Below are positions 1-64,000 of a DNA stretch of 64,000 bases, piece after piece (position 1 is the stretch's first letter; every line of letters starts with the position of its first letter). The translations under genes were made by a program, and so were the position numbers. A model generated the notes under the pieces. It worked only from the letters and a program-made list of their open reading frames with translations, did no database searches and was not told where the DNA came from. This DNA comes from Strobilurus pachycystidiatus (taxonomy: Eukaryota > Basidiomycota > Agaricomycetes > Agaricales > Physalacriaceae), in assembly GCA_019915135.1 (NCBI GenBank), contig JAHLMK010000007.1, positions 434,001-498,000 on the forward strand. The letters run 5' to 3'.

Positions 1-220
1 GTAGACTGTAATGGTATCAGCTTTGCTCGTCCTAAAGACAGCTGCACGGGGAATGGTGTCTACTGGAGTATCAGTCACAACTGTCATCGGCCTGGTTCTT
101 GAAGCAAGGTTGGTTGACAGGTCCATGCTTTCCTCGCTCTTCTCCTTCTCCAGGTCCGATGATAAAAGATGCCCATTCTACGCTGCTGTTATCTATTATC
201 ACCCCTCAATACGTCTCATC

Positions 221-413
221 ATGAAGTTCACCCTCAAAGCGTTCATCACACCGCTGCTCGCAGTCTGCGTCGCGGCGGGTCCTGTGAAGGTCGTCTCAGA
301 TGGTGTTACCTTTTTTTTCACGTCTGTCTATTCCAGAACTCATCGAGTCCAAAGGCGAGTGCCTAGAGAATAAGGCTCGAGATGTCGATGAAAGAGCCAT
401 CGCCTGTCCTTGA
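221..413 (+). CDS. small secreted peptide, copy 1
   Basis: Two-exon gene for a peptide of about 44 residues. It starts with a signal peptide (MKFTLKAFITPLLAVCVAA) and ends in RAIACP. The preferred join is 221-278 plus 337-413, but its donor (GTCCTG) is weak. A donor at 303 would give 52 residues and a 34-nt intron. The call rests mainly on its paralogue on the opposite strand at 7446-7248, which shares the start M(K/Q)FTLKxF, two cysteines near the C terminus and the ending RAIACP. No known family is recognised. Being short, secreted and Cys-containing, it could be an effector-like or signalling peptide, but function is unknown. Confidence 0.55.
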
Positions 414-728
414 TCAACGCGGACAGTGAAGGTGGGTACAAGTCCCACGTATGACGCATTGAAATCTCTATATTCATCATTAGACAGTGACCACAGGAAG
501 ATATCAAGAGGACGAAAGACGATTGTGATCCGCCGGTTCGACGAAGCAGGGTACAACATGAATAAACACACCTTTGCCCTCGAAAAGACATCAAATACTA
601 TGTACAGTACTATATACATTCCCTCCAACACACAATGGGTGATTACCGGCCAAACAAATCATCAGAGATAGATCATGATTATCGTGATTGTAATTCGCAA
701 ATCTCTCCTCACGACCCCCAACTACCCT

Positions 729-2696
729 TCAAGTTCTTCCCCTTCGCACCGGCGTCCTCAGATATCGTCTCAAAGCCATCAACGCTTTCCCCATCTCGTT
801 CCGGCCCCTCCTCGTCCGCCCGCATCCCCAGAACTCATCTGTTGAGACCTAAATTGATATTTAGGCTCACCCTCAAAGTTAAGACACAGGCGATTAGATG
901 TACACACCTCGACAAGAACCGCATCCCATGTCTCCAGGAGCCTCTGCTGCAACCGCGGGTGCTGTACGAACTTTAGGGAGAGCACTTCCCTCATCTATCA
1001 TCGACATGAGTCCCATATCCAAGAGGGAGTTCGAGTTTATAAGACGTACCTTCCGAACTTTGACTGCCTCCCAATCAGGCCTCACATACCGCTCGTAGCT
1101 CTCCGCGACTCGCACGGCCTCCTCAGGCGTGGCGCAGGCGCGGATGTATCGTGCGACGCGGGCGGAAGAGTATGAGACTGATTCCGCGATGAACTACCAA
1201 CACACAATCAGCCCCGAGTTCAAGAATTGAAAGCGAGGAACACCGGCGAACCTTCGTAGCCTGGAACAAATGCTCCGCAGTAGGATACCGCATCCCTCTG
1301 AACATCATAGCATACTCAGCGTCGTTCGCGAACTCGTAGGACGGGGTTGGCGTCGAGTCCGAGGGTAAGAATATCGCAATGTATCGGTCCTTCGACGGAG
1401 TCTTCAGATTTTTCATGGATGGCTCTGAATACGATAGTGTCAGGAGGGCGTTGGAATTGGATTTTGGCAATGTGATACTGACCTGGATGACGAAGCTCCT
1501 GCCTGATCTTCACGAGGAGGAGTCCCATCTTGTTCTTCCCATGTCCGGCGGCGTTGGTGCCCCAGAAAATGTCTCCTTCCTAGTCCACAGTCAGCGCTGC
1601 CTTCACATACCAAACGAGAAGGAAAGACTCACATTAACGATATCCTCATCCCCCGTATCGAACAGTCTCCTTCTCAACTCCTCATTCTGCTCGAATTTGT
1701 GCTGAAGGACAGCCTTCATCTACAAAGACACCAGCAATCAGGACTAACTTTGAAATAAAAGAGAGGAAAAGAAGAACGTACCACCACCTCCGCCTGGAAT
1801 GCCTTATCCATACTCCCCTCATACGCCTTGGCCAACGCCCACGCCTTTCCAGCCGACTCGGCCGTACGTATTTTGGACATGATACGCGGGGAGGAGGTGA
1901 ACTAGAATAAGAAAATAGCAGATTCGTATTAGCACACACGTCCAGACAGAGCATGATGCACACTACGAACCTTCAACGCCTCAAAGAGATGCAAGGAGGT
2001 CGGATAGGTTCTATGGTCGTACCGGATGGACGAGGGGAATGAGTTGGAGAGCCAGTGTCGGCTGTTAGAGTCGGAGAAATGGACGGCATTGGGGTTAACG
2101 AAGGGAATAAATGCCTGAGAGTTATTAGACGAGGGAGCCTTGGTGAAAGCGGCATTGTTCGATTTCGAACCAGAATTGGACGGGGCTTCAGAAAGAGCCT
2201 TGTTCGAAGCGGAATGGGAAGGCGCCTGTTCTGAAGCAGCCTTGGCATTGGCACCGTTGGACGAAGGAGTTTTGGCGCCGTGGGATGATGGAGTGTTGGA
2301 CGGGGCGATATTGGAAGGAGCTTTCGAAGGGCTATGAGACTTGTGCGAAGCGGCATGGGAAGGAGCCTCAGAGGGGGTATGCGAAGCAGCCTTGGTGCTG
2401 GAATGAGTCTGGTTCGAAGGCGTGCGAGAAACAGCCTTGCGCGAAGCGGTAGGAGAAGCAGCTTTGGTATTGGAAGGTGTCTTGCTGACAAGGGAAGCAG
2501 TGCCCGCAACTTTGTGCGAAGAATTGGAGGTGGTGCTTGCGGCGTGGCGCACTTCGGCGTGGCGCAGAAGCGGGACAGAGTGGTGTGACCCACGAGCAGA
2601 AGCTGGGCGGCTCGTCGACTCGTACTGGACCGCCGTGAACCTCACACGATGATGGCCATCGGATTGGGGGGGAGCAAAGACGAATGGGTCGGACAT
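729..2696 (-). CDS. tandem (double) NADAR-domain protein
   Basis: Eight exons (2696-1971, 1901-1782, 1719-1633, 1579-1483, 1424-1252, 1193-1050, 994-908, 848-729) sum to 517 codons plus stop. Residues about 25-190 are a Ser/Ala/Thr-rich low-complexity tail. Two consecutive NADAR (YbiA/DUF1768) domains follow, at about 196-342 and 357-505. Both end in the typical FWGxx...GxN(K/E)MG signature and share intron positions. Domain 1 keeps LSN but has YPTSLHLFEA in place of YPTSEHLFQ. Domain 2 keeps YPTAEHLFQ but has YEFAND in place of the usual LSNF-like motif. NADAR proteins hydrolyse N-glycosidic bonds of ADP-ribose or riboflavin-pathway compounds. The start at 2696 is preferred over an in-frame ATG at 2828 because a TATA box lies at 2846-2853, too close to 2828. 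Confidence 0.88.
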
Positions 2697-2845
2697 GGTA
2701 TGAGAGTCAACGATGACAGGAAGGGTTGAAGAGCGAACGGGGAACAGACACCAGCGCAGGAGGATACTGGCGCAGATGAATAAAAAACTCGATGGTGGTG
2801 GTAGTGGTGGTAGGACTCTAACGAACAAAGTGCGCCACGGTCGTT

Positions 2846-2853
2846 TATTTATA
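2846..2853 (-). promoter_or_regulatory. TATA box of the tandem-NADAR gene
   Basis: TATAAATA read on the minus strand, 150 bases upstream of the ATG at 2696. It lies between that gene and the 3' end of the PARP-like gene. Confidence 0.6.
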
Positions 2854-2949
2854 CGTCCTTGCTATCCGGCGATCATTTACTGGGAATCAATACGTGGGAG
2901 TGGTGCCCCACCAATGTCCACAATCCAAGAATACCGCCGGCCGGCAAAG

Positions 2950-3178
2950 GTGGCGCTGACACAAATACCCTGAGCGCGGACTGTGGCGCAGTAGACGCAA
3001 AGGCCCAGGGCAGATGATCCGCGCCACGATGTGTGGCGTACATCAAAGATAAGGCCGATCAAGGTCCGGATCGGGAGTGCAGGGAATGATATGAGTGTGG
3101 CGTACATTGAACGAGGTGATCTCTGATCTGGCGTACACAGATAAGATAGCGGAATTGAAGAGATGCCTGTGTGGCGCA
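2950..3178. promoter_or_regulatory. cluster of GTGGCGYA-type motifs
   Basis: Upstream of the tandem-NADAR TATA box the motif GTGGCG(C/T) recurs at 2950, 2983, 3033, 3097 and 3171. A one-base variant CTGGCGTA lies at 3128, and a reverse copy (CGCCAC) at 3022. Another reverse copy (TGCGCCAC) lies at 2831. All but one of the forward copies are followed by A. Several are embedded in TGTGGCGTACA. Repeated spacing in a promoter suggests a transcription-factor site; the factor is unknown. Confidence 0.4.
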
Positions 3179-3199
3179 ATAGATAGCGATAATTTAGGT

Positions 3200-4184
3200 T
3201 CATAATGCCAGCGGCGTGCGAAATAGACCCTTCAGAGTATTGGCTAGACTGCGCTGCTTCCTCAGTGCCAGCATCTGGGGGTCGCCATAAACAATAAGAT
3301 ATGCGGGGAGGATAGCGTCTTCGGTGTAGACGACTGTTTCCTCGTAGTTGAGCTCGCTACCTGGCAAGCCGTGCAACTGAAGCCACGTTGAGATTCAGCC
3401 GGGAAACAAGGATGTCACACACTGAGTCGTAATGATCATTGTTCAAGTGCCTATGCCGGTGGTGGTGCACGTTTCGTTGTCTGCCGACAACGACGCGATT
3501 GAGGATGGTGAAGCGGTATTCGGATCCGCGAGACGCGTCGGTGAAGTAGTCGTCTGCCTCTGAGAAGCTAGATTAGGCATGATTGGAGAACGATGACCAT
3601 GGAACACACTAGATGAACACGCCGTCGAGTATATGCCCGGCCCGAATCTCTGAAATTTGTTCTTCGTGCCGGCCATGGCGAGGCTGTAGGAGCTGGCAAT
3701 GATTCGGCACATGGAGCACTCGGGATGGGTGCACAAGACGATGCTGTCCTTGCTCTCGCCGAGAAGACATTTTCGGGTTGTTCCGTGGAAGAGCAGGCGT
3801 TCGACCGTGTTGGTTTCTAGACCTCGTTTGAGCGCAATCTGGTATCTGTTTGGCGTCAGCGCTGCTGGATGGCACGAAGCAAATGGGTGACCTGTATGCC
3901 GCGTATCTGCCTATGCTCTGCGCAGGCGACAATATCCGGAATATTGACACGACTTTGGGAACTGCCTTGTTCGGGTGTAGCCAACCTTGGGCAAAGACAC
4001 GTTCGACTGCGACGATGGTTAGCCCAAAGCCAAGGCTGACGGTTCAGCACGCACCTTGCCTGTAGTCGTCCTCCAGCTTTGTGATCCGAAAAAGCGACCG
4101 ACCACGCTTGTACATCTCCATGCATAGCAAGGCATCCGTCCGCGCCAAATCAGTCAATATCGATGATGGTGGGCTCTGCACCAT
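3200..4184 (-). CDS. PARP-like ADP-ribosyltransferase
   Basis: Five exons (4184-4055, 4006-3892, 3845-3610, 3559-3423, 3376-3200) give 264 residues. This is a stand-alone PARP catalytic fold that would transfer ADP-ribose from NAD+. The triad is present: His102 in LLFHGT, Tyr154 in RFGPGIYS, and Glu219 in LNYEETVVY. The SSKADDYF segment after the tyrosine is typical. A Cys cluster C120-x4-C125-x2-C128 lies inside the domain, as in many basidiomycete PARP-like proteins. No zinc-finger, WGR or BRCT partner domain is encoded in the same frame. It lies head-to-head with the single-NADAR gene (442 bases between start codons) and tail-to-head with the tandem-NADAR gene. The start is the first ATG after an in-frame stop; an upstream exon is possible. 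Confidence 0.85.
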
Positions 4185-4626
4185 CGCTCAGCAAATAGCG
4201 CAGTAAATGGGGTGTTCTCGTTCTGTCCATACCGTTGTAAGCACGCATATTGAATGCCAAATAATGCACGGCGTTTTGGGAATGAAACAGGGATCAAGCG
4301 AGCGCGGTACTGTAGCATCGTGGCGAAATTTGACGACGAGGGACGGAGGCAAGGGGCGGATGCCGGCCCGCACTGACCGATCCCAACCCTCTCTGTCATT
4401 CGTTGGAATTGTTCTGATTCAGTTCCGCCTATCTCAACTATGCTGCTGCTGGGATCTTCCCAGGACGCACCACATCTTGCGAATAAACAGCTGATAATTA
4501 TCTTCTGCTGCCAACACTGCACCTCGTGCTTTCAAACGGGCACTTATAGCGCGGCGGGCACGTTGCCGCATCTACTCTTCACTCTTTGACTTCAACACCC
4601 AACTTCACTTCACCTCATAACCCGTA
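4185..4626. promoter_or_regulatory. shared divergent promoter, PARP-like / NADAR
   Basis: A 442-base head-to-head spacer between the PARP-like gene (-) and the NADAR gene (+). No convincing coding segment is seen. A TATA-like ACTTATAGCG lies near 4542, about 80 bases before the NADAR ATG. The sharing implies possible co-regulation. Confidence 0.45.
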
Positions 4627-5639
4627 ATGCCTCAGAACAACAACAGCCGCTACCGATCCTCTTTCGTCGGTCCAAATACGCCATATTGCCCTCCTTCTTC
4701 CCCCCGAAGTCCTCGTCCGCAGAACTACCTTGTGACCATCCAGCCGCTTGACGAGAGGAGTCACCCAACGCCGCATAGACTTAGCATTCCTATATCTACA
4801 TACACACATGCACAGACCGGGGCGCTCGTCGCAAGGCCTGTGAGCTACAGCTATCCTGGCCTCAGCCCTCGTCCGAGTCCTGGCAGGTTGACATCATCAC
4901 CGGCCCAATCCAGCCCAAGGACACCGGCCCCGGAGCCTCCAATTTTGTTCTACGACAAGAACGCGCCTCACTACGAGTTCACAAACTTCTCCGCGCATAC
5001 TGTCAAGTACAAGGGCGAGGTATACCCGACGAGCGAACATCTCTTTCAGTCCTTCAAGGTATGCACCATCTCTTTTCGTGTGTTTTGGCTCTAGGTCTTG
5101 CTCTGCCTTCGTTTCATTTTCCAAGAGTGATCGCTAATGTTGATTCTGGTTACAGTTCGAACACCGTCCCCGCCTCGCAGCTCACATCCGTACATGCTCG
5201 CGCGCACCGCGTGTGGCGTTCTCGGAAGCACAACGCTTTGAGCCGGAGAAAAGGAAGGATTGGAGGAGTGTTAGTATTGACAAGGTACGTTTCTCATTCC
5301 TCATCTTTCCTCCGGATCTCTGTTTCATCTCATTCCCAATCAGATGGAAGAAACCGTCTACCTCAAGTTCACCCAACACGCGGATCTGAAAGACGAATTG
5401 CTCGGCACAGGAGGGGCTGAGCTGATTGAGGTGTGTCGTCCGTCCTTTCTCCTCGTGTTCGACTATCCATCCATCCATCCATCCATTCTCCTCGTGTCCA
5501 GATCTAACATGTTTCACCTTAGGATTCCCCCGTCGACAGCTTTTGGGGGGTAGGATCGGACGGCAAGGGCCGTAACGAGTTGGGCAAGGCGTTGATGAGG
5601 GTGAGGGAGCGTATTCGGACGGAACAGACTGGTTTCTGA
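4627..5639 (+). CDS. NADAR-domain protein
   Basis: Four exons (4627-5058, 5156-5284, 5344-5430, 5523-5639) give 254 residues. Residues 1-100 are Pro/Ser-rich. A full NADAR domain runs from about 105 to 245. Its signature motifs are intact: ILFYDK, TNFSAH, YPTSEHLFQSFK with the conserved Glu, and FWGVG...GKGRNELGKALM. Intron positions match those inside both domains of the tandem gene at 729-2696, so the three domains share ancestry. The expected activity is N-glycosidase hydrolysis of ADP-ribose or ribose conjugates. It is divergently paired with the PARP-like gene. Confidence 0.92.
5463..5486. repeat. (CCAT)n microsatellite in an intron
   Basis: Five to six tandem CCAT units lie inside the third intron of the NADAR gene, away from its splice sites. 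Confidence 0.8.
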
Positions 5640-5814
5640 TACGACGATATGCCACGATGTGTATCGTATTCGTGTTGGCCTCGTTTGAACAGCAGTTCTT
5701 TCGCCTCGTTGAAACAACGCTGCTACTTCCACACATTCATGTATTAAATGAGGACCAAGTCTAGTGTTCAACGTCCTCCATTCCTCCCTTCAAGCCTTCA
5801 TCTTCTCGCTAACT

Positions 5815-6717
5815 ATGGCTACCACTAACCCTGCCACCGTCAACCCCTCACCCGCATCTGGTCTTAACCCGCAGCTGTGTACCGTACGTCTTCTTCCCTC
5901 CCTCTCTTTCCTCCGGTATTGATGCTGACTATCATCGTAGTTCTGCCAACGCAAGCCCCGCCACGGAACTTTTGAATATTGCGGCAAGACATGCGCCAAA
6001 CAAGCTAGCGCGATGTGTTCCGTGCGTCCTTCCTTCTCTCCCTCCAATCTTACTAACATCAATGTTCCGTAGAATTGCCACCAGAAACCCAAGTTCGCTG
6101 GGCATGATTTCTGTAGCAAGAAATGCGGTGCTGCTTCAGCAGCTACCACACAAGCTATCCCGAAATCAAATCCCGTCCCCGTCACAGCCAAAGCTGCTCC
6201 TGCCGCCCCCGGAGTCGACCTTACGCAGCTCGCTCGTGCGTTTCGTCACGCTCCCTCCTCCTCTTAAGCTCACGTCCCGTCCAGAGAGCCTCCTACAACA
6301 GCTCCAGACCGCCCAAGGTCAAGGTGGCCCCGCTGGCGCGCCAGCGAACATGGCGCAGATCCTCAGCGCGCTTGTCGCCGGCGTCAACGCCAATACCCCA
6401 CAGAACGGTACCAGTCAGGCCTTCGCGCGCCAAGGTGCCAGTGCTCAAACCGTCATTCCCAGCACCCAAGCCGCTCCAGTCGCTGTTGGACAAGTTGATG
6501 CACAAGGGTACCCACTAGGACTCGACTTTGGGAATACGTGAGTATTTATGTCGATGGAGCGCGTCCAAGGGCTGTCACTAACTCAACCCACAGCCAACAC
6601 GGAAGCTACAACCCGACGTACGTGTGCATCATGTGCGGCGTCAAACCTCAGCTGGATCAGTATTATTTCTGTGGGGACGAGTGTCGGGATCGTGCGTGTT
6701 CGAAGGATGTGTATTGA
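5815..6717 (+). CDS. triple CxxC-x11-CxxxC zinc-knuckle protein
   Basis: Five exons (5815-5883, 5941-6021, 6073-6235, 6285-6537, 6594-6717) give 229 residues. Three copies of C-x2-C-x11-C-x3-C occur: two adjacent near residues 22-70 and one near 198-218. Each has a KP after the second Cys and an aromatic residue before the third (for example NCHQKPKF...DFCSKKC). They are separated by an Ala/Gln/Pro-rich linker. From memory, similar knuckles are found fused to PARP catalytic domains in basidiomycete proteins. Here they form a separate gene 176 bases downstream of the NADAR gene. Zinc and nucleic-acid or protein binding is likely; no enzymatic motif is seen. Confidence 0.8.
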
Positions 6718-7247
6718 TATCGAGCGGCCTTGTGTCATGTAGAGTATTGATCTTGCAAATGTATTCATCGTAATTTATGTTCTATCTCGGCAAGATTCTC
6801 GGACCGTGATGAAGAAGCGGTAAATACGACGATAGTGCCTGCCTCGTTAACGTTGTGATATAGCAGTCTCGGATGACCATGTTCTCGGTAGCGTCGGCGT
6901 TCCGAGAGGCATTTCGACATGCCAAAAAGGCACTATGATGTCTCAAAACACACTCTGACGCCACAGAAGGCACAAGGTCTGGGTTCTGATGAGATCACGC
7001 GCAAAAGAACACTCAAGAAGTGTTGATTGGTTGGTTCTTCTTCATTCATTCTATCAGTTCATGAATCATCATCACTTCCATTCTGCGAACAAACAATGTT
7101 TATCTCTGATACGTGGTTCGCATGATTGACACCCAAACATAGCCTCTCACTCAGCGATCACATGTAAATTTGGATTCTGATAGACCAGTTGGCAGTAAGT
7201 AAGTGACGAAAATCTCAATCAACGAATTCGGGTCACTCACAATTTGT
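6718..7247. other. intergenic, no gene seen
   Basis: A 530-base AT-richer stretch between the convergent zinc-knuckle and peptide genes. A 3' UTR intron for the peptide gene is possible here: donor GTGAGT near 7234 on the minus strand. Confidence 0.5.
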
Positions 7248-7446
7248 CTAAGGACACGCGATGGCGCGGGCACCGAACTCTTCTGAGTCGCATGAGATCG
7301 GCTCCGAGTCTGTGACGCCAACATCTCAATCAGCGACAACGAGCTGACAAAGGCATCCACGTACCGACTGCTGGTGCTGGAGCAGACGCGACCAAGGCGG
7401 CGCAGACCGCGAGAACAACGAAGAAGGGCTTAAGAGTGAACTGCAT
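7248..7446 (-). CDS. small secreted peptide, copy 2
   Basis: Exons 7446-7365 and 7309-7248 give 47 residues with clean GT-AG sites. A strong signal peptide (MQFTLKPFFVVLAVCAALVA) is followed by a short mature part with two cysteines and the ending ARAIACP. It is the inverted paralogue of the gene at 221-413; together they enclose the PARP/NADAR cluster and face inward. A TATA box (TATAAAAGG) lies at 7522-7530. A consensus donor just after the stop suggests an intron in the 3' UTR. Function unknown. Confidence 0.7.
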
Positions 7447-7521
7447 CGTGTGGTAAGACGATATAGACAAGGTAATGGTGTCGCTTCGAGTGAAGGTGAG
7501 GGCTCGTAATGGAACACTCAA

Positions 7522-7530
7522 CCTTTTATA
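7522..7530 (-). promoter_or_regulatory. TATA box of peptide copy 2
   Basis: TATAAAAGG on the minus strand, about 80 bases upstream of the ATG at 7446. Confidence 0.65.
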
Positions 7531-8710
7531 CTTTCAGCGCACCGATATTGGAACGGGTATTCCGGATGACTCACAAGGAACGAAGCACATGCATCTCCTG
7601 TGCTTCGGTAGCATGAGAGAGAACGGTACTAGAAATCACCATCTGATGTGGTTTTCATCAAACTATAAGATGGCAACAATTGTGACCAGGTGGGCCCGTC
7701 AACACATCGCAGGTACTTGGGTAGAAGATGATGAAAAGGTAGCCGAGCATCATCGGTTTGAATCGAGAACCACGGATGTTTGATGAAAGCGTTATCTCAA
7801 GAACATTCAAACTGTCCATATCATGCGCGCATCTGATGCTGAACCACTATCTTGGACCTGGAAGGAACAATCGTCGAGGCGAGGACTCAGAGAGAGCTGG
7901 TAAAAGCGCCTAGAGTGGTCACAAGGAGAAGTACTCAGAAGCTGATTACTGTCCTGTCCAGTCAGACTTGAACCACACTATGAGCCGTTGACACAGGGAG
8001 AGCTCTGATAGGGCAGAAGACCCGGGCCTATCGTTTAGTTTGTTGTAACGCCAGACTAGCCCAGAAATCGAGTTGACGAAGGATCACAGAGGCGCCAAGA
8101 CAGGAAGGGGTAGTTGATGGGCAAGGTAGACTAAGGCATACTAGAAGATACTGGCCTCGTGAAGATCAGCGCGTTTTGGAAATGATAGGAAGCAAGGTTG
8201 CGCCAGTGTACGCGGCCAGATTATACGCCACTGCGCCAGCGCATCAAAGTCTGGGGTACAGCCCGGTTAATTCTCTGGTTGCAAAGAGTCCCGCCGTAGT
8301 ACGCTCGAGGGGGAGTGAAAATTCTGAACCGCGGTTTTGGTTGGCAGTGGCGTGAAGCAAGGGACATGACGTCACATGTCACAACCCTCTTTGGCAGAAA
8401 CATCGACGACCATTGCAGGATTTTTGTCGTTTCCCTCTGATAATCACTGAAAACGCCTTCAAGATTAACAAGGGATCTACTGAAAAGCGCATCAGATTTT
8501 TGGCGCCTAAAACGCGTACCTATGCGATTCAAGGTAGTCTGCTCGTCTGGCACAAGAAAAAAAGAAACTTACGTCCTGACAGTCCTTCCTGCTGGCTTCT
8601 TCGAGTGGAGTGGTTTTTTTCGATCTCAGACAGAGCTACGAAACAAAGTAGGACGTTCACTTTCGCTGTCTCGCTGTGCAACGTTTGACGACGGTGGTGT
8701 TTCAGGCGTT
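7531..8710. other. intergenic, no gene seen
   Basis: A 1.2-kb spacer between divergent transcription units. It contains TACGCCAC and TGCGCCAG motifs near 8200-8240, but no ORF with recognisable similarity or splice-consistent coding. Confidence 0.5.
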
Positions 8711-10360
8711 ATGAGCCACTCGACACCGACGTGCCCTACGTGCACTCTTCTCTCCCTGCAGCCGGACGACCCGCAGAGAGCTCGCACTCCCCGCGTAGAG
8801 GAACTCTTACGTCGGAACCAGCCTCCCCTTGACGTGGAGCTCTTTGATTTCAGGCTTGTCGTCGAAGAGTCCCCGGCCATACTCAAAGGCCTCGAGGAGA
8901 AGATTCTTCGCGCTCAGGAGACGCTGGAATACCTCACCCGTGCCCGCAAAAATGCAGTGCGCAGCCTTTCCGACGCCAAAGCACTTCTACATCCCATTCG
9001 TTCTGTACCGCCAGAAATTCTTGGCCAAATTTTCCAGCTTTGTGTCCCGTCATGGGAAAGGGACACCGAGAAATGGACGCCTGCCATCGATGCTGAGGAC
9101 TCCCTATATCCCTTCACGGCCCCGTGGTCTTTGTCGCAAGTCTGCCGGCGGTGGAGAGACCAGGTTCTCTCTTCCCCTTCGCTGTGGTCATTTCTCGTGC
9201 TGAAACTCGACGAGTACGACGGACAAATGACTCCATCACAATGCGTCTTCAAAGCTTTTCTTTTCCTAGCGCGCTCTAGCAATCACTCGTTATCGGTACA
9301 CCTCAGTACAAATAGCGACGGCCTCACTGAGCACCCTCTTCTTCCCCTCCTGGAGGGTAGTGCGGAACGCTGGGAGCGTCTACGAATCAGGCTGCCTATT
9401 TCATCCATCCGCGCCCTCTCCGAAATCCCATATCCCCGACTATCCGAGCTACAGCTGTTTCCCTTGCCGCCATCACCGGAACCGATGGTGGCTGATGCCT
9501 TCTGCTCGGCCCCCCTGCTTCGAACCTTTGCTATAAGGGGGACTGCAGCGCTGCAATTCCACATCCTCCCCTTCTCCCAGTTTACCAAGTTTACCATGAA
9601 CAGTGTCTTCAAAAAAGGGGCCCAATCCAATGTCGATGCTCTGCGCAAAATGATAAATCTCCGCACGCTTCATTTGAGCATAACATCACAGCAGACAATC
9701 CCGGACACTCCTCTGTCTTTGGCACACTTATCTGAACTCTACTTCGAGGAATGCAGGGATATCGACACTCTATCTCTACGGGAGGCTTCTACTGCTTTTG
9801 ATGTCCCGGCATTAGCCTATTTCGTTTGCCGCTTTTACTCGGCCAAAGGCAGGATTGCGCACTTCCCCGCCTTTCCCTGTTCGCTTCACCTCTTGAGCAA
9901 ACTCGGTGTGCGGTGCAATATGGATCGACATCCCGACAACACCACCAACTTTCTTGAGTTCCTTTCTCATACGCCTAGCGTTGAGGAGCTCATCGTATTC
10001 GAAGACATGCTGACTTTGCGATTTGTGGAGGGTCTCAGATTCACACACCCGAGTTCCTCGAGATTACCGCGTCTACGCATTCTCGATGTCGGCCGATGCG
10101 TTTCCGCCAAAGATCTGTCACCCAATGCTTTTGGGGATATGTTGGAGACGCGCTGCACGATGGTGCCAAGGAGTGTGGCACCGAGCGAATTGGGTGACCC
10201 TCGCGGTGCACAAGCGGGTCCCAGCGTTTCTCTCAACGACGGGGAACTGCCGCGGGTGCATCTGGAGAAATTATGTGCACCACGTTGGATGTATTTTCGT
10301 GGAGACGAACGTTGGCGGGATATTTGTAGTGCGCTCCATGTAGAATGTGGTCCTATATAG
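8711..10360 (+). CDS. F-box domain protein, copy 1
   Basis: Intronless, 549 residues. An N-terminal CPTC motif comes first, then a coiled-coil-like helix (about 55-85), then an F-box-like segment (HPIRSVPPEILGQIF, continuing to LSQVCRRWRDQVLSSPSLW). The remainder is a leucine-rich-repeat-like region. Such proteins are SCF ubiquitin-ligase substrate adaptors and are hugely expanded in Agaricomycetes. It is a full-length paralogue of the gene at 15463-17109. The ATG at 8711 matches that paralogue's start; the longer open frame upstream (from 8522) has no similarity and is left out. Confidence 0.88.
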   Translation: MSHSTPTCPTCTLLSLQPDDPQRARTPRVEELLRRNQPPLDVELFDFRLVVEESPAILKGLEEKILRAQETLEYLTRARKNAVRSLSDAKALLHPIRSVPPEILGQIFQLCVPSWERDTEKWTPAIDAEDSLYPFTAPWSLSQVCRRWRDQVLSSPSLWSFLVLKLDEYDGQMTPSQCVFKAFLFLARSSNHSLSVHLSTNSDGLTEHPLLPLLEGSAERWERLRIRLPISSIRALSEIPYPRLSELQLFPLPPSPEPMVADAFCSAPLLRTFAIRGTAALQFHILPFSQFTKFTMNSVFKKGAQSNVDALRKMINLRTLHLSITSQQTIPDTPLSLAHLSELYFEECRDIDTLSLREASTAFDVPALAYFVCRFYSAKGRIAHFPAFPCSLHLLSKLGVRCNMDRHPDNTTNFLEFLSHTPSVEELIVFEDMLTLRFVEGLRFTHPSSSRLPRLRILDVGRCVSAKDLSPNAFGDMLETRCTMVPRSVAPSELGDPRGAQAGPSVSLNDGELPRVHLEKLCAPRWMYFRGDERWRDICSALHVECGPI

Positions 10361-10580
10361 AGGATGCGCAAACAAAAAGTCTTCAAACATAGGAGCAAGA
10401 TTGAACGATATCATATGAGGTTTGAGGTGTGCGCAGTGTATCAGACCGTACCGCTTAGAAGTCAAAGCGCGGGGTCGAGCGTCGGCGCCTTGGCGCGATC
10501 ATGTCGGTCGATCAGAAATTGGATGCCGGCGGCATCACTCGTTTTGAATTGCTACCACCATGGATACGATATAGTACACG

Positions 10581-12450
10581 ATGGACCCGCCAGGACCTCC
10601 AAAGAAGCGACGATTACGCGGTCAGCTGCCTGCATCACCCACTCTGGTCTAATTTGAACGACTCTGATGCAAGTGCAGGTGCTTGCGACACGTGCAAGTC
10701 GAAGAAAAGTGCGCATATGCCATCCATATGTTGACGACGCTGGCTAAATAGAAGGATTTAGTACGATGTAGGTGTATATTCGTTGGACTCGGTGAGAAAG
10801 GAGACTAACCAGAGCGATACACAGGAGTGCAACGATGCCCGATAATGTATGCTCAAACTGCATCGCGTACAGTCAGACGTGCACCCACGACAAGATCGCT
10901 GCTGAAAAGGTGCGCGATTCGGGTCTATCTGAATCCTAAATTTCATTCCGAGTCGGTAGCCAAAACCAAAGAAAGCGCTGAAGTTCAAGTACGCCCTCCG
11001 CCCGCCGTTCATTCAAGTCATCTCACGCAATGCATCGTGTTCAGTTTCAAAAACTATTCCGCCCCATCAAGTTCTGAAACGACGCATGCTGATCACCCCC
11101 CTCGGCTAGTTGCATCTCTTCATCATTACTCGTTGTCTAAATATTTCCAAAGGTCTCGCCTCCCCCGACGAATGCGTTGGATACCCATATTTCGCATCTA
11201 CTATCAAATTCACCTGTGCTACCGCCAGATTCAAAGATTGTCGAACAGCTCCTGATCGACCTCGCCAAACGCATACGAGAATTGGAACAGAGCTTGCCAC
11301 CTGTCGCGCCATCTTGGATCGAGAACGCGCTTTCGAAAAAGTTTCACAGCGCATCGACCCATTGTTGCAGCCGGTAGAACTGCCGATGAACCTGGAAGAG
11401 AATGTCTCGCTCATCGTTCGAGACAAGACGGACTCTGTCCTCACCGATGCGTTGAAAAGGTTGACGGTTGGGCAGTCTAGGCATCGGCATTATGGGAAAT
11501 CGAGCCACATCATGTTCATGAAAAACGCCATGGATCCCGAGAAAGAGTCCACAGGTAGTCCGGAAGGTCACGCATTCAGCGTCAAATGGGGTCAAATTTG
11601 GAACAACCAGTCGGCAAGCTAATTTGTCACCTCGTCTTTTTTTCTGACGCTAATCCGTTAACAGTGGCAAAAAGCGCTATACGAAGACGATCTACTACCG
11701 CCTTTTACGTCCCCAGAAGACGATCTCATGAAGGAGCTTATCAACAACTACTTTGAGGAGGACAACTGCCTTTAAGCCCAGTCTTCTTCGTCTGCGTTCA
11801 AGGTGACGCCTGTGTGTATGATTTGCCTGCAGTTTTGAAGATGGTCGAGAAGGTCGGGATTATCCTTCGCGTTGCGGATGTGGCTGGAAAGGAACGGCGC
11901 GTACAACATTCCACCGCCCGAGCTTCGAGCGCAAGATCGTCCAAGGGCTTCACGAATTCGATCGCGACTTCGGAGCGGTGGTCTTGGCCGTCTGCTCCAT
12001 CGGCTCCCAGTACTCAAACGACCCTCACATATTTCTCGACCCAGCCCAAGAGCACTCAGCTGGCTGGAAATGGTTCAGACAGATCCGGCCGCTGCCTCAG
12101 ACCTTCGCCAAGCCGACATCTCTGTACAAGCTCCAAGTTCGTTGCGTAAGGAGCTCCTCTTCTTCGTGTTCCTCTCGACACCACCCAACCTCCGTTTCAG
12201 TTTTCTGTGATGTACGCGAACTCGGGATGGGCCCTCCCTCGGTTTGGACTGCGCATGGCCCAGGCTGTGGGTGCACATCGACGTAAACCAGATGGCATGG
12301 TTCGACTATCGAAGACGAGGAGTGGAAACGCGTGTTCTGGTGTATTTGGTGTTGCGATATATTCGCCTGTATAACGACCGGACGACCACAGGCAATTACG
12401 ACTGATGAGTAAGTGTCTCGTGAACAGTGAAACTCTGACGACAAGATAGC
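10581..12450 (+). pseudogene. Zn2Cys6 transcription factor, disrupted and truncated
   Basis: The first exon encodes MDPPGPPKKRRLRG. The Zn2Cys6 cluster (CDTCKSKK, then IRC from a putative 10-nt micro-exon near 10761, then VCSNC and CTH) reads in frame. Further blocks match fungal_trans factors: KIVEQLLIDLAKRIRELE, ELINNYFEEDN, FHRPSFERKIVQGLH, HSAGWKWF, MAQAVGAHRRK and IEDEEWKRVFWCIWCCDIF. An in-frame TAA follows FEEDNCL at 11773-11775. About 140 unrelated bases then separate it from FHRPSF with no GT-AG solution. The C-terminal part is missing after an intron ending near 12450. Exons between 10915 and 11150 could not be resolved. Confidence 0.75.
11773..11914 (-). other. possible antisense fragment of an adenylate-forming enzyme
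   Basis: Read on the minus strand, this segment inside the Zn2Cys6 relic encodes about 45 residues, including MLYAPFLSSHIRN and IIHTGVTLNADEEDW. These resemble a stretch of basidiomycete NRPS-like/AMP-binding domains (the HTGVxLN...DEEW region). It interrupts the factor between NYFEEDNCL and FHRPSF. The similarity is judged by eye and needs a search. Confidence 0.35.
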
Positions 12451-13314
12451 CCGCGCACGTCGCTCAGCAGTCCATAACTTGTATGCAATGAGTACTGTTT
12501 CAACAAATGTCAGGGTACCTAGCATCGAAGCTTAAGGCCAAGGGCCAAAGACTTGAACGCACAGGTACAAACGATCGTCAAGGCCAGTGTGACAGAGAAA
12601 AAGTATTTGGAGGCTTTGGCTATCAGGGTGACAGCGAAGGCTGCATTACCTGGATCGATGGTACGGTTCAAGGCCCAGTTGACGTAGGCAGTCATTGCTG
12701 TCCCCCGTGAGCACAATAGCCTGTCCCGATGAAGGAAGGTAACTCACCGATGTCACCAATGAAGAGCAGGAAGGGAACGATGCATATCAGAAGGCTTTTG
12801 TTCCAGATGACCCATGTGCGGTACACCTAGGTAATGTCAAGTCAACAACAGATTCCTGAACCGAGAGGTATATCTCACAAGGAAAACATCAGAGACTAGA
12901 GTGGTGATATCGTAGGTGCAGGTGGCGAAACGGGTTGCCCAGAAGTTAAAGTGAGAGTAGTACGCCACTGGGGCGTTCGGGACGTCCATGTTACTTGCAA
13001 AAGCCGTATATACGCCCCAAGCATCGACTGTGGCGTGCTACAAGGCGTGTGAGATGACTCGGACATCGCAGGACCTGAGAAGACGTACGGCCAATGACAG
13101 AACAAAAAGAATCAGACTCGTACAGAGACAGTACAAAAAGGAGGCAGACATGCTGCGTCGCTTGTACATGATCTTCATGTTGTCGATGAACATCACGACG
13201 TACGCGCCTTGGCTTGGGTCAGACTTTGCTATGAACAATGCAAGCGGTCCTACCCATGATGAATAGTTCAAGAACTACGCCCACCAGCGTGCATTGTGTT
13301 ACGGAGAGCGCCAT
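12451..13314 (-). pseudogene. basidiomycete multi-TM membrane protein, C-terminus lost
   Basis: From ATG 13314 the exons read MALSVTQCTLVGVVLELFIM, then YVVMFIDNMKIMYKRRS...LILFVLSLA. Next comes HATVDAWGVYTAFASNM...SHFNFWATRF. These are followed by VYRTWVIWNKSLLICIVPFLLFIGD, AMTAYVNWALNR...TLALTIVCT, and LIAYKLWTAERRARA. GT-AG joins keep the frame throughout. The family is the seven-helix membrane protein common in Agaricomycetes (unknown function). The last helices are absent. Coding stops abruptly near 12450, where the opposite-strand Zn2Cys6 relic begins. Whether the shortened protein is made is unknown. Confidence 0.65.
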
Positions 13315-15462
13315 CTCGAAGTTGCGGCTGCAAGTTGATAGCGGTAAGAGACAAGGGACCTTCAATCGTCCTCAGCGCTCTGATATTGCCATAGTCGACA
13401 CGCTGATAGAATGGAGGTACTCCTGCTTTGCGAATTGTATCAGTAACATGTTGTCAAACGTTTGACTGATGCAAGTACACTCACTGTACCACGGTCTTCG
13501 GGATGCTGTAGCTCAGAAAGTGTGGGAAATGCGTGTCAGTTGTATCGCGGAGGTGCGAGAGCATGACCGAAGGCAACTGTTTTCATGGACTCCGTTACAG
13601 TGTGCGACCGTGAATTCGGCCAATGTCGAACAAGTACGAGAAGGCTTGAATTTTGGAGTGGTTACAACGGCCTGTGGATTCCAGAGATAGGAGTACACGA
13701 TAGAGGCAAAAGCTTCTTCGTGATGATCAACGATTGACCGCGACGTGAAAGGTCCTATGTAGTCCAGAGTCACATCACCGCCAAAAGTCAGTCTCTGGAG
13801 CAATCCTTCCAGACGGAGGTTGTAATTCGAAGATCATCTGACCTAGGCATTCAGATCAGGATCATCCACCTAGCGCTATGTTTCAACCTACAACGTGCAA
13901 GCATGATCATCATTACTAGTAGTGCGTTGAACAGACACAACGCCACCGCCACATCGACTTCGCTGAACGTGGCATACCTGAACATCGTCAAGATCAATGA
14001 ACGGCTAGAGACATGGAACATCAGAACCTTACCAAAACCCCCTGTAGACAGCAATCCCATCACAAGTAGTACCTCAACCCACTCTTCTCATCAATGGCGA
14101 CGATAAGGTGTCGAACGTCCGTCGAACTTTGTAACGGACGGAGACTGGCTTCGACCGAAGGAATGACTTTGGTGTCAATGATGCCGATGGGTGGTGGACA
14201 ACAACGACAGGTGCACGGCAGTGAGCGATGGACAGCAAGCTAGAGTACTATCTGCTCCAGCGGCGGGTGCCATGACCAGTAAACGGGACACGAGCACAAA
14301 GAACGTCAATGAAAGGGACCCATGAGAACCTGGCCTCGACATTAGCAATCGACGAACATCCTCCACGCGAACGATCGTGGTCCGCAGCGGCCGTATAGTT
14401 TGTGGATGATGAGGAGTATTTGAGGCCCGAAACAAGATCGCGCTGTGACAGGTCGTGGAGATGTAGGGATTCCGCTTGAAACTGTCCGGGACGGGAATCT
14501 ACTACCAAACTTTTCAATTTTGCAGGGCGCCAATAGATCGAGGGTGCACACCTTCTATCGCGCATTGGATCCTCCCGCGGGCCAGGATCAAACAAGTGCT
14601 CGGCGTAAATGGATGCGCAGGTGCCGACGCTGCATACTCGCTCAGGGGTGCGGTATATGGAGGCAACTGAACTCTCTCCGCGGGTGGACTGGCAACGCAG
14701 CACGGAGTAGTTTTTTTCCTAAAGAAAAGCGAGGCTGCAACGAAATCACGTTAGAATAGTGCTCTTTTTGGCTGCAAAAACACACCTGAACCCTTGTCTT
14801 GAATGATTTGGGACCGCTGTTCCTACACTGTGCTCCTTCTGCAAGATTGTGCATTGACTGACAGCGTATGGTCGGCGCCATCAGCGTGAATATCCCGGAC
14901 GTAGGGGACAGCGTAGACACCCTGGAGACTCAAATTGAGCGGTGACGCGCGTCGTCGGCGCCGTCCGCGACGGCGAGAGGAATAATGGGAGCAGGAAATC
15001 AGCTCGTGTGGGCGGCCGCGGCATCGTGATCGTAAGAGGAAGAGTTGTGCGGGCCGTCTTGACGGCGTCAAACACCTTACCCACGACCACGACCACGACC
15101 GACGCGCCTACGCGCACAAGCTCTGCCTCGATTAGCCGGTGAACGCACTTAAATTTCGGACCATCTACGCGACATCTTTGGTAAGAATTGTCTGCAAATC
15201 ATCCCCATGCGAATAAAACTTTGTGGAGGCATTCCACTTCTCCCTCACACAGCTAGACCTTGCTTTTTTTGCTCTGCATTCCTCCAATAAATCAAATCTC
15301 TTTCTTTGTCGCTTATAAGCCTTTCAGAATATCCTCTCACGCGATCCTTCACGCAAACTACGAACAATCTTGCCGAGTAAATCACCACGTCCTGTTATCC
15401 ATCGTAAGCATAAAAAGCTTCGATATCGACAACTCTCTTACTGAACACATCAGCAGTCAGGC
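13315..15462. other. intergenic decay zone, no gene recognised
   Basis: About 2.1 kb with only short, unspliceable open frames. Nothing recognisable was found on either strand. The last 200 bases are pyrimidine-rich, consistent with the 5' region of the following F-box gene. Confidence 0.5.
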
Positions 15463-17109
15463 ATGGCCGACCCCGCCTCCAACGACGCCTCGCATCCATG
15501 TCCGACATGCACCTTTATGTCTCTCCAGCCTGAAGACGCAGAACGGCAGCGAACGCCGCGCGTCGAGGAGCTCCTTCGGCATAACCAGCCTCCCCTTCAA
15601 GTCGAACTCGGAGAATTCAAACTTGTTGTCAAAGAATTCCCCGCCATCCTCACAGATCTCGACGCCAAAATTGCACAGACCCAAGGCACCCTCGAGCGGC
15701 TTCATCGTGCACGCCAAAATGCTGAAAGCAGCCTCGCCGACGCGCAGGCTATCACCCATCCCTTGCGTTCTTTCCCAGCTGAGCTTCTGACTGAGGTTTT
15801 TCGCCACTGCGTTCCGACGTGGGACAACGACAACAAAGAAAGGCCCGACCTCGGCCCCTTGCATGTCGATGAACTCGACTCACTTCATCCACATGCGGGG
15901 CCCTGGCTACTCTCTCAAGTATGCCGTCGGTGGAGAGATCAAACCCTCTCGTCCCCCGAGCTTTGGTCATTTTTCTCCGTCAACTTCGACGACTACAGCA
16001 AGACAACTTCACGCCAGTGGGTATACAAGACTTACCTCTACCTCGACCGATCCAAGTCCTATCCGCTCTCAGTGCACCTGAGCAGCTTACGCTCCATTGA
16101 GGATAACCCAATGTTCCCGCTCCTCGAGGGATGCACCTCCCGTTGGAAGCAGCTCCGACTGACCCTGCCTGTTGGCGATGTCCGACAAATCGCGAGCTTC
16201 CCTTTGCCCATCCTTCACGACGTCCAAATCTTTGCCCGCTTCCGCGGCACTGCCGTGCCCGAAACAGTCCCGGCGTTCGCCTCAGCACCCAACCTCCAAA
16301 CTTTTCAGAACATGCTGAGCCCCAATTTCCTACTGTGCCACACCCTCCCACTCTCCCAACTCAGGTCGTACAGATCTGATACCCCCTTCAGAGCAGGAAA
16401 CACCAACGCGTTGCGCAAGATGAATAGACTGCAGCGGCTGCATCAGACATTCGAGGAGTACCACCGCACGCTTAGCAATACCATCACCCTCCCCGCTTTG
16501 ACTGAGCTCTCACTCGAGGAAACCTCAGAGTCCAACGTGACGGACTTCAAAGAGTTTGCGGAGAAGCTCAGGGTGCCTTTACTCTCCTTCCTCACCCTCG
16601 CATTTGCCGATATCAAGGATAGACTTACACACTACCCCACATTCCACCTTCGGCTTGATCACTTGACGAAGCTCCGCATCAGAAGCAACATGCACGGACA
16701 TGCGGACAATTGCAAGAGCTTCCTCGCGTTCCTTGCGCAAGTCCCCACCGTCGACGAGCTAATCCTCTTCGATGATGTCTTGACCAGCGAGTTCGTCGCC
16801 GGCCTGCATTACTCGGAGGCTGGCAGTATCCTACCACGTCTACGCATCTTCGATATCAGCGAGTCCTTCCTCTCCGAGAACGAATCCTCTGATGAGCTGC
16901 CCGCCTCAGAGTTATGGGACATGGTGGACACGCGCATAGTCACCGGGAGTAGCCCGTCTCAACGCGTATACCTGCAGAAGATACGCTTAGACCGTTGTAT
17001 TTATCAGTGGAAGGAGACGGACGAGCGCTTGGAGGATTTTATTGTCGGCGGCGCTCTGCAAGTGGAGTGCTGTTCTACTCTGATTGACTATATGACGGAC
17101 AGTGCTTAA
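15463..17109 (+). CDS. F-box domain protein, copy 2
   Basis: Intronless, 548 residues. It starts MADPASNDASHPCPTC. A coiled-coil-like stretch precedes the F-box-like region (HPLRSFPAELLTEVFRHCVP to LLSQVCRRWRDQTLSSPELW), then leucine-rich repeats to the end. It is a clear paralogue of the gene at 8711-10360, sharing RTPRVEELLR(R/H)NQPPL and the same overall length, but well diverged, so the duplication is not recent. Role: probable SCF adaptor. Confidence 0.9.
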   Translation: MADPASNDASHPCPTCTFMSLQPEDAERQRTPRVEELLRHNQPPLQVELGEFKLVVKEFPAILTDLDAKIAQTQGTLERLHRARQNAESSLADAQAITHPLRSFPAELLTEVFRHCVPTWDNDNKERPDLGPLHVDELDSLHPHAGPWLLSQVCRRWRDQTLSSPELWSFFSVNFDDYSKTTSRQWVYKTYLYLDRSKSYPLSVHLSSLRSIEDNPMFPLLEGCTSRWKQLRLTLPVGDVRQIASFPLPILHDVQIFARFRGTAVPETVPAFASAPNLQTFQNMLSPNFLLCHTLPLSQLRSYRSDTPFRAGNTNALRKMNRLQRLHQTFEEYHRTLSNTITLPALTELSLEETSESNVTDFKEFAEKLRVPLLSFLTLAFADIKDRLTHYPTFHLRLDHLTKLRIRSNMHGHADNCKSFLAFLAQVPTVDELILFDDVLTSEFVAGLHYSEAGSILPRLRIFDISESFLSENESSDELPASELWDMVDTRIVTGSSPSQRVYLQKIRLDRCIYQWKETDERLEDFIVGGALQVECCSTLIDYMTDSA

Positions 17110-19957
17110 ACATGCATCCGTACTTATTCTACTAGACCACCGTGATTTGGTAGCATCTACATTTAGCGAGTAGAAATCTTTAGATTGCAGCTTACATGCC
17201 AAACGAGACAGGGCTTTGGGTCAGACATGGGAAGAGATTTGTGCAGAGCGGACGAATGCCGTAGTATGGCTGATTTCCTTCAAATCCAGCGCCAAACATA
17301 TTGAAGGCCGAACAGCACAACAACGTTGAACGTTCATAGACGGATGAGAATGACCCCAAGGGGAGTCAGGTAGTATATACCCTCCAGCTGCTTCTTTGGG
17401 ACTCACGACAGTTAGGAGGGGTAACATTGACTTACGCTGCTTCACATCATCCCGTCGCCCGTGTGAGTCCGTCGAGATTCCGAGTCCAACAGAGGCGGGT
17501 GGTGGTACACATCAATCATCCACAAGAAGCGCACTGCTGTAGCCTGTGGCTCGTAACATTGTAACTTTTGGTGGCGGTGGGGTCTGTGAATACGCCTCCG
17601 AATAAGTATGCAGTATATTACCAAGCAGTTGCTGTAATCTTGACTGGCCGAACAGCTACGCGTACAGCATTGTGCCAGCCACAGTCGGTGCTTTCCAACG
17701 AACCAGTGACGTGATCACTGATAGCCAAGAAAGGTGCGGACTGGTAGGGTACAAAGTCACGACCGTAAAGGTGTTCGTGTCTGGCATAGAATAGAGTACA
17801 TCTTGTGACCTGGTGAGATGATCTTCACGCTGGCAAAATACTACAGACGTCGCGGGACTTCAGCTCGGAGTATGGTGTGGGTATCCTCGCGGCAAAGTGA
17901 GTGAACTTCGAGTCAGCTTGGATACCAGATGCTAGCCGTGTTCTGGGACTGGGAGCGCCACCGTCACGGGGAAGTCGTCCAGAAAGCTCGGGACACAGAT
18001 ACCTAACGGGGACGGAGGCGAATATAACGTTGAGAGTCTCGGAAAGAGGCGCCACAAACTAGGTCGGTTGAGATTGAAGTTGACTCGTAACTCGGCAGAA
18101 CTTGAAAGTGATATAACTCGAAGTCACCTACAGCACTCATCCTTCCCAAAGGTTCCTTTATCAGTCTCGTGGCAAGACATCGGCGACAACGACATTACCC
18201 ACATCTTGAACTATGCTGGAGGAACGCCATCGCGTTACGAAGGACCGACAGCGCGTCCTGTTGTCTACATCTGGCCGTGGAGCAAGCAAAGCGTGCAAGA
18301 TCGGCGCAGGAGCTCCTCAGCCTCCCTGCGTCGCGCCTGGTACGGCATGGCGCTGTCTCTAACATTCAGATGATGTTAACCTATCCGTTCAGAAGTACTG
18401 TCCTTACCAGGAGTTCCTGGCTTGTCAGTTGATGGTAAGATCGATTTCAAGCTCTCTCCATCGCTTACGCTGCAATCTTCCTTCATAGTGGGTGGAAGTA
18501 ACTTCCCTCCAACGTCGTTACCGTACGCATGCATGGGAGATTACCCTGGTACAGATAGTGGTACGCCACGCGGCTCTGCATTGTGTCAGGCTGACCCTCC
18601 AAGTCAGGAAGTCAGTACTGGCATAAGGTGCCACACGGGAGGGTGTCTGACCCGCTGGTGTCCCAAATACGTCGTTGTGGTGCGCCACTGTGCCACATTT
18701 CCGCGCCCACAGCCCTCGCCCGGACCGGTCCACAAATCGCCCCGAACGAGCCGGGAATTATGCGTACACCCATTCAATCGCAGAGTGTGCTGTATGGCAA
18801 CCCTTATGAGGCCTGTGCGCAGGAGTGCTCGATGGCAATGTGAAGGCCTTATCTAATTTCCATTCATGAGTGAGTATCGAGTCAACACAGCAACGCTAGA
18901 GGCTTACTGATGACGCAGATGCAGTGTTCTAAGCCGTGCATAGTGTATCATAAAGGTGGGCGCATAGCGCCACAACCTTTAGTGCAGAGTAAGAAGTGCT
19001 TGAAACTGTACGGTCTATCAGCAGAGACCGAGAGGATAGATTCTTTGGAGAAGCTATGTTAAGCTGAAAGGGATAGAACACAAAGTGAATAGCCGAGCAG
19101 ACAGCGGCGCCATCTCTCTATGTTAGCGATACATATCTGGAAGTAAGAAGAATACCAGGGCCCGGCACAGGGCGAAATACAGCAACAGAATACGATCGAT
19201 TCCGAGTTGCCACCTCACAGGCTCAAATCAAAGAATTCCAAGAGTCGCAGTGAATTTCCAACCCCGAATTGTCGAATGTCAAAATCTGTGCGTAAACTGA
19301 GAACCTTGGACCGACGAGATTTGAAAGTGCAGCCTACCACGGGTCTCTCTACACGTCATCTGCTAAGCCATTGATTGACGTCCATGAGTAACTGTTATAT
19401 CGGCACCTCCAAGACGTCTAGGTGAGCAGGGGAGTTGCAGCTCAACGAGTATCACGAAGGAAACCATTGACGGTCCTGAAACAAGATGGCAAACGTGACC
19501 GTGAGGTGTGATTATGTCCCCGAATCGCGTAATCCCGCAACCTGCTTCTGGCCACGACCTACAATCTGCGAGCCCGACGACAAACGTGTTATGGCCACCT
19601 GTATACGCGACTAAGGCTACGGACACACGTCTACATTGTCAGTCACGCACTCCGTTTGTGCGTAGAGCATCCTCGCCATGTTCCAAACGATGAATATGAC
19701 GCCTCGGGAGCGAATGGGAGGAAGAACGAAGGGAGCGTCGGGGAGAAACTTCAAGGTGAGTGGGCGTCTTTTGCCCGGCTGTTAGGTGAATAATTTGGAT
19801 AGAATCAGAGACAGTGATGCCCACGGCCAGGCAACGCCTTCTGCTCGAAGCGTTCACATTCGACTCCATCGCAACGCGTCTCCGGCCGTACAAGCGTTCA
19901 GAGTGTATCTGGCAGTACGTCCTTTCGACGTATCTTGTCCCATTCCAATCTGACATC
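17110..19957. other. intergenic decay zone, no gene recognised
   Basis: 2.8 kb with scattered short open frames and no family recognised. Reverse copies of the GTGGCGYA motif occur at 18559 (TACGCCAC) and 18678 (TGCGCCAC). Confidence 0.5.
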
Positions 19958-20954
19958 ATGCAGCCCCCGGTTGCTATCGTCCGGCCATGCCATTACCCGC
20001 ATCCTCTTTCAAGGCGGCATAACCGCCATCATCTGCAACTCGGCGACTCGAAGCCCGCTACTAAGGTGGCTCGCTCGACCTGCACACTGAAACCCGCCAG
20101 CGGGCCATCGCGGCCACTGGCATCACAGCCAAACACAACAAGATTATGCGTCCAGAAGGAGATATGATGCGCTTCACATCGATGTGGAAAGTCCCGGGAA
20201 CGACCGGCGGGAGGTCGAATGGATCGAGCTCCGTCGTATGCTTGTCGAATCTCTCCCACCGCATTGCATTCAGTGGGGACGAAAGGTCTTCCATAGTCCC
20301 CAAGGGCGACGACTTCTTGATGGGTCCTCGGTGCTTTGGCGACTTTGATCCTGGAGCAGGCGCATATAATGTATGGTCCCGCGTCCAGCCACTCCTCACC
20401 TCCCAAGCCCCTTGTATTCGTACTCCATTGCAGTGCACATTGCCCACTTCCAAGACCGCCAATCCGAACTCGCTGAACTTGTTGGGTTGGGAAATCACTC
20501 TTGCATGAGCGACTATGAGGCGCTAATTGTCATCGCGCAGCGCGAAGGGGATGGGAGCTTGTGTCCACTTGAACAACTTCGCATTGGCAAGCATGGCCTC
20601 GTCGAGGACTCTTTCGCTGTTTGAGACAACTCTCCGAAGAGTTTGATTTTGCAGATGACGACGGAGTCACTGGCACGGAGAGGGATCTCGCGATGCTCTC
20701 CTTCGGTCATGCCTGGGAAAAGCGTCCCGGGTCAACGCTACTGTATGATGCATGCGGACCATGTCACGAACCCGTTCGCAGGCGCGGGCGTGCACGCTGC
20801 CTTGGTTGACGCAGCGGAGCTCGCCTGTCAGATTTTACGCTCAAATGGGGATTGGAAGGCCACGAGCGACGGTGAAGAGTATGAGAAGGAGATGTTTGTG
20901 AGGGTCGGGTTTAGCGAAGAGGACGATACAGGGACTGGTGGCGGCCTTCGCTGA
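19958..20954 (+). pseudogene. FAD-dependent monooxygenase, frameshifted
   Basis: Fragments in changing frames match the TetX/PHBH-like flavin monooxygenases. MQPPVAIV is followed, after losing the GxGPxG core, by GHAITRILFQGGITA. Next come LDLHTETRQRAI and RPEGD, then ELRRMLVESLPPHCIQWGRKV, then GAYNVWSRVQPLL. The C-terminal substrate/FAD loop is NPFAGAGVHAALVDAAELA. At least three frame changes and a missing dinucleotide-binding glycine motif indicate a dead copy. Confidence 0.75.
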
Positions 20955-21591
20955 TCTTCTTCCAACGAGTGTTTACCGAAATTTGGTGTGCAATTCTGAT
21001 CGCGAATAGATTGCTCTTGTAACTTAATTTCTAGCGACGGCTCTTTCTACAATATCTTCCACTCTCGTACATGTGTTGATGTTGACGCATTTTCACAGGG
21101 CAGGCAGCCTCGGTGTTCGTTTTCTATGGCTTCCTTTTTGACACGGCTCTTACTATATCGCTTGCAAGATTGCTAACTTCCAGTCCGCAGAGAGTGGTGA
21201 ACATTTACACAATTTCTGTAACTTTTTCGCAGAGTCAAAACACCGGTGACGCCCAAAAAGAGTTCGAGATGTTGCTAGCGTACGCTGGTTCGACCTTACG
21301 CGGAGACCATTCCCAACCCGAAGGAAGACCCCACTCTTATATCGCGAACATCAGATACCGAGTACTACAGACTCCAGAGCAGCTCCAGAGCGACCATCAG
21401 CCACACAGTACATGTTAGGCGACACGGTCTGCTCAGTTGGGAGGGTCAGAAGACCGTTGCCCACCTTCGATGGCATGCATCGAGGCCACGAACCTTGTAA
21501 TCTGTTCTGTGGTAATTGATGACGGCGTGGCGCCTATATAAAGCATCGCAACAGGATGCCTGCCTTCATCTGGAACCCCGCTAACCTCAGC
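20955..21591. other. intergenic plus promoter of the tautomerase gene
   Basis: No coding segment is recognised. The last 70 bases hold the core promoter of the next gene. Confidence 0.5.
21527..21542 (+). promoter_or_regulatory. GTGGCG plus TATA core promoter
   Basis: GTGGCG at 21527-21532 directly precedes TATATAAA at 21535-21542, about 55 bases before the ATG at 21592. Confidence 0.6.
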
Positions 21592-22155
21592 ATGCCCATC
21601 CTCGAAATCACCACCAACGTCAAAGTGAGTTAGCTCTTTCCTTCAGGCCTTACCCTGACTCCCTAATCTGCAGGTTCCAGATGAGAAGGCTTTCACTGCT
21701 GCTCTGGCCAAGGTGAGTAATGGCTTTAGTCCGTCGCAAACGCCACTCATTCGTTCTAGCACGGTATCACTGTCCTTGGGATGGATAAATACTGGACTGT
21801 CATGTACAAATACAACGAGGGCCTCATCTTCGGCGGCACCCATGCGCCTGCCTTCTACATGACCATTGTAAGCATGCGTGTTCCATTCCTCATCGATCTA
21901 CCTAACAGTCTCCCAGCTCACCGTCCTGAGTCTTCCCACCTCGAACAACGCCGGGTACAGCAAGGAATTTTTTGGCTTCATCGAGAAGGAGCTCGGTATA
22001 CCCCACGACCGAGGATACATGTGCGCTGTTCCAGTGCACTTCTTCGAGTCCTTTTCCTGATGCTTCTGTTCAGCGCGTTCCACGATCCTGGCCCGGACCG
22101 CCTCGGCTTCCAGAGCACCACGTTCGATGTGCTGTTGAAGCAGATGGGAAAATGA
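21592..22155 (+). CDS. MIF-like tautomerase
   Basis: Five exons (21592-21624, 21674-21712, 21760-21867, 21917-22020, 22074-22155) give 121 residues, the usual size for macrophage migration inhibitory factor homologues. The mature N-terminal catalytic proline is present (MPILEITTNVKVPDEKAF). Family blocks include LIFGGTHAPAF, YSKEFFGFIEKELGIP, DRGYIAFHDPG and LGFQSTTFDVLL. Tautomerase activity on keto-enol substrates is expected, in a cytosolic trimer. An in-frame upstream ATG (21556, also followed by Pro) lies only about 15 bases past the TATA box and is probably outside the mRNA. Confidence 0.9.
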
Positions 22156-22465
22156 GTCAGTAGTTTCGGTGAAGTACTTTAGCGAATGGATGTGTCATGT
22201 ATTCAAAGGTGCCCCCAACATCGAGTCATCGAAGCTGCGAATGCATCCCGCTTTTTTGAAATCGTTCGACGACAACCTCCCCTTTCCAACTTGAGATATG
22301 CACAGTTTCCCTTCTCTTGTGTACTTTCAATCCTGGCGAGAAGAACGGGTACATACTTCAACCGTTGAAATAATAGTATCAGTCTTTGACGCTGAGGAAG
22401 CCATTTACATGATACAGATATTGGACTACTAGTAACATCAAGTACGATCCAGCGTACGTCAAACT

Positions 22466-23507
22466 TCAGTAAACGACCCCATTCTCCTTCGAGTGCATTA
22501 TTGACCTCGCATTCTGCGACTCTTCCGCGGCAAGACGTCGGGCGTACTGCTCGTCCAGAGATATTTGTACGAGACGGGAAGCGTTCAACGATAGGTCTGC
22601 TCCGTTGTATGTCTGAGCGTCCACCCAGTGCTCATAAGCCTCCTCGTCACCGTGATATGGATGCCATCGATCCCGAAGGTTATTGCGTATATCGTGGACA
22701 GCGTCGTTGATGTGTGCCATTGTCGACAATTGGCGTTCTACGCGAGCGTGCAGTGCATTGATGGCCGACATTTGTTGTTGAGTATCTGCGTGGAGTGCTG
22801 CGATGGCTGCGATCTGGAAAGAAATGAGATTCATGAAGGACACAATTGGATGAACAAACCTCAAAAAGATGCATACAGAAATTCAGACGCATGTTCAGAT
22901 CGGCCAAGGTCTCCGCTTGCGTACGAGACGAAATGATTTTCCAGATCAAGGACGTGCTGGTTATCCTGGTGACATTGCTGGAGATTTCTTCGAGTTGCCT
23001 ACGCAACTTGGTCAGATATCAATAACGATTGCGAAACCTCGACGATTTACAAACCTTTCCAGCTGCCGAACTTTGCTCGCTACCTCGGGTGTCTTGTCTT
23101 TACCAGCAAGAGCCCCAGAAACGGTCTCGATGACTTCCTTGACACGTTCCACAAGGCAAACACACGCCTCCTCGTTGACCTCCGCAGCCTTGAGCCTATC
23201 GAGGATCTTCAGCGCGAGGTCCGCGGCAGTCGAGAGTAACGGGACAGCGTCAGTGACAGTCTGCGATAGTCAACGTTGGTCAATGGTGGAACCAAGCACC
23301 GCTGGAGAAAAGAAGCACCTTCACTACTGTGACAGCGCCAGTGATGCATTCGAGCAGGATGGCTTTGCTGTCAGGTCTTGCTGAACTCGACAGAAAGAGA
23401 GGAGGAGAGCCGCCAGAGACAGAGGACAGAGCTAGAGGGCCGATTAAGGTCTCGTTGCAGTCAGAACTTATACTGGAGGAGCTGAAGGACGATGAGAGGA
23501 AGGGCAT
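22466..23507 (-). CDS. helical-bundle (MLKL-NTD-like) protein, copy A
   Basis: Four exons (23507-23319, 23260-23055, 22998-22860, 22813-22466) give 293 residues. The middle part (TVVK, then ADLALKILDRLKAAE, then VSGALAGKDKTPEVASKVRQ) is all-helical. It resembles the four-helix N-terminal domains seen in basidiomycete MLKL/NLR-like and kinase proteins, though no kinase or NTPase follows. The C-terminal part is coiled-coil-like (IAAIAALHADTQQQMSAINA) with a DEQYARRLAAEE helix. It is the tandem paralogue of the gene at 24324-25471, about 35 residues shorter. Function unproven; a membrane-active or adaptor role is only a guess. Confidence 0.75.
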
Positions 23508-23890
23508 CGTGCAGGGGAGTTGAACAGGAGGAAAGAGATGTCATGAGAAGGGTCATTGGGTTTGCCTCGTTGCTTCAAGGTGTTTCGGTGCGGAGTCAAG
23601 TTCCGGTGATGTGATTGCGATGGTACGATGAAAAGAAACACCGAGTTCATGCGGGACGAGCCCACCTGCCCGCTATGCAGTGATCGTAGGTGATAGCGGC
23701 GACGCAATACAAGACGCAAGATGAGTCTGAGCGAGGAAGGAATGACTTCGATGCACCGAGCCTAACGACTTGCACGACGTGGATCAACAGGCGGCGATCA
23801 TACAGTCTTTCAGTCGAGATTGGGAACGGGCTGAAGAAGAAAATGTGATTTTTGGGCGGGCGCGATGGCCCACGCCACCTACGACCATAT
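23508..23890. other. spacer upstream of copy A
   Basis: Contains CTAACGACTTGCACGACG near 23763, which recurs near 25734 in the duplicated unit. No gene is seen. Confidence 0.5.
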
Positions 23891-23973
23891 GGGTCAATGG
23901 CGTAGTCGGTTATCGCATCTGTCTTACACGTCCGGAGCACAGAAGGTCCTCAGTTCGAGCCTGGGTTGACTCA
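23891..23973 (+). tRNA. tRNA-Val(UAC) with a 9-nt intron
   Basis: A complete cloverleaf can be drawn. The acceptor arms are GGGTCAA / TTGACTC (one G-U pair) plus discriminator A. The D arm is GCGTAGTCGGTTATCGC. The anticodon stem is TCTGT/ACAGA around CTTACA...C with anticodon TAC, and the T arm is CTCAG-TTCGAGC-CTGGG. Nine bases (CGTCCGGAG) lie one position 3' of the anticodon, the standard site for nuclear tRNA introns. Confidence 0.9.
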
Positions 23974-24323
23974 TTCATTGTGTTTTGCTTTTCTTTAGAA
24001 GCCCTGGGTCCTGAGCTTCGATTTGTGTAATTTAGATTTGAAGCTCTCAGCTGAGTCAGCTCTGCGCCGTGTGGCATCGGTTCATTGTGCATGCCCACAT
24101 CACAAAACTCAAGGCTCTTACAAACTGCAACGAGTCTGCAACATTGCGCGATAGAAAGTGTGTTCGTAAGAGTCTTTGGCGTAAGATCAGGGCCGATGCT
24201 TGGTGTTGGACCTGATCATAATGATACTATTGCGAGGCAGCTTGAAGTTGTAGAAGTTATTTGATGGACGCCGCAAAAGGAGAAGGCGCGATTGGGAAAA
24301 TAATTAGGTGGAAATCTGACAAC

Positions 24324-25471
24324 TTAGTAGTTCGGCATGTACACATCAGCCACCGGCATACCAATGACACGAAATGCAGGCATGTCCGAATTATTAACGA
24401 CTCTGTTCTCTTCTGAGTGCATTACTGGACTCCCATCCTGCGACTCTTCCTCTGCGGCAAGACGTCGGGCGTACTGCTCGTCCTGAATGATTTGTGCCGC
24501 ACGCGAACCGCCCACTGGTGTGTGCGCTCCGTTGACTGTCTGAGCGTACGCCCAGTCCTCATAGGCTTCCTCGTCGCGATGATGGGAGTTCCAACGATCC
24601 CGAAGTTTGTTGCGTAGATCGTGGACAGCGTCGTTGATGTGGGCCATTGCCGACGCTTGGACCGCGGCTTGGTGTTCTGCCTGAACATGCAGTGCGTTGA
24701 TGGCTGACAAATGGTGTTGAGTATCAGCATGAAGTGCTGCTATGGCTGCAATCTGAAAAGGAATGAGATCTACGAACGATAGAGTTGAAAGAACAAACCT
24801 CAAAAAGATGCATACAGAAATTTAGACGCGTGTTCAGATCGGCCAAGGTCTCCGCCTGCGTACGGGACGACATGATTTTCCAGATGAAGGACGTGCTGGT
24901 TATCCTCGAGACACTGCTGCAGATTTCTTCGAGTTGCCTATGCGACATGGTCAGAGATCAGTAGCGATTGCGAATGGTCGACGGTGTACAAACCTTTCCA
25001 GCTGCCGCACTTTGCTTGCTACCTCGGGTGTCTTCTCTTTACCTGCAAGGGCCCCAGAAACGGTCTCGATGACCTCCTTGACACGCTGCGCGAGGCCCAC
25101 ACACGCCTCTTCGTTGTCCTCTGCGGCCTTGAGCTTCTCGAGGATCGTCAGCGCGAGGTCCGCGGCAGTCGAGAGGAATGGCACGGCGTCAGTGACAGTC
25201 TGCGATAGTTATCGTCAGTCAATGATGAAATCACGGATCAGTGCAGGAGAGTAAGTACCTTCACTACTGTGACAGCGCCAGTGATAGATTCGAGCAGGAG
25301 GGCTTTGCTGCTTGGTGGCAAGATGGCTTTCCCATCAGGTCTTGCTAAATCCGACAGGTAGGAATGAGAAGATCCACCATAGGCAGAGGAAAGAGCTAAA
25401 GGGCCGAAGAGGATCCCGTTGCGTACAGAACTCATACGGGAGGATCTCAAGAACGATGAGAGGGTGGGCAT
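24324..25471 (-). CDS. helical-bundle (MLKL-NTD-like) protein, copy B
   Basis: Four exons (25471-25259, 25199-24994, 24937-24799, 24752-24324) give 328 residues. Exons 2 and 3 are exactly the same lengths as in copy A (206 and 139 nt) and nearly identical in sequence. Exon 1 is 24 nt longer and exon 4 is 81 nt longer, adding an extra tail (NNSDMPAFRVIGMPVADVYM) beyond copy A's stop. The helical middle and the DEQYARRLAAEE motif are kept. It arose by tandem duplication with copy A; the duplicated block also contains the tRNA-Val region. Confidence 0.75.
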
Positions 25472-25860
25472 CATGCAGGTTGAGGTGAGGAGGAGCAAAG
25501 AGATGTCTGGAGGAAGGTCATTGTGTCTGCCTCGTTGCTTCAGGCTGTCTCTGTTCAGGGACGAGTCCCAGTGATGTCAATGAAAAAAGCAGAGAAAATA
25601 GAGGACAGTAGGAAACGCCGTTTCGGCGCGGAAACAAGCCCACCTGCCCATCACTATGATTGCGGCAATGCATTCCAAACACGATCAAAAGTAGACGAGA
25701 ATGAGAATGGTGTGGCTACCAAGGGCAGAGCCTAACGACTTGCACGACGAATCTAATGGATTTGGATGAGAGAAGGAAGAGGAAGGAAGTGTACCAGACT
25801 TGATCGGCTCCCGACGGAACTGCCGAGCCGGCGCTTTCACCCACGCCACGACAGACAGTA
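25472..25860. other. spacer upstream of copy B
   Basis: Diverged duplicate of the spacer at 23508-23890. No gene is seen. Confidence 0.5.
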
Positions 25861-25861
25861 T

Positions 25862-25943
25862 GGGTACATGGCGTAGTTGGTTATCGCATCTCTCTCACAA
25901 GTTTATTGCACAGAGGGTCCTCAGTTGGACGGCTTGCCTTCCT
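25862..25943 (+). pseudogene. decayed tRNA-Val copy
   Basis: It aligns with the tRNA at 23891-23973 through the D arm (GGCGTAGTTGGTTATCGCATCT) and variable loop (GGGTCCTCAGTT). The acceptor stem, anticodon stem and T stem no longer pair, and the anticodon position reads CAC. It is a relic inside the segmental duplication. Confidence 0.75.
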
Positions 25944-26309
25944 TTTGAGAGTCTTCTAGGGACTCGGGGACCGAGGCTTGATCAATGATTTCTGTATTCT
26001 GAAGCTTCAGCCTCCCTGCACAAGCCCACAACAACGATATTGACAACTTACTACAAGGACGCAACGAGTCTGCAATGACTAATTCGCGCGACTCCTCCGC
26101 TGCAGTGAGCCAAAGACTTCCAAAGTACGCGCTCTCGATATTGATCTGGAACTAGCAGCTATATACGGTGCAGTACGGGCAGCTACATACGCCTCCTGTC
26201 TCGCAGCCTGACAACTTTTGACAGCTGATCGGTCTTTTTGTCCATTTTCTCCTTATTACTCAAGTAGTACGGCCTTCCCCTCCTCCTCTCGACATCCCCC
26301 AATGCTACA

Positions 26310-28306
26310 ATGACATTCCCCTTCTTCGTTTTCTCTCGCCGGAACGCCACACTTCTCGCTCTAATCATATTGCTAGGGGCGATCGCAGTACTTAGTGGAC
26401 TCAAACCTAGAGGTCCTCCTCCCCCCGACCTGTTTGCGGAGGATATCCATTTCGTTATACACACAGAGACCGTTCACGACGTCCAAACCCAAACCCACAC
26501 CCACACTCACACCCAAACCACAACGACGACCGAGACAGCGACGTCGACGATCACTATTACGACCGTCGAGACGCGTGTTGTCGAGCAGTACAAGAACGCA
26601 GGCCTGCCTGGATTCTGTGACGAATGCGGACCGGAGGATACGCTGTGTGGTATTTACGGGTGAGTGTCGCCAACATGCGGTGACCATGTGCTGATCAGCC
26701 CAGACAATACAATCTCGATCGCTCACGCGCGTACGAAGGGCCGAATACGCGCTTGCGGCGCGTCCTCCAAAAGGCAGCAGACGGACATCCCATAAACATA
26801 GGAGTGCTGGGCGGGTCTGGTACGCCACGAATCCTCGTTGACCTGAATCAGTACTGATTTGTTTGTGCTTGCAGTCACCGCGGGCCATGGCGTGGAACTG
26901 CCGGATAGATGGACGAGCATTCTCTTTGCGTGGTGGAATGCCACCTTTCCGTGTGTAAACAGTTTCTTCCAGTGGTAATTCTTAATCGGTGGCATGTACA
27001 GGCACGCGGAGAATGTCTTCATAAACGGCGCTGTAGCGGCGACGACCACGGAGTACTTTTCTACATGCGCCCTAGAGCATATCGGTGAGTTTAATGGGTT
27101 GTGCCTGAACGGCAAACTAATCTGACTGCCTCTCCATAGACGAGACTGTCGACCTCGTCATAATCGAAATGTCCATCAACGACATGCGGTCAGTATTGCA
27201 TCCCCACGCGCCCACAGGATACTCACACCGGGCACAGAATGGATTACTTCGCCCAAACATACGAGTACCTTGTCCGGATGCTCCTCGACCTCCCCAACAA
27301 GCCTGCTGTGATGAACGCCGACGTCATGGCTCTCAGCTTTGACCAGATCACCATGGGCGGGGACCTCCACACTGGTGTCGCGGAATACTACGACCTCCCA
27401 GTCGTCAGCCTGCGGAACGTCGCACTCAACCATATCCTCGAGAATGCGCAACTCGATAAAGACTTCTTCGTTCTATACTATCCCGGACAAGTGGAGGAGA
27501 GCTCAGATCACAGACATGTGTGTGACGAGCATCGAGGAGCTGCCCGCAGTAGTGGTGCTGACATTAACCATGTAGATCGGAAAACTCGGGCATGGAATGT
27601 TGGCAGACCTGCTCATTGCGTACATGCAGCGGCAGATCTGTGCACAGGCAAGGAATCAGCGAAATGCATCCGTATTCCGATTCCAATCGCAAGGAAACAC
27701 CATCCCGCCGCCTGAGGAGATGGGGGAGTTGCCTAGGGTACGTCCGTCTCCATCGTCGTTTGCAACTCCAATAGTGACGCCGCTCGAAAACGAAGCTTCG
27801 CATGTTCCAACGCTATATTCGCGATCACCGTGAACCAAAACCCAATCCGATGTGCCTATCGACGAGGAGCGTGAAGCACCCATTGCCGCTTCTGCCTGGG
27901 CGGTCAGAGGGATGGTTCGAGTGGTCGTGGAAGGAGAAGAAATACCTCATCGCGCGAGAACCTGGGGCGCGCATCTCGTTCGATATAACCGTCGGGCCGC
28001 TTGGACATGTGAAGATATCGTATTTGAGGAGCAAGACGTTTGGCTTGGGGAGTGTGAAGTGCTGGGTAGACGATAAGGTCGAGGATGCGAGGAGGGTGGA
28101 TGGGTGGTGGGAACTTGACTCTCTCAATATCCAGAGAGACGCGATTATCGCAGAGGGTATTGCGCCGGGACCACATGAAGTAACGTGCCTCTTGCTAGAG
28201 GAGACTGAGGATCCTGGAGGAGGCCATGAGTTTAGGCTGTGTTCATTGACGAGGTGGGTCACTCCGCACCCTTGCTGTCAGTGTTCTGATTGCTCGCAGT
28301 GCGTGA
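26310..28306 (+). CDS. membrane-anchored SGNH-type hydrolase
   Basis: Nine exons (26310-26659, 26704-26819, 26875-26950, 27002-27084, 27140-27188, 27238-27517, 27576-27737, 27796-28253, 28300-28306) give 526 residues. The N-terminal anchor ATLLALIILLGAIAVLSGL is followed by a Thr/His-rich stalk. The hydrolase core has the block I nucleophile GGSVTAGHG, an oxyanion region FINGAVAATTTEYFSTC, MSIND, and a DHRH segment for the Asp/His pair next to LGHGMLADLLIAY. A C-terminal beta-rich region (GWFEWSW, YLRSKTFGLGSVKCW) is typical of this fungal family. The likely role is esterase or deacetylase action on wall or secretory glycans; substrate unknown. The final two-codon exon is the least certain. 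Confidence 0.82.
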
Positions 28307-29287
28307 TCAGATGTATGGTCTTCAGGTTATGGTCTGGGGTATTGGAGCACATCGTATGCAGACGGTAGTCCTCCGACGAGGGTGAGAAGTATTCTTTTTC
28401 CTCTGCGCCTATAAGAACGCCAGAGATGGCATGAGACCACCTTCGGGAAATGAGACCGATTGATGATCCAGAGCGTTTCGTTTGAGGTCTAAAATGGAAA
28501 AGAGATTAGAAATGCTTCGTAGATTGTCGAGAATCGGATGAGCGCCGTCGTCAAGAAATACTCACTGTCCAACTGTTGCAAGTCAGGGTATCCGTCGGCC
28601 TGGCCACAGCTCCGATGACAGCATGGAGCGGTCGATTTGAGAGACAAAATGCGCGCGAGGAAAGCCGAATGACTTCTTTTGAGGCAGCTTGAATTTATGG
28701 TCGGGAAGCAAGAGCCGTTTGACTTAGTCAGCAATCGTGGGATGATAAGATAAAAATGTCCCGGTTGAACAACAACGTCGATGTACTCTCTCCAGACGGG
28801 CTCGGTGCGAATGCAACGCCATGTGCCCTTCAATTCTATGGGCGTCATTTCATTCTGACGGTATTATTTGCTGTCGACGTGTCGCGGCCTGTGCACGGTT
28901 CCCAATCTGCTCTACCACGCTCATCTTCTATGGCGCCGCGATCCGTCTTACTAGGCCAATCGACCAATTCTTGCAGCCGGCTTTCGAACCTTTCTCAAAT
29001 GACTCCCGGATATGTGGAGTGGAATACACTCAACCCATCATCTTTTCTCGGCTCATTATGGCGGCTGACGACATTACATTTCAATCAACGCCTGGTACCT
29101 CTTTGGGGTTTGCATTTTCAGCCTGACTCAAATTCCGTGATGCGAGCGCATTCAATCTCACCGCATCGTCCCGCTCCCTTGGCTCCCACTTTCCTTTCCC
29201 GACGTCTAGTACGATGTTGGTCGCGTATAAAGCTCGCACGCCAAGGGTCCATCCCGCTTCAACCAACCACGACAAACCACATTCAAG
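28307..29287. other. intergenic, no gene seen
   Basis: About 1 kb. Open frames here lack splice-consistent or family support. The last 70 bases hold a core promoter. Confidence 0.5.
29220..29231 (+). promoter_or_regulatory. GTCGCG-TATAAA core promoter
   Basis: GTCGCG immediately precedes TATAAA (29226-29231), 57 bases upstream of the ATG at 29288. The same GTCGCGTATAAAG occurs at 40041. Confidence 0.6.
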
Positions 29288-30164
29288 ATGAGCTCATCAG
29301 CTCCTACGATTTGCAAGATAAAGCTCGAGGACTATGACGATCAGGTTCTTGGAAAGCTTGACGCTAGTCACGCCACACCATCGTGGTCAGTATTAATTGG
29401 CCCTCCTTGTCGGTCTCCGTCTCTGATACAAGTATTTGCAGGTTTGACACTCTCAAAGGCCTGTCGTCCCCAGTGGACTACAGTACAATCCTCGAGGTAG
29501 ACGATCATGCGCTATTCCTGTCATATGAATGGAGGTCAGCGCAGATCCATCAAAATGTCCCTCTCTGTGCTTAAAACCATTTTCATCCAGCTCGGAACCC
29601 ATCTTCTCTTTGTACTCACAAGGCGACGACTCGGAAGAAATGTTGCATCTCTCCCCAATCTCCTTTACCCTCACGGAAAAGCCAGACCACTCTAACTCGC
29701 CTCTCCAGGCCGACATTGAGCCACATGTACAGTCCCCACTAACGGTCACCGGCAAGCGTTTCAACGAACCCGAGCCCGAGAGCGAATCTGAGGACGAAGA
29801 CAACCTCATCCACACCCGCTTGGCACGTCCACTCAAGCGAAGAAGATTGCCAGAGTCCGACGACGAGGACGAATACCAAACTCCGGTTGAGGATGACAAC
29901 CAGGACAGTGACTACACACTGACGGTAACACCCTCCACCAATGCCCGCCGCTCCCGGCGCCGGCGCGCACCTTCATCTAAACCTCGCCACACATGCCCCG
30001 TCGGAAGATGCGGTAGTACATTCACCCGCCCTGCCGATGTCGGCCGCCACATTCGTACTACCCATGAGCGTGGCAACAATCTTGCGTGTAATGTTTGTGG
30101 ACGAAAATACACTCGCGCCGATGCTGTGATAAGACACAAGAGGGCGGCACATTCTTGTTCATAG
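29288..30164 (+). CDS. C2H2 zinc-finger protein 1
   Basis: Three exons (29288-29385, 29442-29534, 29591-30164) give 254 residues. An acidic middle (EPEPESESEDED) and basic patches (KRRR, RRSRRRR) precede two C-terminal fingers. The first is C-x4-C-x12-H-x4-H (CPVGRCGSTFTRPADVGRHI...H), the second CNVCGRKYTRADAVIRH...H. It is a probable nuclear DNA-binding protein. It belongs to a local family with the genes at 31179, 33085 and 38537, sharing finger order and phase-2 introns at the 5' end. Confidence 0.85.
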
Positions 30165-31178
30165 ACTCAGAGGTGGCGCACTGATATGGCTCTGATTATT
30201 TTATTTTCAGACTCAAGATGTATATCTGTTTGCTCTAGATTGAATCGAATTAGTTCTATCGACACCGTGTACTTTCTCTCTCCCCTATGGAGCCTCATTT
30301 TTTCTGTACATTCTCGAGTCCTTCGCGGAGGACACTGCTCTTCTTGGTTAAGAGTGCATATGGCCTCTTTTTGAGCATTTTATGAGTTCGTCGAGCATAT
30401 GGCGAGCTGCGATATAAAGTCTCGGCTCTCTTCTCATATCTGGGAGTCAAGATGGAGTTGAAAACACTTACAAGCGAAGAAGCGATGTTGAGCCACAAAA
30501 GATAAGATAAGATCTGTTTGTTCCTTGCTCGCAACGGCGATGTTGCCGGTAGTAAGCGTCCTTCTCGGGCGTCGAACTGTCTTATTCTGGCCCTCCCGGT
30601 GACTGCTACTTGTCTCGGTAATCTTAAGGAAGTCACGGTATTCACCACGGCTCCGAGTCCGGCTCACGACTGTCGGTACTATGACCAATGACCATCCCAG
30701 GACCATCCCGTCAGGATCAATGTCAACTTGCTGCACTTCTCCTTCCCATAGCACAACACCAGACTGTGCCTGTAGCCAGCCACCTGGAATGGTCCAAATG
30801 CCCACTGGCAAGGCCTAAGACGCACATCTCATTTGATCGTCTCCGGGGGATCGTCGAACGTATTGTTCACATTTTCTGTTATATCAGCGCTATGAACGCC
30901 CACTGGGAGATCCAAACCCACCTCCCCTGCACAGCCCTGTACCCTTCACTGCCAACACTTCCATTTCCATTCCCATCAACACGTTCTCGCACTCAGTACT
31001 CAGGGTCTATTCCCTGTCGTCGAGTCACTTTCAACAATCGAGCCCGAGCCTGTGCTTCTACTCACCGGAACAGCCTCTCATTTCCTTACGCGGATAGAAC
31101 CTAGTTCGTTGCGTGTGGCGTATAAAACAGCATCTCACAACGCACTACCACAAACTTCTCTCTCCATTAACATCGAGC
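30165..31178. other. intergenic, no gene recognised
   Basis: 1 kb. GTGGCGCA occurs at 30173 and a core promoter near the right end. A 125-residue minus-strand frame (30434-30811) has no family support. Confidence 0.45.
31115..31127 (+). promoter_or_regulatory. GTGGCG-TATAAAA core promoter
   Basis: GTGGCG (31115-31120) abuts TATAAAA (31121-31127), 52 bases before the ATG at 31179. Confidence 0.6.
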
Positions 31179-32586
31179 ATGGACCACTCTACCACTATGA
31201 TGCCTACACCGAGCGTGGGAGGAGACCTCGATGATATCTTCTTCAATGGTACCACAAGTCCATCAAGGTGTGAACTTAAGTGGCCCAGTCTTGCTAGTTG
31301 AATCTTACAGCTTTCAGCCAATCTGAAACCTCAACACTAAATTACAGCCCGTTGTGCGTATTCTGCCATGAACTCTCCAAGCCTTGCATATACTTATACT
31401 GTTCGATAGCTCCGACGTGGCTACATCTCTTGATGATGAGGACGACGCATACTCTCCACGCTACGAGCCGGAACTGCCGATTGTTGGTGGCGGTTCGACA
31501 CTTTTTCCCTTGGACCACCACGAGTCTCTTCCTTTGTCTACTCTGCCTCCCCTCGACGACGATTTGCTGTCATTTTCGAGTGGTTCTTCTTCGAAGGCGG
31601 TCATCACAACCTCGTTTGAGATGGAAGTGAAGGTAGCGCTACCCACCTGCCCCTTAACCTCGCCGACTCCAAGCTCTCGTCCAAATCAAGCGCACGACGA
31701 GAACGACTGTCAGCCTGTTGCTGACGACGAGGACAAGGGGCTCACTGGCAAGGACCCGGAACAATGGGTCTATAGCTCCGACGTGGCTATACCTCAAGAT
31801 GAGTCCGACGTGATTCACTCTCCACGCTGGAAGGGCGCCGAGGCGGAACCTCTCCTTACTCCTGGAGATTCACCCTCAAGCTCTCAGGAGTCCCATCAGG
31901 CGCTGTCTTCTAGGGCGGTTAGGAAACACTCGTCGGTGGCCGCGCGCCGGCCTACCTCGCCAACTGTGGCAACTCAAGGTTTACCTCGCAAGCGATCTCA
32001 TGACGATGACGCCTATAAGCCCGGTGCTGAGGATGGGGACTCGAACGATGAGCTCGACTACTCCTCGGAGCGGTGGCGGAAGTCGCGCAAGCTTAGCACA
32101 ACTTCGACTCCTCGGACCGGGACAGTGTTCAAGGATGGGAAGGTCAAACGACGGGAGGCCCGCCGTGTGCGGTCCTCACCAGAGCGTGCCGAGCCTCTGC
32201 CCACCCGTCGCATGAATAAACAGAAGAACTCAACGGAACCTTCACTCGTTTCCCAATCGATGATCCCGGGCCCTCTGTCTCCTCCTCCCCGGCGCACTAA
32301 ATTTCGCTGCCAAGAAGCAAATTGCCACGCAACTTTTACCAGGAAAGGTGATGTTACACGGCATCACAGGACTTCCCATGAAAAGAATTTTATGCGCTGT
32401 CCGGTATGCTTTGAACTTCTATCGCGGAAAGACTCTCTGCGGCGACATGGTGACAGCCACCACCGCAACCACCCGACGTGGAAAAAGTGGAAGGTAGGAG
32501 CCTTTGAAGAGGAGGAAACGGAAGTATCTCCACCTGTACCCCGTATCATTCTCCCTTCGAAGAAGAGCTCGAAGCTTCCGACCTAG
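31179..32586 (+). CDS. C2H2 zinc-finger protein 2
   Basis: Three exons (31179-31267, 31318-31353, 31410-32586) give 433 residues, the largest of the local family. A long acidic/Ser-rich region contains an imperfect internal repeat (SSDVA...DDEDDAYSPR / SSDVAIPQDESDVIHSPR). Two C-terminal fingers follow: CQEANCHATFTRKGDVTRHH...H and CPVCFELLSRKDSLRRHGDSH. Nuclear factor, targets unknown. Confidence 0.85.
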
Positions 32587-33084
32587 TTACTTACTATTAG
32601 CCACTGAACAAGTAAATTTCATACTTATGCTTTCAACTCGTCATCCTCGTCTTGCGTAGTTATTTTATTTACATTCAATAGAATCTTAGACCCTCTCAAT
32701 CGAAATTGGTGCTGATAGCATGCAACGATACATGTCGCGATCTGAATCGCAATAGAGGCAGGACTTCGTCACGTGGCCAAATTCTTTCTCGTTCCTTCCC
32801 ACCATGACCATACTATGCCATCGCCATCCACCAGATCACTATGGCTCGCCATCGCAAGTCTGATGTGACGATGTATCTCCTACTCTTAAACCCCAAATGA
32901 AGATGGACCGGCTGCACCTCAAGTTTGTTGAAGTGGCGCAAAATGACGTGCGGTAAGCTCTCTGACTCCGAGTATTGGACCCACAAACGATTGGAAGTTA
33001 CCTTTGCAGTCTCGTGTTCTCCATTCAAATGTGGCGATCTCGCTCGGGTAAACTTTACACTTTCTTTGCTTCTCGACGATCATC
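32587..33084. other. intergenic spacer
   Basis: About 500 bases, no gene. GTGGCGCA occurs at 32933, 150 bases before the next start. Confidence 0.5.
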
Positions 33085-34204
33085 ATGGCTCGTCAAAGCA
33101 CCCCCTCCCTGCTCCTCGACGCATCGCTGGACGATGCTTCCGAGTCCGAACACGAATTCTGCGAGCCATTAGCGTCTTGGCGAGTACAACCCTGCAACAT
33201 CGCTCGGTGACTTATGTTTCTCAGGTGGCGGTCACCTTCCGAATTCTTCGTTGAATCTTCGGTCGAGCATTCATCTCCAGAATGTGCATCCAGGTCGCCA
33301 AGGAGTGCTTTGGGCGATCCAACTCATTATGAAGATCACCCTACGCCTTTAAACTTTCCAATGTATGTTGACTGTGATGTAGTTGGTCAACGAGAAGAAC
33401 GTCTTCGCTGTTCTGAGGACTTGCCAAGCTCGCCCTACTATGATTCAGGGCTCCAGGAGTTGCCCTATTTTCAGTAAGCATTGCAACGATTTCTCAATGT
33501 TCCCTCTCAGCTCACACAGGTGGCGTTCGCCGGGACTTTCTGATCACTCTGCGAACTCACCATGCACCTACTCGAGTCCATTCTTTCCCCCGGGCCCGAC
33601 ACACAGCACGTCTCACGGAAGGGAACCTATACAGTCACTGCAACAAGATGATTTCATGGCACTGCTTGACATCGAGGTCGAGCGTTGGTTCCAAGATGCA
33701 GAGGACTTCCTCGCCTCAATATTGAATGTGGAAGGGTACCACACACCATTTGTTCAGACTCAATTCATCGCCACGCCCGAACTTTTGCTTTCTAGTGAGT
33801 CTCACTGTGTTACATCGTCTCACGTGTACTCCTCATGCACTTTGATTGAAGCTCTAGGTATTCCAGAGCAAGTAACCGCACTTGAGATAGTATCTCTGAA
33901 ACAAGAAGCGATCGAACCACTCTGGCTGAAGGACCCCGTCGAGAGACAACGACCAAGCAAGGAGCTAGACTGGCTCTGTACAATGTGTCATCGGTCATTG
34001 TCCCGCCAAGACTCTCTCCTGCGGCACGGTTTCACCTTTCACTTGGAGATGGATTGGGAGGAATGGTCACGCGAATACCTCACAGTCATTAAAGATAACT
34101 ACATTGCGTTGGGCAAGTCTTTTGCTCTTGAACACGAACAGTCTAAGCTTTCGAATTCGGTGTGTAACTTTCTAGAGAAGCATCGTCATGTGGCGTCTGC
34201 ATAG
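33085..34204 (+). CDS. C2H2 zinc-finger protein 3, one finger left
   Basis: Preferred exons 33085-33206, 33294-33473 and 33511-34204 give 331 residues; the first intron join is uncertain. Only the second family finger remains (CTMCHRSLSRQDSLLRHGFTFH, followed by WEEW). The first finger, present in its relatives, is absent, and the region before it has no CxxxxC. It may be a diverged, weakly DNA-binding member or an early pseudogene, although the frame is open throughout. Confidence 0.65.
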
Positions 34205-35340
34205 ATGGTACCTTATTCCGTTCTATGCGTGTACTATAGATCAGTGTATTTCTCATATGCCTGGCAGTATGCCGTAATCTCACTATCTTGTGTCATTGTT
34301 CCGTCTTCGACATTTGTTGTGTTCTGTGGCGAAGCCAACCACAGTGGCACAATCTGAGCCGGCATGCCAGGGACCGTGACGTCTGGCTCGCGTGACAATC
34401 TTACCACCTTTTCAGCAGACTCAAATCATGCTTTTCATCGAGCGATAAAAGACCTGCAAATAGTGTACTGATCCTTGTAGGCGTCTTACACAAATAAGAA
34501 TACCCGCGCCCGTCTCCCTTTTCATTTACATAATGAGCTTCGTTTCTGCGGTCTTTACATCCGTGATCACCGAAGTGACTCTTACTTTCCGACCATCACA
34601 GATGAGAGCGACACGTCGCTTCTTCATGACATGCACGGGCCGGTGAACCATACATCGGATACTTGGAAATAGGTGAAAACTTGCATCAACTTGAAAACTT
34701 GCATCAACTTAAACGTCTTTCCCTGGGGCCTGGGCACTAGGTGAGTTTTATTCTGATTCTATCTTTCTAGCGTTCACGCCCCCACTCTAGCCACTTTTGT
34801 CCTTCATATGATCAATGTCATTACGTGTCCAGTACATCCCCTTGCCCGCTCTACTCATTTCTGAGGTAACCGACAGCGACTCCATGTTACAAGTCCCAAA
34901 TCACTAGCCGGTATGCCACAAGGAAGTGGGATCAGGTCATATCGCGTAGTACGATGTCTACGCAGCCTATCGAGTGTGTGCGACTGATATTGCGGTTTTC
35001 TTCCGGGTATATGCTTCCCCACAAACCGTACTATTCCTCCCGGAGTAAGCTAAACATTGACAGCGCTTCAGATAGCACATCAGCCTCATGTGCAATAATG
35101 TATACAGTATCAAAGCACGTTTCTCTTGTCTGTGGCGGCAATAGTCCGGTAAGCGAACTGAAAGGTGAGAAAATGTTACGATCTCCGTTTCCGGTCGGAG
35201 GATGACAGCGCCTTACGTCGATTCAGGATAAATTGTCGACCGTTGTAGATTGCGAATGTGCGCGCGACAGTGCGTCAATCACAGGGCCATAAACACAAGA
35301 TATAAACGCCCTATCTAGAGAGGGCCACATTACAACGTCC
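34205..35340. other. intergenic spacer with an 18-bp tandem repeat
   Basis: 1.1 kb without a recognised gene. GAAAACTTGCATCAACTT is repeated twice in tandem near 34675-34710. TATAAA lies at 35301-35306, 35 bases before the P450 start. Confidence 0.55.
35301..35306 (+). promoter_or_regulatory. TATA box of the P450 gene
   Basis: TATAAA 35-40 bases upstream of the ATG at 35341, implying a very short leader. Confidence 0.55.
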
Positions 35341-37506
35341 ATGGATTCTCTCCTGATTTTCGCTATAGTCACCCTTGTTGGCTTCGTTGTCCGAGCGCGC
35401 CAGCGGCGCTCTGCTCTCCCTGTACCTCCGGGCCCGAAGGGCCTTCCTTTGGTTGGCTGCCTATTCACAAGACCAACCAGTAACATCGTTGATGCTCACA
35501 TGGAATGGGCGGCTACTTACGGGGAACTCGTCTACTATGAGGTCGTTGGTCAACCCATAATCTTGATCAACTCTGAGAAAGCGGCAAACGACCTTTTCGA
35601 GAGACGTTCGTCAAACTACTCAGATAGACCATGTACGTCCTGCGTGACCTCTTTGGCAGCGTTAGTAACTCATCGAGCATTCATCGCCAGCCCATCATAT
35701 GCTCGCTGATCTCATGAAGCTGGACTACAACTTTACCATCATGCAATACAACGATGACTGGCGGTGAGTCGAGTCGTCAAGCACTTTCCTGGGCCGTGCA
35801 GTATGTGCTCATGACCCCTAGACTTCACCGTAAACTGTTTCATCAATCCTTCAACCTTACCCAGGCTCCCAAGTATCAGCCTATCCAATTGGAAGCCACC
35901 GCTACACTGTTGCGGCATATGCTCAAGTCCCCTGAAGATTTTTTCCTACATGCTCGTCAGTAAGTCGTCAGCATGCTACGACGTTGTATATTCCCTGTTA
36001 AGCGTCACCATAATACAGTCTTACTGCCTCGATAGCTCTGCGCGTTACCTATGGATACGATGTCAAGCCTTCCAATGATCCATACATTGATCTCATTGAC
36101 CGAACCATGAGGAAGCTCGCACTCGCTGCCAACCCCGGAAACTATCTAGTCGACTATCTCCCGTCAATGAAGATGATACCGTGTGAGTACACTTCTAGGG
36201 AGTCCGACTGCGTTCTAAGTTTTCCAGCCTGGTTTCCATTTGCGACCTTCAAACGAGAAGCCGCGGCAGTTTGCGGAGACGTTCGAGCGATACGTGACCT
36301 TCCGGTCCAGAGAGCTCAAAAGGAAATGGTGCGCGTCTCTCATTGACTCCTCAGCGACTGTCTAATGACCTTGGGACTTGCACATCAGGAGGAAGGAAAA
36401 GTAACTTCGTGCTTTGTTACCACTAACCTCGACAAAATCATAGACGAAAAAGATGAGAAGCGGCGGGAAAAGATGTCGGAAGTCATGAAGAATGTCGCGG
36501 GAGCTATTTTCTTCGGTGAGCAACCGTTATCCAGTCGATAACACGTGGATAATGCTGAACCTCACACAGCGGGCGCAGATACGGTTTGTTACCTCATCAC
36601 TGTCTCTTATCTGGGTGTCTCACGTACGCGACAGACTGTTTCTGCGATCCTGACAGCCATCCTGGCCATGGTTGTACATCCGGATGTTGTGGCTAGGGCC
36701 CACGCTGAACTGGATAAGGTAGTCGGAAGAAACAGGCTTCCGGAATTCCACGATCGCCCCGACCTCCCTTGGATTGAGGCCTTGATTCTCGAATCGCTTC
36801 GCTGGCGACCAACCTTCCCCACTGGTTTGTCTCTTGCTTGCACACGATCTCATTTGCTTCAATGATCCGTCTTCGTAGATCTTCCACACGCTAGTGTGGC
36901 CGACGATGTCTATGATGGTTACTTCATCCCAGCAGGTAAGCACTCAAAAAATCACATTCATAGCCCACTTACGTTTTCATACTAATCCAGGCTCTATCAT
37001 CTTGGCAAATACGTGGTATGACTGGATTCGTATCGGTCGTCTCTACTCTCATGTACTCGTCTCAGGGCCATGCTTCGCGATCCCAATGCCTACAGAGACC
37101 CCGACGCTTTCAATCCTGAACGTTTTCTGGGTGACAATCCCGAGCCCGACCCGGTCACAAGAGGCATATTTGGTTTTGGGAGACGGTATGTCGTCCGTGC
37201 ACCAACTCACCATCTGTTCTTGACTTTTGAAGTATCTGTCCGGGACGTTACCTCGCCATGAACACGATTTTCATCGCTGTGGCGTCTCTACTGTGGGCAT
37301 TCGATATCGAGAAGGCTAGAGACGAGGACGGCCACGAGATCGAGGTCGACGATAAAGCATATCTCGACAGCTTCCTCCTGTTCGTGTCTCGTTCATCGGC
37401 ATGCACCTCGCCCTCACCCTCTGCTTTATATAGTCACCCTCTCCCATTTAGATGCAAGTTCTCACCGCGGTTCTCAGAGGTACGCGATATCATCGAAGGG
37501 GCATGA
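35341..37506 (+). CDS. cytochrome P450 monooxygenase
   Basis: Thirteen exons (35341-35632, 35691-35763, 35822-35959, 36019-36182, 36228-36328, 36389-36515, 36570-36583, 36635-36824, 36879-36935, 36991-37015, 37066-37185, 37233-37385, 37434-37506) give 508 residues. One exon is only 14 nt. An N-terminal membrane anchor (LLIFAIVTLVGFVV) comes first, then the proline hinge PPGPKG. All the class motifs are present: I-helix AGADTT, ExxR as ESLR, FNPERF, and the haem loop FGFGRRICPG with its cysteine. It should be an active ER-bound oxidase, similar in layout to basidiomycete CYP families used on xenobiotics or secondary metabolites. It sits within the C2H2 family cluster; no biosynthetic partner genes are nearby. 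Confidence 0.92.
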
Positions 37507-37734
37507 ATCATATTATATTTGCATGGGGGCATAGGGGCATGTTTGTATTCTAATTTGTTGTCGTGTTGTGTTCTACTTCTTCGTCTGCGTGCGATTGCTC
37601 CATCGTTTTCCACGCGGCCCGGCAAGCATCATCGTCATGGTAGTATCCCACTATCCATTTGCCCGAGCCGTCTTCGCTACGTGCACTCGTAGTCTGTGCA
37701 TCGTCCAAAGACTCATCGGTAGTAACCGCCACAA

Positions 37735-38537
37735 TCACCTCGACATCCGCATCTTCTGCTGGAGCGCAAGAGCCTTCTTCTGATGAGTCCGATTGTCAAG
37801 AGCCGAAAACGCCCAATAGGATTCCATATACTGGAAGAACGCCTGCTTCCATCCATCTCGGTCGTCAGCGTGATCCCCGGATCTCAATCCGTGCCTCTCC
37901 AAAGAATCCTGGCGCAATACCGTCTTGTGGCAGACAGGACACCTCCACTCCCACTCGAGTCCCAGCTTGTGGACGGTGCGATTGTGGCGATCCGCATCCG
38001 CCTGACGAACGAATGTACTGGGGCAGGTGCCACTGGGGCAGCGAATTCGCCCATCATCCATCCGTGAGATTGTCTTCCTACGCTGCTTCTTCACAACCCT
38101 AGGTTTGGGCTTTTCCTCCTCCTCCTCCTCCTCCTCCTCCTCATCGGGAGTCTCCTCTTTAACGTAGATAACCCGGCCTTTCTGGCGCTGAGGACGTCTA
38201 CTCGTGGACTGTCTTGTCATCGGAAAAGCAGATTCGTCTTTGATGAAGACCACATCGGGTGGGGGAGGTGTCAGAGGGCTTCCCTCGCGCACGGAGTTGT
38301 GAGAATAGGACCCGAGTGGAGGAGATTCCCTCCTTTCGACTTTGATCGGCGTGAAGGGCGGTGGAAGCGACGAGGGAGATGCTTCGCTCTGCGGGCGTAT
38401 CATTCGAGGGGCTGACAGGAGTCAGATGCGATATTTATCATCGGGGGAATGGACTCACGAGGTCTGTATTGATCTCTAACGACGACACCCTTGGTGATAT
38501 CTGTGGCGCACTTAGCACATGATAGAGTGATATCCAT
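37735..38537 (-). CDS. C2H2 zinc-finger protein 4
   Basis: Exons 38537-38459 and 38411-37735 give 251 residues from MDITLSCAKC. An upstream exon is possible. A Pro/Ser/Glu region carries a run of eleven glutamates, then a basic patch (KKQRRK), then two fingers: CPSGTCPSTFVRQADADRHNR..H and CPVCHKTVLRQDSLERHG...H, as in the other three local members. It is on the opposite strand, so the family spread with inversion. Confidence 0.78.
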
Positions 38538-38841
38538 TTGCTTACGAGGGCGGGTGCCACGGTGTGCTGTAGTCAAAGGTTCTTCTGGAACAGTGCTGTT
38601 TAGAGGTTCAGGGAGCTGTGAGGATAGTAGAAGCAATAATTCATGTACCTCATGCGTTGTGGCGTTTCCCTCTCATCGATGGAGAGATGGGACAAGTGGC
38701 CAAGAAGTCGCCTAGACACTATCAGGATATATCACCCACGAGTTAACGATGATTCCGCTCACGAGGGGGTGGCTAAGCGCCCGGTGGCGCTCACCGGGGG
38801 CGCCTCTTGTGCGACAGCAAAACCAGTGCTACAAAACGAGT
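38538..38841. other. intergenic or 5' region of zinc-finger gene 4
   Basis: Several GTGGCG-type motifs lie in and beside this stretch (38503, 38657, 38943). No gene is certain. Confidence 0.4.
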
Positions 38842-39117
38842 TTAGCGCTTGGTCGGAGGTTTCGCAAGGAAAACACACTCTCGGATCGGCGTCAGAGGCG
38901 TTTCGAACGTCCTAGGGGAAGGGAATATGAGTGGGAGGTTTGTGGCGCGCAGAGATCACTACCTTGTGGCGGTTTCATAGAACGGACCGATTACAGCGTC
39001 GCCGTGATTGGAGCGCACGATGATCTCGGTCGTCGTCTTTGTCGTCTCTCGGGTTGTGTCGCCAAAGTGTATGGTCTGCTTGCTCTGCGTGGTGTTCACA
39101 GCGAGGGAGAGTGTCAT
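38842..39117 (-). CDS. possible small two-exon protein
   Basis: Exons 39117-38963 and 38911-38842 would give 74 residues beginning MTLSLAVNTTQSKQ and ending LAKPPTKR. Splice sites are GT/AG and a TATATGA lies upstream near 39235. No family is recognised. It could instead be a 5' exon of the zinc-finger gene to its left, or noise. Confidence 0.3.
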
Positions 39118-40148
39118 CACGGCCGAAGTGGCGTCGGAAGTGGAAGGGAAAAGAGAGGGTGGACAGCTTTGAGATGTTACGGAATGCACATGAGGGGTGC
39201 AAAGACCTATGTCGGGTGGATGGAAACGGGTCATATAGCGTCCGTCCGGTCTTTTGTCCATGTATAGCAGTTGTATAGCCCACAATGGGAATGGAATCGG
39301 AGCCGCCACAATCCTGCCGAAGTGGTGGGTCCCAATTAAAGCGAGATATGGTCCGTGAGTGGGGCAAAGGCCTGGAAAGGCAATCATATCATTCATATCT
39401 GTGGACAGAACTGGCTGGAACGCCACTTTCTAGCAAAAAACTGCATCAATGGCAGGGAAACCTGGTGCCACAGTCAATTGTTATGTACTTGATGGATTGA
39501 TGCAGGAAGCCACGACAGTGGGACTATCAGAAACGGCAGCAGCCATGAGAGGCGGAAAGCTCCTCCTTCGTCGTTGTGGCGGCGGACAGCGTCGCAGCGA
39601 GGTCATCGTTCGGATTCAGCAGGTTGTCGGCTGTAGTCGGCCGGTACACTCGGACCGACCATGTGGGCGCGATCCTGATCCGATCACCAGAAGCCGGAAA
39701 TGCCGGTGCATAATTGCCGTCAGATTGGCAGGGTTCACCTCACATTCTTTGTTCCGCCATCACTTCGACAAATTCTTGAAGCTGGGTTGACTGTAAATCA
39801 CTGCACGTTCTTGGCTTTCTACTCGGTCTTGCGTGCCAAATCCATCTCAATGTCTTGTCTAGAGGGTCCTCTCTTGGCTGAAACCCGCAATCGTAACGCG
39901 ATCACGGGAATTGCGGGCGGGAAATGAGCGGGATGGTTGTCGTGATTAACCTGGTTGCTATGGAGCGCCGCTTCTTCCGTGGGGCTTTATATTCCCAAAC
40001 ACTTGGGGCCAGCTTCTCTGTGGAGTATCATGGGGCGCGCGTCGCGTATAAAGAGCTGGCTTCAGAGCGACGAAAATGCATCCTGCCTCTCTTCAGTCAA
40101 CCACCACATTCACTCACTCTTTACCAACCCACACTCTTTCGTGCCCAC
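39118..40148. other. intergenic, no gene recognised
   Basis: 1 kb. GTCGCGTATAAAG at 40041-40053 is the core promoter of the following gene. Confidence 0.5.
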
Positions 40149-40873
40149 ATGTTCTTCGCTCGCGTCGCTGCTTCCCTGTTCTTCGTCTCCGCTGCCCTCG
40201 TCAGCGCTGCTCCCACTCCCTCATTCCTACTCTCGATGTCACCGCTGTCGAGAGCAAGGTCCAGGGCGTCCTTACCACCCTCAAGGGCACGACCGACGGC
40301 ATTCTCCCTAAGATCTGTAAGCTTACCTCTGTGCAACAACGGCGCGCATTTGCTGATCAGTTGATGCATAGCGGCTATCACCGGTGAAGTTTCTGAGGAA
40401 GCGATCTCCCCTCTCCTCAACGAGGTGGCCACTGCTTTGGAGACTGCAGTCTCTTCCCTCCAAGCCATCGAGTCGGGAGCCCCCGGTGTGCCCAAAACCG
40501 ATGCCGTCGCCAAGGTTCTGAGCGGAGTCATCGCCGTGAGTCGATATTATTCATGTCTGTCTGTCGTCTCTTATTGACACGAATCCATGTAGGACGTCAG
40601 CAACACCCTCGCACCCATCCTTAGCGAGGTCCTCGCCATCCCTGCCGTCAAGAGCCTCCTCCAGGAGAAAGTCAACCCTCTCCTCAACACCGTCTTGACA
40701 ACTGTCAACGCCCTCCTTCCGGTGTCCTCCCTGTCGTTGTCGGACTGTAAGCCCGTTCATCACTCATCTATCCGGCGCTATCTGACTCCGCCGCCTGCAG
40801 CCTCAGCAAAGTCACTGGTCTCCTCAGCTCCCTCGGTCTGGGCAGCGTCGTAGCCACCCTCGGTGCTTTGTAA
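40149..40873 (+). pseudogene. secreted hydrophobic protein, two 1-nt frameshifts
   Basis: Four exons (40149-40316, 40372-40535, 40593-40746, 40801-40873) have clean GT-AG borders but total 559 nt, two short of a multiple of three. A signal peptide (MFFARVAASLFFVSAALVSA) is in one frame. The mature part (LDVTAVESKVQGVLTTLKG...) needs one extra base near 40222. The conserved-looking end (LSKVTGLLSSLGLGSVVATL) needs another near 40720. The protein is alanine/leucine/valine-rich, like fungal hydrophobic surface-binding or galactomannoprotein-type secreted proteins. It is either a recent pseudogene or carries two assembly errors. Confidence 0.65.
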
Positions 40874-41588
40874 ATTTGCATACAGACGGAATATTCACGT
40901 ACTTGATACCCTCATCATCTAATTTATATATCCCTATCTGTTGTTTGTGCTTTCCGCCCAGCTTTCCGGTTCCTTTTCAGAAGTTCACACTCCTTTGTCG
41001 CTTCCTTGACCGCGTTTGATGTACAATGAACTGTTAAACTTCTTGCGGTCTATTCTCCGCGTCGATGACAGTGACAATCATCAGCGCGCTTAGCGCCAGC
41101 TGTGCTATTTCGACGTCAAGTGAGACGCAACTCAATGGCATACAGCCCTCATAAACCTGAAATAGCGGAGGAGCGAACGTGTCGTGTAGGGTCACGCACT
41201 GGCCACAGTGATCGTTATTAAACCTGATTGGTCGTGCCATTCAAAGGTTCCCGCTCGTTTACAGCCTTGAAAGAGACATGATACAAAAACTTTACAGCCC
41301 TTTGATACGTACAGGTATATCGTTCGGAAGACCATCCGCTCGCTACGCGTTCCGTCCACAGTTCCCGCTCGTCCACAGCATCTATTGTGACGCAACTCAA
41401 TGGCCTGCAATATTCATAGGCCTGAAACATTGTGCAGACGAACAGGTGCATATTGCGTGCCATAATACGCGCGCGCGCGAGATTCAGTGGTTCGCATCGC
41501 CGCCGCCGACATGATCGCATACCTTGTTCGCCTATAAAAGCTATGGCCCCCCAAACATTCAACATTCCAGAGTCATCCTCTCCTTACC
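40874..41588. repeat. spacer with short diverged direct repeats
   Basis: GACGCAACTCAATGGC occurs at 41123 and 41389, each followed by similar sequence (CATA...CCTGAAA). TTCCCGCTCGTxxACAGC occurs at 41248 and 41361. A local duplication of about 115-265 bases has decayed. TATAAAAG at 41533 serves the next gene. Confidence 0.55.
41533..41540 (+). promoter_or_regulatory. TATA box
   Basis: TATAAAAG preceded by CGCC, 49 bases before the ATG at 41589. Confidence 0.6.
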
Positions 41589-42102
41589 ATGAAGCTCTCA
41601 GCCCTCTCCCTGACCACTCTCGTCGCCCTGGTTGCGAACGTTGGCGCCATATGCCCTGGGTTCAACTATGCCATCGGCAATGTCATCCCCCTCGGCAATG
41701 GCATCAACCGCTGTGCGTTGTGTGAGGCTTTTTTCGCCACTGCACGATGCTGAGGCTGCACTACTTATGTAGGGAATGTCTACGACGACAGCTGCAACAT
41801 CGTCGACGGGCTGACGACTACGAACAATCCGTGCGACGAGGGAATCTTCGGGTGCAGCCCCCCGCCGATCATCTTCGATAGATACACCAATACGTTCACG
41901 CACCTCATGTTTGTTTCTCCTCAGTATGTACATTGCAAAGGCTGACTTGAAACGCCATCCAGATACGCGTGCCGTACCGACCCCAACTCGGGAGTGTGTG
42001 GCAGCGATGTGATCTCTGTTTGTGTGAGTAGCTCGCAAGCTTCGGACGCGAAGCATAGTCTAATTTTACGCGTTTTGTCAGTGCCGGAACGACGGGAACT
42101 GA
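41589..42102 (+). CDS. small secreted cysteine-rich protein
   Basis: Four exons (41589-41712, 41773-41908, 41963-42023, 42082-42102) give 113 residues. A signal peptide (MKLSALSLTTLVALVANVGA) is followed by a mature domain with eight or nine cysteines. Its blocks are ICPGFNYAIGN, WNVYDDSCNIVDGL, CDEGIFGCSPPP, YACRTDPNSGVCGSD and a CC doublet ending CCRNDGN. Such proteins are common in mushroom secretomes; the function of the family is not known to me. Confidence 0.8.
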
Positions 42103-42414
42103 ATGGTGGCGTCTCTGGGCGCGTTATGTGCCCATACTACGCGTTCAACACGCGGCGTCTAGCTTTCGAGATCAATGTAAAAACAACTGTAATAACACCC
42201 AATGTCCGGTTCGTTTTGTTGAGGCACGTCCCAGTGCTCACTCAGATGGATGCTGTGAGGAAAAATCAGCCTGCCAATTTCCAGTTCTCTGGGCCACAGA
42301 TTCGCCAGCTTCGTGGTCGAACCCCAGGACGCGTCTCTCCCAAAAGGTCCGAAAGGTCCCACGCTATGTTGTTGCAAGTGGAGCGTCACTTGTGATGTCA
42401 TCTGTGCGCCTTCA
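42103..42414. other. short spacer
   Basis: 312 bases; promoter and 5' UTR of the BTB gene. Nothing else is seen. Confidence 0.5.
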
Positions 42415-43367
42415 ATGGACCAGCCTCGTACGCTGGAAGACGGCGACGATTGGGCGATGGCGGTAAGGGGAACCACCTTCACATGTCTGATCTGCTCATC
42501 ACCCTCTAGCCTGTTCAAGCCTCGTCCATCTCGACCACCTTCCACCCCGCCGCAGACCTCATCGCCGCCGCGGCCCCCGACGTCGTCCTGCGCTCCGCCG
42601 ATGCCGTCGCGTTCTACGTCCATCGCCGCGTGCTCGCCGCCGTCTCCTCCAACGCCTTCGCTGCCCTCCTCGCCCACCAGCCCGCCGGCCCCGTCGCCGT
42701 GCTCGACTCCTCCGCCGTCCTCAACGTCCTCCTCCACGCCGTCTACAACCTCCCCAGCGCGCAGTACTCGCCGTCCTTCGACGCCGTCGCCCGCGCCGTC
42801 CACCGCATGCCCTTCTACGGCATCGCGCCGCCCGCGCTCGTCCATCCCGCCAAGTGCATCTTCTCGCTGCTCTACTCGTTCGCGCCGTACCAGCCCATCG
42901 ACGTCTACGTCCTCGCCGGACGACACCACCTCCACGAGCTCGCCGTCGTCACATCCGGCCATCTCCTCTCCTTTGGGCTCTATGCCATCACGGACGAACT
43001 GGCCGAGGGCATGGGAGGCCGCTATCTCAAGAAGCTCGTCTTCTTGCATCTCGAACGCATGAACGCTCTCAAGGAAATCCTAGCCATCGCGCCTGCTGCG
43101 CACCCACGGTGTCCGAGCGATTCCAAGCGGTCATGGGCCTTGGCGGCTGCTGCCTTGTTCAAGGACGCTAAACCAGGTCGGTTTTTGCCTTGCCCAGCTT
43201 CTCTGTGCTCACTGCCTGCAGATCTCTCGCCGTCCATGCTGGCCGCATTCATGTCGAGGCTAGCTGGAGATATCTCGTGCCCCACATGCATCACTACTTT
43301 CCGACAGGCGCTGGTTACCGCCGCGCACAGGTGGGCGCGTGCAAAGGTTTGCATCCTCTCTACTTGA
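42415..43367 (+). CDS. BTB/POZ domain protein
   Basis: Exons 42415-42462, 42510-43176 and 43222-43367 give 286 residues. After MDQPRTLEDGDDWAMA the BTB fold runs about 25-120 (PDVVLRSADAVAFYVHRRVLA). This is the typical Agaricomycete stand-alone BTB form, with a helical C-terminal region (ITDELAEGMGGRYLKKLVFLH). It is probably a Cul3 adaptor or oligomerisation module. The second intron is 45 nt, in frame and free of stops, so retention would give a 301-residue variant. Exon 2 is very GC-rich. Confidence 0.82.
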
Positions 43368-43941
43368 CGTAGCTCATTCTAAGCAGTTCCACAGGCCACC
43401 ATCAGCTGATTACACTATGCTTCCCCTTGCTCTGTATGTATCGACTTTCTCAACCGTTGCGGATAGAGCCTTCTTGAGCACCACACTGTTCACTTAACCA
43501 TGTATCACTTAGCAAGGACCGTTTTTACTAACCTTACGCGACTGTCGATGTTGTACGATTACTATGCCATAATTCTTGATCGTGTTTCTCATCCTCAAGG
43601 TCTTTGCCAAAATGTGAACCTCACGCCACATCATGAATTGAACACTATATCACTCGATTCAATCTCGTCTATCGCCACATCAGAATCCTCGTGATAACCG
43701 CCACACTTGCCTATGCCCGCAAAGGAAGTTACCAAGTTGGGATCAGTGTGTCCCTCCGCTCTGTTCTCCCTGAGAATCCCACGAGTAAGTAAATTTCAGC
43801 AAGATAGATTCTACAATCAAATAATAAAACAACGGACGATAATGATACACTTGGTAGTCCTCTGGGGTGTACATACAGATAGTAGCATAGAACAACAGCG
43901 AGGAGGAGATAAATGTCATAAATAGAAAGCGTCCGGCATCA
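43368..43941. other. intergenic between convergent genes
   Basis: 570 bases, AT-rich, no gene. Confidence 0.5.
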
Positions 43942-45930
43942 CTATAACCCCGACTCCCAATCCTCCGGCTGCGGCATCGTCTCCATCCTCTGTGGCACCA
44001 GCGGCAGAGACATCCCCTTGCCCTCCAGCAGCTTAGCGCACTCCAACCCGCCCTCGCTGCGCAAGTGCCGATTCAGCGCATCCATCCTCGCGAACGGCTT
44101 CTGGCACCCCTCGCACTGGAACGGCCGATAATTCGAGTGCAGCTGCTCATGCCGTTTACAATCGTGCTGTCGCGCAAAGCCCTTACCGCACCCCGGCCAG
44201 GGACACAGGAAGGGTTTCTCTTCGTTATGTGAGCGGATGTGACCTAAGGACAATCAACTTGGTGTATATGGAAAGGGAAGTGAAAGAAAACGAACCTTTG
44301 AGGTTGAAACTTCGTGTAAAGGTGCTCCCGCAGCCGGGGACGGGACACATGAAACTCGCATCCTGTTTCCGTCTATTGTGGCTAGCCACCTTTGTCCGGT
44401 CTGTGGTGACGTTCTTTTTGCTGATGTTGAGCGAGATGGCCTGCCCGCCGACGCTGACTGACGGTGGCAGCTCGTCGGGCCTATTCCGGGGTGAGACGTT
44501 CGGTGATGGATATGGACTAGCGCGATTGCTATTCGCGGGGCTAACGTCGTGACTGCTGATGCCACGCTCACTGCGCGACCCACTTGACGCCCGGCGGACA
44601 TGTCGGCCTCGCATCCCCGAGCCCTCGAAACCCATGAGCGCTCTGCTCCCCATGTTCATGTTCATGTTCATGTTGTTGTCGGGAGTGAGATAGTCGCCAA
44701 AGTTGGGCTGTGGCATCAAGTAACTGCCTGCACCGATATCGTCGCTACGGCTCCCGCGTACATGCCCGGGGCGGTTGCCAGACGCAAGCTCACTGCGTGA
44801 TCTGCGCAGAGCGACCGAGCCAGAGTCGCCTGGCGATAGGAAATTGTTATCACCTCCAAAGGAGAAGGGCTGGTCAGAGACGGCTGATTCGTCCTTGTAG
44901 GATTGGTTGACTCCACTCAGACCTAGAGCAGGATTTACGGCCATGGTATCCCACACAGGGAGGGGAGATGCGTCGGATTTGCTACGAGAGCGGCCTGCAG
45001 TTGGGGGAATGTATAGGGACGTCGATGATGGGGGACGTGATGGGAAGGAAAATGGCTCCTGTCGTTGTTGCTGGGCGCTGCCATTTTGCTGAGATATCGG
45101 TGGTGGGGCGGGGGATGGCGTCGACTGTATCCAGGAAGGTGGTGGAGGTTGTTGTGATTGTCCTGCAAAAGCAAGTGTCAGTTACGATCACAAAAGAAGC
45201 CGAGTACGGAGGCTAAACAGCAACAAGGCTCACCTTGTCTGAGCGCGTAGAGAGCGCCGTTGTTGTTAAGCCCGTTACCGACTGGCGTCGCAGGCACGAG
45301 CCGGAGGTGTGGCCCGCCTGTCCCGTCACCATCGGGGGCATTGATAGAGGGCTGCTGATATGCAGATTCATCATCTGGCATGAGCAATCGCGGTGGGCTG
45401 GGCCTGGGAGGATCGCTTGGAAGCGGCTCCGTGCCCCAGCCTGGCGACGGGGTGTGGTGATTGAAGGACATGTTCTCGAACGATTGCTGCACGTCCATGC
45501 GCGGCGATGCCTGGAGGCTGGCCGGCGTTATGTGTGGCGATCCACCGTTCGACGACGGGGAGGAGTAGTCGCCATATGTGGCGTTGGAAAACATCATGTA
45601 CTGGGGAGAGGCGTTGTCAAAGTCGGATGGATTGTACTCTGGGGTGTATTCCGGGAACAGCAAGAGCGACGAGTTGTTGTGATCGTCAAAGGTGTCGAGG
45701 TCAGAAAAGTTGGAGCGGGGAGAGCCGCCGAGCGAGCCGCCGCCTGAGCCGTAGGATGGGGTGTGGGGAAATGCGCCACCGGGTGGGGGAGACAGGATAT
45801 CACTGTGCTGGCCGTCGCCGATGTCAAAGGCCTCGAAGGGCGGTGAAGGCGGGATGGCAGAGAAGCCGATGTCGAGGTCGCCGAGAAACGGGCTGTGGGT
45901 GTCGGCTGTGAGGAATAGCGTGTCATCCAT
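43942..45930 (-). CDS. crz1: Crz1-like C2H2 transcription factor
   Basis: Three exons (45930-45234, 45162-44296, 44243-43942) give 621 residues. A long Ser/Pro/Asn-rich regulatory region includes SRSKSDASP and RRSRSELAS serine motifs and an (NM)4 run. Three C-terminal fingers follow: [41 protein letters not shown], and the atypical [20 protein letters not shown]. The [17 protein letters not shown] finger is the hallmark of the calcineurin-responsive factor Crz1. Its activity would then be set by Ca2+/calcineurin dephosphorylation and nuclear import. No PxIxIT docking site was identified with certainty. Confidence 0.85.
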
Positions 45931-48238
45931 TATAAGAGGTGCGAGTGGTTAAGTAGCAAAATGGAAAGACGGCGATGCAGTGGCCATGGCAGTGCCGGAT
46001 CATCCCGCCCGGCTCCTCGGCATTGCTGCACCGCCCCAGGCCCTCCTTCCCTTCCACCCCTTACTCGTCTTGCACCGCCCTGCCATCACGCCTTCTCTCG
46101 CGTACTGGAAGCGTCTCAGACGCTCTTTTGTCTACTTCTGCAGTCGCCGTGTATGTTCAGCCGAGCTGTTTCCACCGCGTAGCGCATCACTTCCTTGATG
46201 ATCTCCGTTGAGCCTCGTGTTTATGGCGACGGGGAGCGCGACGCGTGCCTGGCTACGCCCTGCGTTCCTGCCGCCTCGTTGTCCGCCTAGCCTGATAAAC
46301 AGACGCCACACTTGTGTTCACTCACACGCTTGCCCTTTTTTTTGGCCACATATTACTAATCGTAGAGTCGATTTACCCCGTACTCGTGATGGTCCTCGTT
46401 GCACACACACACGGCCCAGGTCTGTTTCCTGGACGTGGCGGAATTGATAAGATCCCGCATCTCAGATGGATCCTTGATCATCACCGAGTTCCCAACCAGG
46501 TTCTCAACACACATGGACCATCTGTTCACCGTCGTGTTTCAATTGCCGAAAACAGTGATATGGCCTACCACCGGCCTCTGATCATCTTTCTGGACGCCGG
46601 CGACATCACTTACTGTCTCGACGTCGTTTCATTCTACCAACCTTCCATTTCTCCACAAAAGGTCTGTGGCGCAATCTCATGTTTCTGATCTCAGCTCATG
46701 AATCCTTCCGAAGACTGCGTCTCCACTCGGAGCACGAGATTAGCGCGGTGTTTGATGTCAGTGTAAATATCCCATGGACATCTCGGCCTCGACGGTGTTG
46801 TGGCGTAATTTACTCGAGGTAATCGATTACGAGAATCTGTATGGCTGACGCATACCACGATAAACATGCGACTACACATTCATCAACACGTCTTTGTTCC
46901 CACAACACCTAATTCTTATGGTCAATCGAAGTAACACTAAATCACTTTGCCTCTTCCACTCTTGAGTATCGTCAGTGCGCTTTTCCCTCAGTCACAGACC
47001 CAGTCGTTCGTCCAATCATTCACATGCATCTTCACAGACACTCTTCGATCGTGATGTGAAACACGACCCCGTATTTCCACTCAGTCCCTCTAAGCCAGCA
47101 CGAGGCCCGTTTGCTCGAAGAAGAAATGATTGACGTGAACTCAGACATTGCCCATAGTGCTTTATCTCAACTCATCAAGGAAATCAACGTCGCGACTAAC
47201 ACGCAGAATCAAGGCGGGAGTTTGCTGTGGAACACACATTCGCTCGAGTTTTGCTTGCTTGTAGGAATCTCCTCAGAGGCCATTTCCACGTACAAGGTGA
47301 AAAGCTTACGTCTCCGCTACTAGAATAACGACCCCAGAGGTCCCAAGCTATAACAAGCCCTCTCACGACTCCGTGTCGAAGATTCAAGCTCTCACATAGC
47401 CTTCAACATAGATAGCAGATCACAGACACCGGATCGCGGGGTACAACCTGTACACAGCTCGGATTACTCGGATATCACTACCACCGACGCGACGTGTTTT
47501 GCACAGCGTCGAGCGTGGGTCGTGATTGCGTTTGAGGAAGAGCCTGGAAGATTGTTGGTGGCGCAACAATAGGATTCTGTACGGCTGCACTCGGCTTGAT
47601 GGTGACGCATACGCATATAAGCGGTCGTGATTGTCTGCGCAGACCTTGATGGTCATTTCGACCTTTATTGTTTGGCTATTCCGCCTAGTAGCATTGCGGT
47701 GCCATGCGTGGACGAAGTACTCAATCTGCTGCCAGGTGAGTATGAATGAACCGTGTTTCCGACGAAGACAGCCTACATAATCCTTGCCTTATGCTGAACT
47801 GCTACGGTAGGATTGTTATGAATCATCTCCTCTCATGATCACTCGTCGACATATGCATATGTAGTTCCGCGACGTGAGCGACATCTCATACAAAGGTTTA
47901 ATTTGTGTCAGACTATGTAGTATTCACGTAGTGTATGTCATTTGTCGACGAGAATCTGCTCAAATAGTGAGCAATGGACCATTTACCCAGCATTTCGGTT
48001 CTTTCATCTAGCCTTAGGCGCCTGTCGCGCGGGATTGGGAAGGTTTCATTGAGTCTGACTAGTACTGCTGGTTCCAGACGACTCACATTGATATTGTGGC
48101 ATTAAGTCCCAGGTCCAGGTCCACGAGAATGTAGACGGAATGGAAGTGGAATACATACAATTAAATAGATCGTGTACGCGGTATATATACATTCAGTTTG
48201 GTTATAAATCTCCTCTCTAAAGCTTGAACTTTCCAAAA
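45931..48238. other. long intergenic region, no gene recognised
   Basis: 2.3 kb upstream of the Crz1-like gene and downstream of the methyltransferase gene. It is AT-richer with pyrimidine tracts. GTGGCGCA occurs at 46667 and 47560, GTGGCGTA at 46802. Open frames are short and unsupported; a long promoter or a non-coding RNA is possible. Confidence 0.45.
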
Positions 48239-49033
48239 TCAGTAGACCCCTGGTATCAAACGATATGGCACCTCCTTGGCCCATTTGTCCCATGTCGAGC
48301 CAAAGGTAGACTTGAGCATCACGTCTTCCTCCCGCACCCTGATGCCGACGAGTATCACTGTCAACGCCGACATCCCTGACAGCCAGAACCCAGCCATCAA
48401 CAGCCCGCCAGCCGTCCCCACCGCACCGCTCTCCTTGAACCACGAGTTCGCGCCTAGAAGGCACACGGCGGATCCCGTAAAGGCACAGACAGAGCCGAGG
48501 TACGAGGGATGCCTGACGATGGAGTATGGACCGGTCGTAATGAGCTGATGATCCTCTCGCTGCGCCAACTCAAAGGTAAACATCTTGCCCATCTCTCGGT
48601 AGCACAGCAGACGCAGGGTACAGCCGAATATACCGACGGCGCAGGAGATGAAGAAAATTGGGGTGGCATGGGTGACGGTGTGGAGGGAGTGATTGGCAAA
48701 GGTGAGGTGGGAGAGTACGAGTTGGCTCGTGGAGGACGATGGATAGGTGACAGCAAGTATGACAGCGCACTCGCATAGAGTGAGAATCCAGTATATTACC
48801 TAGAGACGAGGACGATCGTCAGAAGGATGCACGTTAAATGAGCAGACATCAAAGGCACTCACGTTAATGACAGGGAACATCGCGAAGACGATGCCCAAAG
48901 CGAACTCAGCCGTCTTCCAGCTGACGTTCTTGGGGACGTAGTGCTCCTTCTTTGTTGCCTGGTGAGGCGGATTTATGGCAAGATGGACGCTGGTGGTCAT
49001 CGCCAGAAGGAAGGGGATCTTAATCAGAGACAT
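48239..49033 (-). CDS. isoprenylcysteine carboxyl methyltransferase-like protein
   Basis: Exons 49033-48863 and 48799-48239 give 243 residues. Several transmembrane helices lead to the ICMT/PEMT-type C-terminal core. Its motifs are TTGPYSIVRHPSYLG (SAM and substrate site), then IRVREEDVMLKSTFG, then WDKWAKEVPYRLIPGVY. It would methylate C-terminal prenyl-cysteine at the ER, or act as a paralogue with another lipid substrate. Basidiomycetes carry several divergent copies, so it is not assigned to Ste14. Confidence 0.87.
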
Positions 49034-50610
49034 GACCGAAGAGAGTTGAGACGAGGGAGTACAGTGAAGGGGGCTGAGGAGATGACGGAGACAGCATAAA
49101 AACCCAGTCTTTTAAAGGATCTGGATGTGACAACATCCCGTACAGCCAGGTATCATTTGTGAGTGGCACGGTGCCGAACGGGAATGACGATGCACTGGTC
49201 CAAGGCTTATTGGATTATTTGAATTTCGTCCACAATCCGAAGTCGTCGGTTAATTTCCTTGAGCTTCATCGTGACAGGCAATGGCCACACATTGTGGTGC
49301 CGGGTTCTGCTCGCGCCGTGGGGAACCGGCGCTAGAAGGGTGTCAGAACGACGAGCTAGAGGTTGAGAACCAGCTCTACTCGCCTTGAATTCCGGCACGG
49401 TGGTGCTATAGCCTTCGGACTTGGTAGCCTCGTGCCTTGCGAAACACGGCATGTCTGTCGACATGCCATGCCATGGAGACACAGCTTGTGACTCCTTTCA
49501 TCGCGCGATCTCAAAGAGGCATAGACGTCAGTTCAACCCTGTTGCAGCCCTGCTGTAATGATAGCAACCTCGATTTGTACCAGGCCCGAATATCATCGGA
49601 CCAACATATATACAGCTGCACTGTATGAGGACATAGAGCGAGGTTCCAACATTAACAGCGGGCATCATGTACGACATACGTCGAACTGCAGCTCTCAACC
49701 TATGGGCCAGGCAACAAGCGCGGGCACATCCATCGAAAAAGAGCCGCATCAAGCATTGGAGTAACGTGCAATGAAGCAAATGTACATGACTCACAATGAT
49801 GTTTGAAAGGCGCGCTCGAAGGCGGCAACACCGGAGCAGCCCCGCGTTCTCCGGGAGTCGTCAGGGCGGCGCGCCTTGTGGGAACTTATGAAGCGCGCCC
49901 ATGGAAGAAATGTATTAGTTTGGCGAATTTGTGGACCACCACACACATACTAGCAAGCGAATGCATTGAAACTTTCGTTAATTCCGTGCTTCATACTTAT
50001 TACCGCGAGTAACAACAGGTGACGACCATAATATGAGCATCCTGTGAGCAGGACATCACCGACGAAGAAGGAGATGAGGCGAGAGCCAGCACTTGGCGAC
50101 TGATGGATCCTCGGTGAGCGGGTTCAAGGCGCGTTATTCGTGGGAAAGTACCCGCAGTGCCGAGCTACGGCAGCTGCGCAGGCCTGAATGATTGTGGCGT
50201 GCACAGATTTTTTGGCGTCGTATCACAGGCAGACAACATGCTGCACATACAAGATTATCATAATTTACAACATTGGGTAACAATATGCAATACTCAAACT
50301 CTCGACTGTGCAGAGGCGGATTACGCAGCGTACGCACAGGCGGGACAGAGTAATCGACTGATCCGTCTATGGATGGTGTAGAGTACGGTATCGAGAAATA
50401 TCAGGCAAGCTGATGACACGAAACACCAGAAAAATAAGTCGCAATAACTTCAAGATAAGAGTCGCGATTCTTTACAGGTCACATCATACATAAGTAGGTA
50501 CATGTACACAAGATTACAGAAGAGAGATTTCGCAGACAGCATAAATCGAAAACCGATACAGTGAGATAAAGATCGAAAGCAAGGTCCATTACTCGGGCAA
50601 TCACAACCAC
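49034..50610. other. intergenic, no gene recognised
   Basis: 1.6 kb between the 5' end of the methyltransferase gene and the 3' end of the Argonaute gene. Only short frames; TGTGGCGTGCACA occurs near 50194. Confidence 0.5.
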
Positions 50611-53600
50611 CTAGATATAAAACATCGTCTTCTTCATGTCGTCGTGAATCTAAGAGCGATACCATTTGTCAGTCACCAGACACCAGTTTGTGAGAGCAAA
50701 AGATCACTTACACCATTGCCCCAAAGTTGCACCGCCGCCCTCCAAGTCTGCTCGGCCTCTTCCTCGCGCGTGCCCCTTCCCCCTGCTGTGGTCGTCCCAT
50801 CGTCTAACATCAACTTATTCATGTAAATCCTGCCCCTCTCGCAGGCGAGGTCGGCGTAGTACGCCGCCGGGATGAGACTGACCGCCTTAGTGGCGCGCGC
50901 GTAGACGTACGAAGCATTGTGCGTCCCAACCTGGATTTCGTCCGCACCCATGTTGTTCTCGTCGTAGATGACGTTGTAGTGCGTGGGCTTGACGGTGCCT
51001 TTGAGTCCGGCGTGCGCTTGGAGGTAGAAGTCGAAGTCGAAGCTATGAAAATAAGGGGTTGTTACTAATGGAAAATCGATGAGATGAGCGAGATGGCCCG
51101 TACACGCCTGTGATACCCTTGTCGACGATGGTGCCGGGCTTGGTGTTCCCATTCTTATCGGCGTTGGCTGAATTGGTGGGGTAGAACCTATGCATCATCA
51201 CTCAGAATGCTATTGCATGGATAGACGGAGAGGAGATAAAACACACCGAGCATGATGTCTCTTTCCACAAATTATAATCGTCACTTTCGGGTTACAGTCC
51301 CCATTCTGGTTCAGACTCTGCGCCGCCACCTTGATCTTGCTCAGCTCCTCCCGGATGACGATATCGTACTGGCCCTACAAAACCCGCTTGTCAGTCATCC
51401 AACGGTGACCGCAAGAAAGAAAGATCGAACCTCAGATACCCCATCTCTGAAGACCAAAATTCTCTGCGGATATATCTTGCTCTTCTGCTTGTACGCCTGC
51501 AGCCTCTCCCTGACCATCCCCTCCAGATCATCCACGACCTCCTTGCTCATCCTCCCCTCATCTGGCCTCTGAATCCTCAAGCTCGCAGGGTAATGCACGA
51601 ACTTGCTATCAATGCTTGCCACGACAGCGGCGATGGACGGCGTGCCCCAGCGCGCCCCAGGTCCCGGATGCGTTACATCGATACCGATAACCATGGTCGT
51701 CTGCTTGTTCAGCCACTGCATGTGTGAGGCCGTCAGCGTGTGATTGATGCCGCCGAGCTTGGTGTTGACTTTAAGCGCGACGTTGGAGAAGTACTGATCC
51801 TGCTTGTTTGCATCGATCCGTTGGCCGAGGAGGCATTTCTCGAGCTGCATGCAGATGGTTGGGATGCCGAGCTCGATGTCGCAGATGCGCTGCATGCACA
51901 GAGTCATCAGACAACACTGTCTAGAAGGAGGAAAGGAACACGAACCTTGATTCCACTATAGATGAAATTATCCCTATGCGCCAGTAGCACCAGCACGAAA
52001 CTCGGCTTCGGCCCACCCTGCGGTCCCAGCGCATGCTGCAGCTTCTGCTTGATGTGCGCCTGCGCCTGTAGCCTCCCCGGGTCCATCCTCTCCGTCGGCA
52101 TTGCATCCGTCTCGACCATCGTAGGCGGACCCCCACTTGGCATACCCATCCCCGCCGCGCGCAACTTGTTGTAAAATCCCATCACCATCGGCAGGATGTC
52201 GTTCGTCTTATCTGCGTGGTACCGCACGCTCTGATCCCGCACCAAAAGGACCCACCACCGCTCTGCCCGAGCGGGCTCCACGAATTTGCTCTTCGTGATA
52301 TTCCACGAGCCCATGCTGGGATTGAGTGGCCCGTCCTTGTATGCGATAGTGGGAGGGGGTAGCATCCGTGCGGGAACGCCCGCCATCTCCACGTCCACCG
52401 ACAACTTGAACTGGTCCTGCAGGTGTCGGTCTTGGTCGAGGAGGCGCAACTTGGTGAACCCGTCGCCGGTGATGAAGTTGGCATTGGTGAGGGGCGGGTT
52501 GCATGCAACGTTCATCATATTCGCCACTTCCCTGTCCGCGAGCCGACCCCGGTATGGGTTGCCCGGTTCGATTTCGCATATCTCGGCGGGGAGCCAGGTA
52601 GGGCGCTTGGCGCTGCCGACGTTTATGACCGGGATGTCAGTAGGATGGTGGAGGGTGATGTTGTACTCTACAGACTGAGGGGTGAGTGGCCATAGGTGTA
52701 GAGAGATCGAAGACTCACTCCGCTTAAAGTAGGCCTCGATCGACATGGCTTTGACCTTGTACTCTTCACAGGGAAAAGTTGTGTCGCGAGCCGACCGACC
52801 TCCGATTCCGTTCAACTTCCATCGGCGCTTGTATCCAAGATGGGTGGTCGCGACCTTGATACTACTCGCCAGCTGCTTGGGAATGGTGGGGAGACCGCGC
52901 GCATTGCCTTGGAAGGCCAACAGAACCTCTGCCATGTTACCTGGGATGACGAATGGCGCCATCGTTACATTGCTACAATAAAATGAGCATGATTTAAGCA
53001 AGAGGAAAGAGTGGATGGCACACATATTAACCATGAGTTGCTTGTACGAAGGGCGGACAGACATGAAGTAGCCGCGCCACCCTTCGATCCCCATGCCAAG
53101 TTGGATGCGTTCTCCCGCGGGCTGATCGAAGAAATACTTGTTCTGCCCTACCCGGACGCCCAAACGCTGAGGCATATCTTGAAGGATTAGGTTGAGAGCG
53201 GACACAAGAGGAAGAGGGTCGTAATCCTTCGCTTTGACATCAGCGTCGAGATAGCTAGAAACAAACTGTCAGGATAAAGACCGAAAAGAGAAATGAGTGC
53301 CATACCTTTTCATCTCTTTGACGTTGAGCTCTCGGACGAGAGTAATGGAGACGGAATACACGTCAGCCTTTGGCGGCGGCCCGTTCTGACCCTTCTCGAA
53401 GAATGGGACGCTGAGCTCGATGTCGGGAATCTTCTTGGCGGCAATAAGGCGCTGAGTCCCGTCATGGGCGATATACGCCCGATGCGGCTGTACCTGGGGA
53501 CTCTGTTCGATGAGCTCAAACAGGCGCGCCTTGTTCTTCTTGAGGAACTGCTGTGGCTCGATCCCGATGGAGTAGTCGTACAGCTTGTCCAAGCCAGTCG

Positions 53601-53970
53601 TGAGGGGGAAGAAGTTAGAACGCAGCGTAATGGGTGTGCCCGCTGTTCCAAAGCCGGGGCGAGTCGGGCGCTGGGGTGCCTTGGGCACTTTGCGGAGGAC
53701 GGCGACTAGTTTCTCTTGGTTGGATGGCGTGAGGTAGTCGGGGATGCGGGGTGGGACGTTCTCCTTGAAGATGACCGGGCCACCAGGCCCGCCACCGCGC
53801 CCTCCTCCACGAAAGCCGCCTCGGCCGCCGCCGCCGCGAGGGCCGCCGCGTCCGTCCCCATGTCCGCCACGTCCGCCAGGAGAACTACCCCGTCCGCCAA
53901 CGGGAGAGCTACCGCGGCCACCAGGCGGTCCACCTGCACCACGTCCGCGCCCACGTCCTCTGTCAGCCAT
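50611..53970 (-). CDS. Argonaute (QDE2/AGO-type)
   Basis: Nine exons (53970-53306, 53254-53024, 52972-52719, 52667-51946, 51889-51431, 51374-51247, 51187-51104, 51042-50712, 50649-50611) give 970 residues. An RGG/GRG-rich tail (1-75) precedes the N, L1, PAZ, MID and PIWI domains. The slicer tetrad appears complete: Asp695 (GIDVTHP), Glu741 (KEVVDDL), Asp773 (FRDGVSE) and His869 (KPTHYNVIYDE). The C terminus ends in the buried hydrophobic MFYI typical of Argonautes. It should be a catalytically competent RNA-guided RNA endonuclease of the RNAi pathway. Confidence 0.95.
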
Positions 53971-54602
53971 AGATGTATCGTTTGTGGGTTGATAAGAAAA
54001 AAGTGCTGTATAACAGGAAAAGCGGCTCCAAAATGAGCACGCACGAGTCAGTCGACTGGCTTCCACAGACGCCCGCTGGAGTGGAATACAAATGGAATAA
54101 AAGGCTGGATATACTTGCGGGCGTGTGCGGAAGCACTTATCGCTTGCTTCAAGCAGAGAGATGGGAGCAAGAGGCAAGTGCTGTGCGGTCACATGCTTCG
54201 GCCGCGCGGCTTTTGTAGTAAATTGTACAAACTGCCCCATGCCCGATGCCCGAAGCTCACTCTGACTCCACGCCCTATACAGTACCGGTACCGCAGTGGC
54301 TTTTGGCCGGTTGGCAGATGGCATCGCCGTGGCATTGGCACCTACCAGCACGTAATTTACTTGGTCTGTAGCCTTCTCTGACGCGCCGGATCGTTGACCT
54401 CGTCAAAACTGAACAAGGGCATGATTCCGGGTTACGAGCCGCATTCGCCCAGCACTGCAGCGGGAGACAAAGGCGGAAGGGAGAGAGCGCTTCCAATCCT
54501 TCGATGATGTCGGTATTTTGCGCAGAATTGGTTCAAAGGTACATGAAGCGGTATATCGTCTCGTGGGGTGGACCCATCTCAATACAATTTCAGCTGCCAT
54601 TC
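53971..54602. other. intergenic (Argonaute promoter, Tvp38 terminator)
   Basis: 630 bases, no gene recognised. Confidence 0.5.
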
Positions 54603-55885
54603 TCAGCTTGTTCCTCCCAGAGAATAGGGTGCAGCAGTATCCGTCCACTGCTCCTCTTCATCAGAAGGCTTTAGGAGCGCAACGTGCTCTTCATGATCAT
54701 CCAATTCTTCGGCGGCCATCCCATGTTCCATCAGAGGTATGCCTTCCAGTTCACGCATATGTCTCTGTATAAGAGTGTAAATATACCTGGTAGTCATTTC
54801 AATTCAAGCAGACTATAAGAGTATTCACGACATACCAGCTGGTGTACACGGTTATTAGCACTCCTCCTCCGATGGAGAGGCCATTGATTAGCTTGGTTTC
54901 TGGCGAAATGTTCAGTATTTTCTCGATCCGGGTGCAACAACTCACGAGTATCCATTCCGCGACGGGTGTCGCCATCCGATAGAGCAGCCATTTTTGACGC
55001 GACGAAGATCTGCAGAAGTATTCTGGGGCAGAGGAAGAGCGTAGCCAAGACAAACTGCCCCAGTGAGACAGCTTCCGAGTCCATAGACTAGCGGCATCAG
55101 TTCGAAATCTCGGCTACGGAGGAACCACCTACAGCAAACAGAGAGTTTGAGTAGACCCACGGAGGGAAAACCGAAATGCGGATAAGGATAATTAGCGGCA
55201 ACCCTTTCACACGCTATTCATTACGGTCAATGTCATGATACGCGGCAAGAGGGAAAGGCACATACAATAGCATTCACTAATCCCTGCCATTGCTGGTTCT
55301 GGTTTGACCATTGTCGGAGACGACGGACGAAAAAGAGTCGGAGGATGACAAAAACAAGGGCAGAGCCAACGACTGAAGCGGCCGATGCAATGACGAAGCC
55401 TTTCATGCCATACGCGAATCCGCAGACGGTGATCAGTGTACTGTAGCCCATGAGGGGAGGAAATGAGAGGATTGCTACGTGATCAAAATCAACAGGAATT
55501 CTCTTGCACTCGAAGAGAACGAACTGATGGCACCAGTCAAGACGAGCCATCCGAGACGCATCCGGGCAAGGTCTGTCGCCCGATCATGCAGGTATTGAAG
55601 CACTCGCGCAGGAGTGACGACAATAACGAAGGTTCCTGCTCGCTACTTGAATAATCTTCCGCGTAGTGTTGTGTAGGCGTACCCAAGCAGATGTAAAATG
55701 CCAGCAAAAAGCAAACGAATGCCTGTTCGGCGTAAGTATCCCGGCGATAGATGGTTATAAGTTTAGTTTCTTGTTACCTTTCCAAAGAGATGGAGCTGTT
55801 GATATCGACGGAACGCAGTAGAGAAGCCCAGTCTTGTCAATTTCCACGCTTCACGAGGAATAGTGGCTGGCCCCCTGGGAGACAT
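54603..55885 (-). CDS. tvp38: Tvp38/TMEM64-type (VTT domain) membrane protein
   Basis: Eight exons (55885-55778, 55722-55683, 55635-55525, 55474-55266, 55213-55133, 55087-54946, 54899-54836, 54786-54603) give 312 residues. The VTT core is clear: ILSFPPLMGYSTLITVCGFAYG, VVGSALVFVILRLFF, then GLPLIILIRISVFPPWVYSN, then FVLATLFLCPRILLQIFV. A final helix is followed by an acidic cytosolic tail. Such proteins act in Golgi/ER lipid scrambling or vesicle traffic. Confidence 0.85.
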
Positions 55886-56698
55886 GGTGGTGGGTGGCTA
55901 TGGCAGGTACGTATAAGGTATCAGGCCTGGTTCGAGGTAAACGGCTCATCGGCCTGCTTAGACCGCTTACGATGGAAAGAGTACAGTACGTACCAGGAGC
56001 GTGCCATTGCTTCGTCTCCATACGTTTGTGCAGATTCTAATGGCGTAAGAAACGGTCATACCAAAGCAGATTTAGCCTGTCGTGGTGTGAAGTTTGAACA
56101 CGCCACGTGGCAGCGTGTTCGTCGCATGTGATTTACTGTCCGTAATTAAGTCTAAGATTTCCGAGCCGCTTGTCTTCGCTCCCTTCGTGTGTCTGGCTCG
56201 TACGCAAACTCTCAGGTGTCTCATAATTCCAAATCCTCTGTCGTTGGCTACGGAATGCGATGCAGATGCTTGTCTGAGTAGTCGCATCAAATCGCAGTTG
56301 TTTCATATCCAACGGATCCGGGATAAGCGACGTTGTCACTGTGAACGCGGGCGGATGGAGCGGCAGCGACACATCCTCATTTCGTAGCTCGCTGGTGTTC
56401 CAAGAAGGGACCTACCTACCTATCCGTGAATGCCGATGCCGCGGCGCGACGGATGGAGCGGAATCGACACATCCTCATTTCGCAGCTCGCTAATGGTTTG
56501 AGTCTTTGAGAAGGGTCGCATCTTTCCACTCGTTTTTTCGTATGCCATGTACTGCGCTTTCTTGTGGGCTGTTTCAACTGACTGCCTATATAAACACCTC
56601 GATTCTATCGCTATCATCCATCTTCACTTCTTTTCAGACGCGCAATTTCAGTACTTCTTCTCCTTGGACCTCTAGAACCTTTTCCTTTCAAACTCTCG
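55886..56698. promoter_or_regulatory. divergent spacer with E-box palindrome and direct repeat
   Basis: No gene. At 56096-56120 GAACACGC-CACGTG-GC(A)GCGTGTTC is a palindrome broken by one base, centred on CACGTG. A 40-base direct repeat (GGATGGAGCGG...CATCCTCATTTCG...AGCTCGCT) lies at 56353-56392 and 56451-56491, before the RTA1 start. Confidence 0.6.
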
Positions 56699-58058
56699 AT
56701 GACGCACGACACTTGTACGTTCTTTTACCACCACTACTACGAATTTTCTCAATAGTAACTCCGATGTTCTCAAGCTTCTTCCCTTCTTTCGCGCGCCACA
56801 AATGCGACGGCCTCTGCCTTGGAGGAGGAGTCTCAGTACGGGTATACTCCTACCAAGGCGGTGTGTATCATCCTTTTAGCCATATTTGTCATATCTACTA
56901 GTACGTCCCAAGTCCCCTCCACTCGGCCGTCTCAATCTAGGCTCACTTGTTATAGTGATACACATCGGTCAAGCGATTCGCTACCGCATGCTTTGGCCTA
57001 TACCCACCATTCTGCTAGCTGGAGGCTTAGAGATTGCGGGCTGGTACGGTCGTGTCTGGTCAAGCTCTGACCCAGCGGCAAATACGCCCTTCATGATCCA
57101 GTACGTTTCAACCCCGCGGTTGGGAAATAGTACACGCCTGACATGAACATCGTGAACAGAATTGTCGCCACAATCCTGGGCCCTACCCCGTTCCTTGCCT
57201 CTGTCTTTATAATTTTCGGTGCGATCGTTAGGGTCCTAGGGACGGCGTACAGTCGTCTGAGTCCCCGCTGGTGTGAGTCTCGCAGTGTTAGTCAAAGTAA
57301 TACTATTATTAACGCGAACAACTCATACTACTAGACTCTATCATCTTCGTGACATGCGATGTCGTTGCCCTCGGCGTACAGGGCTTTGGAGGCGGGCTGG
57401 CCGCGTCAGCAGATACACACGCAGACGCGGACAAGGGCGGGAATATCATGTTGGGCGGTATCATCTTTCAACTAGGTTAGTACCCCTTCCTCGACGCTCG
57501 TCTTTGAGTTAGACTCCTTGTGCTGATGAAGCCCTATACAGTCGTCATGACCCTCTTCCTTGTCCTCGCAGGAGAGTTCTTTTACCGGCTTTTTACCAAC
57601 GCGCCCCATCCTGGGTCGGCCCATGCACGCCCATTATTGGCGTCGCCAAGCCAAACGACCCTCCGCGTTGTAGGCTACACCATCGATAAGGACATGTGGC
57701 ACATGCTTATCGCTCTGGGAATCATGGTCGTCTGTCTCTACATCCGTTCCATCTACCGTACCATCGAACTTGCCGATGGCTGGAATGGAGTCATTATATC
57801 GACGGAGTGGTACTTTGGTGTGTTGTGCCCTCTCAAACCTGTTGGCAATGACCGTATTCACTATCAAGTACAGACGTATTCGACGGTGCCATGGTTGCAA
57901 TTGCCTTTCTGGCAATGAACATCGCCCACCCGGGGCGCCTTCTCGGGAAGGATGCGATGTCCGGAAAGACTGTCGACCACGGCGGGAAGGGCGGTGACGA
58001 TATCGAGATGGGGCAAAGCGAGTCAATGGAGACTGTGGCGACTACGGAACCGATGTAA
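56699..58058 (+). CDS. RTA1-like lipid-translocating membrane protein, copy 1
   Basis: Seven exons (56699-56714, 56775-56900, 56956-57100, 57160-57272, 57335-57475, 57542-57817, 57874-58058) give 333 residues; the first exon is 16 nt. There are seven predicted helices. Family blocks: YGYTPTK, RYRMLWPIPTILLAGGLEIA, GWYGRVWS, ILGPTPFLASVFIIFGAI, GGNIMLGGIIFQL, EFFYRLF and IRSIYRTIELADGW. RTA1/RSB1 proteins export sphingoid bases or give resistance to lipophilic compounds. It is in tandem with copy 2, with identical lengths for exons 1 and 3-5. Confidence 0.88.
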
Positions 58059-58774
58059 GCTCATGATAACCATGGGGGTGGGAATAGATAGCGAAAAATG
58101 GACGCTAAAGGTTTCAAGATGGTTATTTGGGTATTGAGTCTCTCGTTCCTTGTAGGGACCATTCCCAGTAATTTACTCTTCCTCAAAGACTTGGGTAGCG
58201 AACGTCAAATTTGGATGTCTTCGAGCATAAATTAAGTAAAGACATGGTCATTCCGAGCTAGCTAGCAACATGAGCCCAAGTTTTCAGCTCCAAATTGATC
58301 GTGTTCTCTCAACCCGAGCATCACTCGGCAATGGCGCACTCAGGGCGCATCGGCCCGGGTACATTGTCCTCTGGGACCTTGTCAACACCATATCAAAGAA
58401 TGATACTCCAGCAAATAGGTGTGCTATGCTACTACTTATACAGCTGGATAACACTCTTGCGTCCAAGTCCATTCTTCAACCAACGCTCAATTTGGGGGAG
58501 GGTGGTGGTCGTGGGAACTTACTTACAGTCAACGTTTCCTCTTGTTCACCACGAAACGCCGACGATGGACAATTCCTTTTTTTCCGCAGCTCGCTAATTT
58601 CTTATGAAGGGTTGCATCTTCCCACTCAATTCCCCGTAGGCGGGGCGCCGTGCTCTCTGTTTCAATAAATGGCCTTCTCGGGAAAGGGTCTTTCTTTCGC
58701 CATCAGTCGCTTTTCATGCTCTTAAGCGTGCTAACATGCTGAGAACTCTCGGCTTCTTCCTCTGTGAGCTCTCG
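58059..58774. other. spacer between the RTA1 copies
   Basis: Its right part resembles the promoter of copy 1 (CGCAGCTCGCTAAT, then GGGTTGCATCTT), showing the promoter was duplicated too. No gene. Confidence 0.55.
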
Positions 58775-60150
58775 ATGCTCCCCGAAAATTGTACGGTCTT
58801 TCCACCCCACTCGAATTTCTTCAATGACTCTTGCTCTACAGCTTTCATCCTTCTTTCGCGCGCCGAAAGTGCGCCGACTGAGAATGCGACGGCCTCCGCC
58901 GATCCGGAGGAGAGCGAGTACGGGTATACTCCCACCAAGCTTGCCTGTGTCATCCTCCTAGCCACATTTGTTATCTCTACTTGTACGTCCCCGACTATCT
59001 TCCCCGGCAATCTCACTGCAACATATGTAGTGATACACCTCGGTCAAGCGATCCGCTATCGCATGCTCTGGCCTGTCCCCACCATCTTGCTATCTGGCGG
59101 TTTAGAGATCGCGGGCTGGTACGGTCGTCTCTGGTCCAACACCGACCCAGCGGCGCATACGCCCTTCATGATCCAGTATGTACCAGCCCTGTGTTCCGGA
59201 AAAGCCACTTCTGACATGAACATTGTGTAACAGGACTGTCACTACGATCCTGGGACCTACCCCGTTTCTCGCCTCTGTTTTCATCATTTTCGGTGCGATT
59301 GTTAAAGTCCTGGGGCCGGCGTACAGTCGTTTGAGTCCGCGCTGGTGTGAGTCTCACAGTCATAGTACCACTCAAGTAAGGCTAACGCGTACTTAGACTC
59401 CCTCATGTTCTTGACATGCGATATCGTCGCCCTCGCCGTGCAGGGCTACGGAGGCGTGCTGGCCGCATCTGCAGATACACACGCAGACGCGGATAAGGGC
59501 GGGAATATCATGTTGGGCGGTATCATCTTCCAACTAGGTCAGCCCACCTTCCTCCTGAGCCTCACTTGTAGACTCCTTCCTGACGTCCCGTACTGTGCAG
59601 TCGTCATGACGCTCTTCATCCTCCTTGCCGGAGAGTTCTTCTACCGGCTCTTTACCAACGCGCCCCATCCTGACGCAAGCGCATCCTCGAGCCAGACGAC
59701 CCCAGGCCTGCCAGTGCGTGTTGTAGGCTTCACCGCCGACATGTACATGCGGAGCATGCTCATCGCGCTCGGAGCTATAGTCGTCTTGCTCTACATCCGC
59801 TCCATATACCGTACCGTCGAGCTCGCCGATGGCTGGAGCGGGGTCATCATAACTACAGAGTGGTATTTTAGTGAGTTCTGCTCCCTCCCCATTCGCAAGT
59901 ACTGCATTCACCGGTATGCACAGACGTATTCGACGGCGCCATGGTTGCGCTTGCGTTCCTGATCATGAACATCGCCCACCCGGGGCGTCTTCTCGGGAAG
60001 GATGTCATGTCCGGCAAGATTGTTAACCACATTTACGGTGGGGACCATGGAGTTGAGATGGGGCGAGGAGAATCGATGGATACGGTGGTGGCTACGGAAT
60101 CGTCTTACTATGCTCATAGTAAGAACGAAGGTGGGTATTATAGCGGATAG
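58775..60150 (+). CDS. RTA1-like lipid-translocating membrane protein, copy 2
   Basis: Seven exons (58775-58790, 58842-58982, 59031-59175, 59234-59346, 59397-59537, 59601-59870, 59924-60150) give 350 residues. It has the same architecture as copy 1 and is about 80% identical by eye in the membrane core. Differences are concentrated in the N terminus, the loop after NAPHP and the cytosolic tail, which here ends SKNEGGYYSG. Likely export of lipids or xenobiotics across the plasma membrane. Confidence 0.88.
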
Positions 60151-60478
60151 CGGACGGTGTAGGGCTAGTTGTTTGAATAGTATTGCGCTTCTCTGCCTTT
60201 ATTGTTGTTATTCATATCTGGGAAGCTGCTAGTGCACACAATTCGGACTTTGCCACCCACCTAGTATGGAATGCAGTCCGTGCCGAGACCTTAGCCAATC
60301 AACGGTGTAAATACATCTGGTGGCAAAACTCAAATCGCGAGGTCCGTTGTAATATTTAGATTGTAATTTTGCGGCTCGGGCGGTGCTTCGTCTAGCACTT
60401 TCCGGCATAGAAAGAAAAATGGATAGAGAAATGTGTACATATTACAGTTTACATCGTGAGGTCACATATACTGTACAG
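60151..60478. other. intergenic between convergent genes
   Basis: 328 bases, no gene. Confidence 0.5.
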
Positions 60479-61378
60479 TCAGACAGCATACGCATCAAGA
60501 GACAGGATATCTGACCAATCGGCATCAGCATCGACCTTTTGCATTTCCATCGCCATCTCCGGCTCTTGCTTCAGATACGGCAGCTGAACCAGGGAGTGTA
60601 AGGAGAGAGAATCGGACACGTGGAAAGAGAGGGAAGGGACGGATTCAGAGTCGCAGATGACCCAGCTGGCGATGGAGCTGGGGGCGGAGTGTATGGATGG
60701 GAAGGATTTGGAGCTGGTGAATAGAGAGGGCGTAGAGGGCCTTGAGGTAAGCTTTCCAGGCGGCGATAGAGGAGGCTTCGAGTGGGTGTACGGAGGTAGA
60801 GTCGGCGTTGTTGGGACCTGATCATACACTGTAGCTGGATTCTGGATGACGAGGGACTTGACGGTGTCACGGTGGCGGTCGAACAGGGAGCGCGCTTCAA
60901 AGTGTTCGGACTGGATGGCTTTGCGGATCTGGGCTACGATGTTGGTGTCGGGCGCCGGTTGTAACCATCGAGTTATGCGGCGTCTGTGCTTGGACTTGGG
61001 CTGTGGCGGACTGGTACTCGGAGGTAAAGGCGAGATGGGGGCAGATTGACGTGACGCTGGCAGCGACGGGCGCGATATGTCTATCACTGATACGCGGGCT
61101 TGTCGCAGGAAGTCAGCAGAGGCTACGCTAAAAGGCGAGACAGGCTTACGAGAAACCTCTTGGTGTCCGCGCTCAACGTCGGTGTCTGATTCGGCGATGC
61201 TTGTCCGGGGTAGAAGACAGAAGATGGCGAGATACAGGCAGCGTAGATGATTGTAGATGGAGACAATAGCAGAGATGGCAGCAACCACGAGGCAGGCCAT
61301 AGCAGTGTGGACAGAGACAATTGGGATGGAGTGAACTTGAGAAGATCGGACCGAGATCCGCGTTGCCCACGTTTCCAT
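60479..61378 (-). CDS. hypothetical Ser/Pro-rich protein with one N-terminal helix
   Basis: Intronless, 299 residues from the ATG at 61378; an upstream in-frame ATG at 61483 would give 334. A hydrophobic segment (MACLVVAAISAIVSIYNHLR...LAIFCLLP) lies near residues 25-55. The rest is hydrophilic and Ser/Pro-rich with basic KHRRRITRW and an acidic C terminus. No family is recognised. It shares a short divergent promoter with the wall-sensor-like gene. Confidence 0.55.
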   Translation of the reverse strand: METWATRISVRSSQVHSIPIVSVHTAMACLVVAAISAIVSIYNHLRCLYLAIFCLLPRTSIAESDTDVERGHQEVSRKPVSPFSVASADFLRQARVSVIDISRPSLPASRQSAPISPLPPSTSPPQPKSKHRRRITRWLQPAPDTNIVAQIRKAIQSEHFEARSLFDRHRDTVKSLVIQNPATVYDQVPTTPTLPPYTHSKPPLSPPGKLTSRPSTPSLFTSSKSFPSIHSAPSSIASWVICDSESVPSLSFHVSDSLSLHSLVQLPYLKQEPEMAMEMQKVDADADWSDILSLDAYAV

Positions 61379-61666
61379 CAAATGCTTGGCGGTCCCTTGT
61401 CGGGGAGGCCGGCCATGCCCGCCTTTGTCGCGCCGCCACTGTGCTGCGACTATTAGGCGCTGTGGAGATGCGCGCTGCGTCATGCAGGACTGGGTGAAAG
61501 GAATGGCGGAGGCGATGCAGCAGACTGCGGAAGCAGAGCGGAGGCTGTGCGGGAAGCGTGACCGGTCACATCATATCTTTCCTCTTTCGCACACCCTTGA
61601 CGCCTCTCTTCCCATCTCTTGAAGAGCCCTTGTTCCCTTTGCTTGCCTTGCGCCACATCAGCAGCC

Positions 61667-62907
61667 ATGCTCTGCTCGCGCAGCCTCCTCCTTTCCTGTC
61701 TGCTCGCAGTGGCGCTCGCGCAGAATGCACACGGCCATCTGCACGCACGCCAGAGCAATGCGCTCTCCATCGGCGTATCTCAGGCCGAAACAGACACAAC
61801 CACCAAGCCTGAAGAGACAACGACGACGACGCCGACCACCACGCAGCAGCCCACGACGACGACGACGACGACACCGCCGCCAGACACCACCACCACGCCC
61901 ACCACCACCACCACCACCACCCCGCCTGCCGAAACGACGACGACGCCAACCACCACCGAGAAGCAGCAGCCGACAACAACCCCGCCGCCGACCACCCAGC
62001 CCACGTCCACGCAGCAGCAGCAGCCGACCACAGACGCGCAGACCACCTCCAAGGTCGTCGTAACCACCACCAACGCCGCCGGCGAGGATGTTACCACCAC
62101 CGTCACAAACACACACGCTGCCTCGGACGCCGTGTCCGCCTCGGCGTCGGCCAGCGCCAGCTCCGCACCGTCCAACAACGACTCGTCCAGCCTCGGCACC
62201 GGCTCGATCATCGGTATCGCCGTCGCCGGCGGTGTAGCCGTGCTTGGTGTCATTGCCTTCATTGTCTGGAAGTTTACGCGGAAACGCTTCAACGACTTTG
62301 ACGACAGTATGTCTTCTGTCGCCTTGTCCTTTCATACCATCTAATCGTGTGTCTAGACGAGGCTATCAAATGGCCCGAACTCAATGCGCACGGCGACGGC
62401 GGTGCCGACGCGCCTCTGCCTGTCCACAACACCGGTCGAGCTGGTTTCGACACGGACTCGACAGTGTCGCTCTCGCGCGCACCGTCGCAGACAGGCACCA
62501 ACTACTCCACGCCCGATCTCTCCTCTAGCGATCCATACGCCGTCCCGCCGCTCCCGCACCTCAACCCCGGCCAGCCCATGCCCTATCACGACGACCCCAA
62601 CGCCGTCCCCGCTTCCTACTACGATCCCTATCGTGGCCCCGTCCCCAACACATTGGGTGCGCCTCCTGCCGGTGAAGCGTATCCCATGACCCAAATGGGA
62701 CGCGCCAGTCCCGGCCCTGCGTTCGCGTACCAAGAGACCGGCCGCGCGTCGCCCAGTCTCAACCATGCCGCCAACTTTGAGGCCGCCATGGGCCGCGCCG
62801 TCTCACCTGGCCCGCAAATGGCGTATGGCCGCGCGCCGTCCCCAGGGCCGCAGATGGCGTATGGACGGGCATCTCCTGGGCCTCAGGCTGCTTACGGGCC
62901 ACGGTAG
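61667..62907 (+). CDS. mucin-like single-pass protein (cell-wall stress-sensor type)
   Basis: Exons 61667-62306 and 62357-62907 give 396 residues. A signal peptide (MLCSRSLLLSCLLAVALA) precedes a Thr/Pro/Gln-rich stalk (about 45-150, heavy O-glycosylation expected). One transmembrane helix follows (IIGIAVAGGVAVLGVIAFIV) with KFTRKR on the inner side. The cytosolic tail carries a repeated GRASPGP / GRAxSPGPQMAYG motif. The layout matches Mid2/Wsc-like sensors, but there is no WSC domain, so the role is inferred from architecture only. Confidence 0.75.
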
Positions 62908-63615
62908 TAGCCCACGCATCGGTACTGTACACTCTCATACCCTCACCACCTCACCCCCACCCTCACCCTCATGCTGTCATCAAAAGTCTACAACGCGGCG
63001 GTGCCGTTCTACTTAATTATTGTCTCTTTAATCTCTCCTTTCGTTAGTCTACGTACATATCTTGCATTGACACCACACCACCACCCACGTTATCTATTGG
63101 ACGCAGTATCTCATACCTACATTCGTTACGTCTAGAATGCAGAACTCAAAGCGAAGATTCCTTGGCATGCTAAAGATACATCGCCGAGGGTTGTGGGTAC
63201 TTGTGTACTTCCTTGGCGCTGAACGAATCGGAAACGAGGTGGCACAAAGTATTGGACCGAATTCGTAGCACTGGCAGGTCATTTGCGGCTTGCTGTAATA
63301 GTAAGGTATTCTACGACGAGGCTCAATAGGTCCATTGACTTTGGTTCGAATTTAGTCTTCGGATCCTTCTCTCTGCGCACTCAATATTTCCCTCGATATC
63401 TACTTGTGAATCCTTTCAAATAGCCGAGTCTCCCTAGTCTAAGTCCCACCTCGTCCAGCTCATGCTGGCGTATCTGACGAGAACGGATCCGACGAGAAGG
63501 AAAAAGACTCTACGCCACTAATTATATCGGTCTATTAAGTTTAATTTGGTACTGTAGTTATTTAAAGTAGGTGGCCGACCAAGCATCGACACGTATCTAT
63601 TCAACTCCCCTTTTC
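62908..63615. other. intergenic, no gene seen
   Basis: About 700 bases with AT-rich stretches. TACGCCAC (reverse GTGGCGTA) occurs near 63511. Confidence 0.5.
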
Positions 63616-63964
63616 TTACTTAGATCTCTTCTCTTTCTTCTCTTTCTTCTCTCCTTTCTTTTTCCCCTTCCCCTGTTGCTTCTCTTGCTCCCTTTCGCAC
63701 ACCCCATCTGTGCGATGCCTGGTTACGGCATCATTTCGAGAGAGTTCCTTTCCACAGGTTCCGCACACTTGTCTAGCATGATCGTGTACATTCTTTTCGT
63801 GCCTTTTCCTGTCCGCATCGCGAGCGAAGGTTTCTTCGCACTCTGGTCTTGTGCAAGGAAAGCGCTGAGAAAATTCCTATGAGCTTAGTGCAAGAGACAG
63901 TACTTGCTTGATGTAGGACTGACCTTTTTCGTCTGATTACGACCTGTGTGGCACTGCCGGTGAG
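63616..63964 (-). CDS. C2H2 zinc-finger protein, partial (3' end)
   Basis: Two exons are visible (63964-63924 and 63876-63616); the 5' part lies beyond the window. The last exon encodes two fingers, CTRPECEETFARDADRKRHE..H and CGTCGKELSRNDAVTRHR. A Lys/Glu-rich tail (GKKKGEKKEKKEKRSK) follows to a TAA. The stop overlaps a possible donor (A|GTAAGAA), so the true end may differ. It resembles the 29-38 kb zinc-finger family in finger order. Confidence 0.6.
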
Positions 63965-64000
63965 CTATTGAAAAGCATAGAGCGATACTGACATACCGTT

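Follow-up and report, generated by a model that had tools for sequence, protein, structure and literature searches.

A conserved PARP–NADAR gene pair, probably an ADP-ribose writer and eraser, in mushroom-forming fungi

Do two neighbouring genes of the fungus Strobilurus pachycystidiatus, one for a PARP and one for a NADAR protein, write and erase the same ADP-ribose mark? In bacteria, pairs of an ADP-ribosyltransferase (ART) and a NADAR are toxin–antitoxin systems according to the accessible parts of PMC11543638 and PMC11125620, and these, among other sources accessible in part, report hydrolysis of guanine-linked ADP-ribose by bacterial, phage and oomycete NADARs. The role of eukaryotic NADARs is stated as unclear in the accessible part of PMC11125620. 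The locus lies in the window, a stretch of 64,000 nucleotides (C7:434001-498000) of a genome assembled as 51.8 Mb in 61 contigs, and a sequence-only reading had proposed that it holds a eukaryotic writer/eraser module like the bacterial ART–NADAR pairs. Our literature search, with most subscription journals outside its reach, found no description of a fungal PARP–NADAR pair among the papers listed; the 2012 paper that gave NADAR its name may mention fungal contexts. To our knowledge, the substrates of fungal PARPs are largely unknown.

Four genes stand in a row at the locus (Table 1), with a double NADAR and the PARP on the minus strand followed by a single-domain NADAR and a zinc-ribbon gene on the plus strand. 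The distance between the ATG codons of the PARP and single-domain NADAR genes confirms the head-to-head arrangement with a 442-base gap that had been read from the letters, and this gap is a candidate shared promoter for the two genes. Among the matches listed, the best source of homologues for both the NADAR and the zinc-ribbon gene is Mucidula mucida (Physalacriaceae, Agaricales; taxonomy looked up): its NADAR (P0122) is 87% identical over 59% of the query, its zinc-ribbon homologue (P0234) is 51% identical, and each comes from a 75,528-base contig. Elsewhere in the window, an open frame of 638 aa (8444-10360, plus strand) may, by its motif, encode an Agaricomycete F-box-type protein, and ARAGORN places a tRNA-Cys gene at 23890-23974 on the plus strand (Rfam tRNA match 23891-23973).

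Table 1. Features of the PARP–NADAR locus, with positions in the window
Feature	Position	Strand	Basis and remarks
Tandem double-NADAR gene	729..2696	-	8 exons; one splice choice decides between 512 and 515 aa
Stand-alone tankyrase-like PARP, 264 aa	3200..4184	-	Spliced model, Pfam profile, residue alignment
Divergent intergenic region, candidate shared promoter	4185..4626	.	Gap between the two ATGs, 442 bp
Single-domain YbiA-type NADAR, 254 aa	4627..5639	+	Spliced model, Pfam profile, residue comparison
Zinc-ribbon protein gene	5815..6717	+	Begins 175 bp past the NADAR stop; exon borders by eye

The PARP gene consists of five exons (4184-4055, 4006-3892, 3845-3610, 3559-3423 and 3376-3200) separated by four GT-AG introns of 46–50 bp, and the reading frame is uninterrupted over all 264 aa. 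The motifs FHGT at 101, GIYST at 152 and YEETV at 217 supply His102, Tyr154 and Glu219, respectively, and the Pfam PARP profile PF00644 is the sole match at E ≤ 1 (37.3 bits; cut-off 26.7). The spliced model and the profile score thus bear out a stand-alone PARP with an intact His-Tyr-Glu triad, as the sequence-only reading had it. The three residues are kept in 106, 105 and 105 of 107 homologues of at least 200 aa. The predicted structure of one homologue (P0012, pLDDT 91) matches PARP structures, and the solved PARP structures nearest to the window protein are those of tankyrases, which act on proteins.

The catalytic domain of tankyrase (PARP5) is indeed the best match of the window PARP in both sequence profile and fold, with the H-Y-E triad in common. 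Nevertheless, we rejected ‘tankyrase’ as a name: the catalytic domain is tankyrase-like, but the ankyrin repeats and SAM are absent. The fungal protein differs further in having four conserved cysteines (C108, C120, C125 and C128) between the HG and GIY strands and a characteristic C-terminal tail, which reads LFRTPLAL in the window (3200-3240, minus strand). An LFKTPLAS-like end occurs in 76 of 113 homologues and is possibly a C-terminal docking motif. When the PARP alignment was searched against prokaryotic and viral contigs, 6 and 25 pattern matches were obtained, respectively, none of them a relative confirmed by tblastn. The accessible parts of two published surveys, one of them from 2010 (PMC2964712), place fungal PARPs in clades 1 and 6 only, with no tankyrases.

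The single-domain NADAR gene has four exons (4627-5058, 5156-5284, 5344-5430 and 5523-5639). Its product matches the NADAR profile PF08719 with 128.8 bits and retains E137, K144, E216, D221 and W224, equivalent to E43, K50, E125, D130 and W133 of the Phytophthora nicotianae protein; the catalytic-type motifs are therefore intact, in agreement with the first reading of the sequence. Fold, profile match, and catalytic and ADP-ribose-binding residues all place it in the YbiA subfamily of the NADAR superfamily. As with the PARPs, the catalytic residues are conserved in the family. We also considered a conserved N-terminal NADAR block as a signature and rejected it, with 8/27 in the linked set described below and 28/120 among the matches listed.

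Whether the two genes stay together in other genomes was assessed by a proxy: the PARP and the NADAR of one species had to be on contigs of identical length, with locus tags as additional information. The count accordingly records a shared contig in other species, not a distance or orientation read from DNA. The input comprised PARPs from 78 species and NADARs from 68 (120 of 543 NADAR matches listed). We excluded rows that lacked a species name, the Marchantia and Paratrimastix PARPs (P0111, P0113) and additional proteins from contigs that had already been typed in that species; a listed protein may represent a cluster, and the contig figure is that of the cluster's longest contig.

Among the matches listed, PARP and NADAR were found on contigs of the same length in 28 of the 34 species common to both lists. 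Chance alone would give between 1.2 (for 50-Mb genomes) and 1.8 (for 30-Mb genomes); the species are not independent of one another. No PARP contig equals in length a NADAR contig of another species among the matches listed. With single-domain NADARs only, linkage rises to 27 of 29 species (matches listed). Conservation of the neighbourhood in other Agaricomycetes, on which the original proposal depended, thus passes by this proxy. The two genes bear consecutive locus tags in Jaapia argillacea, Mycena sp. CBHHK59/15 and Marasmius oreades; in Amanita inopinata the tags are four apart on a 65-kb contig, and in Paxillus rubicundulus both genes are on 43 kb. For the remaining linked species, with tags that are non-adjacent or have no clear position, the link is a shared contig only. 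Taxonomy look-up places four representatives of the linked set in Jaapiales (Jaapia), Boletales (Paxillus), Polyporales (Grifola) and Agaricales (Mucidula).

The six unlinked species among the matches listed are Ephemerocybe angulata, Hypsizygus marmoreus, Mycena capillaripes, M. epipterygia, M. filopes and M. galericulata. For the four Mycena species the matches listed contain no NADAR other than a double one, which leaves Hypsizygus and Ephemerocybe as the misses for single-domain proteins. In Hypsizygus, the tag numbers (Hypma_004173 and Hypma_014877) are widely separated; the Ephemerocybe tags differ in prefix (DFP72DRAFT and D9611), so these proteins may stem from different assemblies. 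Across the 27 linked species and the window, mean identity is 52% for the PARP and 77% for the NADAR core, and the two sets of identities correlate (r 0.77), as expected for joint vertical descent.

The gene on the other flank of the PARP had been taken for a second NADAR. It is a real NADAR gene, yet no simple second copy: a Ser/Ala-rich N-terminus is followed by two tandem NADAR domains, both partly degenerate. Domain A has Leu in place of the first catalytic Glu and has lost the last-strand Glu, while domain B keeps Glu and Lys and has lost the Asp before FWG; the losses are the same under either splice considered. Judged by these residues, the double NADAR may bind but not cleave ADP-ribose; alternatively, the gene may be decaying. 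A Pfam Ndc80_HEC match on this protein was below the cut-off and was dismissed. Double NADARs are far less often linked to a PARP, in 3 of 8 species among the matches listed, and for this reason the double NADAR is probably an accessory rather than a core part of the pair. In Mycena pura and Crucibulum laeve the PARP contig is shared by a double and a single NADAR, among the matches listed. The set of PARP, single and double NADAR may thus not be unique to the window, though it is not general.

The fourth gene of the row encodes a protein with two zinc ribbons of the CxxC..KP..[FY]CxxxC type near the N-terminus and one at the C-terminus. It has three homologues at E ≤ 0.001, and we therefore dropped it as an immediate-neighbour control for linkage and used the double NADARs instead; a Pfam DUF937 match on it was below the cut-off and was likewise dismissed. 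Double ribbons of this kind form the C-terminus of the NADARs P0203 (from Paxillus), P0225 (from Hydnomerulius) and P0176, a single ribbon stands at the N-terminus of P0193 and P0215, and P0230 carries a partial one. Ribbon-bearing proteins make up 6 of the 120 NADARs among the matches listed, and read-through in the gene models could explain two of them, P0176 and P0230. On contig C12 of the source genome, a PARP domain has a double ribbon ahead of it on its own strand, and both apparently belong to a single intron-bearing gene. One ribbon type is thus joined to a PARP on C12, joined to NADARs in other fungi and encoded beside both in the window, which is circumstantial evidence of a common target. 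In the C12 region (L027, G000:C12:704500-712500), the zinc-ribbon PARP gene spans about 3636-5220 on the plus strand, and a second PARP fragment lies nearby on the opposite strand (about 2172-2419).

The source genome contains at least five PARP-type genes or fragments and at least four NADAR genes, and in the 7–8 kb examined around each of the others the two families do not meet again; they are together at the window locus only. The chance of any PARP falling within 2 kb of any NADAR in this genome is about 0.0015. The NADARs on C10 and C11 have no PARP within the 8 kb examined. One of them (G000:C11:1461760-1462143; L002, L030) has its first catalytic Glu replaced (PTAYH) and no evident last-strand Glu, features that make it a candidate pseudo-enzyme. 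A divergent PARP-like paralogue on C6 (G000:C6:1045999-1046187; L019, L028) carries, past its HG motif, a cysteine cluster of the kind present in the window PARP. Other ADP-ribose hydrolase families are present, namely ADP_ribosyl_GH on C13 and macrodomains on C1 and C16; the PARG profile PF05028 gave no match in the source genome but none in the control genomes either, so that a PARG gene may yet be present.

Bacterial DarT1–NADAR (DarTG1) resembles the fungal locus in that an ADP-ribosyltransferase gene adjoins a NADAR hydrolase gene, as seen here from the gap in the window and from locus tags in three species, and in the Glu/Lys and the acidic last-strand residue of the NADAR. However, the bacterial writer is a DarT and the fungal one a eukaryotic PARP (PF00644, H-Y-E, tankyrase-like), the last-strand residue is Asp (D171) in DarT1–NADAR but Glu216 in the YbiA-type fungal protein, and the fungal genes diverge, carry introns and are linked in numerous fungal species. 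We therefore rejected membership in the DarT1 system, given a writer outside the DarT family and Glu216 instead of Asp. A second parallel, described in the accessible part of PMC11125620, is YarT–YbiA of myxobacteria, in which an H-Y-E transferase is paired with a NADAR of the YbiA subfamily. YarT has a small bacterial Rhs-like toxin fold and occurs in few species, whereas the fungal protein, widespread in Agaricomycetes, comprises a complete PARP catalytic domain that includes a cysteine cluster. For the NADARs of P. nicotianae (8bau) and E. coli (YbiA, 2b3w) we found no report of a paired transferase; the fungal NADAR is linked to a PARP.

Gene structures, the folds of close homologues, intact catalytic residues, linkage by contig identity and the common ribbon type together point to a conserved ADP-ribose writer/eraser pair in mushroom-forming fungi, the account that we consider probable. 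The PARP would take ADP-ribose from NAD+ and attach it to an acceptor, the YbiA-type NADAR, transcribed in the opposite direction, would hydrolyse the N-glycosidic bond, and the two, presumably regulated together through the 442-bp gap, would set the level of one modification. The zinc-ribbon partner probably acts as an adaptor that recruits both enzymes to one target. Linkage and the common ribbon argue for one pathway, and in its simplest form the NADAR would take off the mark that the PARP puts on. Weighing against this account are the six unlinked species and the scarcity of zinc-ribbon homologues. As far as the genes go, the proposal of a eukaryotic module akin to bacterial ART–NADAR pairs is well supported; no finding gives a clear sign of the role in defence or heterokaryon conflict that it raised as well.

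Could the two genes be unrelated neighbours held together by chance? Some gene order is conserved within Agaricomycetes, and the zinc-ribbon gene, with too few homologues, yields no usable ordinary-neighbour control. Against neutral microsynteny stand the 28/34 linked species among the matches listed, with 1.2–1.8 expected and the species not independent, the double NADARs from the same search, linked in just three of eight, and the span of the links over Agaricales, Boletales, Polyporales and Jaapiales (order looked up for one representative of each). We regard such coincidence as very improbable. A conflict module, with the PARP as a toxin-like effector (antiviral, anti-transposon or in heterokaryon incompatibility) and the NADARs as immunity, would parallel DarT1–NADAR and YarT–YbiA, toxin–antitoxin systems in the accessible parts of PMC11543638 and PMC11125620. 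The extra, partly degenerate double NADAR and the lower conservation of the PARP would suit it. Yet the wide spread in Agaricomycetes and a NADAR core of 77% mean identity fit a lasting role in the cell better than they fit an arms race, and we hold conflict to be improbable.

The metabolic alternative, also unlikely though less so than conflict, is that both genes belong to co-regulated NAD/nucleotide metabolism, the NADAR being a damage-control N-glycosidase for riboflavin intermediates or soluble ADP-ribose derivatives while protein marks made by the PARP are removed by other hydrolases. YbiA-type NADARs do cleave riboflavin-pathway N-glycosides (PMC11543638), and many NADARs are argued, in the accessible part of PMC9503650, to act on soluble ADP-ribose derivatives; the NADAR need not, on these grounds, act on the product of the PARP. 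The tankyrase-like PARP and the ADP_ribosyl_GH and macrodomain genes fit as well. What this account leaves unexplained is why a PARP of this type stays by a NADAR in several orders and why one zinc-ribbon type joins PARP and NADAR proteins, and the C10 and C11 NADARs manage without a PARP in the 8 kb examined.

Within the writer/eraser account, the most likely acceptor would be a base of RNA or DNA, either guanine or another that is N-linked, because guanine-linked ADP-ribose is the only macromolecular linkage that we found reported as cleaved by NADARs. The closest solved PARPs being tankyrases and TNKS2 being inactive on the ssRNA tested (accessible part of PMC13036486), a protein acceptor is quite possible, and so is a small molecule. 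In its most specific form, which we put forward tentatively, the pair would serve an ADP-ribosylation of RNA or DNA that is endogenous and reversible and falls on guanine or a different base, written by the cysteine-cluster tankyrase-like PARP, erased by the NADAR and targeted by the common zinc ribbon: a eukaryotic, non-toxin counterpart of DarT1–NADAR, probably in place since the ancestor of the four orders.

The window PARP suggests a fungal PARP group beyond clades 1 and 6, the two named in the accessible part of PMC2964712. The conserved PARP–NADAR pair offers matched candidates for a writer and an eraser and makes the role of a eukaryotic NADAR testable. If the acceptor is a base, reversible ADP-ribosylation of nucleic acids would extend from bacterial conflict to a stable eukaryotic function.
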